From Aromatoleum aromaticum EbN1 (GTDB taxonomy: Bacteria > Pseudomonadota > Gammaproteobacteria > Burkholderiales > Rhodocyclaceae), in assembly GCF_000025965.1 (NCBI RefSeq), contig NC_006513.1, positions 2,976,001 through 3,040,000 of the forward strand: a stretch of 64,000 nucleotides of DNA, written 5' to 3'. The position numbers were made by a program, and so were the translations under genes. This document shows positions 1 to 64,000 of the stretch, one piece after another. Position 1 is the stretch's first letter. The number at the start of each line of letters is the position of its first letter. Below the pieces are notes generated by a model. The model worked only from the letters and a program-made list of their open reading frames with translations. It made no database searches and had not been told where the DNA came from.

Positions 1-67
1 GCAGTCGAAAGCCCGTTGGCGATGCTCGTAGTCCCGAAAACGTGTCCCAGCCCGGAGGAAATCCTCG

Positions 68-544
68 ATGTGGAAATCGCTTCACATTGACCCCGCCAAG
101 TGTACCGGCTGCCTGCAGTGCGAAATGGCATGCTCTTACGAACACACCGGCGTCATCAATCCCAGCAAGTCGCGCATCAAGGTCTTCAGCTTCGAACACG
201 AAGGGCGCAAAGTGCCCTACACCTGTACGCAGTGCACCGAAGCGTGGTGCCTGCACTCCTGTCCGGTCGATGCGATCCGGCTCGACCTGACGACCGGTGC
301 GAAGATGGTGTTCGAAGACACCTGCGTCGGCTGCAAGGTCTGCACGATCGCCTGTCCGTTCGGCACGATCAACTACAACCAGGACACCGGCAAGGTGCAG
401 AAATGCGACCTGTGCGAGGGGGATCCGGCGTGCGCGAAAGCCTGTCCGACCGCGGCGATCACCTACATCGATGCCGACTGGACGGGCCTCGCGCGGATGC
501 AGGCCTGGGCGGCGAAAGCCAACACGCCGGCCTCGGCGGCTTGA
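68..544 (+). CDS. aorA: AorA, four-cluster ferredoxin-like subunit of tungsten aldehyde oxidoreductase
   Basis: Electron-transfer subunit of the aldehyde oxidoreductase encoded by the next genes. The 158 residues hold 16 cysteines in four 4Fe-4S sets: C12/15/18/22, C53/56/61/65, C86/89/92/96 and C113/116/122/126, several followed by the CP motif of bacterial ferredoxins. There is no signal peptide, so it is cytoplasmic. A strong ribosome site (GGAGG at about 55-59) precedes the ATG. Its stop lies 14 bp before aorB. In the Aromatoleum enzyme AorA relays electrons from the tungsten subunit along a chain of clusters to the FAD subunit; the role here is taken from that family. The operon promoter probably lies left of or inside the first 67 bases. 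Confidence 0.9.
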   Translation: MWKSLHIDPAKCTGCLQCEMACSYEHTGVINPSKSRIKVFSFEHEGRKVPYTCTQCTEAWCLHSCPVDAIRLDLTTGAKMVFEDTCVGCKVCTIACPFGTINYNQDTGKVQKCDLCEGDPACAKACPTAAITYIDADWTGLARMQAWAAKANTPASAA

Positions 545-558
545 GAGGAGCGGACATC

Positions 559-2409
559 ATGGGATGGAATCGCAAGGTCCTGCGGGTGAACCTCGCCGAA
601 GGCACGTGCACGCCTGAGCCGCTGAACATGCAGTGGGCCGACGAATACCTCGGGTCGCGCGGTCTGGCAACGAAATACCTCGTCTCCGAAACCGATCCGA
701 AAGTCGATCCGTTGTCGCCCGACAACAAGATGATCATGGCGACCGGCCCCTTGACCGGCACGATGGCCTCGACCGGCGGGCGCTACACGGTAGTCACGAA
801 AGGACCGCTGACCGGCGCGATCGCCTGTTCGAACTCGGGCGGTTTCTTCGGCGCCGAGATGAAGTTCGCCGGCTGGGACATGGTGATCTTCGAAGGCCGC
901 TCGCCGACGCCGGTGTACCTCTTCATCGAGAACGAGCGCGCCGAACTGCGCGATGCATCGTACCTGTGGGGCAGGAGCTGCTGGGAGACCGAGGAGAGCA
1001 TCCGCGCGCAGCACCAGGACCCGCTGATCCGCGTATCGTCGATCGGTCGCGCGGGCGAGAACCAGGTGATGTTCGCGTGCATCGTCAATGACCTCCACCG
1101 CGCGGCGGGGCGTTCGGGCGTCGGGGCGGTGATGGGTTCGAAGAACCTCAAGGCGGTCGCGATCCGTGGCACGAAAGGTGTTTCGGGCATCCGCGACTTT
1201 CCCGGGTTCGTCAGGGCGACGAGCGAGGCGAAGAAAGTGCTCGCCGGCAACCCGGTGACGAGCGAGGGCCTGCCGAAATTCGGCACCCAGGTGCTGATGA
1301 ACGTCATCAACGAGATGGGCGCGCTGCCGACGCGCAACCATCGCGACGTGCAGTTCGAGGACGCGTCGAAGATCTCGGCCGAGGCGATGCACGAAAAGCG
1401 CCCGAGCGACGGCAAGCCGCAGCTCGTGACGAACGCCGCATGCTTCGGCTGCACGATCGCGTGCGGCCGCATCTCGGCAATCGACAAGACGCACTTCACG
1501 GTAAAGAACAACCCGAAATACTGGGGTGCATCCGGCGGGCTCGAATACGAGGCGGCGTGGGCGCTCGGTGCGGCGAACGGGGTCGGTGACCTCGAAGCGC
1601 TGCAGTACGCGAACCTGCTGTGCAACGAGCAGGGCATGGACCCGATCTCGTTCGGCGCGACGGTCGGCGCGGCGATGGAGCTGTACGAGACGGGCGTGCT
1701 GACGAAGGAGAGAATCGGCCTCGACGCGCCGTTCGGCTCGGCCGATGCGCTCGCGAAGCTCGCCGAGATGACCGCGACCGGCGAAGGTTTCGGCAAGGAG
1801 ATCGGCCTCGGCTCGAAGCGCCTGTGCGAGAAATACGGTCACCCCGAGCTGTCGATGAGCGTCAAGGGCCAGGAATTCCCCGCCTACGACTCGCGCGGCA
1901 TCCAGGGCATGGGCCTCGCGTACGCGACGTCGAACCGCGGCGCGTGCCACCTGCGCGGCTACACGGTCGCCTCCGAAGTGCTCGGCGTGCCGGTCAAGAC
2001 CGACCCGCACGTCATCGAGGGCAAGGCCGAGCTCGTCAAGGCGTTCCAGGACGCGACGGCAGTGTTCGATTCGGCCGGCATCTGCGTGTTCACATCGTTC
2101 GCGTGGACGCTCGCCGACGTGCAGCCGCAGATCGCCGCGGCCTGCGACGGCGACTGGTCGATGGACAAGCTCGCTACGGTCGGAGAGCGCATCTGGAACA
2201 TGGAGCGTCAGTTCAACAACGCTGCCGGCTTGGGCGCGCAGGACGACAATCTGCCGCCGCGCCTCACGAGCGAACCGGCGAAGAGCGGGCCTGCGAAAGG
2301 CATGGTGAATCGCCTCGCCGAGATGCTGCCCGAGTACTACGGCGTGCGCGGCTGGACCCCGGAAGGCACGCCGACGCCGGAAACACTGTCCCGGCTGGGG
2401 CTGTCCTGA
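559..2409 (+). CDS. aorB: AorB, tungsten-cofactor aldehyde oxidoreductase large subunit
   Basis: Catalytic subunit that oxidises aldehydes to carboxylic acids at a tungsto-bispterin site. The 616-residue length matches the AOR family. The cluster ligands are visible as C295, C298 and C302 (CFGCTIAC) plus C509 (near AGICVFTSF), spaced as in archaeal aldehyde:ferredoxin oxidoreductases. The N-terminal half carries the family pattern TGPLTGT/GGRYTVVTKGPLTG, and residues about 444-466 (YDSRG, GMGLAYATSNRGA) are also family hallmarks. I took the ATG at 559 because it gives the canonical MGWNRKVLRVNL start and follows a GAGAGGAG ribosome site; the frame stays open upstream only by chance. It follows aorA by 14 bp. 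The substrate is probably broad (aromatic and aliphatic aldehydes), inferred from relatives. Confidence 0.92.
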   Translation: MGWNRKVLRVNLAEGTCTPEPLNMQWADEYLGSRGLATKYLVSETDPKVDPLSPDNKMIMATGPLTGTMASTGGRYTVVTKGPLTGAIACSNSGGFFGAEMKFAGWDMVIFEGRSPTPVYLFIENERAELRDASYLWGRSCWETEESIRAQHQDPLIRVSSIGRAGENQVMFACIVNDLHRAAGRSGVGAVMGSKNLKAVAIRGTKGVSGIRDFPGFVRATSEAKKVLAGNPVTSEGLPKFGTQVLMNVINEMGALPTRNHRDVQFEDASKISAEAMHEKRPSDGKPQLVTNAACFGCTIACGRISAIDKTHFTVKNNPKYWGASGGLEYEAAWALGAANGVGDLEALQYANLLCNEQGMDPISFGATVGAAMELYETGVLTKERIGLDAPFGSADALAKLAEMTATGEGFGKEIGLGSKRLCEKYGHPELSMSVKGQEFPAYDSRGIQGMGLAYATSNRGACHLRGYTVASEVLGVPVKTDPHVIEGKAELVKAFQDATAVFDSAGICVFTSFAWTLADVQPQIAAACDGDWSMDKLATVGERIWNMERQFNNAAGLGAQDDNLPPRLTSEPAKSGPAKGMVNRLAEMLPEYYGVRGWTPEGTPTPETLSRLGLS

Positions 2410-2425
2410 CCGCCGGATGATTCGC

Positions 2426-2471
2426 CGGGAGGGAGCGAGGCGTCCTGCCCGGATCGCCTCGCCGCCTCCCG
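2426..2471 (+). other. Long hairpin between aorB and aorC
   Basis: Two 17-nt arms (2426-2442 and 2455-2471) are inverted repeats with two mismatches around a 12-nt loop. No T-run follows, so it does not look like a classical terminator. It lies in the only long gap (114 bp) of the aor operon, just after the aorB stop. It could be a partial terminator or an RNA-processing and stability element that lowers aorC output relative to aorAB (inference). Confidence 0.6.
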
Positions 2472-2523
2472 CTTACGCGGCTGCCCGTCGCCCCGCTACC
2501 CGACGCGAACGAGGACTCTCCCG

Positions 2524-3798
2524 ATGAAACACGTGATACTCGGCAACGGCCCGGCGGGCGTGATTGCCGCCGAAACCCTGCGCCGCGCCGCGCCCACCGA
2601 CGACATCCTGCTCTTCGGCAGCGAAGACGCGCCGCCGTATTCGCGCATGGCGATCCCCTACCTGCTGGAAGGAAACATCGACGAGTCCGGCACATGGCTG
2701 CGCAAGTCGCCCGGCCATTTCGACCGCCTGCGCATCCACGAGATGCGCGGCCGCGCGGTGTCGCTCGACAGCGAGCGGCGTCGCATCCTGTTCGACGACG
2801 GCCACTTCGAATCCTGGGACCGGCTGCTGATCGCGACCGGCTCGCACCCGGTGCGTCCGCCGATCCCGGGCATCGATCTGCCGGAAGTGCAGACCTGCTG
2901 GACGCTCGAGGACGCGCGCGCGATCGCCCGTTTCGCGACCCCCGGGGCACGCGTGCTGCAGCTCGGCGCAGGCTTCATCGGCTGCATCATCATGGAAGCG
3001 CTCGCCGCGCGCGGCGTCGAACTGACGGTCGTCGAGATGGGCGACCGCATGGTGCCGCGGATGATGACGCCGACCGCCGGCGGCATGATCCGCAAATGGG
3101 TCGAGGACCAGGGCGTGCGTGTCGTGACGAACGCCGGCGTCAGCCGCATCGACTGCCGCGCGAGCAACGACGCGCCGCTCGACGTGACGCTGTCGACCGG
3201 CGAAGTCGTCGTCGCCGATCTCGTCATCGTCGCCGCCGGCGTCGCACCGAACATCGCGTTCCTCGAAGCGACGCCGGTGCATGTCGCGAAAGGCGTGCTC
3301 GTCGACGACCGGCTCCAAACCAGCGTTCCCGGTATCTTCGCCGCCGGTGACGTCGCCGAGGCGCCGGACCTCTTCACCGGTGCGCATCTCGTTGCCGCGA
3401 TCCAGCCGAACGCAGCCGACCAGGCGCGCGTCGCCGCGCTCAACATGGCCGGGCACGAGGCGCGCCTGAAAGGCGTGCTCGCGATCAACGTGCTCGACAC
3501 GCTCGGCCTGATCTCGTCGTCGTTCGGGCAATGGTGGGGCGAGGAACGCGAGCGCGGCGGGGCGGGCGTCGAACACGTCGACGAAGCGGCGTACCGCTAC
3601 CTGAGCCTGCAGTTCAAGGACGATGTGCTGATCGGCGCGACCTCGATCGGGCTGACCGAGCACGTCGGCGCGCTGCGCGGCCTGATCCACGGCAGGGTGC
3701 GCCTCGGCGAGTGGAAGGAGCGGCTGTTGCATTCGCCGCTGCAGTTCGTCGATGCGTACATCGCGCGCTCGCAGCAACCGATGGCGCTCGTGCGATGA
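2524..3798 (+). CDS. aorC: AorC, FAD/NAD-linked reductase subunit of aldehyde oxidoreductase
   Basis: Pyridine-nucleotide-disulphide-oxidoreductase-like flavoprotein of 424 residues. An N-terminal Rossmann FAD motif (VILGNGPAGVIAAE, residues 4-17), a central second dinucleotide fold (LQLGAGFIGCIIME, about 146-159) and the C-terminal FAD motif (GIFAAGDVAE, about 271-280) are visible. In the Aromatoleum complex the FAD subunit couples the ferredoxin chain to NAD+ or benzyl viologen. It sits 114 bp after aorB, beyond a strong hairpin, so its expression may differ from aorAB. The C-terminal part resembles nitrite-reductase-type FAD proteins, but the operon makes AorC the best call. Confidence 0.88.
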   Translation: MKHVILGNGPAGVIAAETLRRAAPTDDILLFGSEDAPPYSRMAIPYLLEGNIDESGTWLRKSPGHFDRLRIHEMRGRAVSLDSERRRILFDDGHFESWDRLLIATGSHPVRPPIPGIDLPEVQTCWTLEDARAIARFATPGARVLQLGAGFIGCIIMEALAARGVELTVVEMGDRMVPRMMTPTAGGMIRKWVEDQGVRVVTNAGVSRIDCRASNDAPLDVTLSTGEVVVADLVIVAAGVAPNIAFLEATPVHVAKGVLVDDRLQTSVPGIFAAGDVAEAPDLFTGAHLVAAIQPNAADQARVAALNMAGHEARLKGVLAINVLDTLGLISSSFGQWWGEERERGGAGVEHVDEAAYRYLSLQFKDDVLIGATSIGLTEHVGALRGLIHGRVRLGEWKERLLHSPLQFVDAYIARSQQPMALVR

Positions 3799-3844
3799 TC
3801 GGCGCATTGCGTGGGTGCGGCGGTGCGCCCGGGGGGAGCGCGGG

Positions 3845-4096
3845 ATGAGGGTCGCGTTCAAGCTCTTCGCGTCGCTGACGGACTACCTCCCGCCCGAGCG
3901 GGACGGCAACCGCATCGAACTCGACGTCGAGGAAGGCACGACGGTCTCGGAGCTGATCGGGCGTTTCCGGGTGCCGGAAGGCCGCGCGCACCTCGTGCTC
4001 GTCAACGGCCACTTCGTGCCACCGGCTGCGCGCGCGACGCACCGGCTCGGCGACGGCGACGAGCTCGCGGTGTGGCCGCCGATCGCCGGCGGTTGA
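3845..4096 (+). CDS. aorD: AorD, MoaD-like ubiquitin-fold sulfur carrier
   Basis: A small protein of 83 residues with the beta-grasp pattern of MoaD/ThiS proteins and the diagnostic C-terminal Gly-Gly (ending AGG), which is adenylated and thiocarboxylated in MoaD. The ATG at 3845 gives the family-typical start MRVAFKLFASL; open frame further upstream overlaps aorC and is ignored. Its stop overlaps a possible TTG start of the next gene. Placement inside the aor operon suggests a dedicated carrier for pterin dithiolene sulfur in the tungsten cofactor (inference from family and position). No MoaE partner is present in the window. Confidence 0.82.
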   Translation: MRVAFKLFASLTDYLPPERDGNRIELDVEEGTTVSELIGRFRVPEGRAHLVLVNGHFVPPAARATHRLGDGDELAVWPPIAGG

Positions 4097-4416
4097 GCGC
4101 GGGACGAACGGACTTGGGACTCGCGCCGATCGCGGATGAGTTCGAGCGCGAAGTCACCGCGTCGCCGCAGCAATTCGAGCGCGAATTGCGCAAGGCGTGG
4201 CCTGCCGGCGTCGAGACGCTCGCCCCCGGGCGATTCCGCGTGCGGGAAGGTCGCACGTGGCTCGACATCGAAATCGAATCGCGCGGCATGCGACGGCTCG
4301 GCCTGTTGGAGCTGCCGGTCGTCGTCGTGCGCTATCGCTTCGCCGGCGGCGACCCGGCAACGCGTCGTGCGTTGCTCGTGGCGCTCGACCGCGCGATGCA
4401 GCGCGGCGGCGGCTGA
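4093..4416 (+). CDS. aorE: AorE, small conserved protein of the aldehyde oxidoreductase operon
   Basis: A protein of about 100 residues with no recognised fold: acidic N-terminal half, then several charged strands (RFRVREGRTWLDIEIE, VVVVRYRF) suggesting an alpha/beta domain. No ATG suits the conserved part. A TTG at 4093 overlaps the aorD stop (TTGA), giving 107 residues, and a second TTG at 4114 gives 100. The overlap implies translational coupling to aorD. It is called AorE because this is the fifth position of the aor operon in Aromatoleum; a role in cofactor insertion or sulfuration is only a guess. About 170 bp of apparently non-coding DNA separate it from the converging DUF502 gene. Confidence 0.6.
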   Translation: MSAGRTDLGLAPIADEFEREVTASPQQFERELRKAWPAGVETLAPGRFRVREGRTWLDIEIESRGMRRLGLLELPVVVVRYRFAGGDPATRRALLVALDRAMQRGGG

Positions 4417-4588
4417 GCGCCGCAGCTCGGCGACAGCGCTTCAGACGAGCGCAGCAAGCAATGACGACGCCGAGCGAGTGCTACAGCGCGGGGCGGCCGA
4501 GCCAAGGCGTCAGCCAGCGCAGCCACCGATTGGCGACGAGGGTCTCTCGCTTCGGGATCAGGCGTCGGAGCCGGGTTCGAATTTCCAT

Positions 4589-5284
4589 TCAACTGCCTGC
4601 CTGGGGTGGATTGTTGAAACGGATCCGGTCGGGAGCGGTCGTGCCGCCGGTCATGACGAAAGTCATCGCCTCTTCCATCGTCCAGTCCGTCTGCACGACG
4701 TCGGCGAGGGGGACGATTTCTATATAGCCTGAAGTCGGGTTCGGTGCCGTCGGCACGTAGACTGCCGCAAGCTCCGCGCCGCTCGTCGTGTCCCGCATCA
4801 CCTTCGTCACGAAGCCTATCGTCTTCATCTCCGGTGTCGGAAAGCTGATCAGGACGACGCGCTGACCTTTGGCCGGCGGTTTCTGCAGCGTCTGCAGGAA
4901 GCGCTTCGTGCCGCCGTAGATCGTCTGCACGAGCGGCAGGCGCGCGAGCATCGCTTCAGCGGCGTCGAGCAGCTTGCGTCCGATCACGAGCGAGGCCATC
5001 ACGCCGATCGCATACAGGCTCGCGAGCGTCAGCAGCACTGCGACGAGCTTCTGGAAGTCGGAGTCGAGCAGCCACGCGGCAAGGGTTTCCGAAATCGGCT
5101 CGACGAGCCGTGCGGACGCGCGCAGCAGCGGCGTTCCCATCGCGGCGAGGATGCCGAGGAGGAAGTCGAACACGAGCCAGGTCACCCACAGCGGCGCGAC
5201 GGTGAAGAATCCGATCAGCACGCGCCGGCCGAAATGACGGCTCGCGCGTCCGGGATGCAGAAAAGCCGGATCCTCGGCGGTCAT
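4589..5284 (-). CDS. DUF502 family membrane protein
   Basis: A 231-residue inner-membrane protein. Two long hydrophobic segments (about VLIGFFTVAPLWVTWLVFDF and VAVLLTLASLYAIGVMASLV) are followed by a soluble C-terminal part with the DUF502 signature: YGGTKRF, a region like VYVPTAPNPTSGYIEIVP, and an acidic stretch (WTMEEAMTFVMTGG) near the end. The frame continues upstream to 5530, but that extension is Arg/Gly-rich and unlike the family, so I prefer the ATG at 5284; the ribosome site there is weak. Function is unknown. It points toward the aor operon and away from the ABC importer. Confidence 0.75.
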   Translation of the reverse strand: MTAEDPAFLHPGRASRHFGRRVLIGFFTVAPLWVTWLVFDFLLGILAAMGTPLLRASARLVEPISETLAAWLLDSDFQKLVAVLLTLASLYAIGVMASLVIGRKLLDAAEAMLARLPLVQTIYGGTKRFLQTLQKPPAKGQRVVLISFPTPEMKTIGFVTKVMRDTTSGAELAAVYVPTAPNPTSGYIEIVPLADVVQTDWTMEEAMTFVMTGGTTAPDRIRFNNPPQAGS

Positions 5285-5590
5285 CGCGTCGCGCCACGCG
5301 CGTTCGGGTTCCCCCCGGCTCGCGGCATCAGTGCGGCCGTGGCCGCCGCGCGGCGGCGAGCGTCGATCGTTGTCGAGTGAATCTCCCTGTCCTCCCACTT
5401 CGCGTGCCGCCCGAGCGGCGCCCCGGACACTGCGCATGCCCGCAACGGCCGGTTCGGTTCGTCGTTGCCAGCTTCGATATTGTATTGTCGCCCGCGTTCC
5501 GATTGCTTTGCGAAGGAAGATATTCGTCACGGCCCCGTGAGAAAGGCCCGGGCGATGTCGAAACGCCGCCGTTCCGTTATCCTCCCGCCG
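5285..5590. promoter_or_regulatory. Divergent control region between the DUF502 gene and the ABC importer
   Basis: About 300 bp without a convincing gene. It must hold the promoter of the importer and probably that of the DUF502 gene. A locally AT-richer stretch near 5475-5525 is the likeliest promoter zone for the importer. I looked for a ModE-like palindrome and did not find a clear one. Confidence 0.4.
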
Positions 5591-6295
5591 ATGTCCCTGT
5601 TTGCCGCGACTTTCTCCGAAGCGTTTTCACTGCTTGCCACGTTCGACGACCGCGTCGCGGAGATCGTCGTGCTGTCGCTGCGCGTCAGTGGCGGTGCAGT
5701 GCTGATCGGCATGCTGTTCGGGTTGCCGCTGGGGGCGTGCCTGGCGATCGGCAATTTCCCCGGCAAGCACACGCTGTCGGTGCTGATGAACGGGTTGATG
5801 GGCGCGCCGTCGGTCGTCGTCGGCGTCGTCGTCTATCTGCTGCTGTCGCGCTCCGGCCCGCTCGGCGATTACGGGCTGCTGTACACCCCGGCCGCGATGG
5901 TGTTCGCGCAAAGCCTGCTGGTCATTCCGCTGATGGCGGCGATCACGCGCCAGGTCATCGAGGACGCCTGGCAGCGCTATGCCGAGGAATTGCGCATGAT
6001 GCGGTTCTCGTGGTGGCAGAGCGTGACGACGCTGCTGTACGACTGCCGCCATTCGCTCGTTGTCGCGGTGCTGGCGGGACTGGGACGGGCGATGAGCGAA
6101 GTCGGCGCGGTGATGATCGTCGGCGGCAACATCGACCGCGCGACGCGCGTGATGACGACGACGATCGCGCTCGAGACGAGCAAGGGCGACCTGCCGCTCG
6201 CGATCGCGCTAGGCGTCGTGCTGGTCGTCGTGATCCTCGCGCTCAACGCGTTCGCGTTCGCGATGCGCGGCTGGGCAATGCGGCGGTACGGATGA
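5591..6295 (+). CDS. tupB: ABC transporter permease, probably for tungstate (TupB-like)
   Basis: A 234-residue permease with five to six hydrophobic segments and the cytoplasmic EAA-type loop (about YAEELRMMRFSWWQS). The pattern SLRVSGGAVLIGMLFGLPLGACLA and the later GRAMSEVGAVMIVGGNI are typical of TupB/ModB-type anion permeases. I take ATG 5591 (MSLFAATFSEAF); ATG 5555 would add a basic leader. Its stop overlaps the ATPase start, so the two genes are coupled. The tungstate assignment combines the TupB-like sequence with its place next to a tungsten enzyme operon. Molybdate remains possible. No periplasmic binding protein gene adjoins it. Confidence 0.75.
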   Translation: MSLFAATFSEAFSLLATFDDRVAEIVVLSLRVSGGAVLIGMLFGLPLGACLAIGNFPGKHTLSVLMNGLMGAPSVVVGVVVYLLLSRSGPLGDYGLLYTPAAMVFAQSLLVIPLMAAITRQVIEDAWQRYAEELRMMRFSWWQSVTTLLYDCRHSLVVAVLAGLGRAMSEVGAVMIVGGNIDRATRVMTTTIALETSKGDLPLAIALGVVLVVVILALNAFAFAMRGWAMRRYG

Positions 6296-7014
6296 GCGCA
6301 ATGTTCCCGCTGCGGATCCGCGGCCTGCGTTTCCAGCCGAACGGCCGGGCAGTGCTCGACGGCGTCGATCTCGAACTTGCCGGCGATGGCATCACGCTGG
6401 TGCTCGGGCCGAACGGCGCGGGAAAAAGCGTGCTGCTGCGCACGCTGTGTGGCCTCATCGAGCCGAGCGGCGGGACGATCGACTGGGGCGGATCGGTGCC
6501 GCCGAAGTTCGGCGTGACGATGGTCTTCCAGCACCCGATGATGCTGCGCGCATCGGTGCTGGAAAACGTCGCGCTTGCATTGAAGCCGCATGGCATCGGG
6601 CGCGGCGAACGCCATCGCCGCGCTGCGACGGTGCTCGCGCGCGTCGGGCTCGGCGGGCGTGAGGCCGACAGCGCGCGTTACCTGTCGGGCGGCGAGAAGC
6701 AGCGCCTCGCGCTCGCCCGCGCGTGGGTCACTGCGCCGCGCCTGCTGCTGCTCGACGAACCGACCGCGAGCCTCGACCCATCGGCGACGGCCGAAGTCGA
6801 GCGCATCGTGCGCGAGATCCGCACCGACGGCACGCGCATCCTGATGGCGACCCACAATCTCGGCCAGGCGACGCGCCTCGGCGACGACGTCGTCTTCATG
6901 AGCGCCGGGCGGGTGCGCGAGCACGCGCCCGTGCAGCGATTCTTTGCGAAGCCGGCGTCCGAGGAGGCGCGCCTGTTCATCCAGGGCGAATTGCCGTGGC
7001 GGATGAATTTCTGA
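6292..7014 (+). CDS. tupC: ABC transporter ATP-binding protein, probably for tungstate (TupC-like)
   Basis: ATPase of 240 residues: Walker A GPNGAGKS (39-46), Q-loop VFQ (78-80), signature LSGGEKQR (131-138), Walker B LLLLDEP (151-157) and switch His in ATHN. ATG 6292 overlaps the permease stop by four bases (ATGA). There is no C-terminal TOBE/MOP extension, unlike ModC and like TupC. It drives import through the preceding permease. Substrate inferred from context only. Confidence 0.78.
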   Translation: MSAMFPLRIRGLRFQPNGRAVLDGVDLELAGDGITLVLGPNGAGKSVLLRTLCGLIEPSGGTIDWGGSVPPKFGVTMVFQHPMMLRASVLENVALALKPHGIGRGERHRRAATVLARVGLGGREADSARYLSGGEKQRLALARAWVTAPRLLLLDEPTASLDPSATAEVERIVREIRTDGTRILMATHNLGQATRLGDDVVFMSAGRVREHAPVQRFFAKPASEEARLFIQGELPWRMNF

Positions 7015-7057
7015 GCCGTGCGGTGCGCCAACGGGATTCCCCGCCGGTTGCAGTCGC

Positions 7058-7978
7058 TCAGGCGCTGACGCGCGGCACGGCGCGAGTCCAGTACGGCGTC
7101 GGTCCGAGCCGCTCCGCGAGGTAATCGACGAGCACGCGGACGCGATGCGGCACGTAGCGGCTGCCGGGGAACACCGCGTAGACCTGCAGTTCGGTGGCCG
7201 AATAGTCCGCCAGCACTTCCTCGAGCAGGCCCGCCTGCACCGCCTGCGCGCTGAGGAAAGTCGGCTGGTTGGTGATGCCGAGGCCGCGGATCGCCGCTTC
7301 GAGCAGCGCGTCGCCGTTGTTCATCTGCAGGCGTCCCTTGACCGGAACCGTGCGGTGTTCGCCGTCGATGCGGAAACTCCACCCGGACGACGGCGCGAGC
7401 GTGTAGGTCAGGCAGTGGTGCGCGAGCAATTCGTCCGGGTGTTGCGGGCGTCCGTGGCGGTCGAGGTATGCAGGCGCGGCGACGACGGTGAGTTCGCTCG
7501 TGCTCAGGCGGCGGATGACGAGCGTCGGGTCGATGTGCTGCGAGATGCGCACCGTGAAGTCCAGCCCGCCTTCGATCAAGTTGACGCGCCGGTCGGTGAA
7601 TTCGAGGTCGACGGTGACTTCGGGGTAAGTCGTGATGAAGTCGGAAATCAGCGGCACGAGGTGGCGAATGCCGAAGCTCATCGGCACGCTGATGCGGATC
7701 GGCCCGCGCGGCGCGCGCTTCTCGCCGGCGAGATCGCCTTCGGCCGCTTCGACCATCGCCAGGATCTCGCGGCATTTTTCCAGGTACGCGGCGCCCGATG
7801 ACGTGAGGCTCAGGCGCCGCGTGCTGCGGGCGAGGAGCTTCGTGCCGAGGTGCGCTTCGAGCCCGGCGACCTGCCGCGTGATCGCCGAGCGCGCGACGTT
7901 GAGGTAATCCGCGACGGCGGTGAAGCTGCCGGCTTCGGCGACCCGAACGAAGACATCCATTGCCTGCAGACGGTCCAT
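7058..7978 (-). CDS. LysR-type transcriptional regulator
   Basis: Regulator of 306 residues. The first 60 residues form the LysR winged helix-turn-helix (MDVFVRVAEAGSFTAVADYL, then ARSAITRQVAGLEAHLG); the rest is the periplasmic-binding-like effector domain with the usual phrase PIRISVPMSFG. It belongs to the group that acts next to divergently transcribed oxidoreductase genes. The start at 7978 is the family-typical MDRLQAM. It is separated by 105 bp from the NmrA-like gene on the other strand, which it probably controls together with the b561/YceI genes. The inducer is unknown. Confidence 0.88.
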   Translation of the reverse strand: MDRLQAMDVFVRVAEAGSFTAVADYLNVARSAITRQVAGLEAHLGTKLLARSTRRLSLTSSGAAYLEKCREILAMVEAAEGDLAGEKRAPRGPIRISVPMSFGIRHLVPLISDFITTYPEVTVDLEFTDRRVNLIEGGLDFTVRISQHIDPTLVIRRLSTSELTVVAAPAYLDRHGRPQHPDELLAHHCLTYTLAPSSGWSFRIDGEHRTVPVKGRLQMNNGDALLEAAIRGLGITNQPTFLSAQAVQAGLLEEVLADYSATELQVYAVFPGSRYVPHRVRVLVDYLAERLGPTPYWTRAVPRVSA

Positions 7979-8003
7979 TGTTTTCCTGATCGCAACAAAG
8001 AAT

Positions 8004-8031
8004 TTGAAAATAGCGCCTGTTTCGATACTAA
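8004..8031 (+). promoter_or_regulatory. Possible sigma-70 promoter of the NmrA-like gene
   Basis: TTGAAA (8004-8009) and TACTAA (8026-8031) are separated by 16 bases in an AT-richer patch of the divergent intergenic region, about 50 bases before the GTG start. Read by eye; not tested. Confidence 0.35.
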
Positions 8032-8083
8032 TCAATCGCCTAAAGTATGCCGCTTGAAACTCGCGACATGAGAGGAGGGCACG

Positions 8084-8962
8084 GTGATTCTGGTGACAGG
8101 GGCGAGCGGGCAGTTGGGGCGGCGTATCGTCCAGTGGCTCTCGGTCCGGCTTCCCGAAGGGGGCGCCGGACAACTCGCCGTCAGCGTGCAGGACCCGGAA
8201 CGTGTCGCCGACTTTGCGGCGCGCGGCGTCGAGGTGCGGCACGCGAATTTCGACCGCCGTGAAACCCTGTCCGCAGCGTTCGCCGACGTCGAGCGCCTGG
8301 TGCTGGTGTCGACCGACGGGCCGGAAGACCTGTGCATCGCCCGCCATCGCAACGCCATCGAAGCTGCCGCGGCTGCGGGCGTACAGCGCGTCTGCTACAC
8401 GAGCTTTCTCGATGCGGACGCGAAGTCGCCATCCTCCTTCGCCCGGATGCATGCGGCGGCCGAAGCAGATCTCGCCGCGTCCGGCCTCGCCTGCACCGTG
8501 CTGCGCAACGGCCTTTATGGCGATTTCCTGCCAATGAAATTCGCCGCCGCGCTGCGGACCGGTGTGCTGCGGCTCCCGGCGGGGGACGGCAAAGTGAGCT
8601 ATCTGTCACGCAACGAACTGGCGGAAGCGATTGCCTCGGCGGCCGCCGCGCCACGCCTGGAGAAGCAGACGTATGAGCTGACCGGGCAGACCGCCCATGA
8701 TTATTGTGACCTCGCCGCCCGAGTCGCTGCCGCGGTCGGCAGGACGCTGCGTTACGAAGCGGTGCCTCCGGACGCCGCGGTCGAGGTGTTCGAAGCCGGG
8801 GACATCCCGGCGGCGACTGCCCGTACGCTCGCGACCCTGTACGCCTCGATCGCCGGGAACCGCCTTGCCCGCACGACCACCGACTTCGCCGCGCTCGTCG
8901 GCCACCCGCCCAAATCGGTCGATTGCCTCGTCGCCGAATTCTTCCGCCCGCCGCGCCGCTAG
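8084..8962 (+). CDS. NmrA/QorB-like NAD(P)-dependent oxidoreductase
   Basis: An atypical SDR of 292 residues. The N-terminal Rossmann motif TGASGQLGRRIV (residues 5-16) is followed by RHRNAIEAAAAAGVQRVCYTSFLDAD, the usual region of the NmrA/QorB (quinone oxidoreductase 2) group, which lacks the SDR Tyr-Lys pair at its classical place. The GTG start at 8084 is chosen because GAGGAGGG lies 5-12 bases before it. It is divergent from the LysR regulator and heads a run with cytochrome b561 and two YceI proteins, so a quinone or redox-stress role is reasonable. The substrate is not known. Confidence 0.8.
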   Translation: MILVTGASGQLGRRIVQWLSVRLPEGGAGQLAVSVQDPERVADFAARGVEVRHANFDRRETLSAAFADVERLVLVSTDGPEDLCIARHRNAIEAAAAAGVQRVCYTSFLDADAKSPSSFARMHAAAEADLAASGLACTVLRNGLYGDFLPMKFAAALRTGVLRLPAGDGKVSYLSRNELAEAIASAAAAPRLEKQTYELTGQTAHDYCDLAARVAAAVGRTLRYEAVPPDAAVEVFEAGDIPAATARTLATLYASIAGNRLARTTTDFAALVGHPPKSVDCLVAEFFRPPRR

Positions 8963-8998
8963 GCGCGCACCGCACTGCACGCCAAAGGAGAGAACACG

Positions 8999-9544
8999 AT
9001 GCCTTCACGGCCCCATTACACCGTACCCGCCCGCACCGCGCACTGGCTGATGGCCGCGCTGATGCTCGCTGCGTTCCCGCTCGGCGTCTACATGCACGAT
9101 CTGCCCCTGTCGCCATTGAAGCTGCAGCTCATTTCGTATCACAAGTGGCTCGGTGTGGCGGTGCTGCTGCTGATTTTGCCGCGCCTCGTCGTGCGTCTCG
9201 CGCACAGGCCGCCTGCGCCCTTGCCTGCGCCGACGTGGCAACAGAAAACCGCCGCGGCGACGCACCTGCTGCTGTATGCGTTGATGGTCGCGGTGCCGGT
9301 GACGGGCTGGCTGATGAGTTCGGCGAAAGGCTTTCCGGTCGTCTTCCTCGGCGTGCTGCCGTTGCCCGACCTCGTCGGCAAGAACAAGGAGCTGGGCGAG
9401 CTGTTCATGGCAGCCCACGAAATCCTCAATTACACGCTGCTGGTGCTGGTCGGGCTGCACATCGCCGCCGCGCTCAAGCACCATTTCATCGACCGGGACA
9501 GGACGCTGTCCCGCATGCTGCCGGTACTCGAACGGGTCCGCTAA
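8999..9544 (+). CDS. Cytochrome b561 family protein
   Basis: Four-helix inner-membrane haem b protein of 181 residues. Histidines sit in the expected helices: H15 (TAHW), H48 (SYHKW), one in TAAATHLLLY and one in the fourth helix (VGLHIAAALKHH), giving candidate axial ligands for two b haems. These proteins pass electrons between the quinone pool and periplasmic acceptors. It is followed within 11 bp by a YceI gene. That pairing is common in proteobacteria, where YceI proteins bind isoprenoid quinones or related lipids. Confidence 0.88.
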   Translation: MPSRPHYTVPARTAHWLMAALMLAAFPLGVYMHDLPLSPLKLQLISYHKWLGVAVLLLILPRLVVRLAHRPPAPLPAPTWQQKTAAATHLLLYALMVAVPVTGWLMSSAKGFPVVFLGVLPLPDLVGKNKELGELFMAAHEILNYTLLVLVGLHIAAALKHHFIDRDRTLSRMLPVLERVR

Positions 9545-9555
9545 GGAAAATCAAA

Positions 9556-10149
9556 ATGAACGCATCGCTGTCATTCAACGCCGCACTGCTCGCCATCGCG
9601 CTGCCGCTCGCCTCCGGGGCAGCGCTCGCCGCCGGGCCGGAACAGGTGTTCAACCAGGTCCAGGCGGACAAGACACGGGTCGATTTCGTCTTCAAGCAGA
9701 TGAACGTGCCGATCGAAGGGCATTTCGGCAAGGTCAGGACGGACCTCGTGTTCGACGCCGCGGCGCCGGCAAAATCGAGCGTCCGGCTCGAACTCGACCT
9801 CGCGAGCATCGACGCCGGTTCGTCCGAAGCCAACTCCGAAGTGCTCGGCAAGCCGTGGTTCAACGTCAAGGACAACCCGACTGCGACCTTCGTGTCCACC
9901 GCGGTCAAGCCGCTCGGCGGCGACCGCTTCGAGGTCGTCGGCAATCTCAGCCTTAAAGGCAGGACGCAGCCGCTGACGGCGCCGGTCACCGTCATCCGAC
10001 AGGGCGATACGGCGACGTTCGACGGCGGATTCACGCTCAAGCGCCTCGAATTCGCAATCGGCGAAGGCATGTGGGCCGACACTTCGGTCGTCGCCAACGA
10101 CGTCGATGTCCGTTTCCATGCAGTCGCCCGGAGCGTCGGCGCGAAATAG
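9556..10149 (+). CDS. YceI family periplasmic protein (first copy)
   Basis: Periplasmic lipocalin-like protein of 197 residues. A signal peptide (about 1-26, ending ALA-A) is followed by the YceI domain: strands with VDFVFKQMNVPIEGHFG, and the late pair NLSLKGRTQPLTAPV. YceI proteins bind polyisoprenoids in a beta-barrel. It is placed 11 bp after cytochrome b561 in what looks like one operon. It is quite different in sequence from the second copy that follows, so this is not a recent duplication. Confidence 0.87.
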   Translation: MNASLSFNAALLAIALPLASGAALAAGPEQVFNQVQADKTRVDFVFKQMNVPIEGHFGKVRTDLVFDAAAPAKSSVRLELDLASIDAGSSEANSEVLGKPWFNVKDNPTATFVSTAVKPLGGDRFEVVGNLSLKGRTQPLTAPVTVIRQGDTATFDGGFTLKRLEFAIGEGMWADTSVVANDVDVRFHAVARSVGAK

Positions 10150-10204
10150 CGTCGCCTGTGCTCTCTCTCTTTCTTACCTACTCAACGCAAAAAAGGAAAT
10201 CCAC

Positions 10205-10783
10205 ATGAACAAGCTCGTCCGTCTCGCCGTCGCCACCACGTTCGCCGCCGCTGTCGCTGCTCCGGCGCTGGCCGCTCCCGAAACTTTCAATATCGATAAC
10301 TCTCACACTTTCCCGCGCTTCGAGTACAGCCACTTCGGCTACTCGACGCAGCAGAGCCGCTTCAACAAGACTTCCGGCACGATCGTGCTGGACCGCGCCG
10401 CGAAGACCGGCTCGGTCGAGGTGACGATCGACACGAAGTCGGTCGACACCGGCTTCGAGCTTTTCGACGCGCATATCCAGGACGAGAAGTACTTCCACAC
10501 CGAGAAATACCCGACGATCACGTTCAAGTCGACCAGCGTAAAATTCGACGGCGACAAGCTCGCGTCGGTTGATGGCGACCTGACGATCAAGGGCGTGACG
10601 AAGCCGGTGACGCTCGAGGTCAGCTCGTTCCACTGCATGCCGCATCCGATGTTGAAGAAGCTCGGCTGCGGCGCGAACGCGACGACGATGATCAAGCGCT
10701 CGGAATTCGGCGCTGGTGAGAACGCGCCGTATGTCAGCGATGAAGTGAAGCTCGTGATTGCGGTCGAAGCGGTGCAGAACTAA
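10205..10783 (+). CDS. YceI family periplasmic protein (second copy)
   Basis: Protein of 192 residues with a signal peptide (cleavage after APALA, about residue 23) and a typical YceI domain beginning FNIDNSHTFPRFEYSHFG. The repeated elements (SVDTG, EKYFHTEKYPTITFKST, GDLTIKGVTKPVTLEV) are hallmarks. AAAAGGAAAT before the ATG is a good ribosome site. Two cysteines near residues 139 and 152 could form a disulphide. It probably completes the LysR/NmrA/b561/YceI run. A GC-rich hairpin follows 30 bp later. Confidence 0.9.
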   Translation: MNKLVRLAVATTFAAAVAAPALAAPETFNIDNSHTFPRFEYSHFGYSTQQSRFNKTSGTIVLDRAAKTGSVEVTIDTKSVDTGFELFDAHIQDEKYFHTEKYPTITFKSTSVKFDGDKLASVDGDLTIKGVTKPVTLEVSSFHCMPHPMLKKLGCGANATTMIKRSEFGAGENAPYVSDEVKLVIAVEAVQN

Positions 10784-10812
10784 GCGTCCCTTCGCTCGAA
10801 CTCCGATGCACG

Positions 10813-10838
10813 CAGTGCCCCCGGGGACGGGGGCACTG
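10813..10838 (+). terminator. GC-rich hairpin after the second YceI gene
   Basis: Perfect 10-bp arms (10813-10822 and 10829-10838) around a 6-base loop. No T-run follows, so termination is likely only if Rho or another factor helps. Its place 30 bp after the stop suggests the end of the operon. Confidence 0.5.
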
Positions 10839-10994
10839 TCGATTGGGCCCGGGGTTTCCGGAGCGTGACGCGCGACGCCGTTTCCGGACGGACGGCGCGA
10901 ATTTATTGGAGAAGCTGGTGCATCTGAATTCGGGAGCTTCGCGCTCGCCTGCGCTGCCGCGACCACCGGTAGCCGCTGCAGGGGCATCGCCATC

Positions 10995-12149
10995 GTGAGC
11001 GGCGACGCAGTGATCGTCTGGAACGAGGACGGGGAGGTGCACTCGGCGCAGTGGCGTTCGGAGAGCGCAACGCCGGCGCCGAAACGCGTCGTCGTCGCCG
11101 ACGATCGCATGAGCGCCGACACGGCGTACCGGCTGGCGTGCGAGGGAACCGCGATCCTGTGGCGGGGGGACTTCCAGAATGCCCGCCAGCTGCTGCAGGC
11201 GATGGCGCGGCGCACCGAGCGCCGTAGCGGACGCTCGGGCAAGCCGGGCAAGGCCGCCGAGGCCAAAGTGGCCGCGCCCGATGCGTTCCACCTGCATCGC
11301 CAGGCCCAGGCGCAGCGGGCCCGCACGCTCGGCATGCTGCTGCTGCCGTTCGATGCCGACTACGCCATTCCGCTGCGCCGTGCTCCCGACGTCCGGCACG
11401 CGTGTACTGAAGCATACGGGCCGCCGGCCGGGCCTTTCGTCGCGTCGCTGCGCGAACTGCTCGGCCTGATCGGCGCTCACGAATGGCGCAAGAAGGGGGT
11501 GTCGATTCCCGCGCTAGGCGAGCGTATCCACCCGCATTACGGCGTGTTTTCGCCACTGCGTGGGGAATACGTCGGGCTGGTCGCGGAGGCGCCGCTCCCC
11601 GCGGGCGCCGAAGCACTCGCCTTCGACATCGGTACCGGCAGCGGAGTGCTCGCGGCGGTGCTCGCGCGCCGCGGTGTCCGCCGCATCGTCGCGACCGATC
11701 AGGATCCGCGCGCCCTCGCGTGCGCCGCCGAAAATCTCTCCAGGCTAGGCTTTGCCACACAGGTCGAGGTCGTCTCTGCCGATCTCTTTCCTGAAGGCCG
11801 TGCACCGCTCGTCGTCTGCAACCCGCCCTGGGTGCCAGCGCGGCCGACTTCGCCAGTCGAGCATGCGGTGTACGACCCCGACAGCCGAATGCTGCGCGGC
11901 TTCCTCAGCGGGCTTGCCGGGCATCTGGCCCCGGGTGGGGAAGGCTGGCTGATCCTGTCGGATTTCGCCGAACATCTCGGGCTGCGCTCGCGGGCCGAAC
12001 TGCTCACGCTGATCGACGAAGCGGGCCTGAAAGTCGTCGGACGTTTCGATGCCCGCCCGCAGCATCCGCGCGCCGCTGACCCCTCCGATGCGCTGCATCG
12101 GGCACGCGCAGCGGAAGTGACATCGTTGTGGCGACTCGCAGCGCGTTGA
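10995..12149 (+). CDS. SAM-dependent methyltransferase with NPPW motif
   Basis: A class I methyltransferase of 384 residues. Motif I (AFDIGTGSGVLAAVLARRG) lies near residues 209-227, an acidic residue follows in VATDQDPRA, and the catalytic NPPW (CNPPWVPA) lies near 276. NPPY/NPPW enzymes methylate a planar nitrogen of Gln or Asn side chains or of nucleobases, as in PrmB/PrmC and RlmG-type enzymes. The N-terminal 200 residues are poorly conserved by eye and may be a substrate-recognition domain. The GTG start at 10995 is the first usable one. The target is unknown. Confidence 0.75.
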   Translation: MSGDAVIVWNEDGEVHSAQWRSESATPAPKRVVVADDRMSADTAYRLACEGTAILWRGDFQNARQLLQAMARRTERRSGRSGKPGKAAEAKVAAPDAFHLHRQAQAQRARTLGMLLLPFDADYAIPLRRAPDVRHACTEAYGPPAGPFVASLRELLGLIGAHEWRKKGVSIPALGERIHPHYGVFSPLRGEYVGLVAEAPLPAGAEALAFDIGTGSGVLAAVLARRGVRRIVATDQDPRALACAAENLSRLGFATQVEVVSADLFPEGRAPLVVCNPPWVPARPTSPVEHAVYDPDSRMLRGFLSGLAGHLAPGGEGWLILSDFAEHLGLRSRAELLTLIDEAGLKVVGRFDARPQHPRAADPSDALHRARAAEVTSLWRLAAR

Positions 12150-12305
12150 CGGCGGGCCAGTGATTTTGGTCGGGGCAGGCCCGTCGGCACGCTTCGCGCC
12201 TCTCCGCAGTCCCGTTTTTCTCCCCTGTCGGAATGTCGGTGCGGAGGCAGTGCCGGTTGGAGTCGCATGCCGGGAACGTCGATTGCTGCACGGACGGGTG
12301 ATGGC

Positions 12306-12341
12306 CTCCACCCGGCCAACGAGGTCATCGGCCGGGTGGAG
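12306..12341 (+). other. Perfect 12-bp inverted repeat upstream of csbD-like gene
   Basis: Arms 12306-12317 and 12330-12341 are perfect inverted repeats around a 12-base loop, 44 bases before the CsbD start. It could be a factor-dependent terminator of the preceding gene or an RNA structure in the CsbD leader. No T-run follows. Confidence 0.55.
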
Positions 12342-12384
12342 ACGGGGTCATCAAGGAGATCACCCACCCACGAGGAGTGATGAA

Positions 12385-12588
12385 ATGAACTGGGATCGTA
12401 TCGAAGGCAACTGGAAGCAGTTCAAGGGTAACGTCAAGCAGCAGTGGGGCAAGCTCACCGACGATCAGCTCGATGTGATCGCGGGCAGGCGTGACGAGCT
12501 GGCCGGCCGCATCCAGGAGTCCTACGGGATATCGAAGGACGAGGCGGAAAAGCAGATCGCCGATTGGGAAGCCCGGCAAAAGGACTGA
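12385..12588 (+). CDS. CsbD family stress-response protein
   Basis: A hydrophilic protein of 67 residues with the CsbD pattern: MNWDRIEGNWKQFKG, then WGKLTDDQLDVIAGRRDEL and a helical C-terminus. ACGAGGAGTGATGAA before the ATG carries a strong ribosome site. CsbD proteins accumulate under general stress and phosphate limitation; their biochemical role is unknown. It stands alone with its own leader, which contains a 12-bp inverted repeat, and ends 40 bp before the terminator shared with the converging phasin gene. Confidence 0.9.
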   Translation: MNWDRIEGNWKQFKGNVKQQWGKLTDDQLDVIAGRRDELAGRIQESYGISKDEAEKQIADWEARQKD

Positions 12589-12627
12589 TGCCTTGTTCCC
12601 CTCAGGGTGCGAGTCCGTGGGGGAGGC

Positions 12628-12652
12628 AAAAAAAAAGGCCCCTCGCGGGGCC
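12628..12652 (-). terminator. Rho-independent terminator of the phasin gene
   Basis: On the minus strand, a 6-bp GC stem with a GCGA tetraloop is followed directly by nine T residues, 31 bp after the phasin stop. This is a textbook intrinsic terminator for the leftward transcript. The same stem may slow the rightward csbD transcript. Confidence 0.85.
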
Positions 12653-12682
12653 GGTCCAGAACGTCTTCGGCAATCGAGTCGT

Positions 12683-13144
12683 TTAGGCGGACTTCTTGCC
12701 GTAGGGGCGCCCTTCTGTTGCTTGCGATGCTGCTTCGGTTGCTGCGGTGAGATTGTCGGTAGCCAGCGACGAAAACCGGCGCATGCCGGTGTTGAAAACT
12801 TCGAAGGCGGAATTCCAGTCACCGAACGGGTTGCGGCCGGCGAACTGCGGAATCATCGCATTGACGGCTTCCTGCTGGGTCTTGGCGAGGATGTCGCAAG
12901 CCTTGCGTGTGTAATTCTGGGCGTTTTCCAGCAGCGGCTGGAAGACCCTCAACTGGGCATCCTGGGGATTCTTGGCGCGGGCCATTTCCTGCATCGCCGA
13001 TGTGCTGATTTCCATCGCTTCGTGCATCGCGCTCATGTTCAATTCCGCCAGGCGCTGGGCGCTGCTTAGATAAAGAGTCGAAATCGTCTGGAACGCCTGG
13101 ACGACATTTGCGCCGATGACTTCGTGCTCGTGCTTAGTGGGCAT
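12683..13144 (-). CDS. phaP: Phasin family PHA granule protein
   Basis: An amphipathic helical protein of 153 residues in the phasin_2 style: long heptad-like stretches (SSAQRLAELNMSAMHEAMEIS, then ENAQNYTRKACDILAKTQQEAVNAM), one cysteine, and a basic, disordered tail ending GKKSA. Phasins coat PHA granules and set their number and size. A ribosome site (GAGGAATAAC) precedes the ATG, and an intrinsic terminator follows, so it is a single-gene unit, fitting the high expression typical of phasins. A PHA synthase lies 18 kb away in the same window. Confidence 0.82.
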   Translation of the reverse strand: MPTKHEHEVIGANVVQAFQTISTLYLSSAQRLAELNMSAMHEAMEISTSAMQEMARAKNPQDAQLRVFQPLLENAQNYTRKACDILAKTQQEAVNAMIPQFAGRNPFGDWNSAFEVFNTGMRRFSSLATDNLTAATEAASQATEGRPYGKKSA

Positions 13145-13318
13145 CGTGTTATTCCTCCGAATTCTCGTTGTAGGACGCCGGAGCCTTGCCGACCTCTTCT
13201 TGCGTCACGGTTTCTCGCGCCGCGGAGTATGCGGCAGCCAAGAGGTTCAGTCTCCTCCGTTCATCGCCAGAAGCAATCCCCCAATCACTACCAGATGTTT
13301 CGCACGACGCGACCCGGT

Positions 13319-13459
13319 TCAGCGCACTCCGAAGAGCCCGATCAGGCCGATGACGATCAGGTAGATCGCGACGATGTAGTTGAGCAGCCGCGGCATGATC
13401 AGGATCAGGATACCAGCGATCAGCGATATCAGCGGCCCGGTGCTCAAGTGCAGGTCCAT
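13319..13459 (-). CDS. DUF3096 family small membrane protein
   Basis: A 46-residue protein, too short for most gene finders. It starts MDLHLSTGPLISLIAGILIL and ends LIGLFGVR. It is almost all hydrophobic, with two short helices around a MPRLLNYIVAIY turn, the pattern of DUF3096 proteins. AAGGAG lies seven bases before the ATG. Function is unknown; such genes often accompany stress proteins such as CsbD, which is encoded about 0.7 kb away. It stands alone, between the phasin and AsmA-like genes. Confidence 0.8.
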   Translation of the reverse strand: MDLHLSTGPLISLIAGILILIMPRLLNYIVAIYLIVIGLIGLFGVR

Positions 13460-13534
13460 GTTCGAACTCCTTGTGGGATGTTCCAATATAGTAGAAATCC
13501 TTTACCGGTTTTTCCGCCGTTCGTGGCTGCCGGA

Positions 13535-15523
13535 TCATTCGCGCTGCGGGGATTTCGCCTCGCGGATCAGCTTCCCGCAGTCGCTGTCCATGCCGGGTCC
13601 GGTTTCGATGAGCGGGACCAGGGCGAGCAGCGGGTTGATCAGGCCCAGCGCGACGGCTCCGAGTCCGCGCGCGGCAACCCGGGCGGTGTCGACGGAGGGT
13701 TCCGGATTCGCGAAAGTCCCCTGGATGTAAATCGGGCTGCGCAGCGCGACAGGAGTGGTGACCTTGGTGTCCGATTCCAGCGTGAGGTCGAGTTTTTCCT
13801 CCCCCAGGTCGACAGTGCCGGAGCCGACGATCCGCATGATGTCGGTATCGAGCACGAGCGCGTTGGTTTCCATGAGGCCGTCCTTGACACTGAAGTCGGC
13901 GATCAGGCAGCGGATCTCGACGAGTTCGTCACCGGTGAGTTTCAGCTGCAGCATGTCCCACAGGTGCAGCCCGAGCGCTTCCACCATGAAACGGCTGATC
14001 TGGCCTTCGGACAGGATCAGCGCGGCTTTGCCGTCCGCGGTGCCGAGCATGGCGGCGACGGAATTTCCCCGCCCCTCGAGGTCGACCTGGCCGTTGAGTT
14101 CTCCCAGCGTTGGTTTCGCGAGGTCGGAAGGAGGAAACAACTTTGCCAGCTCGAGGTTCCGCACCCGAAGCTTCGTGCTCGCTTCGAGCGGTTTTTCCTG
14201 CCCATTCATGCGAATGGTGCCGCTGAGCGTCCCGCCGGCAATGCCGAATTCGAGCGGATCGAGCGTCAACACCGAATCCTGCATCTGCAGGCGGGTCACG
14301 AGCCTGTCGATAGGCAGCGCTTCGGGGCGACGGATGCGGTCGGCCTTGAGCTTGACGTCGGCGTCCACACTGTCCCAGCGTCCGGTGCGGAACGGGATCT
14401 CTGGCAGCACGGTGCCGCCCGGGGCAGGAGCGTCGGGAGCAGCGTCTTCCGATTCGACCGGAGCTTCCTTCGCTCCGACGAGCGGGCCGAGGTCGGCGAA
14501 ATCGAGCAGCTTGAACGACAGGTCGCCGTGCAGCGACGGGCGTTCGCCGCCGGTGGCGACCTGCAGCGTGCCGGCGACGTCGCTCTTGCCGATCGCACCG
14601 GAAAAGTTTTCGTAGCGCCATACGGTGCCGTTGCGGATCAGGTGACCGGCAGTGCGGTAGGGTGGCGTTTCCGGCAATGCAATGCCGATCAGCCGGTACA
14701 AGTCCGCGATGCTCGCCCCGCGAAGGTCCACATCGAGGTTGATCGCCGACAATTTCAGCAGGCTGGTGATGTTCCCGTCGGCTTTCACTGCCGTGTCGCC
14801 GAACTGCGCCTGCACGTCGAGCGGGTAAGGCGTTTCCTCGTCGCGCAACGCGAGGACCGGGCCACCGGTGCCGCGTGCATTCATCGGCCGCCCCTTGTAT
14901 TGCCCTTTCGCCTCGAAGCGGATGCCGCTTTCGGCCTCCGTAGCGGGCGGGACGTCGGCTTCGGGCTTCGGGTCGGCAGCACTGTCACTCCCGCGTTCGC
15001 CGCTGCCGCCGGTCGTCGACAGCGTCGCATCGATGCGTGTCTTCTGTGCGGGATCCGCGTAACGGATGCGGCCGTCGTGCAGCGCGAGGCGGCCGATTCC
15101 GACACGCGCCCCCTCGTCTTTCTGCTCCCGGTCGAGCAGCCAGTTTTTCCGGCCGTCCGGGTGTTGTTCGAGAAAGGCATCGACGCGGTCGAGCGTGATC
15201 TCGGGCAGCATCACGACGCGCCTGAACAATTGCGGCAGGCTGACGCCGACGCTGATGTTCTCGGCGGTAAACATCTGCGGTTCCTCGGCCCACTCCGGAT
15301 TCGCGAACGTCACGCCAGCGGCGCCCAGGCGCGTGACCGGCCAGCCCCAGTCGATGCTCAGATCGCCATTGATCACGAGCTCGCGGCCGGTCTTCTCGGT
15401 CGTCTGGCGCATGATCGGGCCGCGTAGCCAGTTCGGATCGAACAGCAGCGCGGCGAGCACGATCAGCGCGATCAGGCCGAGAACCGTCACGCCGATGCCC
15501 TTGAGTACCCGCCCCGATTTCAT
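13535..15523 (-). CDS. AsmA family protein
   Basis: An inner-membrane-anchored periplasmic protein of 662 residues. A basic N-terminus and one transmembrane helix (about 8-28) lead into the AsmA N-terminal domain (LLFDPNWLRGPIMRQTTEKTGRELVINGDL, read with overlap as two pieces) and end in the AsmA_2-like C-terminal region (about 460-630), where MRIVGSGTVDLGEEKLDL and PIYIQGTFANPEPSVD are typical. AsmA-like proteins form beta-groove bridges that influence outer-membrane lipid traffic. It lies 134 bp downstream of the giant CHAT gene on the same strand and could share its transcript. Confidence 0.87.
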   Translation of the reverse strand: MKSGRVLKGIGVTVLGLIALIVLAALLFDPNWLRGPIMRQTTEKTGRELVINGDLSIDWGWPVTRLGAAGVTFANPEWAEEPQMFTAENISVGVSLPQLFRRVVMLPEITLDRVDAFLEQHPDGRKNWLLDREQKDEGARVGIGRLALHDGRIRYADPAQKTRIDATLSTTGGSGERGSDSAADPKPEADVPPATEAESGIRFEAKGQYKGRPMNARGTGGPVLALRDEETPYPLDVQAQFGDTAVKADGNITSLLKLSAINLDVDLRGASIADLYRLIGIALPETPPYRTAGHLIRNGTVWRYENFSGAIGKSDVAGTLQVATGGERPSLHGDLSFKLLDFADLGPLVGAKEAPVESEDAAPDAPAPGGTVLPEIPFRTGRWDSVDADVKLKADRIRRPEALPIDRLVTRLQMQDSVLTLDPLEFGIAGGTLSGTIRMNGQEKPLEASTKLRVRNLELAKLFPPSDLAKPTLGELNGQVDLEGRGNSVAAMLGTADGKAALILSEGQISRFMVEALGLHLWDMLQLKLTGDELVEIRCLIADFSVKDGLMETNALVLDTDIMRIVGSGTVDLGEEKLDLTLESDTKVTTPVALRSPIYIQGTFANPEPSVDTARVAARGLGAVALGLINPLLALVPLIETGPGMDSDCGKLIREAKSPQRE

Positions 15524-15656
15524 CTGTCCCGTGCCTCCGCGATCTCCGGCGCCTTGCTACCTCGTCTCGCGGCTGTCCGAGGTGCGAGGGTGCAACGTTG
15601 CGGCCATGCTGCTCGACAGCAATCGGGATTCCCGGGCGTCACGACGCGCCGCCCGC

Positions 15657-18600
15657 TCAACTCTTCTTCGATCGGCGGGCCTTTGGCGGACGAGTCTTGC
15701 TGTGCTGGGATTCCTGCGAAAGCGCTGCCGGGGCATCGCTTTGCCCGGCGATGTCGCCGGCACCCACGCTGTCCGCTGCCAAGGCAAGGGCGTCGCGGCT
15801 CTCGTGCAACACCGCTTCGACGTCGGCGCTGCTCGCGCCGGCGCTGACGAGCACTGCCGCCTTGCGCCTCAGCGTGTCGCCCAGCTCGGCGTGGCGTGCA
15901 GCAGCGCCATCGGCGCCCGCGTCGTGCATTCGTGCCGGGTCCGCCGAGCATAGCGCGATGAGGCCGCGCAGGCGTGCGATCGCACGGTCGATCAGCGTGA
16001 CCTCGCCGCGCGCTTCACCTGTACGGACCTCGAGCTTCGCGAGCTCTTCGATGGCACGAATCGGCACCCCTCCGCTGCGGTCCTCGGCTTCGAGCGCCCG
16101 GCAGTATGCGGCGTGCGCCGCTTCGAACCCTTCGACGCCGAGTTCGCCATACACCGCGCCGATCGCCGTCTGCACTTGTGGAAGTGCCTGCCACGCGGCC
16201 GGCGCGCGTGCGAGCAGGGCTCCGAGTTCGCGTTCGAGCGTAGCGAGGTCGCGAGGCTCGTGGCCGATGGCGAGGCGGACGCAGTCGAGCGCATTGACCA
16301 GCTCCGCAGGAGACACCATTGCCGTCGCGCTCGATCCTTCCGTCTCCGCGCCGGACGGATCGAGCACATGCTCGGGGTCGCCGTACGCCTGGTATGCGCC
16401 CCAAGTGTTGTACTGCGGAAAGCGCTCCCAGGTGCTGCGGCGCGCGGCGAACACCGCCGGACCGAACGGCTGGCAGCGACGCACGAAGCCGTCGAAGAAA
16501 GTCGTCGCGAACACTTTCGCCGCCTCGTCGTTGACCTGCCAGCCAGCGACGATGACGCAGCGCACGCCGATCTCGATCAGCTCGCGCGCGAGGCTGTACG
16601 CGAGCCGGTTCGCGGTCTCGCGTTGCACACTCATCGCGCCGAGGTGGCAGCAATTGAGGAACACGAGCTCCGGCACGATTTCCATCTGGCCGACTTCGGC
16701 GGCCGTCAGCAGCAGGCCGTCGGACAGCACCACGCCGCTGCGCACACCCCCATTGCGCGCGACAACGCGGAATACGCCGTGCGCGGCGATCACGAGGATG
16801 CGCCACGGCTGATGGAAAAGGCGAGCGAACACGTCGAGCGCTTCAAGTCCTTCGCCGTAGGTGATTTCGTAGCCGCACTCGGCGAGCAGATCGCGGATCG
16901 CCGCCCCTTCGGCCGCCGCGCCGGGCAGGTCCGGCAGGTGATCGGCGCGCGGCGGCGCAACGGCGAGCGGCTCGCCGAAAGCGACGTGGTAACCGCGCGT
17001 CGAGGGATTCGCGATAACGCACGCGACCTTGCGCGTCAGGATCATCGGGTTGCGACGGTAACGCGTCGAGGCGAACTTGCGCACGATCGCCGTCTTCAGC
17101 GCGAGCGGCTGGTCGTCCGCCTGGAGCATCTCCCACGGCAGGTTCGCGGTGTAGCCGTCGACGACGAGCACGAGCTTTTCGGTGTCGCGCGCCGCGGCCT
17201 TGAATTCGAGCGGAATCATCAGCTGAAACAGCGTGCGCGACAGGTCCGCGCTGTATTCGTCGCGCCCGATCGCGTTTTTCACCAGTGCCTCGATGAGGCC
17301 TGGCTGGCGTTGCTGTACGACGGTTTCGGCGCGGGCGCGCTCGGACAGGAACACGTACTTGAGCCGCGTCGCCGGCGGGGCAGGCGGATGCAGCGCGCTG
17401 CCCGGAAGGGCTGGTGAGCGTGCCGAGTCGTCTTCGCCGTCGAGCGGGGATTCGTCGCTGCGGTCCGCGTCGGTGATCATCAGGCGCGGCCAGTAGCCGA
17501 AGCGCGCGAACACCGCCAGGCGCGGGCGCGCGCCTTCGCCCTCGCGCAGTTCTTCGGCCGGCTCGACGCGGGCTTCGAGCCGGCGCAGGTCGGCGGCAAT
17601 GCGTTCGGGCAGTTCGCGCACCGCGCGCGCCGCACTGATCGCGGTATCGAGGAACAGTTCGATCAGCTCGAGACGCGCGACGCGCAGCCGGGTTCGCGGC
17701 ATCGCGTCGGCGAACTGGCGGTTCGCCGCGATGACGCCGCGCACGATCATCGCGATCGAGTCCTCGATGCCGATATGGGCGGTCGAGTTGTAGCCGATCA
17801 GCAGGCTCGCGAGCGTCAGCTCGTTGTCGGCTTCGCCGGCCGCCGACGCATCGCCGTCCTGGCGGTCGAGCGAGTGCAGCAGGAAGCGCAGCACGCCGGC
17901 GCGCACCGTCTCGGCGATGTCCATCGTCGTCACTTCGCCGAAGCGTCCGAGACCGACAATCACCGCGCCGCGCCCGGTGCCATGCCGTCGGTCCCCGGCG
18001 TCGCGGGCCTGCAGCACGACCGCACTCGAGCCCACTTCGCCGGCGTACACGCCCAGCCGTTCGCGCTGGCGCAACGCGCCGCCGACCAGATAACGGTCGA
18101 TGCTGGCCTCGGCGCCGGCGATCGTGTCGCCGATGTAGTGGCCGCAAATCACCGGCTGACGCGCAAAGCGCAGATCCATCGCGGCCACCGAGACGTGCAG
18201 CGACTGCAGACCTATCGCCGGGCGGCGGCGTTCAGGCCTGGCGCCGAGGATGCTGCGTGCGAGTTCCTCCTCGGTCGGCAGCACCGGCGGAGGGGCGTCG
18301 TACGTCAGCGTCGCCGCCGCCGCGCCGCGCAACACCGGCAGGCGGCCGAGGCGGCTGGTCGTGCCGGCCTGCAGCAGCTCGACGATCGCCGGAAAGTGTT
18401 CCTCGGTGTCGGTCAGGCTGCCGTGATCGGCCGGCATGAACCAGCATTGCCCGTCCGGCAGGCCTGTGAGCCGCCCCGACGCCCAGCTCACCGAGCCGTC
18501 GCCTTCGGGCGTGCCGACCATCTTCAGCCGGCCGCCGTCGAGTACGAGGCCGCAGGGCGTGTTGTCGGCCTTGCCAAACACGTAGTGGACCCGCTCGACC

Positions 18601-21149
18601 GGCTGCGGCGCGTCATTTGTCGCGAGCACGCTCGCCCACAGCTCGAGCGCCTTGCCGATCGCGTTTGCGTCGGGTCGCCCGGCGAGGTGGTCGCCGAACC
18701 AGCGGTCGCGATTGTGCTCGGCGAGCGCGGGCCACAGCCCGGCGTCGAGGTAGCCCGTGCGGTCGGCATCGCCAGCGCCTTTTTGCCACGTCGGACCGCT
18801 GTCGGCAAACCCCGGCCGCGGCAGGAGCTGCAGCGCACCGGGGAAGCCGGCGACGATATCGAGCACGTGCTGCATGCCGTTGCGCAGGTCAAGGCGCGCG
18901 AGCTTGCGCATCGTGTCGGACTTGCCGAGCAGCGCCTCGACCATCAGGTGCGAGCCGTTGTTCGGCGTGCCGAGCATCACCAGCCGGCCGCCGGGCCGTC
19001 GCACGAGCTGCGCCCACAGGTCCGGGTGCTTCGCGATCATCGTGCGGGCGACGAGGCCGCCGAGGCTGTGCGCGAGCAGGCGCACCGGCTGGTTCGGGTG
19101 CTCGGCGAGCGCCTGCTTCAGCACCGTCGCGAGATGGTCGGCCGAGGCGCCGGCGGCCTGCAGCGGCTGGCGCCAGTCGTACGGGCAGCGGATCACGAAG
19201 TGGCTGTCGGAGAGGGACTCCGCGAGCTCGCCGTAGAACATGTCGAACAGCGCTTCCTCGCGCACGTCCGGCCGGTCGAAGCGGATTTTCGCCAGGCCGC
19301 CGCTCGCGAGATCGAGAAAGTCGAACCACACCCGGTCTCCTTCGCCCGGCAACCGGTCGGCGCTGCGGATCTCGAGGTGCGAACCCATGATCCCCGGCAG
19401 CAGGATCACGACTGGCCGGCTGTCGCGGGGCGGGGCGGCGCGCTTCGCTGCACGGGTGCGGACGCTCGCGGCATCGGGTTCGTGACGTCGGACGAGGGGG
19501 GCGAACGCGGCGAGCGCCACGGGTTCGTCGGCGGTCAGCCAGTCGCGCAGCGCGCTTCGCATGTGGCGATTCGAGAAATAGCCGAAGTGATGCACCGATG
19601 GCCCTTGGTCGAACAGGTAGCTGGCGTCGTTGCACGCCGCCAGCCCCGCGTACATCGACTCGGTATCGATGACGAGATCGTTGTCGACGCGGTCGAAGAA
19701 CATCCAGTCGGTGAACAGCACGCCGATCCGCCTGAGCACGCCGCCGCCTTCGATGTCGCCGCTGATGATCGACATCGCGATGCCCTGCTTGCGCTGGGCG
19801 TCAGCGAGGAGCCGCGCCATCGGCGCGTCGGTCATCATCGCCTCGATGCCCGGCAGGAAGCGCGGGTCGATGCGTTTTGCGGCGATCTCCAGCACGATGC
19901 GCCTGAAGGCCGACAGCGCCGCGCTGCCGGCCGGACCGCTCGCCGCGCCAACGAGCTTGGTCATCAGGCTCAGCAGCCCGGACAGGAACACGTCGAGGTT
20001 GTCCGTCAGCAGCGACGTGCCCCGTGCCGGAGATGCGACACGGACGTAACGCTCGATGCGGAAGTTCTTGTCGCCGAGTTCCTCGCGCAACGCGCGCAGC
20101 GAATCCTGTTCGCGCCCCGCGACCAGTTCGCGCAGGCGCTTTTGCTGCGCTGTTTCGCTCGTGTTCGGCGGCGGATCGCGACGATAGGCGGTGATCGCCG
20201 TATCGGTGAGGCCGGCAAGGCACAGCAGGTCGCCGACGAGCCCGCCCCGCGAGTGCGTGACGAGCGACAGCCGGGCGTTCGCCGGCAATGCCCGCGCCAG
20301 CGCGAGCGCATTGTCGATCGGGCTTTCGGAAAACGTCCGGTGTTCGAAGCCGAACATGCGGTCGCCGAAGCGCCGCGCCAGAACCTCCCAGTCGCCGGCC
20401 GCGTTGCCGCTGCGCAGGTCGCTGAAGCTGCCGAAGGTGTGCGAGCCGGTGCCGTGGATGAACAGCAGCAGCGGCGCGTCCGCACCGGCCGCGAGCCGTG
20501 CGTCGCCGGCTTCGCAGCGGTCGGAAGCGGCAGGCGCGGCATCGTTGCGCCAGTGGTAGATCCCTGGTTCGCCGGGCAGACGGCTTTCGATCGCCCACAT
20601 CAGCGCTTTCCCGCCGAGCCACGAGGCGCCCGACGGCGCGAGATCCGGTGCCGCTTCGCCGAGCCAGTCGCGCAACCATTCGCCGGCCTTGCCGAGCGCG
20701 GCCGCGGTGATCGCGTCGCTGCCCAGCGACAGCACCGACAACCTTGACCACATCCAGCCGGTCACGCCGCGCGCAGCCGCCTCCGGGTCGCGCAGCGCGG
20801 CGAGATCGAGCGAGCCGTCGGCGCGCACCGCTGCGGGACGCACTCGGGCGAGATCGTCGCGCAGCTTGTCGGCGCGGATGAAGACCGTCGTGCCGTCCGC
20901 CGCTTCGAGCGCGATCACGCGGTCGTCGGCGACCGAGGCGCTGCTCTCCGGTCCGCCCGCCCGGCCCGGTGCGACGAGCCTGAAAGCGGCCTCGGTGACG
21001 ATACGATCGAGAAACGGGTCCGGGACGCCTGGCGCAGCCCGGGTTCCGGCTGTCAGCACAGGCGGCAGGGCATCGGCCGCCGCGTCTGCGGGAAGCGCCT
21101 CGCCCGGCAGGTGGATGAGGATTTCGCCGGGTTTCAGTGTGCTCGGCAT
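15657..21149 (-). CDS. Giant multidomain protein: two serine hydrolase domains plus CHAT caspase-like peptidase
   Basis: A protein of 1830 residues without signal peptide. Module 1 (about 220-540) is an alpha/beta hydrolase: oxyanion loop IHGTGSH (231-237), nucleophile S300 in THSRGG, candidate D491 and H520/H521. Module 2 (about 575-930) is a second, lecithin:cholesterol acyltransferase-like hydrolase: LLPGIMGSH (583-591), S695 in AHSLGG, D884 in GDGS and H909. Residues about 975-1200 form an unassigned module with VICGHYIGD. Residues about 1320-1590 are a CHAT caspase-like domain with H1457 (IAAHG) and C1501 (LNCCHLG). The last 220 residues are helical, TPR-like, with a basic tail. ATG 21149 follows a GGAGG site; the frame extends 42 codons further. 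Such architectures suggest a conflict or cell-death role; that is inference. AsmA-like gene lies downstream. Confidence 0.85.
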   Translation of the reverse strand: MPSTLKPGEILIHLPGEALPADAAADALPPVLTAGTRAAPGVPDPFLDRIVTEAAFRLVAPGRAGGPESSASVADDRVIALEAADGTTVFIRADKLRDDLARVRPAAVRADGSLDLAALRDPEAAARGVTGWMWSRLSVLSLGSDAITAAALGKAGEWLRDWLGEAAPDLAPSGASWLGGKALMWAIESRLPGEPGIYHWRNDAAPAASDRCEAGDARLAAGADAPLLLFIHGTGSHTFGSFSDLRSGNAAGDWEVLARRFGDRMFGFEHRTFSESPIDNALALARALPANARLSLVTHSRGGLVGDLLCLAGLTDTAITAYRRDPPPNTSETAQQKRLRELVAGREQDSLRALREELGDKNFRIERYVRVASPARGTSLLTDNLDVFLSGLLSLMTKLVGAASGPAGSAALSAFRRIVLEIAAKRIDPRFLPGIEAMMTDAPMARLLADAQRKQGIAMSIISGDIEGGGVLRRIGVLFTDWMFFDRVDNDLVIDTESMYAGLAACNDASYLFDQGPSVHHFGYFSNRHMRSALRDWLTADEPVALAAFAPLVRRHEPDAASVRTRAAKRAAPPRDSRPVVILLPGIMGSHLEIRSADRLPGEGDRVWFDFLDLASGGLAKIRFDRPDVREEALFDMFYGELAESLSDSHFVIRCPYDWRQPLQAAGASADHLATVLKQALAEHPNQPVRLLAHSLGGLVARTMIAKHPDLWAQLVRRPGGRLVMLGTPNNGSHLMVEALLGKSDTMRKLARLDLRNGMQHVLDIVAGFPGALQLLPRPGFADSGPTWQKGAGDADRTGYLDAGLWPALAEHNRDRWFGDHLAGRPDANAIGKALELWASVLATNDAPQPVERVHYVFGKADNTPCGLVLDGGRLKMVGTPEGDGSVSWASGRLTGLPDGQCWFMPADHGSLTDTEEHFPAIVELLQAGTTSRLGRLPVLRGAAAATLTYDAPPPVLPTEEELARSILGARPERRRPAIGLQSLHVSVAAMDLRFARQPVICGHYIGDTIAGAEASIDRYLVGGALRQRERLGVYAGEVGSSAVVLQARDAGDRRHGTGRGAVIVGLGRFGEVTTMDIAETVRAGVLRFLLHSLDRQDGDASAAGEADNELTLASLLIGYNSTAHIGIEDSIAMIVRGVIAANRQFADAMPRTRLRVARLELIELFLDTAISAARAVRELPERIAADLRRLEARVEPAEELREGEGARPRLAVFARFGYWPRLMITDADRSDESPLDGEDDSARSPALPGSALHPPAPPATRLKYVFLSERARAETVVQQRQPGLIEALVKNAIGRDEYSADLSRTLFQLMIPLEFKAAARDTEKLVLVVDGYTANLPWEMLQADDQPLALKTAIVRKFASTRYRRNPMILTRKVACVIANPSTRGYHVAFGEPLAVAPPRADHLPDLPGAAAEGAAIRDLLAECGYEITYGEGLEALDVFARLFHQPWRILVIAAHGVFRVVARNGGVRSGVVLSDGLLLTAAEVGQMEIVPELVFLNCCHLGAMSVQRETANRLAYSLARELIEIGVRCVIVAGWQVNDEAAKVFATTFFDGFVRRCQPFGPAVFAARRSTWERFPQYNTWGAYQAYGDPEHVLDPSGAETEGSSATAMVSPAELVNALDCVRLAIGHEPRDLATLERELGALLARAPAAWQALPQVQTAIGAVYGELGVEGFEAAHAAYCRALEAEDRSGGVPIRAIEELAKLEVRTGEARGEVTLIDRAIARLRGLIALCSADPARMHDAGADGAAARHAELGDTLRRKAAVLVSAGASSADVEAVLHESRDALALAADSVGAGDIAGQSDAPAALSQESQHSKTRPPKARRSKKS

Positions 21150-21720
21150 CTGGCCTCCGTCGGAAGTGCGCTCCGCCCGGGTAGGCCGGGCTGCGGTTCG
21201 GGCGAAGGCCGTAAGGGACACGGTGTCCCGCCTGACGTATCGCACGCCTCCAGTTCGTCGCCGCTGTCGTCGCACACCCGGATGCGGTGGCCGGGGGGCT
21301 TATTCTTTTTGACTATTCCTGTTTAGAAGCCGGCTCCGGTTTTGTCAATCGGGCAGGGCAGAAGCCTTTCGCTGCGCCCCCTGCGGCGGCAAACCGGGCG
21401 GCACGCGCGACGTGCCGTTGTCGCCGACTGACGACAAGCCCGTGGCTGCCGAAAACAATGTCATGCCCCCGACACTTGTCCAGGCGGGCGCTGGCAACAG
21501 ATGCGGAGGGCGGCGGCGGATGCCGGCCCCGCAAGTGCCGTCGGGCTGTTGCGGATCGGCGACGGATTCGCTGCCCGGGACGCGCCGCCAGCGACGTCGC
21601 ATTCCGCCAAAAGGCTTGCCATCGCGCGGTTTTCGTCAAGTGGCACCGGATTTGCTCATTCGCCAATGCCGGAGTTTCACCGGTTGCCCACTTAAATCAG
21701 ACACCCCCAAGGAGACATCC
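21150..21720. other. 571-bp gap without a gene, upstream of the CHAT gene and the EF-hand gene
   Basis: No convincing coding frame. It should hold the promoters of both divergent genes. A perfect palindrome, GGGACAC-G-GTGTCCC, lies at 21215-21229, 66 bp upstream of the CHAT gene start. An AT-richer patch at 21300-21345 is a candidate promoter zone. Confidence 0.5.
21215..21229. promoter_or_regulatory. 15-bp palindrome, possible operator of the CHAT gene
   Basis: Perfect inverted repeat with 7-bp arms and one central base, 66 bp upstream of the chosen start of the giant CHAT-hydrolase gene. Size and symmetry fit a dimeric repressor site, but no regulator gene adjoins it and chance is possible. 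Confidence 0.3.
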
Positions 21721-22089
21721 ATGAAACGCAAACTCACTCTCACGGCCTTGATCCTCGCGGCGGCTGTTCCGATGGCGGCGGTAGCCCAGGACAGCGGCGG
21801 CTACGGCAGCGGCCAGGGCACGTCCCCCAGCCGGACGACGCCTTCCGGCACCACGCCCGCGACCCCCGCGACGCCGGCTTCGCCGGGCGAACGGATGGGA
21901 AGCGGTACCGCCAAGGACGCTGACGCGACGATGTTCATGGAACTGGATCGCGACAAGGACGGTCAGGTGACGAAGGACGAGGCCAAGCGCTCTGCCGACC
22001 TGCAGGCGCGCTTCGACCAGCTCGACACCGACCGGGACGGCAAGCTGTCGATGAACGAGTGGAACGCCGGCAACAAGAAGACGCCGTGA
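21721..22089 (+). CDS. Secreted EF-hand protein
   Basis: A 122-residue protein with a signal peptide (about 1-22, AVAQ), a Gly/Ser/Thr/Pro-rich linker with TPATPATPASP, and two EF-hand calcium loops: DRDKDGQVTKDE (about 74-85) and DTDRDGKLSMNE (about 101-112). Both loops have the acidic residues of canonical calcium sites. A ribosome site (AAGGAGA) precedes the ATG. Probably a periplasmic calcium-binding protein; partner unknown. The following MlaC-like gene starts 113 bp later on the same strand. Confidence 0.85.
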   Translation: MKRKLTLTALILAAAVPMAAVAQDSGGYGSGQGTSPSRTTPSGTTPATPATPASPGERMGSGTAKDADATMFMELDRDKDGQVTKDEAKRSADLQARFDQLDTDRDGKLSMNEWNAGNKKTP

Positions 22090-22202
22090 CGACGACGCCC
22101 TGCACAGGACGGCGGGCGTAGCGGCTCATGCCCTCGTCCGCTCGAAGGCTCCCGACATTCCGGACCGACAACCGGTGCTTCGGGAGCCATGCCAAGGAGC
22201 TC

Positions 22203-22844
22203 ATGATGCCGATGTTCGCGCGTTCATTGCTTGCCGTTGTGCTGCTGCTTGCGTCGCTGCTGGTCGCCGCGCAATCGAAAGCGCCTGATGCCCTGGTCAA
22301 GGACGTCACGGAAGAGGTACTGAAGATCCTGAGCGAGGACAAGCAGATCCGCTCCGGCGACAGCACGCGCGCCGCCGAGTTGATCGAGACCCGCATTGCG
22401 CCGCATTTCGATTTCCCGCGCATGACGGCGCTTGCCGTGGGGCGTCACTGGACGCAGGCAAACGAGGAGCAGCGCAGCCGGCTCGCCGAGGAATTCCGCA
22501 CGCTGCTGGTGCGCACTTACGCGAACGCGCTGACCGAGTACCGCGACGAGACGGTGACTTTCAAGCCGATGCGCCAAGGGCCGGACGCGAAGGAAGTGGT
22601 GGTCCAGAGCCAGATCAACAAGCCGGGCGGGCAGCCGATCGATCTCGACTATCGCCTGGTCGACAAAGGGGGCGAGTGGAAAGTCATCGACGTCACGGTG
22701 GCGGGCGTCAGCCTCGTGACGAACTACCGCAGCAGCTTCAACAACGAGATCAGTAGCGGCGGCATCGAAGGGTTGCTGAAGGCGCTGCAGGAAAAGAACC
22801 GCAACCCGCAGGCGCCCGCATCGACCGCCGGGGGAACGAGTTGA
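22203..22844 (+). CDS. MlaC/Ttg2D-like phospholipid-binding protein
   Basis: A periplasmic protein of about 213 residues: signal peptide (to about residue 24), then the toluene-tolerance MlaC domain, recognised by DALVKDVTEEVLKIL, ETRIAPHFDFPRMTALAVGRHW and the late YRLVDKGGEWKVIDVTVAGVSLV. MlaC carries phospholipids between the outer membrane and the MlaFEDB complex. AAGGAG at 22194-22199 serves either ATG 22203 or 22206. No mlaFED genes are adjacent, so it is an isolated copy. The C-terminus is Pro/Ala/Thr-rich. Confidence 0.85.
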   Translation: MMPMFARSLLAVVLLLASLLVAAQSKAPDALVKDVTEEVLKILSEDKQIRSGDSTRAAELIETRIAPHFDFPRMTALAVGRHWTQANEEQRSRLAEEFRTLLVRTYANALTEYRDETVTFKPMRQGPDAKEVVVQSQINKPGGQPIDLDYRLVDKGGEWKVIDVTVAGVSLVTNYRSSFNNEISSGGIEGLLKALQEKNRNPQAPASTAGGTS

Positions 22845-22948
22845 TCGAGAGTGTTCAATGAGGGCAGCGCAGCGGAGGTTCCGTTACCGAACGGGATGCC
22901 GCTGCGCTTGTCCTTCTGCCTGATTCGTCACCCGTCTGTTGGCGAGCA

Positions 22949-23458
22949 TTACCGCTTCCCGAGGCGCCTCGCGTTGGCCGTCGCCTTGGCGTGGATCGGC
23001 CGCAGTCCGCGGTGTGCGAGCGTCACTCCCGAACCCGCGAGTTTCGACATGCTCTGCGCCGATTCCGAAACCAGGTTGAAGAGGCCGGCCTGCCGCTCGA
23101 CCGATTGTCCCAGGGTCTGGCTGCCGGCCAGCGACAGCATTGCAGTCGTGCCCTCGACCATCCGGGCGGACGTCTGTTCCCACAGGCGCTGGTTGAGTTT
23201 CATCAGGTGCATCGTCATCGCTTGCGCCGATTCGGCTGCCGCCTCGAATTTTTCCTGCCCCATCAGCGCGAATTCCTCCTGATCCTTCGCGCTGGGCGCA
23301 AAACCGGCGCCGGCCATCCGCGTCGTGCGGTGACCGATCACCTGGGCGGACGCCATCATCATCTCGATCGTCCTCACGGCGAGGTTGGTCCATTGGAGCA
23401 TCGGATCGGCGGACAGGCCACGGGGTCGGCGTTGAGTCATCGTGAAGTTTTCTTCCAT
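22949..23458 (-). CDS. Phasin-like PHA granule protein
   Basis: A helical protein of 169 residues with a run of Met/Ala/Gln-rich amphipathic helices (TIEMMMASAQVIGHRTTRM, QEKFEAAAESAQAMTMHLMKL) and a basic C-terminus (NARRLGKR). The pattern fits the phasin family, including the polyhydroxyalkanoate granule proteins of Azoarcus relatives. No cysteine. It converges with the MlaC-like gene, leaving about 100 bp between their stops, and stands alone. The assignment rests on composition and family feel, so it is less certain than the phasin at 12683. Confidence 0.65.
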   Translation of the reverse strand: MEENFTMTQRRPRGLSADPMLQWTNLAVRTIEMMMASAQVIGHRTTRMAGAGFAPSAKDQEEFALMGQEKFEAAAESAQAMTMHLMKLNQRLWEQTSARMVEGTTAMLSLAGSQTLGQSVERQAGLFNLVSESAQSMSKLAGSGVTLAHRGLRPIHAKATANARRLGKR

Positions 23459-23646
23459 TCAAGGAGACGGAGTTGCCGGGACGGCGCCCCGACGATCGTC
23501 ATAAACAGCAAGAGTAACAAGAAACGGTGGCGGAACGTGTTACGAGCCGTTCCCGTCGCGTGTTTCACCTGAATTCGCGATCGCCGGGAACGCGTCGGGG
23601 CAACGCGGCGCGGACTGTGGACGGGGTCGCGCAGCTGGAGTAAAGA

Positions 23647-24906
23647 CTAGGACACGGGGTTGAGCGCAGTTGCGGCAGGCGCCCCGAGCGGCTGCAGCTT
23701 TCGCAACCACCACGCCGCGCCCAGCGCAATCGACATCGCCAGCGCGAGCGCCGCGACGACGCCCGGCCACGCCGCCCGCTCCCACGCCAGCCCCGAGAGC
23801 GTGCCGAGCAGGCTCGCGCCAAGGTAGTAGCTGCACAGGTACAGGGCCGCGGCGAGGGCGCGGCGCTCATGTGCGCGCCGGCTGACCCAGCCGCTCGCCG
23901 CCGTATGCGCGCCGAAATAGCCGAACGTGAACACCGCGACGCCGGCGATGACGGCGGGCAGGGCGCCCGACAGCGTCAGCGCGAGGCCGCAGCCGCTCGC
24001 GAGAATCATCATCCACAGTACCGTGCGCCGGCCGATCCGGTCGACGAGCCGGCCGGTCCACGCCGACGATGCGGTGCCGACGAGGTAGAGCATGAACACG
24101 CCCCCGATCGCGCTCTGGCCGAGGGAGAACGGCGCCAGCTGGAGACGGAAACCGAGGTAGTTATAGAGGCTCGTGAAGGCGCCCATCATGAGGAACGCGA
24201 TCGCGAAGAGGCTGCGCATGCCCCGGTCGCCGAGCAGCGTCGCGGCGTCCGCGAGCACGTCGCCGAGCCCGGCGGCGCGCGGTGCGAAATGGCGCGAGCG
24301 CGGCAGCGCGTACCAGAACAGCGCGGCGGCGATGACGCCGATGAAGCCGAGGGCCGCCAGGGCGAGCCGCCACGAACTCCAGTCCGTCAGCACGGCGACG
24401 AGAAAGCGCCCGCTCATGCCGCCGAGCGCGTTACCGGCGATATAAAGTCCCATCGCGCGACCTTGCGCGCCCGGAGCGACCTCTTCGCCGAGATAGGCCA
24501 TCGCCGCCGCTGGCAGGCCGGCGAGCACTGCGCCGAGCAGCACGCGCAGCACCAGCAATTGGGTGAAATCCGCGGCGAACGCAGCGGCGAGCGCGACGAT
24601 CGCGCCGAGCACCAGCGCCGCCTTCATCACCCGCTCGCGCCCGTAACGGTCCGACAGCACGCTCGCCGGGATCAGCATCGCTGCGAGCGCGGCCGTTCCC
24701 GCGGCGACCGACAGGCTGGCAGTGGTCGGCGCGACGGCGAAATCGGCGGCCAGACGCGGCAGGATCGGCTGAGTCGCGTAGAGCATCGCGAACGTCGCAA
24801 AGCCGCCGACGAACATCGCGAGGTTGGCCTTGCGGAACGCGCTGCTGCCCGCTTCGATGCGGCCATCCTCGCGGATCGTGTCGGCAATGGCGTAACGGGT
24901 GGTCAT
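23647..24906 (-). CDS. MFS transporter, YnfM-like
   Basis: A major facilitator of 419 residues with twelve hydrophobic segments. The loop 2-3 motif is visible as SVLSDRYGRERVM and its repeat in the second half as GRLVDRIGRRTVL. The N-terminal MTTRYAIADTIRED leader is short and charged. The ATG at 24906 is preceded by GAGGAG. It is divergent from a LysR regulator 109 bp away, the usual arrangement for YnfM/arabinose-type exporters, so the regulator probably controls it. The substrate is unknown. Confidence 0.87.
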   Translation of the reverse strand: MTTRYAIADTIREDGRIEAGSSAFRKANLAMFVGGFATFAMLYATQPILPRLAADFAVAPTTASLSVAAGTAALAAMLIPASVLSDRYGRERVMKAALVLGAIVALAAAFAADFTQLLVLRVLLGAVLAGLPAAAMAYLGEEVAPGAQGRAMGLYIAGNALGGMSGRFLVAVLTDWSSWRLALAALGFIGVIAAALFWYALPRSRHFAPRAAGLGDVLADAATLLGDRGMRSLFAIAFLMMGAFTSLYNYLGFRLQLAPFSLGQSAIGGVFMLYLVGTASSAWTGRLVDRIGRRTVLWMMILASGCGLALTLSGALPAVIAGVAVFTFGYFGAHTAASGWVSRRAHERRALAAALYLCSYYLGASLLGTLSGLAWERAAWPGVVAALALAMSIALGAAWWLRKLQPLGAPAATALNPVS

Positions 24907-25015
24907 TGGTCGTCTCCTCGAGCAAATGCGCTGTTCTCCGCAGACGAATGCTAGGTTGTCGCGATGATACGAGTCCAATATATTGTTCTGGCCTTGTCGA
25001 TATAAAAAACAGATC
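24907..25015. promoter_or_regulatory. Divergent intergenic region with AT-rich core, likely LysR binding site
   Basis: 109 bp between the MFS and LysR genes. An AT-rich section (about 24975-25010) with short inverted elements around CCAATATATTG is the likely site for the LysR protein and for both promoters. No exact operator can be fixed by eye. Confidence 0.4.
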
Positions 25016-25906
25016 ATGGAGCTGCGCCATCTCCGTTATTTCGTCACCGTCGCCGAAGAGCTCAACTTCACGCGCGCGGCCGCGCGGCTGCATATCGGGC
25101 AGCCGCCGCTGTCGATGCAGATCCGCGACCTGGAAGCGGAAATCGGCACGCCGCTGTTCGACCGCAGCCGGCGGCGCGTTGCGCTCACCGAGGCGGGGCG
25201 GCGCTTTCTCGAGCATGCGCGGGAAATCCTCGAGCAGTCGCGCGAGGCCGTCGAGGAGGCGAGGCGTGCCGGACGCGGCGAGGCCGGCGAACTGAAAGTC
25301 GGTTTCGCGTCGTCGCTGCCGTACACGTCGACGCTCGCCGACACGCTATACACCTATCGCCAGCGATATCCGCAGGTCGGTCTGCAGTTGCACGAGATGT
25401 TCACGACGGAGCAGTTCGCGGCGATCCTGCACGGGGTTCTCGACGTCGGTTTCGTGCGGCACGGCGGCCTCGAAGTGCCCGCCGGCATCCAGGCGCGCGA
25501 GATCGGGCGCGACCCGTTGCGGCTCGTCGTCCACGCCGGCCATCCGCGGGCAGACCGGGGGGAAGTCTCGCTCGCGGAATTTCGCGACGACGGCTTCATC
25601 GCGTTTCCACCCGACGTCGGCTCGGGCCTGCCGTTCGTCCTCGATCGCCTGTGCCGCAGCGCCGGGTTTGCGCCACGCATCGTGCAGACGGCGCGCGAGG
25701 CGACGACGCAGATCGGACTGGTCGCCGCGGGCCTCGGCACCGCGCTGCTGCCGGCGCCGCTGGAGTGCGTGCGGTTGCCACGCGTGCGCTACCTTGCGAT
25801 CCGCGACGAGGGGGCGCATTTTTCGCTTGCCATCGCCACCCGCGAGGGCGCCCCGAACCCGTTGCTGGCGGGGTTCCTCGACGTGCTGAAAGAGGTCGCC
25901 GGATAG
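25016..25906 (+). CDS. LysR-type regulator, CatR/BenM-like
   Basis: A 296-residue regulator. It starts MELRHLRYFVTVAEELNFTR, the form typical of the CbnR/BenM/CatR branch of the family, with the recognition helix in GQPPLSMQIRDLE and the effector domain from about residue 90 (LKVGFASSLPYTSTL). This branch usually senses aromatic acids or related compounds. It is divergent from the MFS transporter. The ligand is not predictable here. A start at 24983 would add a short unlikely leader. Confidence 0.88.
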   Translation: MELRHLRYFVTVAEELNFTRAAARLHIGQPPLSMQIRDLEAEIGTPLFDRSRRRVALTEAGRRFLEHAREILEQSREAVEEARRAGRGEAGELKVGFASSLPYTSTLADTLYTYRQRYPQVGLQLHEMFTTEQFAAILHGVLDVGFVRHGGLEVPAGIQAREIGRDPLRLVVHAGHPRADRGEVSLAEFRDDGFIAFPPDVGSGLPFVLDRLCRSAGFAPRIVQTAREATTQIGLVAAGLGTALLPAPLECVRLPRVRYLAIRDEGAHFSLAIATREGAPNPLLAGFLDVLKEVAG

Positions 25907-25910
25907 GCGG

Positions 25911-26852
25911 TCAGCCCATGCCGGCCTGCAGTACCCAGATCACTGCGCTGATCGTGAGGAACGCACTGACCGTCGCGGCCATCAATGCCGCGGCGCACAG
26001 CTCTTCGCGGCCGTACTTCTGCGCCAGGATCGGATAGATGCTCAGCATCGGCATGCATGCGAACGTCACCGCGGCGATCTGCAGCGTGCGGTCGGTGGGC
26101 GGAACGAGCATGACTGCGACGAACACCGCGAGCGGGTGGAGCAGCAGCTTCCCGCCGACGATATACGCGATGTCGCCGCGCATGCCCTCGATTTTCAGCC
26201 CGACCAGCGTGCCGCCGATGACAAACAGCGCGATGCCGGCCGACGCCAGCGCGAGCATGTCGATCGCCCGCAGCGCCGGCCCGGGCAGCCGCAGTTCGAG
26301 CATCGCGCACGCGAAGCCGGCAGCGATCGCGAGGATCAGCGGGTTGCGGCCGAGGCGCAGAAGCGTGTTCGACACGACCTTGAGAGCGCTTTCACCGTTG
26401 CCGCCGCCGCTCTCCGCGAGCGCCAGCGCGAGAGGCAGGATCAGCAGATTCTCGACGAGAAAGCACAATGCGAGCGCGATCGCCGCGGGCGGTCCGAGCA
26501 GTTGCAGGACGATCGGATAGCCGATGAAGGCGCTGTTCGACAGCGACATGCCCATCCCGTGCACAGCGCTCAGCTGCAGGCTCCGGTGACGAAAAAAGCG
26601 CGTCGCCGCAACGCCGATCGCGAAGGTTGCAAGCGAGCCCAGCGCGTAGGCGAGCAGGTAACGGGTGTTGAGGATTTCCGCGAATGGCCGTTCGGTCAGC
26701 GCCTTGAACAGCATTGCCGGCAGGGCGATGTTGATCGTGAATTTGCCGAGGATGCGGGTGTCGGACTTCGCGAAAAACCCCCAGCGCACGGCGGCGAATC
26801 CGATGGCGATGACGATGAAGACCGGGCCGGTGATCGTGAATACTTGCAGCAT
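25911..26852 (-). CDS. AEC family transporter
   Basis: A membrane protein of 313 residues with about ten hydrophobic segments and the auxin-efflux-carrier fold pattern: FTITGPVFIVIAIGFAAVRWG at the start, and LVGLKIEGMRGDIAY before the C-terminal helices. Members export or import organic acids such as malate or malonate. The gene converges with the LysR gene, with four bases between the stops. No linked metabolic gene reveals the substrate. Confidence 0.82.
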   Translation of the reverse strand: MLQVFTITGPVFIVIAIGFAAVRWGFFAKSDTRILGKFTINIALPAMLFKALTERPFAEILNTRYLLAYALGSLATFAIGVAATRFFRHRSLQLSAVHGMGMSLSNSAFIGYPIVLQLLGPPAAIALALCFLVENLLILPLALALAESGGGNGESALKVVSNTLLRLGRNPLILAIAAGFACAMLELRLPGPALRAIDMLALASAGIALFVIGGTLVGLKIEGMRGDIAYIVGGKLLLHPLAVFVAVMLVPPTDRTLQIAAVTFACMPMLSIYPILAQKYGREELCAAALMAATVSAFLTISAVIWVLQAGMG

Positions 26853-27033
26853 GAACGAAATCCGGGCGCAGGCCGTATCCGGAACGGATTGCCATGCGAG
26901 CGGGCGAGGATAACACTGGACTGCAGAGTATCAGGGCACGGCGGAGCCGGGACGCGGGAGCGTTGCGGCGAGCGGGGTGCCGGAGAGAAGGGGGAGCGAG
27001 GGAAAAAGTGGAGGCAGTCACCTGCCCGGATCG

Positions 27034-27630
27034 TCACGCCGCGCGGCGGCGGTCGGGAAAGTCGATCACGCGGGCCTGGGTGCGCCGCTCGAATACCACC
27101 GGACCGGTCGCGTCGTTCCGGGCGCCGGTCGCGCCGAAGCCTGCCAGCACCCCCATTTCGGCCTGCGCAGCGGCGGTCATTTCGAACCACGAGCGGATGA
27201 GTTCGGTGATTCGCCGCGCGTTTTCCGCGTCGAGCGGGCGCAATGCCTGATCGTTCCCCTCAACGGGAGACGTCGGAGCGCGGGAGCGCGACACCTCGGC
27301 AATCGCGATGTTCGCCGCTTCGCTCTGAATCTGCACTGTCCGCTCCCGCAACGAATCCAGCAATACCGTCAGTCTGGTGATCGTCCGCATCGTCGGTGCA
27401 CAAGCCGTGCCACCCACTTGCCGGAACGTCGCGGCCTCGGCGCTCGCCGTAGCATTCGTCGTCACCGGAGCTGCTTCTGCGCCGCTGTCCGCATTTGCGG
27501 CCTGCCACGCGAGCACCGCGTTCAACTGGCGTTCCCACGCGAGCCCCCAGGTTTCCGGCAGATCGAGCGGTGGAACGAATTCGCACTCCATGTTTTCGGT
27601 CCGAAGCTGTTCTGTCGGGAAATTCTTCAT
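27034..27630 (-). CDS. Uncharacterised helical protein, possibly phasin-like
   Basis: A 198-residue soluble protein that I do not recognise firmly. The N-terminal third (PPLDLPETWGLAWERQLNAVLAW) is followed by an Ala/Thr-rich linker and two amphipathic helices (TITRLTVLLDSLRERTVQIQSEAANIAIAEV and ENARRITELIRSWFEMTAAAQAEM, each quoted in part). That pattern fits small phasin-like or granule-associated proteins, and the window contains several of those. ATG 27630 follows GAGGAG seven bases upstream. It is divergent from the RlmN-type gene. The phasin idea is inference from helix pattern only. Confidence 0.55.
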   Translation of the reverse strand: MKNFPTEQLRTENMECEFVPPLDLPETWGLAWERQLNAVLAWQAANADSGAEAAPVTTNATASAEAATFRQVGGTACAPTMRTITRLTVLLDSLRERTVQIQSEAANIAIAEVSRSRAPTSPVEGNDQALRPLDAENARRITELIRSWFEMTAAAQAEMGVLAGFGATGARNDATGPVVFERRTQARVIDFPDRRRAA

Positions 27631-27869
27631 GTCTGGTCTCCTCATCCTGCGTCGATTCCGGGTATCGGTGAACCACCGGCTGCGCCTCGGCCTGCCGATA
27701 CTGGTTGATAGTCGTCAAAGAGCGACTCGCCAAGGTGATTATGAGGAGGATCGGGGAGGTTGCCGATACTGTGCACTGTGTAGTGGACATCGTGGAAAAA
27801 GGGGTACTTTGCTGCCCAGAAGTGCGGCTATGCGACTACCGCCGGGCGATGCTAGCATTCGCGCATTTG

Positions 27870-28934
27870 ATGCGTATTGACCACATTCGGCAGCGCCTGC
27901 GCGCGAGCGGCGCCAAACCCTGTCACGAGCAGCGCGTATTGCGCGCCTGGACGCACGCGCTCCCGCTCGATCGCGGCCGCTGCCGTTCCGAGGATTTTTT
28001 CCCGGCGCCACTGGGCGCCCGGCTACCTGCACTGGGCGCCGAGCTCGCCGCGCTCGCGCAGGTGCGCTCCGAGCATGCGGGTGAGGACGGCGCGCGCCTG
28101 CTGGTCGAACTGGCCGACGGCCAGACCGTGGAGAGTGTGCTGCTGCCGCGCGACGGCCTGTGCGTGTCCACCCAGGTGGGCTGCGCGGTCGGATGCGCCT
28201 TCTGCATGACCGGCCGCGACGGCCTGCTGCGCCAGCTCGGCAGCGCCGAGATCGTTGCGCAGGTGGTGCTTGCGCGTTCGCGCAGGGCTGTCCGCAAAGT
28301 CGTGTTCATGGGCATGGGCGAGCCCGCGCACAACCTCGACAACGTGCTTGAGGCGATCGCGCTGCTCGGTACCGAAGGCGGAATCGGGCACAAGAACCTC
28401 GTTTTCTCGACTGTCGGCGACCGGCGCGTGTTCGAGCGGCTGCCGCAGGGGAGCGTCAAGCCGGCGCTCGCGCTGTCGCTGCACACGACCCGCCCCGCGC
28501 TGCGCACGAAGCTCATGCCGCGCGCGCCGCGCCTCGACCCGGCCGAACTCGTCGAACTCGGCGAAACCTACGCCCGCGCGACCGGGTATCCGATCCAGTA
28601 TCAATGGACGTTGCTCGCAGGCGTCAACGACGACGACGAGGAGCTCGACGGCATCGTCCGCCTGCTCGCCGGCAAGTACGCGGTGATGAACTTCATCCCG
28701 TACAACAGCGTCGCCGGGGCCGGTTTCGCCCGTCCTTCCTGGGAGCATGCGGCGGCAATGGCGCGCTATCTGCACCGGCGCGGGATCCTGACGAAGCTGC
28801 GCCATTCGGCGGGGCAGGATGTCGACGGCGGCTGCGGCCAGTTGCGCGCCCGGGTAATCGCCTCGGGTGCGCTCGGGCAGCCAGCCGAAGCTGCCCCCGA
28901 CCGGGTCGTCCTCGTGCGCCGCGGGCAGGCCTGA
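27870..28934 (+). CDS. RlmN-type radical SAM RNA methyltransferase
   Basis: A 354-residue enzyme with the radical SAM cluster C105-x3-C109-x2-C112, the GMGEP motif (148-152) and both extra cysteines needed for C2-methylation of adenosine: C98 (LCVSTQ) and C322 (VDGGCGQL). RlmN methylates A2503 of 23S rRNA and A37 of some tRNAs. The protein is somewhat short at the N-terminus compared with E. coli RlmN, and the gene is isolated from the usual ndk/pilF/ispG context, so it may be a second paralogue with another RNA target. Start 27870 chosen for similarity (MRIDHIRQRL); 27849 is possible. Confidence 0.82.
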   Translation: MRIDHIRQRLRASGAKPCHEQRVLRAWTHALPLDRGRCRSEDFFPAPLGARLPALGAELAALAQVRSEHAGEDGARLLVELADGQTVESVLLPRDGLCVSTQVGCAVGCAFCMTGRDGLLRQLGSAEIVAQVVLARSRRAVRKVVFMGMGEPAHNLDNVLEAIALLGTEGGIGHKNLVFSTVGDRRVFERLPQGSVKPALALSLHTTRPALRTKLMPRAPRLDPAELVELGETYARATGYPIQYQWTLLAGVNDDDEELDGIVRLLAGKYAVMNFIPYNSVAGAGFARPSWEHAAAMARYLHRRGILTKLRHSAGQDVDGGCGQLRARVIASGALGQPAEAAPDRVVLVRRGQA

Positions 28935-28960
28935 CCGCTCGCCCCGCGATTCCGCGGACG

Positions 28961-29470
28961 TCAGGCGTCGAGGGCGTCGATGAGGGCGAAAAGCCGTCGA
29001 TAGAAATCGGGGTCGGCGACGGTTTCCTCGCCGACTTTCACCAGCGCTTCCTTGTGCGCAGTCCACGGCAGCGAAATCGAGCCGACGCCGGCGACGCTGA
29101 CCCCGGTGCTGTTCGAACTCGACTTCAGTTCGTAACGCGTCTGCAGTGCGTTCGCGTACAGGACCGTCCCGACGTTGCTCGGCAGGCACACCAGCGTGAT
29201 GTGGAGCGTTATTCCGTGGTCTGCCTTCGGCTGGAAGAATTTCTCGCCGCGGATGCTCGTCGGATTGGCGCTGTCGATGCGGTACCCCTGGCTCAGCAAC
29301 GCGCGCTTGCCGACTTCGCACGCGACAGCCGGTTCCTGCGTGCTCCAGTTGACGAAGGGGGATTCGGGTTCGAAAGTCTCGGTACGGTAGACGGGCTGGG
29401 GAGACGAACAGGCGGCCAGGAGCAGTCCGGTGACCGCCATGACCGGGAGAAGACGCGCGCGCTGGAGCAT
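28961..29470 (-). CDS. DUF2242 family lipoprotein
   Basis: A putative outer-membrane or inner-membrane lipoprotein of 169 residues. MLQRARLLPVMAVTGLLLAAC is split here as a basic start, a hydrophobic core and a lipobox LAAC at residue 21. The mature part has the DUF2242 features TETFEPESPF, CEVGKRALLSQGYRI and GEKFFQP. A longer start at 29503 is possible. It converges with the RlmN-type gene and is divergent from the CBS-domain gene. Function is unknown. Confidence 0.78.
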   Translation of the reverse strand: MLQRARLLPVMAVTGLLLAACSSPQPVYRTETFEPESPFVNWSTQEPAVACEVGKRALLSQGYRIDSANPTSIRGEKFFQPKADHGITLHITLVCLPSNVGTVLYANALQTRYELKSSSNSTGVSVAGVGSISLPWTAHKEALVKVGEETVADPDFYRRLFALIDALDA

Positions 29471-29659
29471 GAGGGGAAATCCGGAAAGCAAGAGCCGATT
29501 CATTGGTCGCAATGTTAGAGCATCCTCGGCCGTTCGGCAGTGTGCACTTGCCCGAGACCGGAAAAAACAGCGCCGCTTTGCGACGCGGTTTCGCGCCGCT
29601 GGCAACGCCGGCCTCCAGGGGCTACGATCAATTATTGCCGATCCGCAAGGGAGAAGCCC

Positions 29660-30103
29660 GTGAAAAGCGTCGCCGCCATTCTGAAGGAGAAGCCCGATCC
29701 GACCGTTCATACGATCGGCCCCGACGCGTCAGTGTTCGATGCGCTCGGGCGGATGGCGGAACACAATGTCGGCGCGCTTCTTGTCATGGAAGGCGAGCGC
29801 CTCGCGGGCATCGTCAGCGAACGCGACTACGCACGCAAAGTCATCCTGCTCGCGCGCTCGTCGAGGGATCTGACGGTGAGCGCGATCATGTCGTCGCCGG
29901 TGATGTATGTGAGCCTGAACCAGACCAACGAGGAATGCATGGCGCTGATGACCGAGAAGCGGCTTCGCCATCTTCCCGTCGTCGAGTCCAGCAGAGTGGT
30001 CGGCATCGTGTCGATCGGCGATCTGGTGAAAAGCATCGTCTCGGAACAGCGCTTCATCATCGAGCAACTCGAACACTACATCGCCGGTGACCGCGGGATC
30101 TGA
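29660..30103 (+). CDS. Two-CBS-domain protein
   Basis: A small protein of 147 residues consisting of two CBS motifs (about 10-65 and 75-135): PDASVFDALGRMAEHNVGALLVM, then SERDYARKVILL, and a repeat TNEECMALMTEKRLRHLPVV. CBS pairs bind adenine nucleotides or S-adenosyl compounds and usually regulate a partner. The start is a GTG at 29660 preceded by AAGGGAG; earlier codons in the frame look non-coding. No partner domain or gene is fused to it. Confidence 0.88.
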   Translation: MKSVAAILKEKPDPTVHTIGPDASVFDALGRMAEHNVGALLVMEGERLAGIVSERDYARKVILLARSSRDLTVSAIMSSPVMYVSLNQTNEECMALMTEKRLRHLPVVESSRVVGIVSIGDLVKSIVSEQRFIIEQLEHYIAGDRGI

Positions 30104-30199
30104 GCGCAGGCGATTCGGCCTCCTCGGCGGCCTCCTCAATTCCGCTGCTGCTACGTTGCTGCCGGACTCCCTCCCGCGGGGATGAGTCCGGAGGATGTC

Positions 30200-30676
30200 T
30201 CAGTGCGCCTCCTTGCGTGCGCCCGACGGTTTGCCCGGGGCAGCTCGCGGCGGCGACACCGAAGGTAGATAATCCTCGATCAGGTCCCGCAAGGTCGTGC
30301 TGAGCGGCATCGCGCCAGTCGTCTCCCGCAGCGCCGCAGCGGCGTCCCGCTGCCACGTCGACAAGGCTTCCTGCGCCGAAGTGACGAAGGCGCTGTGGCT
30401 GCCGATCATCGTTTCGGCGAGGCGCTGCACGGCGTTGAGCTGGTGCTGCGCGGCTTTCCACGGCATTTCGCCCGCTGCAAGCGTAACCGCAGCCCAATCG
30501 TCGGCAGCCAGCAGGCGATCGATGACGGTCTCGAATTCGGTGCTGCAAGTGCTGATCGAATGAGTGCTCGCGTCGATCCAGCGCAGGCTGTTTTCCCGCA
30601 GCAGCGCGCACAGGCGCAAGTGCAGTTGGAGATTCGTCTTGTACAGCGCGAGCGACGCACGAGTGTCGAAATGCAT
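30200..30676 (-). CDS. Phasin family protein next to PHA synthase
   Basis: A helical protein of 158 residues lying 56 bp downstream of the PHA synthase on the same strand, so probably in one operon with it. It has the phasin_2 pattern: KTNLQLHLRLCALLRENSLRW, then HQLNAVQRLAETMIGSHSAFV and SAQEALSTWQRDAAAALRE, with a Pro/Lys-rich tail ending RKEAH. AAAGGA lies upstream of the ATG. It likely binds the growing granule surface or the synthase. A start at 30796 would read into the synthase and is unlikely. Confidence 0.78.
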   Translation of the reverse strand: MHFDTRASLALYKTNLQLHLRLCALLRENSLRWIDASTHSISTCSTEFETVIDRLLAADDWAAVTLAAGEMPWKAAQHQLNAVQRLAETMIGSHSAFVTSAQEALSTWQRDAAAALRETTGAMPLSTTLRDLIEDYLPSVSPPRAAPGKPSGARKEAH

Positions 30677-30731
30677 GGCGACATCCTTTTCGGGAGTGGC
30701 GAAGGGGACGGGTGCGGAAGCCCGAGAATGC

Positions 30732-32519
30732 CTATTTTTCCCGCACGTACTGGCCGGGGGCGTCATCGAGGGCGGGGTAGCCGGACTGCGGGGCACCCAA
30801 TGCCGGCGGTGCGACCGGAGCCGCCGAGCGCGCTTTCAGCCAGGCAACCCACTCCGGCCACCACGATCCTTCGTGTTCGGGCGCAACTGCAAGCCAGTGG
30901 TCGGGTGAGACATAGTTGCCGCCTTCACGTCGCTCAAGAATCTGGAAGTGCCGTCGTGCCCGCCCGGGCTCGCTGATGATGCCGGCATTGTGGCCGCCGC
31001 TGGTCAGCACGAAGGTGATTTCCGCCGGGGTCAGGTAATGCAACTTGTAGACTGACCGCCACGGCGCAACGTGGTCCGTGACCGTGCCGACACAGAAAAT
31101 CGGCGTGTCGATGTCGCTCAGCGCGACGGGTTTGCCCCCGACCGGATAACGCCCCTCGCTCAGGTCGTCGTTGAGAAACAGCAGCCGCAGGTACTGCGTG
31201 TGCATGCGAGCGGGCATGCGCGTTGCGTCGGCGTTCCACGCCATCAGGTCGTTCATCGGCGCGCGCTCGCCCATCAGGTATTCGCCGACCATGCGGGACC
31301 ACAGCAGATCGTACGAGCGCAGCAACTGGAACGCGCCCGCCATCTGCCCGGCGGTGAGATAGCCGGTCTCGGCCATCTGGGCTTCGAGCAGGCTGACCTG
31401 GCTTTCGTCGATGAAGAGTGCAAGTTCGCCCGGCTCGGTGAAATCCGTCTGTGCCGCGAACAGCGTCATCGATGCGAGCCGCTCGTCACCGTCGCGCGCC
31501 ATCGCCGCGTTGGCGATCGACAGCAGCGTGCCGCCGAGACAGTAGCCTGCGGCATGCACCTTGCGGTCGGGGACGATCGCATTGACCGCTGTAAGCGCCG
31601 CATGGAAGCCGGACTGCACGTAGTCTTCCATGTCGAGGTCGGATTCTTCTGCGCCGGGGTTCTTCCACGAGATGCAGAACACCGTGTGCCCCTGGTCGAC
31701 GAGGTACTTCACGAGCGAATTGTGCGGTGACAGATCCAGGATGTAGTACTTCATGATCCACGCCGGAACGATCAGGACCGGTTCGGGGTGGACTTTTTCG
31801 GTCGTCGGCGAGTACTGGATCAGCTCGATCAGGCGGTTCTTGAGCACGACCTTGCCCGGCGTCACGGCGACATCGCGGCCGACGACGAAGTCTTCGGCGC
31901 CGGCGGGAGGATGTCCGGTCGCGACGCGCTCGAGATCGTCCAGCGCATTCACCAGCCCCCGCCACAGGTTCGTTCCTCCTTGCTCCGTGGTGCGTTTCAA
32001 CACCAGCGGATTCGTCGCGAGGTAGTTGCCTGGCGAAAAGACGTCGAGCGACTGACGTGCGGTGAACGAGACGACGTTCTCATGATGCCGGGAGACGCCG
32101 GGAACGCCGCGCGTCGCCGCCTGCCACCATTCGTCTGCGAGCAGGAAGGACTGGTGCATCAGGTTGAACGGCCAGTGGTGCCATTCGTCGGCGATGAAGC
32201 GCCGGTCGCGCGCCGGAGGCTCGATGCATTCGTGCGCCGGCGAGGCCGGCAGCGCGAGGGCGAGTTCGCGGATGTAGCGCACCAGGCGACGGTTCTGTTC
32301 GAGCGCGAGGTTGACGAGCTCCAGCCGTTTGCCTGGCGAGCCGGCAAGGTGTCCGGCCCAGTCGATGCTCGCGAGCAGCAGGGACATCGGGGAAATCGAC
32401 GACGTCGCCCGTGCCAGCGCGGCATGGACTTTGATGTCGAGAGGATTGCGACTGCTTGAGGGCGATTCCGGAATTGTCGGGGGCGTCGCGGGCGAGGGAT
32501 TGCGCATATTCATGTTCAT
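30732..32519 (-). CDS. phaC: Class I poly(3-hydroxyalkanoate) synthase
   Basis: Polymerises 3-hydroxyacyl-CoA into PHA. The 595-residue protein has the lipase-like box GYCLGG with C327, plus D482 (TDHVAPW) and H510 (GGHNAG) completing the catalytic triad. W285 in ISWKNPG and the long N-terminal domain agree with class I enzymes. No PhaE or PhaR partner is seen. ATG 32519 lies in a run of three ATGs (32519, 32513, 32507) after AGGAG; any could serve. A phasin follows, while thiolase and reductase genes are not in the window. Confidence 0.92.
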   Translation of the reverse strand: MNMNMRNPSPATPPTIPESPSSSRNPLDIKVHAALARATSSISPMSLLLASIDWAGHLAGSPGKRLELVNLALEQNRRLVRYIRELALALPASPAHECIEPPARDRRFIADEWHHWPFNLMHQSFLLADEWWQAATRGVPGVSRHHENVVSFTARQSLDVFSPGNYLATNPLVLKRTTEQGGTNLWRGLVNALDDLERVATGHPPAGAEDFVVGRDVAVTPGKVVLKNRLIELIQYSPTTEKVHPEPVLIVPAWIMKYYILDLSPHNSLVKYLVDQGHTVFCISWKNPGAEESDLDMEDYVQSGFHAALTAVNAIVPDRKVHAAGYCLGGTLLSIANAAMARDGDERLASMTLFAAQTDFTEPGELALFIDESQVSLLEAQMAETGYLTAGQMAGAFQLLRSYDLLWSRMVGEYLMGERAPMNDLMAWNADATRMPARMHTQYLRLLFLNDDLSEGRYPVGGKPVALSDIDTPIFCVGTVTDHVAPWRSVYKLHYLTPAEITFVLTSGGHNAGIISEPGRARRHFQILERREGGNYVSPDHWLAVAPEHEGSWWPEWVAWLKARSAAPVAPPALGAPQSGYPALDDAPGQYVREK

Positions 32520-32693
32520 CTGCTCCTGCAGGGCAACAGCGGGGCGATTATCCGTCGAGCGGGGCTCGCGCATAGTGTGGGGCATTCTTTTATGCTGTGT
32601 TAGAGTTTTCGCTGCCCGGCATGGGGCGGAAGGAACGTTCAATCGCCGGAACGCGCAGCCCCTCAGGATTCAATTCCCTCGAAGGAGACGTCG

Positions 32694-33302
32694 ATGAAGC
32701 TCTATCACTCCCCCGGAGCATGCTCGCTGGCGCCGCATATCGTCGCGCGCGAACTGGGCCTTGCGGTCGAACTGGAAAAAGTCGATCTCCCGACGAAGAA
32801 GACGGCCGGCGGCGACGACTACTGGAAGATCAACCCGAAAGGCTACGTGCCGGCGCTGGTCCTCGACAATGGCGAGGTGCTCACGGAAGTCGGTGTCATC
32901 TGCCAGTACCTCGCGGACCAGAAACCCGAATCGGGGCTGGTGCCGAAATTCGGCACGATGGAGCGTTACCACCAGATGGAGGCGCTCAATTTCGCCGCCA
33001 CCGAAGTTCACAAGCAGATCGGGGCGCTGTTCAATCCGGCGATGACGCCGGAGTCCAAACAGGTGCAGCTCGGCACGATCGAGCGCCGCCTCGATGCGCT
33101 GGAAAAAATCCTTGCCGGAAAGCAGTTCGTCACCGGTGACACCTTCACAGCTGCCGATGCGTATCTTTTCACCGTGCTCAACTGGACGGGGATGCTGAAG
33201 ATCGACGTCGCGAAGTGGCCCAACATCCAGGCGTTCATCGCGCGTGTCGCGCAGCGGCCCAAGGTGCAGGAGGCGATGAAAGCCGAAGGCCTGGTCGCGT
33301 AG
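32694..33302 (+). CDS. gst: Glutathione S-transferase, beta-class-like
   Basis: A 202-residue cytosolic transferase. The N-terminal thioredoxin-like domain starts MKLYHSPGACSLAPHI with the catalytic-region Cys10 and Ser11 of bacterial beta-class GSTs, and the helical domain follows from about residue 87. The cis-Pro segment GYVPALVL and the glutathione contact LTEVGVICQYLAD are present. AAGGAG precedes the ATG. It probably has a detoxification or peroxide-defence role. The gene is divergent from phaC and ends at a strong bidirectional terminator facing the superoxide dismutase. Confidence 0.88.
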   Translation: MKLYHSPGACSLAPHIVARELGLAVELEKVDLPTKKTAGGDDYWKINPKGYVPALVLDNGEVLTEVGVICQYLADQKPESGLVPKFGTMERYHQMEALNFAATEVHKQIGALFNPAMTPESKQVQLGTIERRLDALEKILAGKQFVTGDTFTAADAYLFTVLNWTGMLKIDVAKWPNIQAFIARVAQRPKVQEAMKAEGLVA

Positions 33303-33327
33303 CGACGAGGGCTCTTGCACCCGGAAA

Positions 33328-33366
33328 AACGGCCCGTCGATGTGAAGTCGACGGGCCGTTGTGTTT
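33328..33366. terminator. Bidirectional terminator between gst and sodB
   Basis: Perfect 13-bp arms (33328-33340 and 33348-33360) with a 7-base loop, then GTG and six T in the rightward direction, and five A on the left that read as T in the leftward direction. It lies between two converging genes. Confidence 0.88.
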
Positions 33367-33412
33367 TTTGCGCGGCCCGTGGAAGGGCTGCGAAACAGCG
33401 TTCAGCGCTCGC

Positions 33413-34000
33413 TCAGGCGGCGAAATTCTTCGATGCGAAGTCCCAGTTCGCGAGATTGTTCAGGAACGCGGCGACGAAGTCCGGGCGGCGGTTGCGGTAA
33501 TCGATGTAATAGGCGTGTTCCCACACGTCGATGCACAGCAGCGGCTCGTCGCCGGTCGTCAGCGGCGTGCCCGCAGCGCCCATGTTGACGATGTCGACGC
33601 TGCCGTCGGCTTTTTTCACGAGCCACGTCCAGCCGGAGCCGAAGTTGCCGACGGCCGAGGTGGTGAAAGCCTTCTTGAAGTCTTCGAACGACCCCCACTT
33701 GGCTTTGATCGCGTCGGCCAGTGAGCCCGCCGGTTCGCCGCCGCCGTTGGGCTTCATGCAGTTCCAGAAGAAGGTGTGGTTCCAGACCTGGGCGGAGTTG
33801 TTGTAGATGCCGCCAGCCGGGGCCTTCTTGACGATTGCCTCGAGATCGAGGTTCTCGAATTCGGTGCCCTTGATCAGGTTGTTCAGGTTCGTCACGTAGG
33901 CCTGGTGATGCTTGCCGTAGTGGAATTCCATCGTCTCGGCCGAGATGTGCGGGGCCAGCGCTTCTTTCGCGTAGGGCAGCTGAGGCAGGGTATGTTCCAT
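33413..34000 (-). CDS. sodB: Fe-type superoxide dismutase
   Basis: Converts superoxide to oxygen and hydrogen peroxide in the cytoplasm. The protein of 195 residues has the metal ligands H27, H75, D158 and H162 in the usual frame ([27 protein letters not shown]). The pattern [13 protein letters not shown] with the nearby Ala-Ala-Gly-Thr-Pro region fits the iron form. A ribosome site (AGGAGAG) precedes the ATG. It is a single-gene unit. Confidence 0.95.
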
Positions 34001-34133
34001 TTTTCTCTCTCCTGTTGCAATTCAGGTTGTTGGGCTAAAAGCCTGACGATTCTAGTCGGGCTTTGATGATGGTGGCAATGCCGCAACAGCGACTCCGCAA
34101 ACAGCGCTCTGCCGGAACCGCGCGTTTTTCGCG

Positions 34134-35510
34134 TCATGCGTCCGTGCTGTTCACCGTAGCATGAAGTCGGCCGGTGGCCAGTTCGACCGATACCTTTTCA
34201 CCGCTGCCGACGCCCGCTGACGTGCGCAGGATATGGCCCTGCGCATCCCGCGTGATGCTGTAGCCGCGCGCCAGCACGGCGTGTGGCGCGAGGTGCTGAA
34301 GATGGGCGGCGAGGCCTTCCAGGCGTGCGCTCTGCCGGTCGATCAGGCGATCTGCGGCGAGGACGAGGCGGTTCGCCAGGCGTGCGCAGCGTTCGGCCTC
34401 GCGGTCGATGTCGGGCCGGCGCGCCTCGAGGCGAAGGCAAAGCTGCTCATTGCGGGCGTGCAGGCGCTCGAGACGCCGGCTCATCGCGGCGGCGAGCCGC
34501 ACGCCGAGACGGGCCGTACGCTCGTGTGCCACCGCCAGGCGTTCGCGCGGGTGGACAAGGCGCAAGGCGGCGCGGTCGAGCCGCTGTGCGAGCGTGTCGA
34601 GGCGATAGTGCAGGGCTGCCGAAAGCGTCCGGCCGAGCGAAGTGAGGCGCGCACAGGCTTCATGGTAGCCGGCGCTCGCGAGTTCGGCTGCGCCGGTTGG
34701 CGTCGCCGCGCGCAGGTCGGCGGCAAAATCGGCGATCGTGAAGTCGGTCTCGTGTCCGATGCCGCTGACCACCGGCACCGGGCAGGCGCGGATCGCCCGG
34801 GCGAGGTTTTCGTCGTTGAACGCCCATAGATCCTCGATGCCGCCGCCACCACGCACCAGCAGCAGCAGGTCGATGCCATCCGTTGCGGCGCGCGCCGAGG
34901 CCACGCGCACCGCTTCGGCCAATCGCGTTCGAGCCGCCTCTCCCTGCACCGGAGCCGGGTACAGCACGACTTCGAGGTGCGGCGCCCGTCGCCGCAGCGT
35001 CGCGAGAACGTCGTGCCACGCGGCCGCTGCCGGCGACGTGACGACGCCGAGGCGTCGCGGGTAGCGCGGCAGCGCCCGCTTGAGGGCGGCATCGAACAGT
35101 CCTTCGCCGGCGAGCCTGTCCTTCAGGCGCACGAAGGTTTCGAAAAGATTTCCGACTCCGGCTTGCCGGAGCGCTTCGATACCGAGCTGGAAGTCGCCGC
35201 GCACCTCATACAGCGTCACCAGCGCGCGGGCTTCGACGCGCATGCCGTTTTCCGGCCGGAACGGCAGCAACTGGGCGCGATTGCGCCACATCGTGCAGCG
35301 AACCTGCGCTTGCGCATCTTTCAGCGTGAAGTACAGGTGGCCCGATGGCGCGCGAGTCAGGTTGGACAGTTCGCCGCCGACCCACAGCAGCGGAAAACGG
35401 GATTCGAGCGTCTGGCGCGCGAGCCGGTTGAGTTCGGCGACGCTCAGCACGTGGCCAGCCGAAGGGAGGCGGCACGGATCCCCGTCGCCATGCGGGAGCT
35501 CGGTTTGCAT
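34134..35510 (-). CDS. xseA: Exodeoxyribonuclease VII large subunit
   Basis: Catalytic subunit of the single-strand-specific exonuclease, with XseB encoded elsewhere. The 458-residue protein has the N-terminal OB-fold (LWVGGELSNL, GHLYFTLKDAQAQVRCTMW), the central domain with YPRRLGVVTSPAAAAWHD and RGGGGIEDLWAFNDE, and a long coiled-coil C-terminal half. Met at 35510 (MQTELPHG) is chosen because the frame before it overlaps the AT-rich spacer. It is divergent from exbB; the 300-bp spacer is AT-rich and contains a DnaA-box-like sequence. Confidence 0.93.
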   Translation of the reverse strand: MQTELPHGDGDPCRLPSAGHVLSVAELNRLARQTLESRFPLLWVGGELSNLTRAPSGHLYFTLKDAQAQVRCTMWRNRAQLLPFRPENGMRVEARALVTLYEVRGDFQLGIEALRQAGVGNLFETFVRLKDRLAGEGLFDAALKRALPRYPRRLGVVTSPAAAAWHDVLATLRRRAPHLEVVLYPAPVQGEAARTRLAEAVRVASARAATDGIDLLLLVRGGGGIEDLWAFNDENLARAIRACPVPVVSGIGHETDFTIADFAADLRAATPTGAAELASAGYHEACARLTSLGRTLSAALHYRLDTLAQRLDRAALRLVHPRERLAVAHERTARLGVRLAAAMSRRLERLHARNEQLCLRLEARRPDIDREAERCARLANRLVLAADRLIDRQSARLEGLAAHLQHLAPHAVLARGYSITRDAQGHILRTSAGVGSGEKVSVELATGRLHATVNSTDA

Positions 35511-35810
35511 GCGCGGATTGTAGCGGAATCCACAAGCGCGGCGCCTTGTCAATCCTGATCAGGAAAACCCTTTCTATTCAAGGTCGTATTTTCAACATAT
35601 TGATAATAAAGAAAATTTTAGTTGCTCATTTTTTGATCGAAGTGGCCATTGGCTTGACGCGACAGAGTTTCGGGGCGCTATCCGCGAAAAATCCACATAC
35701 TTATCCACAGCTTTTGTGGATTCTTCGAGGCCCGCTGCCCGAGTGGCCGAGCTTGCCCTGCCGACATGCGAACGCTAGAGTTCCGCCTTTGCAAAGGGGA
35801 GTCTTCTCGC
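35511..35810. other. AT-rich divergent spacer between xseA and exbB
   Basis: A 300-bp gap without a gene, with a tract (about 35555-35660) much richer in A and T than the surrounding genome. It contains a perfect DnaA-box sequence TTATCCACA (35701-35709), a second partial copy (ATCCACA, 35691-35697), and an inverted copy forming a hairpin (35703-35721). It should also hold the promoters of both genes. Confidence 0.6.
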
Positions 35811-36419
35811 GTGTTCGCGCTCATACAGGCCTCGGGCTGGCCGATCTGGCCGCTGTTGCTGGCATCGGTGATCGCCCTGGCACTCATCATCGAGCGCCTG
35901 ACGACGCTGCGCCGTTCCAGAATTGCCCCTCCCGACCTGCTCGACAAGGTGCTCGCGGATCTGCGTCAGAAAGGCGTATCGGGTGAAATGGCGAACCGCG
36001 TCGCGGCCCATTCGCCGCTCGGGAAAGTCCTCGCCGCCGGATTGCGCAACGTCACCAGTTCGCGCGATGTCATGAAGGAGGCGATCGAGGAAAGCGGGCG
36101 CGTGGTCGCGCACGAGCTCGAACGGTTCCTGACGACCCTCGGCACGATCGCCGCGATCAGTCCGCTGATGGGGCTTTTCGGCACCATCGTCGGCATGATC
36201 GACATCTTCGCGTCGCAAAGCGCTGCCGGCACGAACCCGCAGCAGCTCGCGCAGGGCATCTCGACCGCGCTCAACTCCACCGGCCTGGGGCTGATCATTG
36301 CGATCCCGGCGACGATCTTCTGGCGTCATTTCCGCGCCCTCGTCGACAGTTTCGTCATCGAGATGGAGCAGCAGGCGATCAGGCTCGTCGAAGTCGTGCA
36401 CGGCGAGCGTCGCGCCTGA
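35811..36419 (+). CDS. exbB: MotA/TolQ/ExbB-type proton channel protein
   Basis: An inner-membrane protein of 202 residues with three transmembrane helices (about 9-27, 105-130 and 155-175) and the family motif around GTIAAISPLMGLFGTIVGMI and GISTALNSTGLGLIIAIPA. With ExbD/TolR it forms a proton-driven motor. The GTG start at 35811 is chosen because AAAGGGGAG precedes it; an upstream ATG would add 15 unlikely residues. An exbD gene follows by 9 bp. Without tolA, tolB or a tonB gene nearby, the partner is not fixed. Confidence 0.88.
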   Translation: MFALIQASGWPIWPLLLASVIALALIIERLTTLRRSRIAPPDLLDKVLADLRQKGVSGEMANRVAAHSPLGKVLAAGLRNVTSSRDVMKEAIEESGRVVAHELERFLTTLGTIAAISPLMGLFGTIVGMIDIFASQSAAGTNPQQLAQGISTALNSTGLGLIIAIPATIFWRHFRALVDSFVIEMEQQAIRLVEVVHGERRA

Positions 36420-36427
36420 GAAAGCAA

Positions 36428-36850
36428 ATGAACTTCCAGCGCGGCCGACGCCAGGAAGAGCCGGAGATCAACCTGATCCCGCTCATCGACATCATGCTCG
36501 TCCTGATCATCTTCCTCGTGCTGACGACGACGTTCTCGAAGGTCTCGGGCCTCCAGATCAGCCTGCCGACCGGCGAAGCGCAGCCGGCCGAGACGATCCC
36601 GGACGAGATCGACCTTGCAGTGAGCGCCACCGGCGACATCCTCGTGAACCGGCAGCCGGTCGGAGGCAAGGACATCGAGGCGATCGCGGTGGCGCTCGGA
36701 CGCGCGGTTCCTGCCGGAAAGGATGAGCCGGTCGTCGTCATCAATGCCGACGCGAAAGCCGCGCATCAAAGCGTCATCAACGCGATGCAGGCAGCGCAGC
36801 GGGCGGGCCTCTCGCGCATCACGTTCGCGGTCCAGGCGCCGCCCCAATGA
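36428..36850 (+). CDS. exbD: ExbD/TolR family protein
   Basis: A 140-residue protein with a short cytoplasmic N-terminus, one transmembrane helix (about 16-36, INLIPLIDIMLVLIIFL) containing the essential Asp of the motor (D24 in LIDIML), and a periplasmic domain. It is the partner of the preceding channel protein and starts 9 bp after it. In this group of bacteria the pair precedes lpxK. Confidence 0.9.
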   Translation: MNFQRGRRQEEPEINLIPLIDIMLVLIIFLVLTTTFSKVSGLQISLPTGEAQPAETIPDEIDLAVSATGDILVNRQPVGGKDIEAIAVALGRAVPAGKDEPVVVINADAKAAHQSVINAMQAAQRAGLSRITFAVQAPPQ

Positions 36851-36900
36851 CGCCGGCCCCTGCCTCTCCCCGCCCGGGGCCGGTGCGGTCGTTCTGAACC

Positions 36901-37911
36901 ATGGCGCGCAACGCGCCGGCTTTCTGGCAGACCCGCTCGCTCGCCGCCAGGCTGCTGCTGCCGCTGTCGGGCCTGTTCCTGCTGCTCGCGGCCGTGCGCC
37001 GGCAGTTGTTCAGGCTCGGGATCCGGCGTGCGGTACGCCTTCCGGTGCCGGTCGTCGTCGTCGGCAACATCGCGGTCGGGGGCAGCGGCAAGACGCCGGT
37101 CGTCGAATGGCTCGTCGCCCGGCTGCGGGACGCGGGCTTTACGCCCGGCATCGTCAGCCGCGGCTATGGCGGCAAAGCTCCCGGCGCCGTGATCGTGCCG
37201 CCGCACGGAGATGTCCGGCTGTTCGGCGACGAGCCGGTGCTGCTCGCGCGGCTCACCGCGTGTCCGGTGGCCGTCGGCGCCGACCGCCCGGCAGCGGCGC
37301 GGGCGCTGCTGCAGGCATACCCCGGATGTGACGTGATCGTCGCCGACGACGGTCTGCAGCATTACCCGCTCGCGCGCGATGTCGAGATCGCGGTCGTCGA
37401 CGAACGCACGCTGGGCAATCGCTGGCTGCTGCCCGCGGGGCCGCTGCGCGAAGGGCCGGGCCGCCTGCGCGACGTCGACATCATCATCGCCCATGGTGCA
37501 CTGTCGCCCGCGCTGTCGTCGCTTCTCGACGGACGTCCGGTTTTTGCGATGCATCTCGAAGGCAGCGAATTCCGCCGGCTCGACGGCGCCGGATGCCGCA
37601 ATGCCGAAGCGTTTCGCGGCGTGCGCGTGCACGCGGTCGCCGGCATCGGCCGCCCTGAGCGTTTCTTCGCCCAATTGACCCGGATGGGGCTCGAGGTCGT
37701 GCCGCACCCGTTTCCCGATCATCATCCATTCACCGCCGCGGACCTCGATTTCGCACCGGGCGAGCCGAAAATCCTCACCAGCAAGGATGCGGTAAAATGC
37801 GCGTCTTTCGCGTCCGCCGACACCTGGGAGTTCCCGGTGAAAGCGCATATCGCCGCGGGCGCCGCCGAACGTATCCTGGAGAAACTGACGCATGGACGCC
37901 CGACTGCTTGA
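36901..37911 (+). CDS. lpxK: Tetraacyldisaccharide 4'-kinase
   Basis: Phosphorylates the 4' position of the lipid A precursor at the inner membrane. The 336-residue protein has one N-terminal membrane helix (about 13-30) and the variant P-loop [11 protein letters not shown] (about 55-65), then [11 protein letters not shown] and [12 protein letters not shown] as in other LpxK proteins. Its last 20 bases overlap the next small gene, so they are translationally coupled. It begins the lpxK-trm112-kdsB run. Confidence 0.93.
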
Positions 37912-38086
37912 AATCCTCGTGTGCCCGATCTGCAAGGGCCCTCTCGACTTCGTCAGGGACAAGCAGGAACTGGTTTGCAAGGCCGACCGCCTCGGCTTCC
38001 CCGTCCGCGACGGCATTCCGGTGATGCTCGAAGAGGAAGCGCGCCAGCTCGGCGCTGAAGAAGTCGACGCCTTGCGGCGCCGCTGA
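37892..38086 (+). CDS. Trm112-like/YcaR small protein
   Basis: A protein of 64 residues with the start [18 protein letters not shown] and a partial zinc-ribbon pattern: CPIC (11-14) and a single later Cys (VCKADRL). Trm112-family proteins activate methyltransferases; bacterial members of this short kind are found between lpxK and kdsB and their role is not established. It overlaps lpxK by 20 bases and its stop overlaps the kdsB start. Confidence 0.88.
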
Positions 38087-38862
38087 TGGCCGCGTTCCAC
38101 GTCGTCATCCCGGCGCGCCACGCGTCGAGCCGGCTTCCGGGCAAGCCGCTCGCCGACATCGCCGGCAAGCCGATGGTCGTGCGCGTGCTCGAGCAGGCGC
38201 GCCGCGCCGGCGCCGCGTCGGTGTGGGTCGCCACCGATCACCCGGAGGTGCTCGACGCGGTCAGGGCGGCCGGCGGCGACGCGCTGATGACGCGGGAAGA
38301 TCATCCGAGCGGCACGGATCGGCTCGCCGAAGTCGTCGACGCGCTCGGCTGGAAAGCGGACGACATCGTCGTCAACGTCCAGGGCGACGAACCGCTGATC
38401 GAGCCGAAGCTGATCGCGGCGGTCGCGCAGGCGCTCGCCGACGACCCGGTCGCGGCGATCGCGACCGCCGCCCACCCGCTGCACGCCGCCGCCGAGTTGT
38501 TCAACCCGAACGTCGTCAAGGTCGTCTGCGATGCGCACGATCACGCGCTGTATTTTTCGCGCGCCCCGATCCCGTGGGCGCGCGATGCGTTCGCCACTGC
38601 CCGCGACGATATTCCCGCCGGCCTGCCGGTGCTGCGTCACGTCGGCCTGTACGCGTACCGCGTCGCGTTCCTGCGCTGCTACGCGAGCCTCGCTCCGTCG
38701 CCGCTCGAGCAATGGGAAGCGCTCGAACAGTTGCGCGCGCTGTGGCACGGACACCGGATCCGGGTGATGACCGTCGCGGTCGCGCCGGCAGCGGGCGTCG
38801 ACACGCCCGAAGACCTCGAGCGCGTGCGGGCGGCGTTTGACCGGCATGAACGAGTCGGTTAA
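38086..38862 (+). CDS. kdsB: 3-deoxy-manno-octulosonate cytidylyltransferase
   Basis: Activates Kdo as CMP-Kdo for lipopolysaccharide core synthesis. The 258-residue protein has the nucleotide-binding start [19 protein letters not shown], the metal-binding NVQGDEPLI and the RHVGLYAYR motif. The ATG overlaps the previous stop by one base (TGATG), so translation is coupled. A gap of 81 bp separates it from adk. Confidence 0.95.
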
Positions 38863-38928
38863 GTTTTGCGGCTTTTGTTGGCAGTTCTTTTTTGCATAAC
38901 GACGCGGCCGGCAGCATTGGCCGCCTGA

Positions 38929-39597
<669 letters not shown>

Positions 39598-39674
39598 ACC
39601 GGGTTTTCCCGCATGGTGCGGCGAGCGGCGGGAATTTTTCCCGTCCCTCGCCGCGTTTGCGCTTCCGGACCGTG

Positions 39675-40931
39675 ATGAACAAAGCCAACCTGCTCTATGC
39701 CCAGTCCGGCGGGGTGACCGCGGTCATCAACGCGACCGCGGCAAGCGTCATCGAAGCGGCTCGGGCCCGCGCCGATGCGGTCGGCCGGGTGCTTGCGGCG
39801 CGGCATGGCATTCTCGGCGCGCTCGACGAGGACCTGATCGACACCGCGCCGCTGTCGGTCGTCGATCTGCGCCGCCTGGCCGGCACGCCGGGCGGGGCGT
39901 TCGGCTCGTGCCGCTTCGACCTCGATCCGCCGGAGGCGAATCGCGACCAGTACGACCGCCTGTTCGCAGTGCTTGCGGCCCACGACATCGGTTATTTCCT
40001 CTACAACGGCGGCAACGGCTCAATGGATACGGTCGCGAAAGTGTCGCGCGCGGCCGCGGAGCGCGGCTATCCGCTGGTCTGCGTCGGAGTGCCGAAGACC
40101 GTCGACAACGACCTCGAAGGCACTGACTGTTCACCCGGTTTCGGCTCCGCGGCGAAGTACGCGGCGACGTCGATGCTCGAAGCCGGGCTCGACCTGGCGG
40201 CGATGACGAGCCGCGTCGGGCGCGCGTTCGTGCTGGAAGTCATGGGGCGCAACGCCGGCTGGCTGGCCGCAGCGACCGCGCTCGCCGCGCGCAACGACGA
40301 CGAGCCGCCGCATGTGATCCTGATGCCCGAAGTGCCGTTCGACGAGGAAGCTTTTCTCGCGGTGGTCCGGTCCACCGTGTCGCGTCTCGGCTATTGCGCG
40401 GTCACCGTCTCGGAAGGCATCCGTCGCGCCGACGGCTCGCTGCTGATGGAGCAGGACGAGGATGCGAAAGGCCATGTCCAGCTCGGCGGGGCCGGGCAGT
40501 GCATCGCGCGCCTGATCCACTCGCGCCTCGGCTACAAGCATCACTGGGCGATTCCGGACTACCTGCAGCGCGCGGCCGGCCACCTGGTGTCGGCGACCGA
40601 CCACGCGCAGGCTCGTGCGGTCGGGCAGGCGGCGGTGGAGTATGCGCTGGCGGGGCGCGACGGCGTGATGGCCGCGATCCGCCGCCTCGCCGACGCCCCA
40701 TACCGCTGGGACGTCGCGCCCGTCGCGGTGGCCGCGATCGCGAACCTCGAACGCCAGGTGCCTCGCGCCTTCATTCGCCCCGACGGGCTGCACGTCACCG
40801 ACGCCGCGCGCACGTACCTGCGCCCGCTGATCGAAGGGGAAATGCCGGCGTGTTTTGCCGGCGGGCTGCCGGATTATCCGCGTTTCCCGCTGCCCGGTGT
40901 GCCGCGCAAGCTCGCGCCGTACCGTCCGTGA
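39675..40931 (+). CDS. 6-phosphofructokinase, probably pyrophosphate-dependent
   Basis: A phosphofructokinase of 418 residues. The donor-site sequence is NGGNGS (111-116) and the catalytic region PKTVDNDL (140-147). K141 in PKTVDND corresponds to E. coli position 124, where Lys is the hallmark of pyrophosphate-dependent enzymes and Gly of ATP-dependent ones. Yet the residue equivalent to position 104 is Gly, the ATP-type residue, and Asp103 is replaced by Asn. So the signature is mixed. By length and PKTVDND I favour PPi. It allows reversible glycolysis/gluconeogenesis. Start chosen at ATG 39675. Confidence 0.82.
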   Translation: MNKANLLYAQSGGVTAVINATAASVIEAARARADAVGRVLAARHGILGALDEDLIDTAPLSVVDLRRLAGTPGGAFGSCRFDLDPPEANRDQYDRLFAVLAAHDIGYFLYNGGNGSMDTVAKVSRAAAERGYPLVCVGVPKTVDNDLEGTDCSPGFGSAAKYAATSMLEAGLDLAAMTSRVGRAFVLEVMGRNAGWLAAATALAARNDDEPPHVILMPEVPFDEEAFLAVVRSTVSRLGYCAVTVSEGIRRADGSLLMEQDEDAKGHVQLGGAGQCIARLIHSRLGYKHHWAIPDYLQRAAGHLVSATDHAQARAVGQAAVEYALAGRDGVMAAIRRLADAPYRWDVAPVAVAAIANLERQVPRAFIRPDGLHVTDAARTYLRPLIEGEMPACFAGGLPDYPRFPLPGVPRKLAPYRP

Positions 40932-40956
40932 CGCACGCTCGCCGCGCCCGCCTGGA

Positions 40957-41592
40957 TCACCCGGGGCGGCGCTCCAGCGCGGGATTCAGGCTGTAGAGGC
41001 CGGTCAGCTTCGCCTCGGCGAGCACATGGCCCGCGAGCGCATTGCGTACTTCGGCGCCGCCGAAGCGGCCTTCGAGCGCGATGCATTCGACGTCGAGCGC
41101 GTAGAGCGTGAAGACGTAATGGTGCACCAGCTCGTCATTCCACGGCGGGCAGGGGCCGTCGTAGCCGTAGTAGTCGCCGCGCATGGATTCGTCGCCCGCG
41201 AACCACGCCGTGTAATCGTTGATTCCGTGACGCCCATGCGGGGCCTGCGGTCCGGGCTTGCCGCCCGGCGTGACGGCCGCCGAGAAGCTGCCGGCCGCAA
41301 TTTCCCGCAGCTCGGCGGGAAGATCCACCAGCACCCAGTGGAAGAAATCGACGCGCGGCAGATTCGCCGGCACGACGCGTCCTTCCTGATTGACGTCGTC
41401 GCCCTTGCTTGGAACATCAGGGTCATGGCAGATCAGCGCGAACGAGCGGGTTCCGGACGGGATGCTGGTCCATGCCAGGTGCGGGTTGAGGTTGCTGGCG
41501 AGGCACACGTGCCCGGCAGCCGCCGGAATGCAGAATGCGAATTCGCCGGGAATCGTGGCGTTGTCGGTGAAGCTCTGGCTCGTGAGTTTCAT
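40957..41592 (-). CDS. YbhB/YbcL-type PEBP-like protein
   Basis: A 211-residue protein of the phosphatidylethanolamine-binding (Raf kinase inhibitor-like) group. Recognisable parts are ICHDPDVPSKG (the DPDVP anion site), FFHWVLVDLP, GINDYTAWFAGDES and YDGPCPPWNDELVHHYVFTLYAL. It has no obvious signal peptide and so is likely cytoplasmic. Function in bacteria is unknown. It converges with the phosphofructokinase gene (25 bp) and has about 110 bp upstream before murJ. Confidence 0.88.
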   Translation of the reverse strand: MKLTSQSFTDNATIPGEFAFCIPAAAGHVCLASNLNPHLAWTSIPSGTRSFALICHDPDVPSKGDDVNQEGRVVPANLPRVDFFHWVLVDLPAELREIAAGSFSAAVTPGGKPGPQAPHGRHGINDYTAWFAGDESMRGDYYGYDGPCPPWNDELVHHYVFTLYALDVECIALEGRFGGAEVRNALAGHVLAEAKLTGLYSLNPALERRPG

Positions 41593-41703
41593 GCCCTTGG
41601 GCTCCTTTGGTGGGGCGGCGGGAAAGCCGGGATGGATTCATTGTAGAGCGGGTTGCGGTGATCGGTGTCCCGCCTCCCGATCGACATGGGACTCACGCAG
41701 GCC

Positions 41704-43239
41704 TTACGCGGCGCGGCGGCGAAAATCGCGCAGGCGAAAGCCGAGTGCCAAAAGCGTCGCGAAATACGCCACCACGCCGGCGGCGACGATCGCCGACAGC
41801 CGCAGCACGCGCGCCAGCCCGCCTTCCGTGAGCCACCACGCGTCGTCGCCACGGCCGAACCACAGCACGGCGCCGAGCACCACCAGCCCGCCCGCGAGCC
41901 GCAGCCAGAACCGGCCCCACGCCGGCTGCGGCCGGTACACGCCGCGCCGCCTCAGTCCGCGATACAGCAGCCCCGCGTTGAGCAGCGACGCGAGGCCGAT
42001 CGACAGCGCGAGCCCCGCGTGCTGCAGCGGCACGATGAACGCGAGGTTCATCAGCTGCGTCGCCGCGAGCGTCAGCAGCGCGATCTTCACCGGCGTGCGG
42101 ATGTCCTGGCGCGCATAGAAGCCGGGCGCGAGGATCTTCACGAGGATGAGCCCGGCAAGCCCGATGCTGTATGCGATCAGCGCGAGGCGGGTCTGCATCA
42201 CGTCGGCGGCGGAGAACGCGCCGTGCTGGAACAGCGTCGAGATCAGCGGCACCGCGAGCAACGCCAGCGCCAGCGCCGCCGGCAGCGTCAGCATCAGCGT
42301 CAGGCGCAGGCCCCAGTCGAGCAGCGACGAAAAAGCTTCGGGCTGTTCGTCGGCATGCAGCTTCGACAGGCTCGGCAGCAGGATCGTCCCGAGCGCTGCG
42401 CCGAGCAGTCCGGCGGGGAATTCCATCAGGCGGTCCGCGTAGTACAGCCACGACACGCTGCCGCTGGGGAGAAACGACGCGAAGATGGTGTTGATGATCA
42501 GCGACACCTGGCTCACCGAAACGCCGAGCATCGCCGGCCCCATCAGCTTCGCGATGCGGCGTACGCCCGGGTCCGACAGCTTGAGGTCGAAGCGTGGCAG
42601 CAGCCCGATGCGCGCGAGCGGCCGCAGCTGCAGCATCAGCTGCAGCACGCCGCCGATGAACACCGCCCAGCCGAGCGCGAGCACCGGCGGGTCGAAGTAC
42701 GGCGCGGCGAACAGTGCCATGCCGATGAACGACAGGTTCAGCAGCACCGGCGTGAAAGCCGGAATCGCGAAGCGGCTCCAGGTGTTGAGCACGCCGCCGG
42801 CGAGCGCGACGAGCGACATGAACAGGATGTACGGGAACGTGATGCGCGTCAGCTCGACGGTCAGCGCGAACTTGTCCGGAGTTGCCGCAAACCCCGGCGC
42901 CGTCACCTGGATGATCCAGGGCGATGCGAGAATGCCGAGCACCGACACTGCGGTCACCGCGAGCCCGAGTGCCGTGGCGACGCGATTGACGAGCCGGTGC
43001 GCTTCCTCGGGCCCCTGGCGGTTCCGGTATTCGGCGAGGATCGGCACGAAAGCCTGCGAGAACGCCCCTTCGGCGAACATGCGCCGCAGCAGGTTCGGCA
43101 GACGGAACGCGACAAAAAAAGCGTCGGTCGCGATCCCGGCGCCGAATGCCCGGGCAATGACGAAATCGCGGACGAAGCCCAGGATGCGCGACAACAGGGT
43201 CATGCCGCTTACGGTGGCGAGGGCGCGCAGCAGATTCAT
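41704..43239 (-). CDS. murJ: Lipid II flippase MurJ
   Basis: A 511-residue polytopic protein of the MOP superfamily with about fourteen membrane helices. The N-terminal [20 protein letters not shown] and the following [38 protein letters not shown] region (quoted in parts) is the MurJ signature with its conserved arginines. It flips the peptidoglycan precursor across the inner membrane. It is divergent from rpsT, the common betaproteobacterial order. ATG 43239 was chosen over longer open frame upstream, which overlaps the rpsT promoter. Confidence 0.95.
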
Positions 43240-43290
43240 CTGGGATAGCCAAAAGGGGGAGATGATAGCGGCTGGAGGCTCGCGGCGCAC

Positions 43291-43319
43291 TTGCATCGGA
43301 CAGTCCGAATCGGTAGACT
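43291..43319 (+). promoter_or_regulatory. Probable sigma-70 promoter of rpsT
   Basis: TTGCAT (43291-43296) and TAGACT (43314-43319) are separated by 17 bases, 38 bases before the rpsT start. Good match in a GC-rich genome and correct for a highly expressed ribosomal gene. Confidence 0.55.
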
Positions 43320-43356
43320 CGCGCGTTTTCAAGAACCAACCAACGGAAGAACATCT

Positions 43357-43623
43357 ATGGCCAATTCGGCACAAGCCCGCAAGCGCGCCCGTCAGGCGGT
43401 CGTGGCCCGCGCTCACAACGGCAGCCTGCGTTCTCGTCTGCGTACCGCGATCAAGGCTGTGCAAAAGGCCGTCGTGGGTGGCGACAAGGCTGCGGCGCAA
43501 GCGACGTTCCGCACCTCGATGAGCACCATCGACAGCATCGCGGACAAGAAGATCATCCACAAGAACAAAGCCGCTCGCCACAAGAGCCGCCTGTCGGCCG
43601 CGATCAAGGCGATGACCGCCTGA
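43357..43623 (+). CDS. rpsT: Ribosomal protein S20
   Basis: Primary 16S rRNA-binding protein of the 30S subunit. The 88 residues start [15 protein letters not shown] and hold the basic helical pattern of S20 ([20 protein letters not shown]). ATG 43357 is chosen as it gives the family start; CGGAAGAAC precedes it. It is a single-gene unit with its own promoter and an intrinsic terminator. Confidence 0.97.
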
Positions 43624-43650
43624 TCTTTACACCCGCTGGCAGCAAGTGAA

Positions 43651-43680
43651 AACGGCGACTTCGGGTCGCCGTTTTTTATT
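43651..43680 (+). terminator. Rho-independent terminator of rpsT
   Basis: Nine-base-pair stem (43651-43659 with 43665-43673), a five-base loop, then TTTTATT. It starts 28 bp after the rpsT stop. It may also serve the converging DUF3579 gene. Confidence 0.88.
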
Positions 43681-43759
43681 GTCCGCGGCGCGTCCGCCGC
43701 TGCGAGAGTGCAACGCCCGTTTCTGCGTCGGGCCGAACAAGACAGGGCTGCGCGGGGAA

Positions 43760-44056
43760 TCAGATCTTCAGCTGGTCGTCGTCGATCCGGTCCACGACCA
43801 GGTCGTTGTCTTTGGCAAAGTTGGTCAGGAACTTGTAGGCCAGAGGCTCGATCTTGTACAGCCTGGCATCGACCAGCACCGCCTTGTGCCCTTTGAGCGT
43901 GCAACCCGGGCGGACGTAGGGCGAATACATCATGCGATGATCCGCGCCGAAAGCAGACATGATTCCGCACAGGCGGTCTGCCCAGTCGCTCGGGCGGAAA
44001 GTCTTTCCCTCTCGCGTGACTCCGATGATGACGAAGCTTTCGATCAATTGGCTCAT
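43760..44056 (-). CDS. DUF3579 family protein
   Basis: A 98-residue soluble protein with the pattern ESFVIIGVTREGKTFRPSDWADRLCG and MYSPYVRPG, typical of DUF3579, a family restricted mainly to betaproteobacteria and found next to argD/argF. No catalytic motif is visible. It is divergent from argD, with about 300 bp between starts. Its linkage suggests a role tied to arginine metabolism, but that is inference. Confidence 0.85.
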   Translation of the reverse strand: MSQLIESFVIIGVTREGKTFRPSDWADRLCGIMSAFGADHRMMYSPYVRPGCTLKGHKAVLVDARLYKIEPLAYKFLTNFAKDNDLVVDRIDDDQLKI

Positions 44057-44359
44057 GTAGCGCAACCCGGCGGCTGAGGGAATTTTCAGGAGGCGGCGTC
44101 CCGGCTCGAGCCGGTGTTGTGAGGACCGCGAAAGACGCGGCGGATTCTAGCAGAAAACCGGCTTTGCGATTTCATGTCGTGGCTGACGGTTTCATGATGT
44201 GGGTGCGGTGAGGCGGGGAGGCGACACGCGCCGGGGGTTTGCATCGGGGCTTGCAATCTGTACAAGGCGCGCCTTTTTCGCTTAACATCGACCCTTCGAT
44301 TATTCACGGCGGCCAGTGCCGCCGTGTGCATTTCTGCTTCATCCTGATCGGGGTCCTCC
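44057..44359. other. Divergent control region upstream of argD
   Basis: About 300 bp without a gene. It should carry the promoter of argDFG and that of the DUF3579 gene. A perfect 8-bp inverted repeat (44305-44312 with 44319-44326) lies 34 bp upstream of the argD start and could form a leader hairpin. No clear ArgR box was found by eye. Confidence 0.45.
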
Positions 44360-45529
44360 ATGTCGCATCTCATGAATACTTACGCCAGATTGCCGGTCGC
44401 ATTCACGCACGGCGAAGGGGTCTGGCTTTTCGATGAGACGGGCAAGCGTTATCTGGACGGCCTGTCCGGGATCGCCGTGTCGACGCTCGGTCACAATCAC
44501 CCGCGTCTGGTGCGTGCAATCGCCGGCCAGGCGGCGAAAGTGCTGCATACGTCGAACATCTACCGCATCCCGCTGCAGGAAGAACTCTCCGACCGACTCG
44601 CCGCGGTGTCGGGCATGGACGAAGTGTTCTTCTGCAACTCCGGCTGCGAGGCCAACGAGGCCGCGATCAAGCTCGCGCGTTTCCACGGGCACCGGAAAGG
44701 CATCGAGCAGCCGGCGATCGTCGTCATGGAAAACGCGTTCCACGGGCGCACGCTGGCGACGTTGTCGGCGACCGGCAACCGCAAGACCCAAGCCGGCTTC
44801 GAGCCGCTGGTGTCCGGTTTCCTGCGCGTGCCGTACAAGGACATCGGCGCGATCCGCACGGTCGGCGAGCACAATCACAACATCGTCGCGGTCATGCTCG
44901 AAATGATCCAGGGCGAAGGCGGCGTCAATATCGCCGACGAAACCTTCCAGCGCGACCTGCGCGCGCTCTGTGACGAGCGCGGCTGGTTGCTGATCTGCGA
45001 CGAAGTCCAGTGCGGCATGGGACGCACCGGAAGCTGGTTCGGTTTCCAGCAGGGCGGCGTGACCCCCGACGTGATGACGCTCGCGAAGGGCTTGGGTTCC
45101 GGCGTGCCGATCGGTGCGTGCGTCACCAGCGGGCGCGCCGCGGGCCTGTTCGGGCCGGGCAATCACGGCTCGACTTTCGGCGGCAATCCGCTCGCTTGCG
45201 CCGCGGGCCTCGAGACGCTCGCGACGATCGAGGACGACGGACTGATGGCCAACGCCGTCAAGGTCGGCGAAGCGATCCGCACCGGCCTGCAGGAAGCCCT
45301 CGCAGGGCTTTCCGGCGTCGTCGATATCCGCGGCCGCGGGCTGATGATCGGCATCGAGCTCGATCGTCCCTGCGGCGACCTGGTCCGCCAGGCGCTCGAC
45401 GCCGGCCTGCTGATCAACGTCACTGCCGACCGGGTGATTCGCCTGCTGCCGGCGCTGGTGTTCACCGAGGCCAATGCCCAGGAGCTGGTGTCGCGTCTCG
45501 CGCCGCTGGTGCGCAAGCATCTCGAATGA
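44360..45529 (+). CDS. argD: Acetylornithine aminotransferase
   Basis: PLP-dependent class III aminotransferase of 389 residues that makes N-acetylornithine. The lysine that binds PLP lies in MTLAKGLGSGVPIGA, the cofactor Asp in CDEVQCGMGRTG, and the start reads MSHLMNTYARLPVAF. It is followed by argF after 11 bp, so the two are in one operon. In Rhodocyclales the same gene order argD-argF-argG is usual. Confidence 0.95.
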   Translation: MSHLMNTYARLPVAFTHGEGVWLFDETGKRYLDGLSGIAVSTLGHNHPRLVRAIAGQAAKVLHTSNIYRIPLQEELSDRLAAVSGMDEVFFCNSGCEANEAAIKLARFHGHRKGIEQPAIVVMENAFHGRTLATLSATGNRKTQAGFEPLVSGFLRVPYKDIGAIRTVGEHNHNIVAVMLEMIQGEGGVNIADETFQRDLRALCDERGWLLICDEVQCGMGRTGSWFGFQQGGVTPDVMTLAKGLGSGVPIGACVTSGRAAGLFGPGNHGSTFGGNPLACAAGLETLATIEDDGLMANAVKVGEAIRTGLQEALAGLSGVVDIRGRGLMIGIELDRPCGDLVRQALDAGLLINVTADRVIRLLPALVFTEANAQELVSRLAPLVRKHLE

Positions 45530-45540
45530 GAGGAGGCGCG

Positions 45541-46464
45541 ATGACCAAACCCAGGCACTACCTGCAGTTCAAGGATTTCACGCGCGACGACTACCGGCAC
45601 GTGTTCGACCGCACGCGCTGGATCAAGGACAAGTTCAAGCGCTACGAACCGTATCACCCGCTGTTCGACCGCACGCTGGTGATGATCTTCGAGAAAGCCA
45701 GCACGCGCACGCGGCTGTCGTTCGAGGCCGGCATGCAGCAGCTCGGCGGCTCGGCGATCTACCTCAACACCCGCGACTCGCAGCTCGGTCGCGGCGAACC
45801 GGTTGAAGACGCGGCGCAGGTGATCTCGCGCATGAGCGACGTCGTGATGATCCGCACTTTCGAGCAGGACATCATCGAGCGCTTCGCCGCGCATTCGCGC
45901 GTCCCGGTCATCAACGGGCTGACGAACGAATACCACCCGTGCCAGATCCTCGCCGACATCTACACTTTCATCGAGCACCGCGGCTCGATCCAGGGCAGGA
46001 CGGTCGCCTGGGTCGGTGATTCGAACAACATGTGCAACACCTGGCTGCAGGCCGCCGAGCTGCTCGATTTCAACGTCCACGTGTCGACGCCGCCCGGCTA
46101 CGAAGTCGAGCCGGAACGGGCCGGCCTGTACGGCACGGGTCATTTCGAGCAGTTCGCCGACCCGATGGAGGCGTGCAAGGGCGCGGACCTCGTCACCACC
46201 GACGTGTGGACGTCGATGGGTTTCGAAGCGGAAAACGACGAGCGGATGAAGGATTTCGCCGACTGGTGCGTCGACGCCGAAATGATGGCGGCGGCCCGTG
46301 CCGATGCGGTCTTCATGCACTGCCTGCCGGCCCACCGCGGCGAGGAAGTCACTGCCGACGTCATCGACGGCGCGCAGTCGGTCGTGTGGGACGAAGCGGA
46401 GAATCGCCTGCACGTGCAGAAAGCGCTGATGGAATACCTGGTGCTCGGCAAAGTCGAAGACTAG
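45541..46464 (+). CDS. argF: Ornithine carbamoyltransferase
   Basis: Makes citrulline from ornithine and carbamoyl phosphate. The 307 residues include the carbamoyl-phosphate loop STRTR (54-58), the HPCQ motif ([11 protein letters not shown]) and the ornithine site [11 protein letters not shown]. The ATG at 45541 follows GAGAGGAGG and lies 11 bp after argD. Likely cotranscribed with argD; argG starts 83 bp later behind a short hairpin. Confidence 0.97.
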
Positions 46465-46489
46465 CCGGCGTCTTTGCAAGTCCCGGCTG

Positions 46490-46511
46490 CAGGCCGCAGG
46501 GCTGCGGCCTG
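46490..46511 (+). other. Short hairpin between argF and argG
   Basis: Perfect 9-bp arms (46490-46498, 46503-46511) with a four-base loop, 37 bp upstream of argG. There is no T-run, so it is more likely an RNA-stability or processing element than a terminator. Confidence 0.5.
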
Positions 46512-46547
46512 TCTGTTGAGCGGAAATCGGAAAAAGCGGAAATCGAC

Positions 46548-47777
46548 ATGAGCGACGTCAAGAAAGCGGTGCTTGCCTATTCGGGCGGGCTGGATACCTC
46601 GGTCATCCTGAAGTGGCTGCAGGATACCTATCAGTGCGAAGTGGTGACGTTCACGGCCGACCTCGGCCAGGGCGAAGAGCTCGAGCCCGCGCGCCAGAAA
46701 GCGCTGAAGTTCGGCATCAAGCCCGACAACATCTTCATCGACGACCTGCGCGAAGAGTTCGTGCGCGACTTCGTCTTCCCGATGTTCCGCTGCAACACGG
46801 TTTATGAGGGCGAATACCTGCTCGGCACGTCGATCGCCCGTCCGCTGATCGCCAAGCGCCAGATCGAGATCGCGCGCGCGACCGGCGCTGACGCGGTGTC
46901 GCACGGCGCAACCGGCAAGGGCAACGACCAGGTCCGCTTCGAACTCGGCTATTACGCGCTGATGCCGGGCGTGAAAGTCATCGCGCCGTGGCGCGAATGG
47001 GACCTTTTGTCGCGCGAGAAGCTGCTCGCGTACGCCGAGAAGCACGGCATCCCGATCGAGATGAAGCACAAGCAGGGCGGCTCGCCGTATTCGATGGACG
47101 CGAACCTGCTGCACATCTCGTTCGAAGGCCGCCACCTCGAGAACCCGGCTGCGGAAGCCGAGGAGTCGATGTGGCGCTGGACCGTGTCACCGGAAGCGGC
47201 GCCCGACGCGGCCGAGTACCTCGACCTCGAATTCGAGCGCGGCGACCTCGTCGCGATCAACGGCACGCGCATGAAGGCGCACGAGCTGCTCGCGAAGCTC
47301 AACGAGCTCGGCGGCAAGCATGGCATCGGCCGCCTCGACCTCGTCGAAAACCGCTATGTCGGCATGAAGAGCCGCGGCTGCTACGAAACCCCGGGCGGCA
47401 CGATCCTGCTGCGTGCCCACCGCGCGATCGAATCCGTGACGCTCGACCGCGAAGTCGCGCACCTCAAGGACGACCTGATGCCGCGCTACGCCAGCCTGAT
47501 CTACAACGGCTACTGGTGGAGCCCGGAGCGTCGCGCGCTGCAGGCGCTGATCGACAACACGCAGGAATCGGTCAACGGTTGGGTGCGCGTCAAGCTCTAC
47601 AAGGGCAACGTCATCGTCACCGGCCGCGACTCGAAGACCGATTCGCTGTTCGACCCGACGATCGCGACGTTCGAGGACGACCAGGGCGCCTACAACCAGA
47701 AGGACGCGCACGGCTTCATCCGCCTCAACGCGCTGCGCATGCGCATCGCGGCGAACGCGCAGACGAAGCGCGGCTAA
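46548..47777 (+). CDS. argG: Argininosuccinate synthase
   Basis: Joins citrulline and aspartate with ATP. The 409-residue protein has the N-type ATP-pyrophosphatase loop [10 protein letters not shown] (9-18), and the conserved [15 protein letters not shown] and [12 protein letters not shown]. The start [16 protein letters not shown] is standard. It follows argF by 83 bp and is followed by the DUF2788 gene after 12 bp, suggesting a continued transcript. Confidence 0.97.
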
Positions 47778-47789
47778 GGAGGCTGATCG

Positions 47790-48020
47790 ATGGACGGCGA
47801 CGCAGTCATTTTCGGACTGACGATCGCGGAGTTCGAGGACTGGTCGCTCAAGATCCTGCTGACTGCGCTGATCCTCTACATGCTGTTCATCATCGGCAAT
47901 CTCGCGAAGCAGTCGAAAGCCGGCAGATACGGCACCGTGTGGCTGTTCATCGCGCTCGGGCTGGGTTTTGTCGGCTTCGTCGCGAAGAGTTTCATCCAGA
48001 GATTTCTCGGCATCGAATAG
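47790..48020 (+). CDS. DUF2788 family small membrane protein
   Basis: A protein of 76 residues with two transmembrane helices (about 22-38 and 50-67). The stretches [22 protein letters not shown] and [13 protein letters not shown] (quoted separately) match DUF2788. The ATG at 47790 lies 12 bp after the argG stop; AAGGAGGC precedes it. Function is unknown. Confidence 0.85.
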
Positions 48021-48033
48021 GAAAGCAGCAATC

Positions 48034-48357
48034 ATGAGCCTCACCGAAAAGTTCGACAGCGTCACTGTCGCCACCAAAGCCAACGTCTATTTCGACGGCA
48101 AATGCGTGAGCCACGGAATCGTGCTGGCCGACGGCACGAAGAAGTCTGTCGGCGTGATCCTGCCGGCGACGCTGACGTTCAATACCGGTGCGCCCGAGAT
48201 CATGGAAGGGGTCGCCGGAAGCTGCCGCGTGCGCCTGAAAGGCGAGTCTGAGTGGACCGTCTACGGCGCTGGCGAGTCTTTCAACGTGCCGGCCAATTCC
48301 AGCTTCGACATCGAAGTCGCCGGCGAACCGTACCACTACGTCTGCCACTTCGGCTGA
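48034..48357 (+). CDS. ppnP: Pyrimidine/purine nucleoside phosphorylase PpnP
   Basis: A cupin-fold nucleoside phosphorylase of 107 residues (formerly DUF1255). The pattern [24 protein letters not shown] at the N-terminus (quoted in part) and the later [13 protein letters not shown] and YHYVCHFG are typical. It splits several nucleosides with phosphate. It starts 13 bp after the DUF2788 stop and probably shares its transcript. Confidence 0.92.
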
Positions 48358-48370
48358 CCGGAGGCGAGCC

Positions 48371-48856
48371 ATGCCATCCTTCGACATCATGTCCGAAGTC
48401 GACCTGCCTTCGCTGAAGAACGCGGTCGACGTCGCCAATCGCAAGATCAGCGGCCGCTACGACTTCAAGGGCAGCGACGCGCGGGTCGAGCAGGGCGAAA
48501 AAGTGCTGACGCTGTTCGGCGACAGCGACTTCCAGATCGACCAGATGCGCCAGATCCTGCTGCCCGAAATGACGTCGAAGAAGATCGACGTGCGTTGCCT
48601 CGAATACGGCGACCTGCAGAAGATCGGCGGCAACAAGCTCAAGCAGGAACTCAAGGTCCGCGTCGGCGTCGAGCAGGACCTCGCGAAGAAGATCGTCAAG
48701 CTGCTCAAGGACAGCAAGCTCAAGGTCCAGGCCGCGATCCAGGGCGAAGCGATCCGCGTCTCGGGCGCGAAGCGCGACATCCTGCAGGAAGCGATCGCGC
48801 TGGTGAAGAAGGAGATCACCGACTTCCCGCTGCAGTTCGGCAACTTCCGCGACTGA
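48371..48856 (+). CDS. YajQ family nucleotide-binding protein
   Basis: A 161-residue protein with two ferredoxin-like domains. The start [20 protein letters not shown] and the phrases [13 protein letters not shown] and [16 protein letters not shown]-like C-terminal region mark the family. Members bind RNA, nucleotides or cyclic di-GMP, in some bacteria affecting virulence gene control. It starts 13 bp after ppnP. Confidence 0.93.
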
Positions 48857-48867
48857 CGGCGCCGCTG

Positions 48868-49068
48868 ATGAACGTCGCCGCAATCGCCGCTGCGGCTGCC
48901 GCGAACAGCGCGGCCACCGTCCAGGCGCAAGCCTCGCTGCTCGTCCTCAGGAAGGCGATGGACGTGCAGCAGTCCAATGCTGCGCAGCTCCTGCAGGCGC
49001 TCCCCCAACCTGCAGTCGCGCCCGCTCCCGGCGCCACTGTCGGCGGATCGATCGACATCTTCGTCTGA
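48868..49068 (+). CDS. YjfB-like small Ala/Gln-rich protein
   Basis: A 66-residue protein. It starts MNVAAIAAAAAANSAATVQ, has the family element LVLRKAMDVQQSNAAQLLQALPQP, and ends GGSIDIFV, matching the YjfB (putative motility-associated) family. Such small proteins are known near flagellar or motility genes, but no such genes adjoin it here. The ATG at 48868 is 11 bp after the yajQ stop. After it there is a 250-bp stretch without an obvious gene. Confidence 0.75.
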   Translation: MNVAAIAAAAAANSAATVQAQASLLVLRKAMDVQQSNAAQLLQALPQPAVAPAPGATVGGSIDIFV

Positions 49069-49320
49069 TCTTCTGCGCGTCGGGGCGAGAGCAATCTTGC
49101 GCCGACGCGGCCGGCGATTCTCCGAAATTCCCGGAAAACCTCCCGAAACACCACGTTCCCGGCGTCGACTACCCGTTTTTGGTAGTCGATGTACGTCCTG
49201 TTCGTCATAACAATCCTGCTGTTCAGCGTCTAGTGTTCGATCTGGTGACCGGCTTTGGCCTCGGACAGCCGGTCAGGGGGCCGCGTGCAAAGCTTCCGGG
49301 GAAAGCCAAAGGAGAGATCG

Positions 49321-50865
49321 ATGAACAGACGACGTAGCCCGGTTTTCGGTGCCAGTGTTGTGGTCGCCGCCCTCTTGGCGGGGGGAGCACCGAGTCATGC
49401 GCAGGACAGCCCTGACCGCCCCGCCGCGGCGCCCCGCGATGCAGCGGCTGAAGTGCAAACTCCGCGACAAGTCCCCGTCAGCCGCCCCGAGCAGCGCCAG
49501 TCCGAACATGACCGGTCGGACGTGTTCAACCCGCCGGACGGCGCGCCGCTGTCGCCGGCTTTCCGCAACCAGCCCGACAATGGCCGCGTGCTGGGCTTCG
49601 ATTTCGCCCGTGATCCGCTGAACGCCAAGGAGCCGATGCAGACTTTCGAGGAAACGATGCGCGCTGATGTCGCCGCCCGCGCAAAAGTCATGCAGACCCA
49701 GCGCGGGCTGCTGGCGAGCCGCTACGACCTGACGCCGCGTCTCGACCCGGAAGCGCGGATGTCCCGCGGCAAGCCTCTGCCTGTCGGCCCGACCGCGCGG
49801 CTTGCACGAGGCGTGGACTGGGATGCCCTCGCCGAAATGCCGCCGGAGCAGATCCGCGAGCGCGGCATCTTCCCCTATCCGTCGCTGCCTCACCCGAAGC
49901 AGGCCACCGGCGGCCAGGTGTTTCCGCAGATGCAGATCGACATGTTCCCGCGGCTGGAGCGCTTCGACGTCGAGTTCGACCTGCCCGAAGCTTTCCTGCC
50001 GGAATTCCCGCCGGCGATTTTCCTGCAGAACCGGCCGGAGCTCGGCGACGTGTCGCGCGGCGAAGTGGTGTCGATCAACAACTTCCACCGCCTGTTCAAG
50101 GGCATCCTGACGCCGGTTCAGCTCGACGGACTGCGCCTCCTGGTCACGCCTTTCCCGCAGGAGGAATTCAACGCGACCGACGACCGCAAGAGCGCGCAGC
50201 CGAGCCTGGGGGTCGCCTGTTTCGACTGCCACGTCAACGGCCACACCACCGGGCAGTTCCACCTGAACCCGGACGACCGCCCGCAGGAACGGCGCTTCCG
50301 CCTCGATACGACCAGTTTGCGCGGTCTCTTCAACCAGCAGATCCACGGCTCCAAGCGCAGCCTGCGGTCCGTCGAGGATTTCACCGAGTTCGAGTTCCGC
50401 ACCGCCTACTTCAACGGCGACCCGATCCACGCGATGAAAAAAGGGTTCACGATCTTCGACCGCATCCACGTCAGCCACATGGCGCAGCTGCAAAACATGC
50501 TCGACTTTCCGCCGACGCCCAAACTCAACGTCGAAGGGCGGCTGGACCCGGCGAAGGCGACCGAGCAGGAGCTGCGCGGCGAGGCGATCTTTTTCGGCAA
50601 GGGCCGTTGCGCGGGTTGCCACGAGCCGCCGGCCTACCTCGACCACCAGATGCACGACCTGCATCTCGAACGCTTCCTCGACGAGCCGGGCGACGGACCG
50701 ATCAAGACTTTCACGCTGCGCGGCATCAAGGACAGCCCGCCGTACATGCACGACGGGCGCTGCCTCACGCTCGAGGACACGGTCGAGTTCTTCAACCTCG
50801 TGCTGGCGCTGAAGCTGAACGGACAGGAGAAGGCCGACCTGGTCGCGTTCATGCGGCAGCTGTAG
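49321..50865 (+). CDS. Dihaem cytochrome c peroxidase-like protein
   Basis: A periplasmic protein of 514 residues. A signal peptide (about 1-30, ending SHAQ) is followed by a proline-rich, charged linker, then a body with two haem c sites: CFDCH at 300-304 and CAGCH at 430-434. The spacing of 130 residues is that of CcpA/MauG proteins, whose tail motif (KTFTLRGIKDSPPYMHDGRCLTLEDTVEFF, seen here in pieces) is also present. It is longer than classical CCP by about 170 residues. It could be a peroxidase or a MauG-like oxidase. GAGAGATCG/AAAGGAG precedes the ATG. Confidence 0.8.
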   Translation: MNRRRSPVFGASVVVAALLAGGAPSHAQDSPDRPAAAPRDAAAEVQTPRQVPVSRPEQRQSEHDRSDVFNPPDGAPLSPAFRNQPDNGRVLGFDFARDPLNAKEPMQTFEETMRADVAARAKVMQTQRGLLASRYDLTPRLDPEARMSRGKPLPVGPTARLARGVDWDALAEMPPEQIRERGIFPYPSLPHPKQATGGQVFPQMQIDMFPRLERFDVEFDLPEAFLPEFPPAIFLQNRPELGDVSRGEVVSINNFHRLFKGILTPVQLDGLRLLVTPFPQEEFNATDDRKSAQPSLGVACFDCHVNGHTTGQFHLNPDDRPQERRFRLDTTSLRGLFNQQIHGSKRSLRSVEDFTEFEFRTAYFNGDPIHAMKKGFTIFDRIHVSHMAQLQNMLDFPPTPKLNVEGRLDPAKATEQELRGEAIFFGKGRCAGCHEPPAYLDHQMHDLHLERFLDEPGDGPIKTFTLRGIKDSPPYMHDGRCLTLEDTVEFFNLVLALKLNGQEKADLVAFMRQL

Positions 50866-51066
50866 GGAAAAGGCGGGACGGGGCGCAGTTCAGGAGGGCT
50901 GCGCCGCTCCTCCCGCGACGCGGGGCTGCGATGCCGCGGCGTGATCGGCGGCGGTCTCACCCTCCAGGGGTCATCGCAGCCGCTCGTCGAGTAGACTGTG
51001 CCCCTTCATCGACAGCACCACCGCCCGATCGAGGCTCCGATTCACAAGCAAAGGGAAGTCTGAAGA

Positions 51067-51357
51067 GTGATTGGAATCCTGAACAGAATCACGCGCAGGA
51101 AGCACGACGACAACAAGCGGTCGCTGAGAGAGAACGCCGAAAAAGTCCTGAGGCACGATCAGCTGATCGCGAGAGTGAAATCGGGGACGGAAGTCTCCGC
51201 TGCCCCCGCCGCCGCCACTGTCAGCCCAGTGCAGAAATCGCCTCCGGCCGAACCGGTGATCAGTCTCGAAAGCCCCGTGGCGGCTGGCCCCGAACCCGAA
51301 CTGCCGCCGGGATTCGAGGAGGAGCTTCGGCGGCTCAGTAAGTTGATGGATTTTTGA
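51067..51357 (+). CDS. Uncharacterised small protein with coiled N-terminus and Pro-rich middle
   Basis: A protein of 96 residues with a GTG start at 51067. The basic N-terminus (ILNRITRRKHDDNKRSLREN) is followed by a Pro/Ala/Glu-rich middle and an acidic end (PPGFEEELRRLSKLMDF). It has no membrane segment. I do not recognise it. Codon use is similar to neighbours, which favours a real gene. It converges with the pilV-like gene, leaving 50 bp. Confidence 0.5.
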   Translation: MIGILNRITRRKHDDNKRSLRENAEKVLRHDQLIARVKSGTEVSAAPAAATVSPVQKSPPAEPVISLESPVAAGPEPELPPGFEEELRRLSKLMDF

Positions 51358-51406
51358 GGACTAACTGGGAAGAAAGTCTTCTCTGTTCTTGCCGTCGCTC
51401 ACCGGC

Positions 51407-52645
51407 TTACGGCTGATGCTGAATTTCGTGATCCCCATTGCAGGTCTTACTGCCTTGAATCACGATAAAGTTCTGATTCCCAAGACTTTCGCTTGCATTC
51501 GTGTAAGTCGCCGGATGCTCACGATTCGAAATAGTGCCATCGTCATCGCTATCGACGCTAAAACGGCAAACCCTCACATTAGATGCCCCTGTTCCAACCG
51601 TAACCCCGGTACCCGCGAAACTCAAAATTATACTTCCTGACCAAACTGCAGGGGTGTCCGGGTTACCGTCAGTATCGGTAGGAATTATTATGCACGCATA
51701 GGATATGAATCCCGGCTGTATCTTTGTCGTTTCACTGTCATCGAAACAAACATCGAGCGATCCGGTGGTAATAGTCGGGGCGACTGAAATTGTCGTTACG
51801 CCTCCAATCGTCACGCTGGGGGCATCGCTTCCGTCTCCCCCGCTGATATAGCCGGAAAGCAAGTATCCATTCAAAGCGGTGCAGCTAGTATAGTCGGCGA
51901 GTACATCGTTCTGAATGTCTGTATCGCTATCGATACAGCGTTTCTCTATGATCCCTGACGTGTTGCTGAATACGAGTCGCATGTAGGGGGAGCCGGGAGG
52001 GGCGAAAGCGCTTTTTCCGCCCCCCAGATCCTTTGCCGGATAAGGAATGCGCAAGTTGCGATTGTAGGGCGTCTTGATGACATCCTTGGTGCCGCAGCGG
52101 ATATCCGCATCCGACTGGCACGCGATGAGCCATGCGGCATCGGCCGGATCGTGCATGGCGATGATCGATGGTAACGTCAGGGCTTGCGCATTGCCCCGTT
52201 TGTCGGTCCACGTCATATTGACGAGAACGAGCTTAAGGTCGGGCGTTACGGTAACGGCTGGCGTACCTGCCCAGGTTAGACTCACCGGATTCGCACTGAC
52301 CGTCGTTCCCCGACTATACGCAGCAACATAGCCGCTGTTGGGAAGTGCAGTACTTGCCTCGTCATCGATCTCTTCATAGGCAAAATTCGTCGCGAGCGGC
52401 GCTGCGGGAACGGCGATAACGTCAAAAGCCCGCAGCCGGTCGATCTCCTCCTGTGCAAGGAACAATGCTTCCACGCGTTCACGGCCGGTACCGATAGCGT
52501 CCGCGAGGGTGATCTGGAACTTGCCCACGGCAAGCAGACCGAAGGCGAGAATTACCGCTGCGAGCAGCGCCTCGATCAGACTACTGCCGCTTTGGCGGTC
52601 GACAAGCATCGGGTTTGCTCTTGGCCAAAAATGGCGTTGTTTCAT
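51407..52645 (-). CDS. pilV: PilV-like minor pilin
   Basis: A minor type IV pilin of 412 residues. The leader ends in a Gly (RQSG, residue about 20) cut by PilD, followed by SSLIEALLAAVILAFGLLAVG with Glu at position +5 of the mature protein, the type IV pilin hallmark. The C-terminal domain is long, rich in Asp, Ser, Thr and with six or more Cys. It is the last gene of the minor-pilin run. It lies 34 bp after the PilX-like gene. ATG 52645 follows a GGAG site; 52609 is possible. Confidence 0.78.
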   Translation of the reverse strand: MKQRHFWPRANPMLVDRQSGSSLIEALLAAVILAFGLLAVGKFQITLADAIGTGRERVEALFLAQEEIDRLRAFDVIAVPAAPLATNFAYEEIDDEASTALPNSGYVAAYSRGTTVSANPVSLTWAGTPAVTVTPDLKLVLVNMTWTDKRGNAQALTLPSIIAMHDPADAAWLIACQSDADIRCGTKDVIKTPYNRNLRIPYPAKDLGGGKSAFAPPGSPYMRLVFSNTSGIIEKRCIDSDTDIQNDVLADYTSCTALNGYLLSGYISGGDGSDAPSVTIGGVTTISVAPTITTGSLDVCFDDSETTKIQPGFISYACIIIPTDTDGNPDTPAVWSGSIILSFAGTGVTVGTGASNVRVCRFSVDSDDDGTISNREHPATYTNASESLGNQNFIVIQGSKTCNGDHEIQHQP

Positions 52646-52679
52646 GGTTGTGTCTCCACTTCGGCCTAACGGGAAAGGC

Positions 52680-53930
52680 TCACCATGCGGTGAAGTTGCA
52701 GTCGTGGCACCAATCCTTCCATCCGCCGCCAATTCGCACATATTTGCCCAGATTGCCTCCGAGCTCTTTCAGCACGTCCGGGTCGTAGGTCGGGTTCGGC
52801 GTGCCGGTTGCCTCGAAACTCCCTTCGGCAATGGCAGCACCGATGATCTGCGAAGTGCCGCCGCCGGTGTTGTCCCAAGTCAGCGCGGTGCAATACACGA
52901 GGCCGTAGATAATGACGTTGCCGTTGATCTGCAGCGGCCCGTCGACAATCAAGATCACCGGTTCGGTCGGCGAGCCGATCGTGACGTTCGAGTTGATTTT
53001 CGCTCCGTTCGTCGGGTCGGCATCGACCCAGATAACTTTACCTTGCGTATCCACGGCGTCGATCGCGCTCGGGCACGATCCGTTGCACGCGACATGCACG
53101 GCGTCGGCAGCGACGTTCTCCTTGCTTTCGCCAAAGAAGCCTTGAAAAAACCGGTCGTCCGACAGACTCGAAAGCGTCGTATCGCCGGAAGCGACGCTCG
53201 CATCGGGAGGCGTGCCCGGCGTAGTCACCAACTCTGCGCTGCCGCCGGACGAATACGTCCCTCCCGAATGGATCGTCGTGCCATTAGTTGCGGCGTCCGT
53301 GTTCGTGATTTCGACATTTCCGCTGAGGGTCACGTCGCCTTTTGCAGTCAGGGCTGCAGACGGTGCCGACGCGAGGCCTTTTTTGAACAGCGTGGATTGG
53401 GTAAATAGCGCACGCGAAGTACAGGCCCCGACCGTTGCGTTCGGGGCTTGGCCATCGGCGCAACCCAGCGCATCGATCCGTACCGCGATATCTGCTTCGG
53501 TCACCCCAAGGGGGGCCGCCAGACGTTGGAAGCGAACCTGGAAGGAGCTGACCGCGTCAGAAGGCACAGTCGGTGCGGCACCGCTGGTAACCTGCACGAT
53601 GCTTAACGTGTTGGCGGTGCCATTGTCGTCCGTATCGAGAAAGAAGCCGTACAGTCTGCCTTCGTACCACCCGGCGACAGCTGGAGTGCCAGCCAGCAGG
53701 TTTTCGCGGTTTGTCTTGTTAACGAGGATCGCAAGTGCTGCCTCGATCCCCGCGGTCGCGGCTTCCTGGGCCACCACCGACTTGACCTGATTGCCTTGGC
53801 TCTTGACGCCGAAGACGAGATTGCGGTTCGTGAACAGCGCGGTGAGCGTGGCTGCGACTAGCAGTATGAGCGCTACGACCATTGCGACGCCGCGTTCGCG
53901 GCCCAAGCTTCGAGTGTTGTGCTTGCTCAT
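52680..53930 (-). CDS. pilX: PilX-like minor pilin
   Basis: A protein of 416 residues with an N-terminal prepilin-type helix (ERGVAMVVALILLVAATLTALFTNR, cited in part) and without Glu at +5, which is common in PilX. A large C-terminal part has repeated Ser/Thr/Gly and Asp-rich sections and ends with a Cys pair (WCHDC). It lies between PilW and PilV, as in other minor-pilin operons, and starts 9 bp after the PilW stop. Confidence 0.78.
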   Translation of the reverse strand: MSKHNTRSLGRERGVAMVVALILLVAATLTALFTNRNLVFGVKSQGNQVKSVVAQEAATAGIEAALAILVNKTNRENLLAGTPAVAGWYEGRLYGFFLDTDDNGTANTLSIVQVTSGAAPTVPSDAVSSFQVRFQRLAAPLGVTEADIAVRIDALGCADGQAPNATVGACTSRALFTQSTLFKKGLASAPSAALTAKGDVTLSGNVEITNTDAATNGTTIHSGGTYSSGGSAELVTTPGTPPDASVASGDTTLSSLSDDRFFQGFFGESKENVAADAVHVACNGSCPSAIDAVDTQGKVIWVDADPTNGAKINSNVTIGSPTEPVILIVDGPLQINGNVIIYGLVYCTALTWDNTGGGTSQIIGAAIAEGSFEATGTPNPTYDPDVLKELGGNLGKYVRIGGGWKDWCHDCNFTAW

Positions 53931-53938
53931 GTCGGGCC

Positions 53939-54658
53939 TCAGTACGTGAAGGTTCCTGCGGATCCATCTTTGTAGATGTCTCCACGGACGCGAATCCGCT
54001 CGTTCAATCTCCGGGTTATCACGTTGTTGTTGGTCAATCTCCCGCCGAGCGTAACCGCGATCTCGGTAACGAAATATGCGCCGTCGTCGCTCGCTGTGGG
54101 CGTTGGTGGTGTGCCGGCGCACGTTGCGGGACCGGCCGGACCGTCGATATCGATACATCGGTAGGTGCGGGTGAGGGAGAACTGGGTGACCTGCGTGACC
54201 CTCGGGTCGGTGATGTCCTGCCAGGTATTGTTGGTGAGGCGCTGTAGGGCGTTCGCGTTGATCCGGTAGCCGTGCTGCTCGGTCGTCGCCGTGGTATCGA
54301 GCGTGTTGTCGCTGTTCTCGTCGTACCAGAAGTTGATCTGGCTTCCGCTGATATTGGCGTCCGAATTGACGAAGATCGGAAGGATCGCAGCGCGGGAAGC
54401 CGAGTCCTGCGTGAGATTCAGAATGTCGAGGTGGATGTCGCGCTTGTAACCCATGCGCTTCATGTCCCGCACCGCGATGTCCATCGCCGTGCGCAGTTCC
54501 TGATCCAGACGAGCCATCTGCAGCAACTGTCGGTTGTTCTGGAGATAATCGACAAAAAACGTTGTGACGCCTGTCATTACAACCAGCCCCACGGTGATGC
54601 CCACCATGAGCTCAACCAGCGACAGACCATTCTGGGTAAAGCGTTGTTGGTTCAGCAT
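53939..54658 (-). CDS. pilW: PilW-like minor pilin
   Basis: A minor pilin of 239 residues. The prepilin leader MLNQQRFTQNG is followed by LSLVELMVGITVGLVVMTG with Glu +5. The C-terminal domain has two conserved Cys. The start overlaps the end of the FimT gene, so translation is probably coupled. PilW-type proteins help start pilus assembly at the tip together with PilV and PilX. Confidence 0.85.
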   Translation of the reverse strand: MLNQQRFTQNGLSLVELMVGITVGLVVMTGVTTFFVDYLQNNRQLLQMARLDQELRTAMDIAVRDMKRMGYKRDIHLDILNLTQDSASRAAILPIFVNSDANISGSQINFWYDENSDNTLDTTATTEQHGYRINANALQRLTNNTWQDITDPRVTQVTQFSLTRTYRCIDIDGPAGPATCAGTPPTPTASDDGAYFVTEIAVTLGGRLTNNNVITRRLNERIRVRGDIYKDGSAGTFTY

Positions 54659-55173
54659 GATGGGTACCCCATGGTGGCGGCATAGCTCGAAGGCGCGCAG
54701 AGTTTCACCGAGACCGGCAGGAGTTTGACGCCCGCCTGTCCCAAGGCATTGCCAATCAGGACCGTATCCGTCCCGATCGTGCCACCGGCACCGCTGATGG
54801 TCCCCTGGGTACCATCGAATGTCAGGGAGGTGAAATTTGACGTCAAGGCCGTGCCGTTGAACGTGCTGCCGGCAACGGATTTGATTGAGCACGAACCCGC
54901 CGTTGCGCAATTGCATGTGCCGCCAGCGTTCAGGCCGTAACACCAGTCTGCGCCGCCCGTAATTGAGACCGTGATGTCCTGACTGCGCAGCACGGCCTCG
55001 GATCTCGCGTACATCAGATCGGCATGAAGCGCTTCAGCCGCGCCCCGAACCCTCGCTTTTTTGATGAAATCCCCAAGCGCGGGTATGGCGATCGTTGCGA
55101 GGATGGCGGCGATGACGATCACGACCATCAGTTCTATGAGCGTGAAGCCCTCGCTGCGGATCCCGTTTGCCAT
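54652..55173 (-). CDS. fimT: FimT/GspH-like pseudopilin
   Basis: A 173-residue minor pseudopilin. The leader MANGIRSEG precedes the perfect prepilin site FTLIELMVVIVIAAILATIAIP. The later ALHADLMYARSEAVLRSQDIT matches the FimT/GspH family (Pfam GspH). It lies two bases after the PilE-like stop and overlaps the PilW start. FimT of relatives can bind DNA during uptake; whether this one does is unknown. Confidence 0.88.
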   Translation of the reverse strand: MANGIRSEGFTLIELMVVIVIAAILATIAIPALGDFIKKARVRGAAEALHADLMYARSEAVLRSQDITVSITGGADWCYGLNAGGTCNCATAGSCSIKSVAGSTFNGTALTSNFTSLTFDGTQGTISGAGGTIGTDTVLIGNALGQAGVKLLPVSVKLCAPSSYAATMGYPSC

Positions 55174-55174
55174 G

Positions 55175-55588
55175 TCACTTGCTCCAACAGGTGGCCGGTG
55201 TGTTGCTTACCGTGTTGCCGCCGCCGGTAACTGTCATCGTGATCGCTGTGCAGTCCGAATCTGACGCTTGAGATTTCCCACTTATTGCGTTCGCTGTGGC
55301 GGTATAACCCGTTGTCGAAATGGTGCCTTCGGTGATCGCAATCGTGTAATACCCCTCGGTAGAGGTAGCCCCCAATCCGAGCGCTGCCAGAGTTCCGTAA
55401 CTGTTGTTGTTCAACCTGTATGTCTCCTGAGCAAGCTGGATCTTTGCCAGTGAGGTCGTTGCGTCCGACCGGCGCGACTTGCGGATGGATTCCATATATG
55501 ACGGAACGGCGATGGCTGCGAGAATTGCGACTACCGCCACGGCGATCATCAGCTCGATCAGCGTGAATCCGCCTGTTCTGGACTTCAT
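55175..55588 (-). CDS. pilE: PilE-like type IV pilin
   Basis: A pilin of 137 residues: leader MKSRTGG, cleavage before FTLIELMIAVAVVAILAAIAVPSY with Glu +5, alpha-helical stem, and two Cys (C117 and C134) able to form a disulphide loop. It is the first gene of the leftward minor-pilin run. A ribosome site (GGAGAAACAC) precedes the ATG. An IS5-family element lies 62 bp upstream of the start, possibly displacing the native promoter. Confidence 0.87.
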   Translation of the reverse strand: MKSRTGGFTLIELMIAVAVVAILAAIAVPSYMESIRKSRRSDATTSLAKIQLAQETYRLNNNSYGTLAALGLGATSTEGYYTIAITEGTISTTGYTATANAISGKSQASDSDCTAITMTVTGGGNTVSNTPATCWSK

Positions 55589-55650
55589 GTGTTTCTCCGA
55601 ATGGCTGGAGTTTGGGTTGGTGGAAATGCGGCTTTTCAGTTCGAAGCGGC

Positions 55651-55654
55651 CTAG
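55651..55654. repeat. Left target-site duplication CTAG of the IS5-type element
   Basis: CTAG at 55651-55654 is repeated at 56524-56527, immediately outside the terminal inverted repeats. A four-base duplication of the YTAR type is the usual outcome for IS5-group elements. Confidence 0.75.
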
Positions 55655-56523
55655 AGCGTGTTATGAACTTGCTTCCAGTGCCAGCCAGAACGCGGCCTTG
55701 GGCAGCATGAGGATGCAGAAGACGACGAAATGCAATCCGGCCAGCACTTGCGGCATCCGCTCGAAATCCCGGCTCAGTCGTCTGAATCGGGACAGCCAGC
55801 CGAAGCTGCGCTCGACGACCCAGCGCCGGGGCAGCAAGACAAAGCCCTTCTTCGCCTCGGGAAGCTTGACGATTTGAAGATCGATGCCCGCCGCCTGGGC
55901 CGCTTTGCGGGCTTCGTCGCCCGTGTAGCCCTGGTCGGCCCACGCCACTTTCACCGATTCGCCCGTGGCTTGCTGCACCGCCTCGCACAGGTCCTTGACC
56001 TGCGCGCGCTCCTGTTCATTGGCCGGCGTGACGGTCAGCGCAACGAGTTGCCCGAGCGTATCGACGGCCATGTGCACTTTGCTGCCCCGACGCCGCTTGT
56101 AGCCGTCGTAGCCGGCACGCGGCCCGCTCTCGCAGCTGCTTTGCAGCGTTCGCCCATCGAGGATCACGGCACTGGGTTGGCCCGGGCGACCGTCGCTGAC
56201 GCGGATGATCGAACGCATGTCGCTCACCATCGCCTCGAAACAGCCCGCATCGTTCCAGCGGCGAAACTGCTGATACACCATCTGCCAGGGCGGAAAATCA
56301 TTCGGCAACAGTCGCCACGGCGCCCCCGCCCGGGCGAGCCAGCGCAACGCATTGAACACTTCGCGCAAGGGGTAGCTGCGCTGCGGCGCCTGCTCGCTCA
56401 TCAGCGTCAGATACGGCGCCACGAAATGCCACTCCTCTTCACTGACATCGCTCGGGTAGGGTTTTCTGCTCACAGTGATCAAAAAACATCAACTATATCA
56501 ATTGCATAAGTTCATAACACGCT
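55655..56523 (-). mobile_element. IS5-family insertion sequence
   Basis: An 869-bp element with perfect terminal inverted repeats of 16 bases (AGCGTGTTATGAACTT inward on both ends) and a CTAG duplication outside them. The single transposase gene runs leftward, toward the pilin operon. Ends are intact, the gene is full length, and the duplication is still perfect, so the insertion looks recent and the element may be active. Other copies probably exist outside the window. Confidence 0.9.
55661..56482 (-). CDS. IS5-family transposase
   Basis: A 273-residue DDE transposase. The N-terminal part (SDVSEEEWHFVAPYL, REVFNALRWLARAGAPWR) is the DUF4096-type region of IS5/IS1031-like enzymes. Catalytic acids are visible as the first D in VILDGRTLQS, the second in VAWADQGYTG and the E in WVVERSFGWLSR, giving the DDE spacing of the family. 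It has a full-length, uninterrupted frame. Confidence 0.93.
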   Translation of the reverse strand: MITVSRKPYPSDVSEEEWHFVAPYLTLMSEQAPQRSYPLREVFNALRWLARAGAPWRLLPNDFPPWQMVYQQFRRWNDAGCFEAMVSDMRSIIRVSDGRPGQPSAVILDGRTLQSSCESGPRAGYDGYKRRRGSKVHMAVDTLGQLVALTVTPANEQERAQVKDLCEAVQQATGESVKVAWADQGYTGDEARKAAQAAGIDLQIVKLPEAKKGFVLLPRRWVVERSFGWLSRFRRLSRDFERMPQVLAGLHFVVFCILMLPKAAFWLALEASS

Positions 56524-56527
56524 CTAG
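56524..56527. repeat. Right target-site duplication CTAG of the IS5-type element
   Basis: Copy of the CTAG at the left end, directly outside the right inverted repeat. Confidence 0.75.
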
Positions 56528-56732
56528 GTCGGCGCGGACGTGTCGAAGGCCCTCCGGACTCTGACATAGTCTTACACTTTATTACAGAGCCGTGCGAGAG
56601 AAGCTCGACAGGCGGCACGTACAGCGCGATGACTGGCAGCGGCGTATCGACTGGGGATATTAAGGTGTCGCAAGCGGGCAGGGCGGTTGGCTCGCCGCCC
56701 GGCGCGACGATGCAATTTCGAGGTATGACAGC

Positions 56733-57764
56733 ATGGGTTATGCGGGCTCCGGCAACAGCGTGAGGCTCCCCGATTTCCGCAATCTGGGAGTGATGTTGCG
56801 GATTTTGGTCATCGCGGAGTTTGCGAGCCTTGTCGCGCTGGTGGCTCATGCACCGGAGGGTTTCGCCGCGCTGCTGCGCGTCACGGAGTCGGGGCTGTTG
56901 TTCGAGTCCTCGCTGTTGCTCGTCGTGCTGCTGCTTTTTCTGCTCTCGCCGTTGCTGGGTCGTTTGCCCTACAGGAGGGGGGTGTGGGCGGTGGCAGGTG
57001 TTGCAGCGGTGGTCTCCGGAGCGCTCGACCTGGGCGTGCGCGCTTGGGTCGGCGGCGCCCCTACGGGAGGGGCGCTGAAGGCGGCGGTATTCGCGGCCAT
57101 GCTGGCCGGGCTGCTACTGGCGTATTTCAACTGGCGGCAGCGTGTGCTTTCTCCCGCGTTGCCAGAGGCCCGATTGATGGCGCTGCAGTCACGCATCCGG
57201 CCGCACTTCCTGTTCAACAGCCTCAATACCGCTGTGTCGCTCGTTCGGCGCGACGCGCGCCTCGCCGAGCAGGTCCTGCTCGACATGTCCGACCTGTTCC
57301 GGGTGTTGCTCGCGGAGCCTCGTTCGCTGGTGCCGCTTGCCGAGGAGATCCGCCTTGCACGCTCTTACCTGGAGATCGAACAGCTTCGCCTCGGTGAACG
57401 TCTTCATGTGACTTGGGACTGCGAAGGCGCCCCGCAGGGAGCCCCTGTGCCCGTGCTGCTGCTGCAACCGTTGCTGGAGAACGCGGTGAGGCATGGCGTG
57501 GAGCCGTCCGAAAACGGTGGCGAGATCCGCGTGCGGATCGGGCGCCGGGGCAGGGTTCTCGATATCGAAGTGCAGAACACGATGACGGGTTCAACGAGCG
57601 GAACCCCTGCGGGAAACCGGATCGCGCTGGCAAACATAGCGGAGCGTCTGGCTTTGCATTTTGATGCGGAAGCGCAGCTGCGAACCTGGCAGCAGGAAGA
57701 CAGCTTTATCGTGCGCGTGCAGCTTCCGCTGCTCAAGCATCAGGGGGATGCGAGTCGCTCGTGA
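56733..57764 (+). CDS. AlgZ/FimS-type histidine kinase
   Basis: A LytS/YehU-like sensor kinase of 343 residues. Four or more N-terminal membrane helices (about 20-135) precede the His_kinase domain. H158 lies in RIRPHFLFNSLN, and the ATPase N-box is LLENAVRHG (about 247-255). The AlgZ/FimS family controls type IV pilus and alginate genes through AlgR. No response-regulator gene follows; the next gene is on the other strand. The start gives a slightly long cytoplasmic leader, and later starts are possible. Confidence 0.82.
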   Translation: MGYAGSGNSVRLPDFRNLGVMLRILVIAEFASLVALVAHAPEGFAALLRVTESGLLFESSLLLVVLLLFLLSPLLGRLPYRRGVWAVAGVAAVVSGALDLGVRAWVGGAPTGGALKAAVFAAMLAGLLLAYFNWRQRVLSPALPEARLMALQSRIRPHFLFNSLNTAVSLVRRDARLAEQVLLDMSDLFRVLLAEPRSLVPLAEEIRLARSYLEIEQLRLGERLHVTWDCEGAPQGAPVPVLLLQPLLENAVRHGVEPSENGGEIRVRIGRRGRVLDIEVQNTMTGSTSGTPAGNRIALANIAERLALHFDAEAQLRTWQQEDSFIVRVQLPLLKHQGDASRS

Positions 57765-57776
57765 TGCATCGCTGAT

Positions 57777-58331
57777 TCAGCAGGGAGGATGCCCGGCCAC
57801 TTTCCCTACTGCTGTTTTCGGCGAGCAGGTCCGGATTCGGCCGACGTTGCTGACAATCACTTTGATTTCCTTGCCGCCGGGTGACTGCAGCGAGATGGTG
57901 ACGTTCGTGCCGAGCGTCGTGCCCGAAATCGGGTCGAACCGGGTTGCATTGCGGTTTGCGCTGGCGGCGATGCCACGGAACTGTGCCCCGTCGAGCACCG
58001 TGAGCGCTCTGCCGCCGCTGGAGGGAATGGTGCATGCGTCGGGTTGTGCCGGGTCTGACAATGACGTGTCGCACTGGCTGTGATCGTGAATGCCCATCCT
58101 CCAATTGACCGTGTCTTTCATCGAGTACGTTACGAACATGGGCGCGCTCTGTTGTATCGCCTCCGTTCTCGCGTAGTGCAGTTGCGTGACGAGGAGGTCG
58201 GCCGCACCGCTGATGCGACTGGCTTCGAGGAAGCTGGCGAGGAGCGGCGGCGCAATTGAATAAAGGATCGCAGCCACCGCGATCGTCACAATGAGTTCAA
58301 CGAGGGAGAGCCCATGCATTTTCAGAGTCAT
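57777..58331 (-). CDS. Second FimT/GspH-like pseudopilin
   Basis: A 184-residue pseudopilin: leader MTLKMHG, prepilin site LSLVELIVTIAVAAILYSI with Glu +5, followed by ADLLVTQLHYARTEAIQQSA as in FimT/GspH. It is separate from the main minor-pilin run by the IS element and the kinase gene. The sequence differs clearly from the FimT at 54652, so it is not a recent duplicate. ATG 58331 or 58319. It is isolated and converges with the kinase gene, leaving 12 bp. Confidence 0.82.
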   Translation of the reverse strand: MTLKMHGLSLVELIVTIAVAAILYSIAPPLLASFLEASRISGAADLLVTQLHYARTEAIQQSAPMFVTYSMKDTVNWRMGIHDHSQCDTSLSDPAQPDACTIPSSGGRALTVLDGAQFRGIAASANRNATRFDPISGTTLGTNVTISLQSPGGKEIKVIVSNVGRIRTCSPKTAVGKVAGHPPC

Positions 58332-58520
58332 GACAAATATATAATTCAGCAGGCCTGATTATGCAAATCGTGTTTTTCGCGCCGCCACAAGCTTCGCCCA
58401 AGTTGGGGATCAGCCTGCCGTGCTGGTGCAATCGGGTATTCGTCGGTAACCTCTCCGGGTTGTCTCGAGAGCGGTTCGCAGGGCCGGTTCGAGGTGCAAT
58501 TTCTTCTTCGAAGGTCATCG

Positions 58521-59177
58521 ATGCGGCAGATTTCCAAGCTGTGCCGGGTTGCGGTGGCGTCTCTCGGGACGGCTTTCGCCGCGGCGTCGTTCGGCGCGGA
58601 GGTCGAGCTGGTCGGCGTGTTCGGCGCGAAGGCGGTGCTGATCGTCGATGGCGGGGCGCCGAAGACGCTGGCTGTCGGGGAACGCACGCGCGAGGGAGTC
58701 AGGTTGATCGAAGTCCGGGGCGAGACGGCGGTCGTCGAGGTGGATCGCACCCTGCGCCGGATTGCGCTCGGGCAGGCGGTGCTGCGCGCCGACGGGCCGC
58801 AAGCGGCGTCGGCGACCGTCAGTCTTTTTGCCGATTCCTCCGGCCATCACTTCGCGAACGGCATGATCAACGGGGCCGCGGTGCGTTTTCTCGTCGACAC
58901 CGGCGCGAGCATGGTGTCGATCGGGTTGTCGGACGCGCGGCGCGCCGGCATCGACTACCGTCGCGGCATACCGGCCCGCACGCAGACCGCAAGCGGGCCG
59001 GCGATGGTGTGGAAAGTGCGGCTCGATACCTTGCGCGTCGGCGATATCACGGTGCACGGCGTCGATGGCCTGGTGCATGAAAACGACCTGCCGTTCGTGC
59101 TGCTCGGGATGAGTTTTCTCGGCCGCATGGACATGCAGCGGGACGGTGACCGGCTCGTGCTGCGCAAGCGCTACTGA
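58521..59177 (+). CDS. Clan AA aspartic protease, TIGR02281-like
   Basis: A retropepsin-like protein of 218 residues with an N-terminal signal peptide (about 1-25) and the active-site motif LVDTGAS with D126 near residues 124-130, followed by the flap and the late LGMSFLGRM. Such single-domain bacterial proteases are dimeric and probably periplasmic. AAGGTC precedes ATG 58521; 58494 is possible. The target is unknown. It is divergent from the second FimT-like gene. Confidence 0.8.
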   Translation: MRQISKLCRVAVASLGTAFAAASFGAEVELVGVFGAKAVLIVDGGAPKTLAVGERTREGVRLIEVRGETAVVEVDRTLRRIALGQAVLRADGPQAASATVSLFADSSGHHFANGMINGAAVRFLVDTGASMVSIGLSDARRAGIDYRRGIPARTQTASGPAMVWKVRLDTLRVGDITVHGVDGLVHENDLPFVLLGMSFLGRMDMQRDGDRLVLRKRY

Positions 59178-59267
59178 ACGCCCCCGGGAAACGGCATTGC
59201 CGTTTCAGTCCGCGAACGGGGCAAGAAAATCGGGGACCGCCGGGCGTTTTCTGGAGAGGTACGACGA

Positions 59268-59876
59268 GTGATCGAAAAGAAGCTCATGGAAGCGGCATTC
59301 GATGCCGAGGGGCTGCGGCGCAGGTTTGTCGATGCGCCGGAAATGGCGCCGGTGCGCGAAGAGGGGGCACAGCGCGGGGAGTTCCGCCCGGCCGCGGTGC
59401 TGGTGCCGGTGGTCCTGCGCCCGGAACGGCTCGCGGTGCTGCTGACGCGCCGCACCGATCATCTGCATCATCATCCGGGCCAGATCAGCTTTCCCGGCGG
59501 GCGGGTCGAGAAGGCGGACGTCTCGGCGGTGATGACGGCGTTGCGCGAGACGGAGGAGGAGACCGGTCTCGATCCGGAACGCATCGAGCTGCTCGGCGAG
59601 CTGCCCGAGTACTTCACCGGGACCGGCTTCAGGATCACGCCGGTGGTCGGGCTCGTGCATCCGCCATTCGAGCTCAAGCTCGACACGTTCGAAGTTGCCG
59701 AAGCGTTCGAAGTGCCGCTGGCGCATTTCCTCGATCCGGCGAACCACGAGCGCCACACCATGGAGTACCAGGGCCGGATGCGACAGTATTACGCGATGCC
59801 GTACGAAGGGTATTTCATCTGGGGTGCGACGGCGGGAATCCTGGTGTCGCTGTACCGGTTCCTGGGCGGATCGTGA
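59268..59876 (+). CDS. nudL: CoA pyrophosphatase, NudL-like Nudix hydrolase
   Basis: A 202-residue Nudix hydrolase. The CoA-type signature LLTRR...HPGQISFPGGRV lies before the Nudix helix (SAVMTALRETEEETGL). This order is typical of NudL/NUDT7-like enzymes that cleave CoA or acyl-CoA to 4'-phosphopantetheine and 3',5'-ADP. GTG 59268 is preceded by GGAGAGG; ATG 59286 is an alternative. It stands 90 bp after the protease gene. Confidence 0.85.
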   Translation: MIEKKLMEAAFDAEGLRRRFVDAPEMAPVREEGAQRGEFRPAAVLVPVVLRPERLAVLLTRRTDHLHHHPGQISFPGGRVEKADVSAVMTALRETEEETGLDPERIELLGELPEYFTGTGFRITPVVGLVHPPFELKLDTFEVAEAFEVPLAHFLDPANHERHTMEYQGRMRQYYAMPYEGYFIWGATAGILVSLYRFLGGS

Positions 59877-59926
59877 ACGGGGACTGCGTGAATCGGCGCC
59901 CCGTTGCCGGGGGGTGGCGGTTCAGA

Positions 59927-60028
59927 TCAGGAAGGGGCCAAGAGGTCGGTGATCGTATGGCGGAGGGTAGATAGTTTCGCTTCGACGACGCCCCATACGA
60001 GCTTGTCGTCGACCGAATCAGGGTGCAT
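59927..60028 (-). pseudogene. Remnant of a HEPN-domain (DUF86) toxin
   Basis: A frame of 33 residues (MHPDSVDDKLVWGVVEAK, then LSTLRHTITDLL) matches only the C-terminal end of DUF86/HEPN toxins, where a DD-E/K-VW-x-V block precedes the last helix. The body, including the R-x4-6-H nuclease motif, is missing. Its first codons overlap the stop of the MNT gene, where the normal toxin gene begins, so an internal deletion of the toxin is likely. It may be translated but should be inactive. Confidence 0.6.
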
Positions 60029-60338
60029 AGACCGTTTCTCGCGTCTGCAGGACACGATCCCGGAAATAAGGGTTGGTCATCGCGCTGCTCGTGACGAGAT
60101 CGATCGGGCGCCCGAACAGCAGTTCCAGTTCTTCGTGCAGGGTAAGCCACGCCTCAGCGTACTTGGCAGGGGGACTATCGTTGAACTCAACCAGGAAGTC
60201 GAGATCGCTGCTGGACGGCGAATAGTCGCCGCGAACCCCTGAGCCGAAAAGATCCAGGCGCTGAACCCCGAGCGATCGGCAAAGTTCGGCGATTCGTGCG
60301 CGTTGTGACTCGACGAGAGCAATCACTGTCGTCTTCAT
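60018..60338 (-). CDS. mntA: MNT-domain nucleotidyltransferase antitoxin (MntA-like)
   Basis: A 106-residue minimal nucleotidyltransferase. The catalytic signature GSGVRGDYSPSSSDLDFLV gives G32-S33 with D45 and D47, and a third acid is D80 in RPIDLV. Such proteins neutralise HEPN toxins by AMPylation. The core is intact. The HEPN gene that should follow is reduced to 33 codons, so the pair is broken and the antitoxin is orphaned. Ribosome site is weak. Confidence 0.82.
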   Translation of the reverse strand: MKTTVIALVESQRARIAELCRSLGVQRLDLFGSGVRGDYSPSSSDLDFLVEFNDSPPAKYAEAWLTLHEELELLFGRPIDLVTSSAMTNPYFRDRVLQTRETVYAP

Positions 60339-60524
60339 GAGGGCCTGGGGATCGAATGAAGTTTAGCCTATGCGCGTCAGTCGCTGGTGCGATAGACGAA
60401 CTGCTGCGTGGGAAGGGGTGGAAAATCCATCGGTATCGGCTTGCCAGTTGACGTTGACGTCAACGGACATTATGTTGCGCCCTCGTACGCCCGCGTCCGG
60501 GCGGCATTCACGGAGAGTCTCGCA

Positions 60525-61292
60525 ATGAAGATCGAAAATGGCGTGTTCGTCGTCACCGGGGGCGGATCGGGGCTGGGGGCGGCGACTGCGCGGATGCTGG
60601 TCGGGGCCGGAGGCAAAGTGGTGCTGGCCGACGTGAATCGTGACGCGGGCGAGGCGCTGGCGGCCGAGCTGGGCGCCGCGGCGGCGTTCGTCGCGACCGA
60701 CGTGACCGACGAGGCGAGCGCGAAGGCGGCGATCGATCGCGCGGTGTCCGGCTTCGGCGCACTGCACGGGCTGGTCAATTGCGCCGGCATCGCTCCGGCC
60801 GAAAAAGTCGTCGGCCGCGAGGGACCGCATCGGCTCGAGTCGTTCGCGCGCACGATCACCGTCAACCTCATCGGCAGCTTCAACATGATGCGCCTCGCGG
60901 CGGACGTGATGACGAAGGCGGCGCCGAACGACGAAGGCGAGCGGGGCGTGATCGTCAGCACCGCGTCGGTCGCCGCCTATGACGGCCAGATCGGCCAGGC
61001 CGCGTATGCGGCGTCGAAGGCGGGCGTCGTCGGGCTGACGTTGCCGGTGGCGCGCGAACTGGCGCGCTTCGGCGTACGGGTGATGACGATCGCGCCGGGG
61101 ATCATGGAGACGCCGATGCTGATGGGCATGCCGCAGGAAGTGCAGGATTCCCTCGGCAGGACCGTGCCGTTCCCGTCGCGCATGGGACGGCCCGCGGAAT
61201 ACGCCGCGCTGGTGCGCCACATCATCGAGAACGCCTACCTCAACGGCGAGACGATCCGCCTCGACGGCGCGATTCGCATGACCGCGAAATGA
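60525..61292 (+). CDS. SDR family 3-hydroxyacyl-CoA dehydrogenase type II-like
   Basis: A classical short-chain dehydrogenase of 255 residues. TGGGSGLG (10-17) is the NAD-binding motif, NCAG the stabilising motif, S in STASVA and YAASK the catalytic residues. The close pattern [15 protein letters not shown] and [13 protein letters not shown] matches HSD17B10-like 3-hydroxyacyl-CoA or 2-methyl-3-hydroxybutyryl-CoA dehydrogenases. CGGAGAG precedes the ATG. No other beta-oxidation gene is linked in the window. Confidence 0.85.
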
Positions 61293-61486
61293 ACTGAAGC
61301 GGACGGCGTCGCGGCGACGGTGAGCGGCGTGCGCGACGATTGCGGCTCTTCGGGAGCTGACGTGCCGCAAGTTTTGCTGCACTGCAATAGCGGCGGGACG
61401 TCAAGTGTGCTAAAAGACGTTTCGCTGCCTGACCGGACGGAGGGGGCCGCCCGCTCGCCGCCCTTGCCGCCCTCGGTGTTTCCCTG

Positions 61487-63976
61487 ATGAGCGCTTCCGA
61501 AATCGAGTCTGTCCGAGCATCGTTGCCTGAGCAGGACTGCTATCACTGCGGCCTGCCGGTCCCGCCCGACACGCACCATTACGTGACAATCGACGGCGCG
61601 TCGCGGCGCATGTGCTGCGTCGGCTGCGAGGCCGTCGCCGAGTCGATCGTCGCGAACGGACTCACTGATTACTACCGCCATCGCGACGCGATGCCCGAGC
61701 CGCAGAAGGAGGCGCTGCCCGCTGAACTGCAGGAACTCGGGCTGTTCGATCATCCCGATTTCCAGAAAACCTTCGTCCAGCCGATCGGCGAGCACGAGCG
61801 CGAAGCGGCGCTGATCCTCGAAGGCATCACCTGCGCCGCGTGCGTGTGGCTGAACGAACAGCATGTCGCGCGCCAGCCGGGCGTTTCGCTGGTCGAAGTC
61901 AACTATGCGACCCGGCGTGCGCGGGTGCGTTGGGACGAACGGCGCGTCAAGCTGTCCGAGATCCTCTCCGCAATCCAGGCGATCGGCTACCGCGCGTATC
62001 CGTACGACGCGGAGCGCTCGGAGCAGATCGGCAAGCGCGAGCGGCGCTCGATGCTGTGGCGCGTCTTTGTCGCCGGCTTCGGCATGATGCAGGTGATGAT
62101 GTACGCGTTCCCGGCGTACATCGCCCCGGAAGGCGACCTCGCGCCGGACATTGCGCAGCTGATGCGCTGGGCGAGCCTGCTGTTGACGCTGCCGGTCGTG
62201 CTGTATTCCGCGGCGCCGTTTTTCCAGCGGGCGTTGCGCGACCTGAAGCTGCGCCGCCTCGGCATGGACGTGCCGGTGGCGCTCGGAGTCGGCAGTGCGT
62301 TCGCGGCAAGCCTGTGGGCGACGCTCGTCGGGGGCGGCGAAGTGTATTTCGACTCGGTGACGATGTTCGTGTTCTTCCTGCTGTGCGGGCGCTATCTGGA
62401 GATGGTGGCGCGCCAGAAAGCGGTGCGCGGCGTCGAGGAGCTCGGCAAGGTACTGCCGGCGTTTGCCGAGCTCCTGCCCGCTTGGCCGGCGCCCGACGGC
62501 GAGCGCGTGCCGGTGTCGCAACTGGTGCCGGGCAACTTCGTGCGGGTGCGTCCCGGTGAAGTCATGCCCGCCGACGGCGTCGTCGTCGACGGACGCAGCG
62601 AGGCGAACGAGGCGCTGCTGACGGGCGAGAGCCTGCCGGTGCCGAAGTTTGCCGGGAGCCCGGTCACCGGCGGCAGTATCAACATCTCGAGCCCGCTGAC
62701 GGTGCGCGTCGAGCAGGTCGGCGACTCGACCCGTCTCGCGGCGATCCGCCGCCTGATGGAGCGCGGTGCGAGCGAAAAGCCTCGCCTCGCGCAGCAGTCG
62801 GACCGCTTCGCGGTCGTGTTCATCGTCGCGCTGCTGGTGCTGGCGTTCGCGACGGGTCTCGCGTGGTACTTCATCGAACCGGGGCGGGCGCTGTGGGTGT
62901 TCGTGTCGGTGCTGGTGGTCGCGTGTCCTTGTGCGCTGTCGCTGGCGACGCCGACGGCGCTGACGGTGGCGACCGACGCGCTGGCCCGAATGGGAGTGCT
63001 GGTGACGCGCGGCCACGCGATCGAGACGCTCGGGCGCGTGAACCACTTCGTCTTCGACAAGACCGGCACGCTGACGCGGGGGCGGATGAGCCTCGAGGAA
63101 GTCCTGCCGCTCGGCGAGCTTGGCGAAGCCGAATTGCGCGTGCTGGCAGCGGCGCTCGAGCGCGATTCCGAACATCCGGTCGGCGAGGCACTGCGCCGCG
63201 CCGGGGGTGACGACGTGCTGCCCGCGGTCGATGAGGTCGTCGCGCAAACCGGGCAAGGCATTGCCGGGCGAATCGATGGCGTGCGCCATGCGATCGGGCG
63301 GACGGCCTACGTCGCGGCGCAACTGGACCTCCCCGAGCCGGCGCGCTGCGGGGAGTTTGAAGGGCGGGGCGGCTCGATGATCGCGCTCGGCAGGACGGGC
63401 GAATGGCTCGGTCTGTTCCGCCTCGCGGACGTGCCGCGCGAGGAAGCCGCGCAGCTGACGACGAAGCTTCTCGCAGAGAAAGTGCGCATGACGGTGCTGA
63501 GCGGCGATTCGCCCGGCGCGGTCGATGCGGTCGCGCAGGGTCTCGGCATCGACGACGCGCACGGCGCGCTGACGCCGCAGGGCAAGCAGCAGTTCCTGGC
63601 GAAGCTGCAGCGTGCTCCCGGGGCAGTGGTGGCGATGGTCGGCGACGGCGTCAATGATGCGCCGGTGCTTGCCCAGGCCCACGTGTCGGTGGCGATGGGC
63701 GGCGGCACCGAACTCGCCCGCAACGAAGCCGACATCGTGCTGTTGAGCGAAAATCTCGCCGGGCTGGGGCGCGGGCTCGACCTTTCGCGCCGCACGCTGC
63801 GGATCATCCGGCAGAACCTGTGGTGGTCGTTCGCGTACAACTTCACTTCGGTGCCGCTCGCGATGGCCGGCCTGGTCACGCCATGGATGGCGGGCATCGG
63901 CATGGCCGGAAGCTCGCTGCTCGTCGTTCTCAACGCGCTGCGCCTGCAGCGCCAACCGCGCAGCGGGGTTCGCTGA
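61487..63976 (+). CDS. ccoI: Copper-translocating P-type ATPase CcoI/FixI
   Basis: An 829-residue P1B-type ATPase required to deliver copper to the cbb3 oxidase. The N-terminus has a Cys-rich zinc/copper part (CYHC at 18-21 and CCVGC at 43-47), then a heavy-metal-associated domain with C116-x2-C119. The membrane CPC motif (VVACPCALS) lies near 480, the phosphorylated Asp in DKTGTLT near 524, TGES and GDGVNDAP are intact, and the HP motif is SEHPVG. The extra N-terminal Cys-rich region is typical of FixI/CcoI rather than CopA. Its stop overlaps the ccoS start. No FNR box was found upstream by eye. Confidence 0.93.
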   Translation: MSASEIESVRASLPEQDCYHCGLPVPPDTHHYVTIDGASRRMCCVGCEAVAESIVANGLTDYYRHRDAMPEPQKEALPAELQELGLFDHPDFQKTFVQPIGEHEREAALILEGITCAACVWLNEQHVARQPGVSLVEVNYATRRARVRWDERRVKLSEILSAIQAIGYRAYPYDAERSEQIGKRERRSMLWRVFVAGFGMMQVMMYAFPAYIAPEGDLAPDIAQLMRWASLLLTLPVVLYSAAPFFQRALRDLKLRRLGMDVPVALGVGSAFAASLWATLVGGGEVYFDSVTMFVFFLLCGRYLEMVARQKAVRGVEELGKVLPAFAELLPAWPAPDGERVPVSQLVPGNFVRVRPGEVMPADGVVVDGRSEANEALLTGESLPVPKFAGSPVTGGSINISSPLTVRVEQVGDSTRLAAIRRLMERGASEKPRLAQQSDRFAVVFIVALLVLAFATGLAWYFIEPGRALWVFVSVLVVACPCALSLATPTALTVATDALARMGVLVTRGHAIETLGRVNHFVFDKTGTLTRGRMSLEEVLPLGELGEAELRVLAAALERDSEHPVGEALRRAGGDDVLPAVDEVVAQTGQGIAGRIDGVRHAIGRTAYVAAQLDLPEPARCGEFEGRGGSMIALGRTGEWLGLFRLADVPREEAAQLTTKLLAEKVRMTVLSGDSPGAVDAVAQGLGIDDAHGALTPQGKQQFLAKLQRAPGAVVAMVGDGVNDAPVLAQAHVSVAMGGGTELARNEADIVLLSENLAGLGRGLDLSRRTLRIIRQNLWWSFAYNFTSVPLAMAGLVTPWMAGIGMAGSSLLVVLNALRLQRQPRSGVR

Positions 63977-64000
63977 TGGAAAGCCTTTACATCCTGATTC
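63976..64000 (+). CDS. ccoS: Start of ccoS, cut by the window end
   Basis: The ATG at 63976 overlaps the ccoI stop (TGATG), and the eight codons present (MESLYILI) match the start of CcoS, a short single-helix protein needed for cofactor insertion into cbb3 oxidase. The rest is outside the window. Confidence 0.8.

What the first reader, a model, noticed from the sequence alone, without database searches (positions are those of the whole stretch)
15657..21149. Giant protein fusing two serine hydrolases, an unassigned module and a CHAT peptidase
All three catalytic sites appear intact: S300/D491/H520-521, S695/D884/H909 and H1457/C1501. CHAT domains are known as caspase-like peptidases in bacterial conflict systems, including the CRISPR-linked Craspase. 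Joining one to two lipase-like modules in one chain suggests a one-protein effector, where peptidase activation could release or switch on lipid or ester hydrolysis, or the hydrolases could act on a signal. The middle module (about 975-1200, GHYIGD) and the helical tail could be sensor or partner-binding parts. I do not know a described system with this exact order.
Basis: partly seen in the sequence, partly recalled or inferred. Interest (0 to 1): 0.85.

Follow-up and report, generated by a model that had tools for sequence, protein, structure and literature searches.

The report
Possible self-cutting double-lipase protease protein
A soil bacterium carries one very long protein that joins two fat-cutting enzymes, a sensor-like domain and a protein-cutting enzyme, with conserved spots between the parts where it may cut itself to set the fat-cutters free; this would be a new design of bacterial self-destruct or defence weapon, but it is not yet tested.

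The parts
15657..21149 (-). whole gene, 1,830 aa, ATG start, stop at 15657-15659
   Evidence: dN/dS about 0.30
20490..21149 (-). residues 1-220: N-terminal beta-rich region, fold not tested; holds candidate cut sites R37, R63, R127
   Evidence: model mfde80f061c34
19515..20480 (-). residues 224-545: first hydrolase (Pfam DUF7379), family I.5/T1-lipase-like fold, S300-D491-H521
18357..19421 (-). residues 577-931: second hydrolase, lysosomal phospholipase A2/LCAT-like fold, S695-D884-H909
17577..18203 (-). residues 983-1191: macro-fold module like the M17 aminopeptidase N-domain
16350..17507 (-). residues 1215-1600: CHAT/separase-like protease, H1457-C1501 dyad, candidate P1-Arg-binding D1541
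15660..16316 (-). residues 1612-1830: helical TPR-type tail, shortened relative to most relatives
   Evidence: TPR-S in relatives L075 and L013
21039..21041 (-). R37 (GT-R|A), candidate cut site
   Evidence: conserved 0.91, flanks 0.34
20961..20963 (-). R63 (PG-R|A), candidate cut site
   Evidence: 0.91, flanks 0.33
20769..20771 (-). R127 (AA-R|G), candidate cut site
   Evidence: 0.85, flanks 0.43; 7 of 7 distant rows have R here
19440..19442 (-). R570 (AK-R|A), candidate cut site between the two hydrolases
   Evidence: most isolated conserved position scored (0.94, flanks 0.20)
18327..18329 (-). R941 (VL-R|G), candidate cut site between second hydrolase and macro module
   Evidence: 0.97, flanks 0.42; 6 of 7 distant rows have R here
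13535..15523 (-). downstream neighbour: AsmA family gene; not a partner by present evidence

Best explanation
It is a self-cutting polyprotein toxin of the CHAT (caspase-clan) protease type. SHOWN by sequence or model: the order N-region, T1-type lipase, LPLA2/LCAT-type lipase, macro-fold (M17 N-like) module, CHAT protease, TPR-type tail; conservation of the active sites; purifying selection; five isolated conserved Arg-small sites in the loops around and between the lipases. INFERRED: (1) the macro module and TPR-type tail hold the protease inactive and sense a small molecule (an NAD/ADP-ribose derivative is plausible, because TIR or SIR2 genes adjoin some relatives) or a partner; (2) on triggering, the CHAT protease, which has an Asp placed like the one that holds a P1 arginine in separase, cuts after the five arginines; (3) this releases and unlocks the two lipases; (4) these attack membrane lipids and kill or arrest the cell, as altruistic defence. 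In relatives an adjacent metacaspase, of a kind that cuts after Arg or Lys, probably amplifies or shares the cutting, and murein hydrolases in some loci would help lyse the cell. In the window's genome the protein would act without the metacaspase.
For: Folds. Conserved catalysis: (76 rows); 7 of 7 distant full-length rows keep both triads and 8 of 8 keep H1457, C1501 and D1541. Five sites: R at 37, 63, 127, 570, 941 in 70, 70, 65, 72, 74 of 76 rows; over these 351 cells the next residue is Gly/Ser/Ala in 91% and the previous Ser/Ala/Thr in 76%, against 22% and 24% for 5,546 other arginines of the N-half. Linker shuffles: R[GSA] in 70/71, 68/76 and 72/76 rows for the R127, R570 and R941 zones against 46.7, 54.2 and 47.4 expected; depleted in the macro-CHAT linker (41/76 against 58.0) and at expectation after CHAT (26/76 against 24.9). 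Of 35 isolated conserved positions 6 are Arg, 5 of these followed by a small residue, against 2 of 29 for other residues (Fisher p 4e-4; no isolated Arg after residue 976). Seven distant homologues: strict [STA]R[GSA] in 20 of 28 boundary zones, expected 8.5; none of 7 in the macro-CHAT linker. R is kept in 218 of 225 cells where a metacaspase is near and in 108 of 110 where none is near, the window included, which favours the CHAT itself as the cutter. Separase is strictly P1-Arg through an invariant Asp, human Asp2070 (passages of PMC10317155), 41 residues after Cys2029 (entry title); here D1541 is 40 after C1501. Separase autocleaves and the gingipain R proform has autoprocessing sites after Arg. 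Conflict context of relatives: metacaspase, TIR (45), SIR2 and nSTAND1 (28, 94), murein hydrolases (45), restriction genes (13).
Against: No cleavage, lipase or defence assay exists. The motif was found by looking, so the p-value is post hoc, and such residues could be conserved for binding. The shuffle test is not specific by itself: D[GSA] also exceeds shuffles in the R941 linker (52/76 against 23.3), the macro-CHAT linker (72 against 58.5) and after CHAT (39 against 23.6), where conserved YDAG- and TDAD-like strings lie. In the seven distant rows the looser R[GSA] is only modestly above chance (27 of 28 zones, 21.1 expected) and is also raised after CHAT (5 of 7, 2.3 expected); R37 and R570 are in the same column in 2 of 7 only and R63 is shifted. 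'No metacaspase near' does not mean none in those genomes, except for the EbN1 group. A CHAT protease of the type III-E system is recalled to cut after Met, so CHAT does not imply P1-Arg; the pockets were not superposed. The macro module's ligand pocket was not examined; M17 N-domains are not known to me to bind ADP-ribose. The window protein alone gives no Pfam hit to M17_N or TPR-S, its tail is shortened, the neighbours scanned look like housekeeping, and its genome has no TIR_2 or C14 match. No relative in viral contigs or phages. PADLOC has no model that matches it.
Confidence: 0.48

Rival explanations
1. The upstream metacaspase, not the CHAT domain, cuts the five arginine sites; the CHAT domain has other targets (perhaps it activates the metacaspase, as I recall for the SAVED-CHAT and caspase pair of a type III-B CRISPR system).
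For: Metacaspase gene within 1 kb upstream, same strand, in 42 of 71 testable loci; 47 of 71 if five with an uncertain or broken CHAT frame start are counted; adjacent in 8 of 9 toluclasticum-group Aromatoleum genomes with the gene; one distant relative (L020) also has a C14-like hit about 1.1 kb upstream. Metacaspases prefer P1 Arg or Lys (passages of PMC4357240). The C14 proteins carry a conserved Arg just after CHSG (R in 95% of 44, followed by Gly or Ala in 37 of 44).
Against: The sites are equally kept where no metacaspase is near (108 of 110 cells), and in the window's genome, which has no C14 match. That conserved Arg may be a general feature of bacterial metacaspases (recalled).
Confidence: 0.2
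2. No cutting: an intact multi-enzyme machine in which the macro and CHAT parts regulate the lipases allosterically or dock partners, and the conserved arginines are binding motifs.
For: Short basic motifs in loops can be docking sites; known CHAT proteins act on separate substrate proteins (recalled); other short strings in the same linkers are conserved too.
Against: The motif sits at domain boundaries N-terminal of the macro module, with a small residue after Arg, as scissile sites often have; H-C dyad and the candidate S1 Asp are invariant.
Confidence: 0.17
3. A physiological lipid- or envelope-remodelling enzyme (for example in floc or aggregate formers such as Zoogloea and Accumulibacter) rather than a defence or suicide effector.
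For: Window neighbours scanned include AsmA, MlaC, phasin and transporter genes; gene kept under purifying selection in 13 of 17 Aromatoleum genomes; murein hydrolases beside some relatives.
Against: Patchy elsewhere (6 of 185 class genomes incl. own; 4 of 398 phylum genomes incl. own with the macro profile), found on 11 plasmid records, the quick tree places cyanobacteria among proteobacteria, some relatives beside TIR, SIR2, STAND or restriction genes.
Confidence: 0.25
4. In the window's lineage the system is decaying: the metacaspase is gone and the tail truncated, so the protein no longer works as in relatives.
For: No C14 in the genome nor in the other 3 EbN1-group genomes with the gene; no remnant of it upstream or of the lost tail; shorter proteins in L022 and L029 too (1,835 and 1,770 aa).
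Against: dN/dS about 0.3 and lower in CHAT and macro; active sites intact in the window protein and all five Arg sites intact in it, L022 and L029.
Confidence: 0.15

Closest known systems
TPR-CHAT/Csx29 (Craspase) and SAVED-CHAT proteases
   Different: no CRISPR partner among the ten flanking genes scanned; two lipases fused in the same chain; macro-fold instead of SAVED
Type IV Thoeris (TIR plus caspase-like protease activated by N7-cADPR; seen only as passages in PMC12847820)
   Same: caspase-clan protease; TIR genes adjoin some relatives (L019, L009/L020, L040)
   Different: no TIR gene among the flanking genes scanned and no TIR_2 match in the genome; lipases fused to the protease
alpha/beta-hydrolase and caspase gene pairs of VMAP ternary conflict systems (Kaur et al. 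2020, PMC7159879, section 9 read)
   Same: there a caspase-superfamily domain is always accompanied by a neighbouring alpha/beta-hydrolase gene, predicted to work together
   Different: here fused in one chain with a macro module; no VMAP, MoxR or vWA gene among the ten flanking genes scanned
Separase
   Same: closest CHAT-domain fold by Z (22.5); P1-Arg Asp and autocleavage as models for specificity
   Different: eukaryotic cohesin protease without lipases
LCAT/lysosomal phospholipase A2, T6SS lipase Tle4, and T1 (family I.5) lipases
   Same: folds and Ser-Asp-His triads of the two hydrolases
   Different: not joined to a protease

Membership tests
CHAT peptidases (Pfam PF12770) | CHAT fold and His-Cys dyad | tested here: met
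CHAT peptidases (Pfam PF12770) | proteolytic activity | not testable with these tools
   needs biochemistry
LCAT/LPLA2-like lipases | fold and catalytic triad | tested here: met
macro / M17 N-domain fold | macro-type fold | tested here: met
macro / M17 N-domain fold | Pfam M17_N sequence match of the window protein itself | tested here: not met
   none at E 1; relatives L015 6e-7 (over the cut-off) and L013 0.004 (under it)
macro domains | binding of ADP-ribose or a derivative | not testable with these tools
   no ligand test; pocket not examined
TPR-S (PF20308) | Pfam match in the tail of the window protein | tested here: not met
   no hit at E 1; tail shortened; relatives L075 6e-8, L013 1.5e-6
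Type IV Thoeris | TIR gene in the same operon | tested here: not met
   no TIR_2 match in the genome; ten flanking genes scanned, none TIR
Craspase (type III-E CRISPR) | adjacent Cas7-11/gRAMP gene | tested here: not met
   ten flanking genes scanned, none; rest of genome not searched
VMAP ternary systems | VMAP-MoxR-vWA gene trio | tested here: not met
   ten flanking genes scanned, none; rest of genome not searched
Known defence families in PADLOC-DB 2.0.0 | match to a PADLOC model | tested here: not met
   window protein 0 matches at E 1; homologues L075 and L013 0 at E 0.001, but L015's CHAT part matched BovA (4e-6) and the L075 metacaspase the 'caspase' model (9e-14)
Metacaspase-paired subgroup | Peptidase_C14 gene directly upstream | tested here: not met
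   none beside it nor in the genome; present in 42 of 71 testable relatives

The most novel reading that the evidence does not exclude
A bacterial self-processing toxin polyprotein: a nucleotide- or partner-sensing macro-CHAT-TPR half with separase-like arginine specificity cuts its own chain at five conserved sites and frees two different lipases, in relatives together with an adjacent metacaspase and sometimes murein hydrolases, making a built-in, protease-triggered membrane and wall demolition system.
Probability: 0.43. Interest if true: 0.88.

Novelty: new variant of a known kind. Interest (0 to 1): 0.74.

Why it matters
The caspase-clan immune proteases of bacteria that I know act on separate substrates. 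Here the presumed substrates, two lipases, would be built into the protease's own chain, with the cut sites visible in the sequence. It also suggests a sensing role for a macro fold of the M17 type.

Tried and rejected
Chance fusion or annotation artefact: rejected by conservation of the whole order over 76 rows and dN/dS. Phage or prophage origin: no match in phages or viral contigs. Metacaspase remnant or tail remnant beside the window gene: none (the best tail hit, E 0.034, is in L022 and lies inside the gene itself). Rfam: none at gathering; tRNA: none. Promoter and terminator scan: uninformative. Solved-structure sequence search with the macro module (E up to 1) and with macro-CHAT-tail (E up to 0.1): no hit; the fold search found relatives. 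The tail profile gave only weak TPR hits (best E 0.08). The C14 protein of L075 was not found on plasmids at E 1e-30. Cut-site motif in other neighbours: of eight listed conserved Arg in five GH19-like proteins three are followed mostly by a small residue; of eight listed in six MPFG/TPR-S proteins none is; too few rows to use. Literature: no paper with DUF7379, none with TPR-S, CHAT and TIR, one with CHAT domain and metacaspase, on a fungus; I saw nothing matching this architecture in the listings. Of the papers listed I saw passages or one section of nine, none whole. The library is open-licence only, so 'not in print' is not shown. The count of 9 distant rows included the window and L017, and L017 is identical to L035; I use the 7-row recount. 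One search's count of 46 loci with the upstream cluster was by crude ORF clustering and is replaced.

Full report
What is there. The minus-strand frame 15657-21149 encodes 1,830 aa from an ATG. The window lies at 2,976,001-3,040,000 of a 4,296,230-base contig in a three-contig, 4.73-Mb genome (contig length). Its closest named relatives among the loci fetched are Aromatoleum anaerobium and A. buckelii, and the size is the one I recall for A. aromaticum EbN1. Ten flanking genes were scanned with Pfam: methyltransferase, two phasins, AsmA, EF-hand, MlaC, MFS, LysR, a membrane transporter and one without a match; this does not look like a defence island.

Family. In the same class 6 of 185 genomes, own included; in the genus 13 of 17; with the macro profile 4 of 398 phylum genomes, own included. 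On plasmids 11 of 72,556 records; phages and viral contigs none. The 75 frames longer than 1,500 aa plus the window were aligned. The order is kept in Aromatoleum, Thauera, Zoogloea, Accumulibacter, Pseudomonas, Thiothrix, Variovorax and also in cyanobacteria, which fall among proteobacteria in a quick tree. Farther relatives have fewer or other modules: macro-CHAT-TPR-S without hydrolases (L013), one hydrolase with macro and CHAT (L015), hydrolase with trypsin (L014).

Neighbours. A metacaspase (Peptidase_C14, E 2e-21 in L075) lies within 1 kb upstream on the same strand in 42 of 71 loci with enough sequence; nine of 80 had too little. Five more (L044, L062, L070, L074, L093) have it directly upstream but with an uncertain or broken CHAT frame start; L065 and L090 have one farther off. 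On the tree the label needs 9 changes over 68 rows (shuffled mean 18.9). Within the genus it is adjacent in 8 of the 9 toluclasticum-group genomes with the gene and absent from all 4 EbN1-group genomes, the window's included. Among the more distant loci only L020 has a C14-like hit, about 1.1 kb upstream (33% identity), and that genome also has a TIR gene overlapping the CHAT gene's end by 4 bases. Other neighbours: GH19-type lysozyme-like genes upstream in 5 loci and downstream in one (Pfam checked for L056), GH108 after L013 and a muramidase before L021, TIR directly downstream in L019 and L040, TIR-STAND genes around L013, SIR2 after L015 and SIR2-nSTAND1-binding protein before L011, restriction genes beside L010; 14 loci hold a stretch like the MPFG/TPR-S protein of L095, some several kb away. 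L012 and L016 have a large substrate-binding gene upstream. In other loci, such as L017/L035 and L018, I saw no conflict gene beside it by eye.

The cut-site pattern. Between the domains, in loops with local pLDDT minima (blocks of 65-77), the sequence is variable, yet single arginines stand out: R37, R63, R127, R570, R941. R570 has the largest excess of conservation over its flanks of all positions scored (0.94 against 0.20). The five share a motif, (Pro/Ala)-x-(Ser/Thr/Ala)-Arg-(Gly/Ser/Ala), with Gly/Ser/Ala after the Arg in 91% and Ser/Ala/Thr before it in 76% of 351 cells. Composition-preserving shuffles of the linkers do not give this, and the macro-CHAT linker is depleted in it; but D[GSA] also exceeds shuffles in three linkers, so that test alone is not specific. 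Of 35 isolated conserved positions, 6 are Arg and 5 of these have a small follower, against 2 of 29 others (post hoc). In seven distant homologues the strict motif occurs in 20 of 28 boundary zones against 8.5 expected, the loose R[GSA] in 27 of 28 against 21.1; R127 and R941 are in place in 7 of 7 and 6 of 7, R37 and R570 in 2 of 7 each, and the R63 column is shifted. The sites do not depend on a metacaspase nearby.

Why the CHAT may be the cutter. Separase needs a P1 arginine held by an invariant Asp, human Asp2070 (passages, PMC10317155); with Cys2029 (title of 9hm7) that is a spacing of 41. Here the invariant D1541 follows C1501 by 40. Separase autocleaves and the gingipain R proform has autoprocessing sites at Arg. 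Metacaspases also take Arg or Lys, hence the main rival. I did not superpose the pockets.

Mechanism and function. I propose trigger, CHAT self-cutting, release of two lipases, membrane damage. The trigger is the least certain step. Defence or suicide rests on relatives' neighbours only. Kaur et al. (section 9 read) report that in VMAP systems a caspase-superfamily domain is always accompanied by an alpha/beta-hydrolase gene; this protein would be a fused, differently built version. Type IV Thoeris is known to me here from passages of PMC12847820. The SAVED-CHAT to caspase cascade and the Met cut by Craspase are recalled, not read.

Limits. No activity has been measured. The motif test is post hoc. 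The 76 rows are the nearest relatives, not a random sample. Crude ORF calling was used in unannotated loci.

Noticed in passing
rows, positions 695 and 300: Six of 76 relatives have Gly instead of the nucleophile S695 while D884 and H909 stay invariant, and two of 72 lack S300: some copies may carry one inactive lipase.
   Followed up: no
L056 5203-6834, L055, L062, L067, L101: GH19-type lysozyme-like genes upstream of the CHAT gene in Thauera and Pseudomonas also have some conserved Arg-small spots (5 rows only), perhaps further substrates.
   Followed up: partly
L095 11288-13029 and similar; L013 16961-17545: Genes with an MPFG-type start, TPR-S repeats and a C-terminal domain shared with a small gene of L013 recur: 14 loci match the L095 protein, 11 (L013 included) the small one, which has no Pfam match.
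   Followed up: partly
L012 4163-7447, L016 4234-7509: Paracoccus plasmids carry a 1,090-aa substrate-binding-domain gene directly upstream of the CHAT gene (48% identical to each other).
   Followed up: partly
L015 7737-12235: A one-hydrolase macro-CHAT protein overlaps by 4 bases a frame with a ThsA-like SIR2 domain, followed by a DNA/RNA non-specific endonuclease gene.
   Followed up: partly
L014 7839-10361: A related LCAT-like hydrolase is fused to a trypsin-like protease instead of CHAT: same logic with another protease.
   Followed up: no
L044, L074: The CHAT gene appears split into two frames (frameshift or assembly error).
   Followed up: no
window 12683-13144 and 22949-23458: Two phasin-family genes flank the region.
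   Followed up: no
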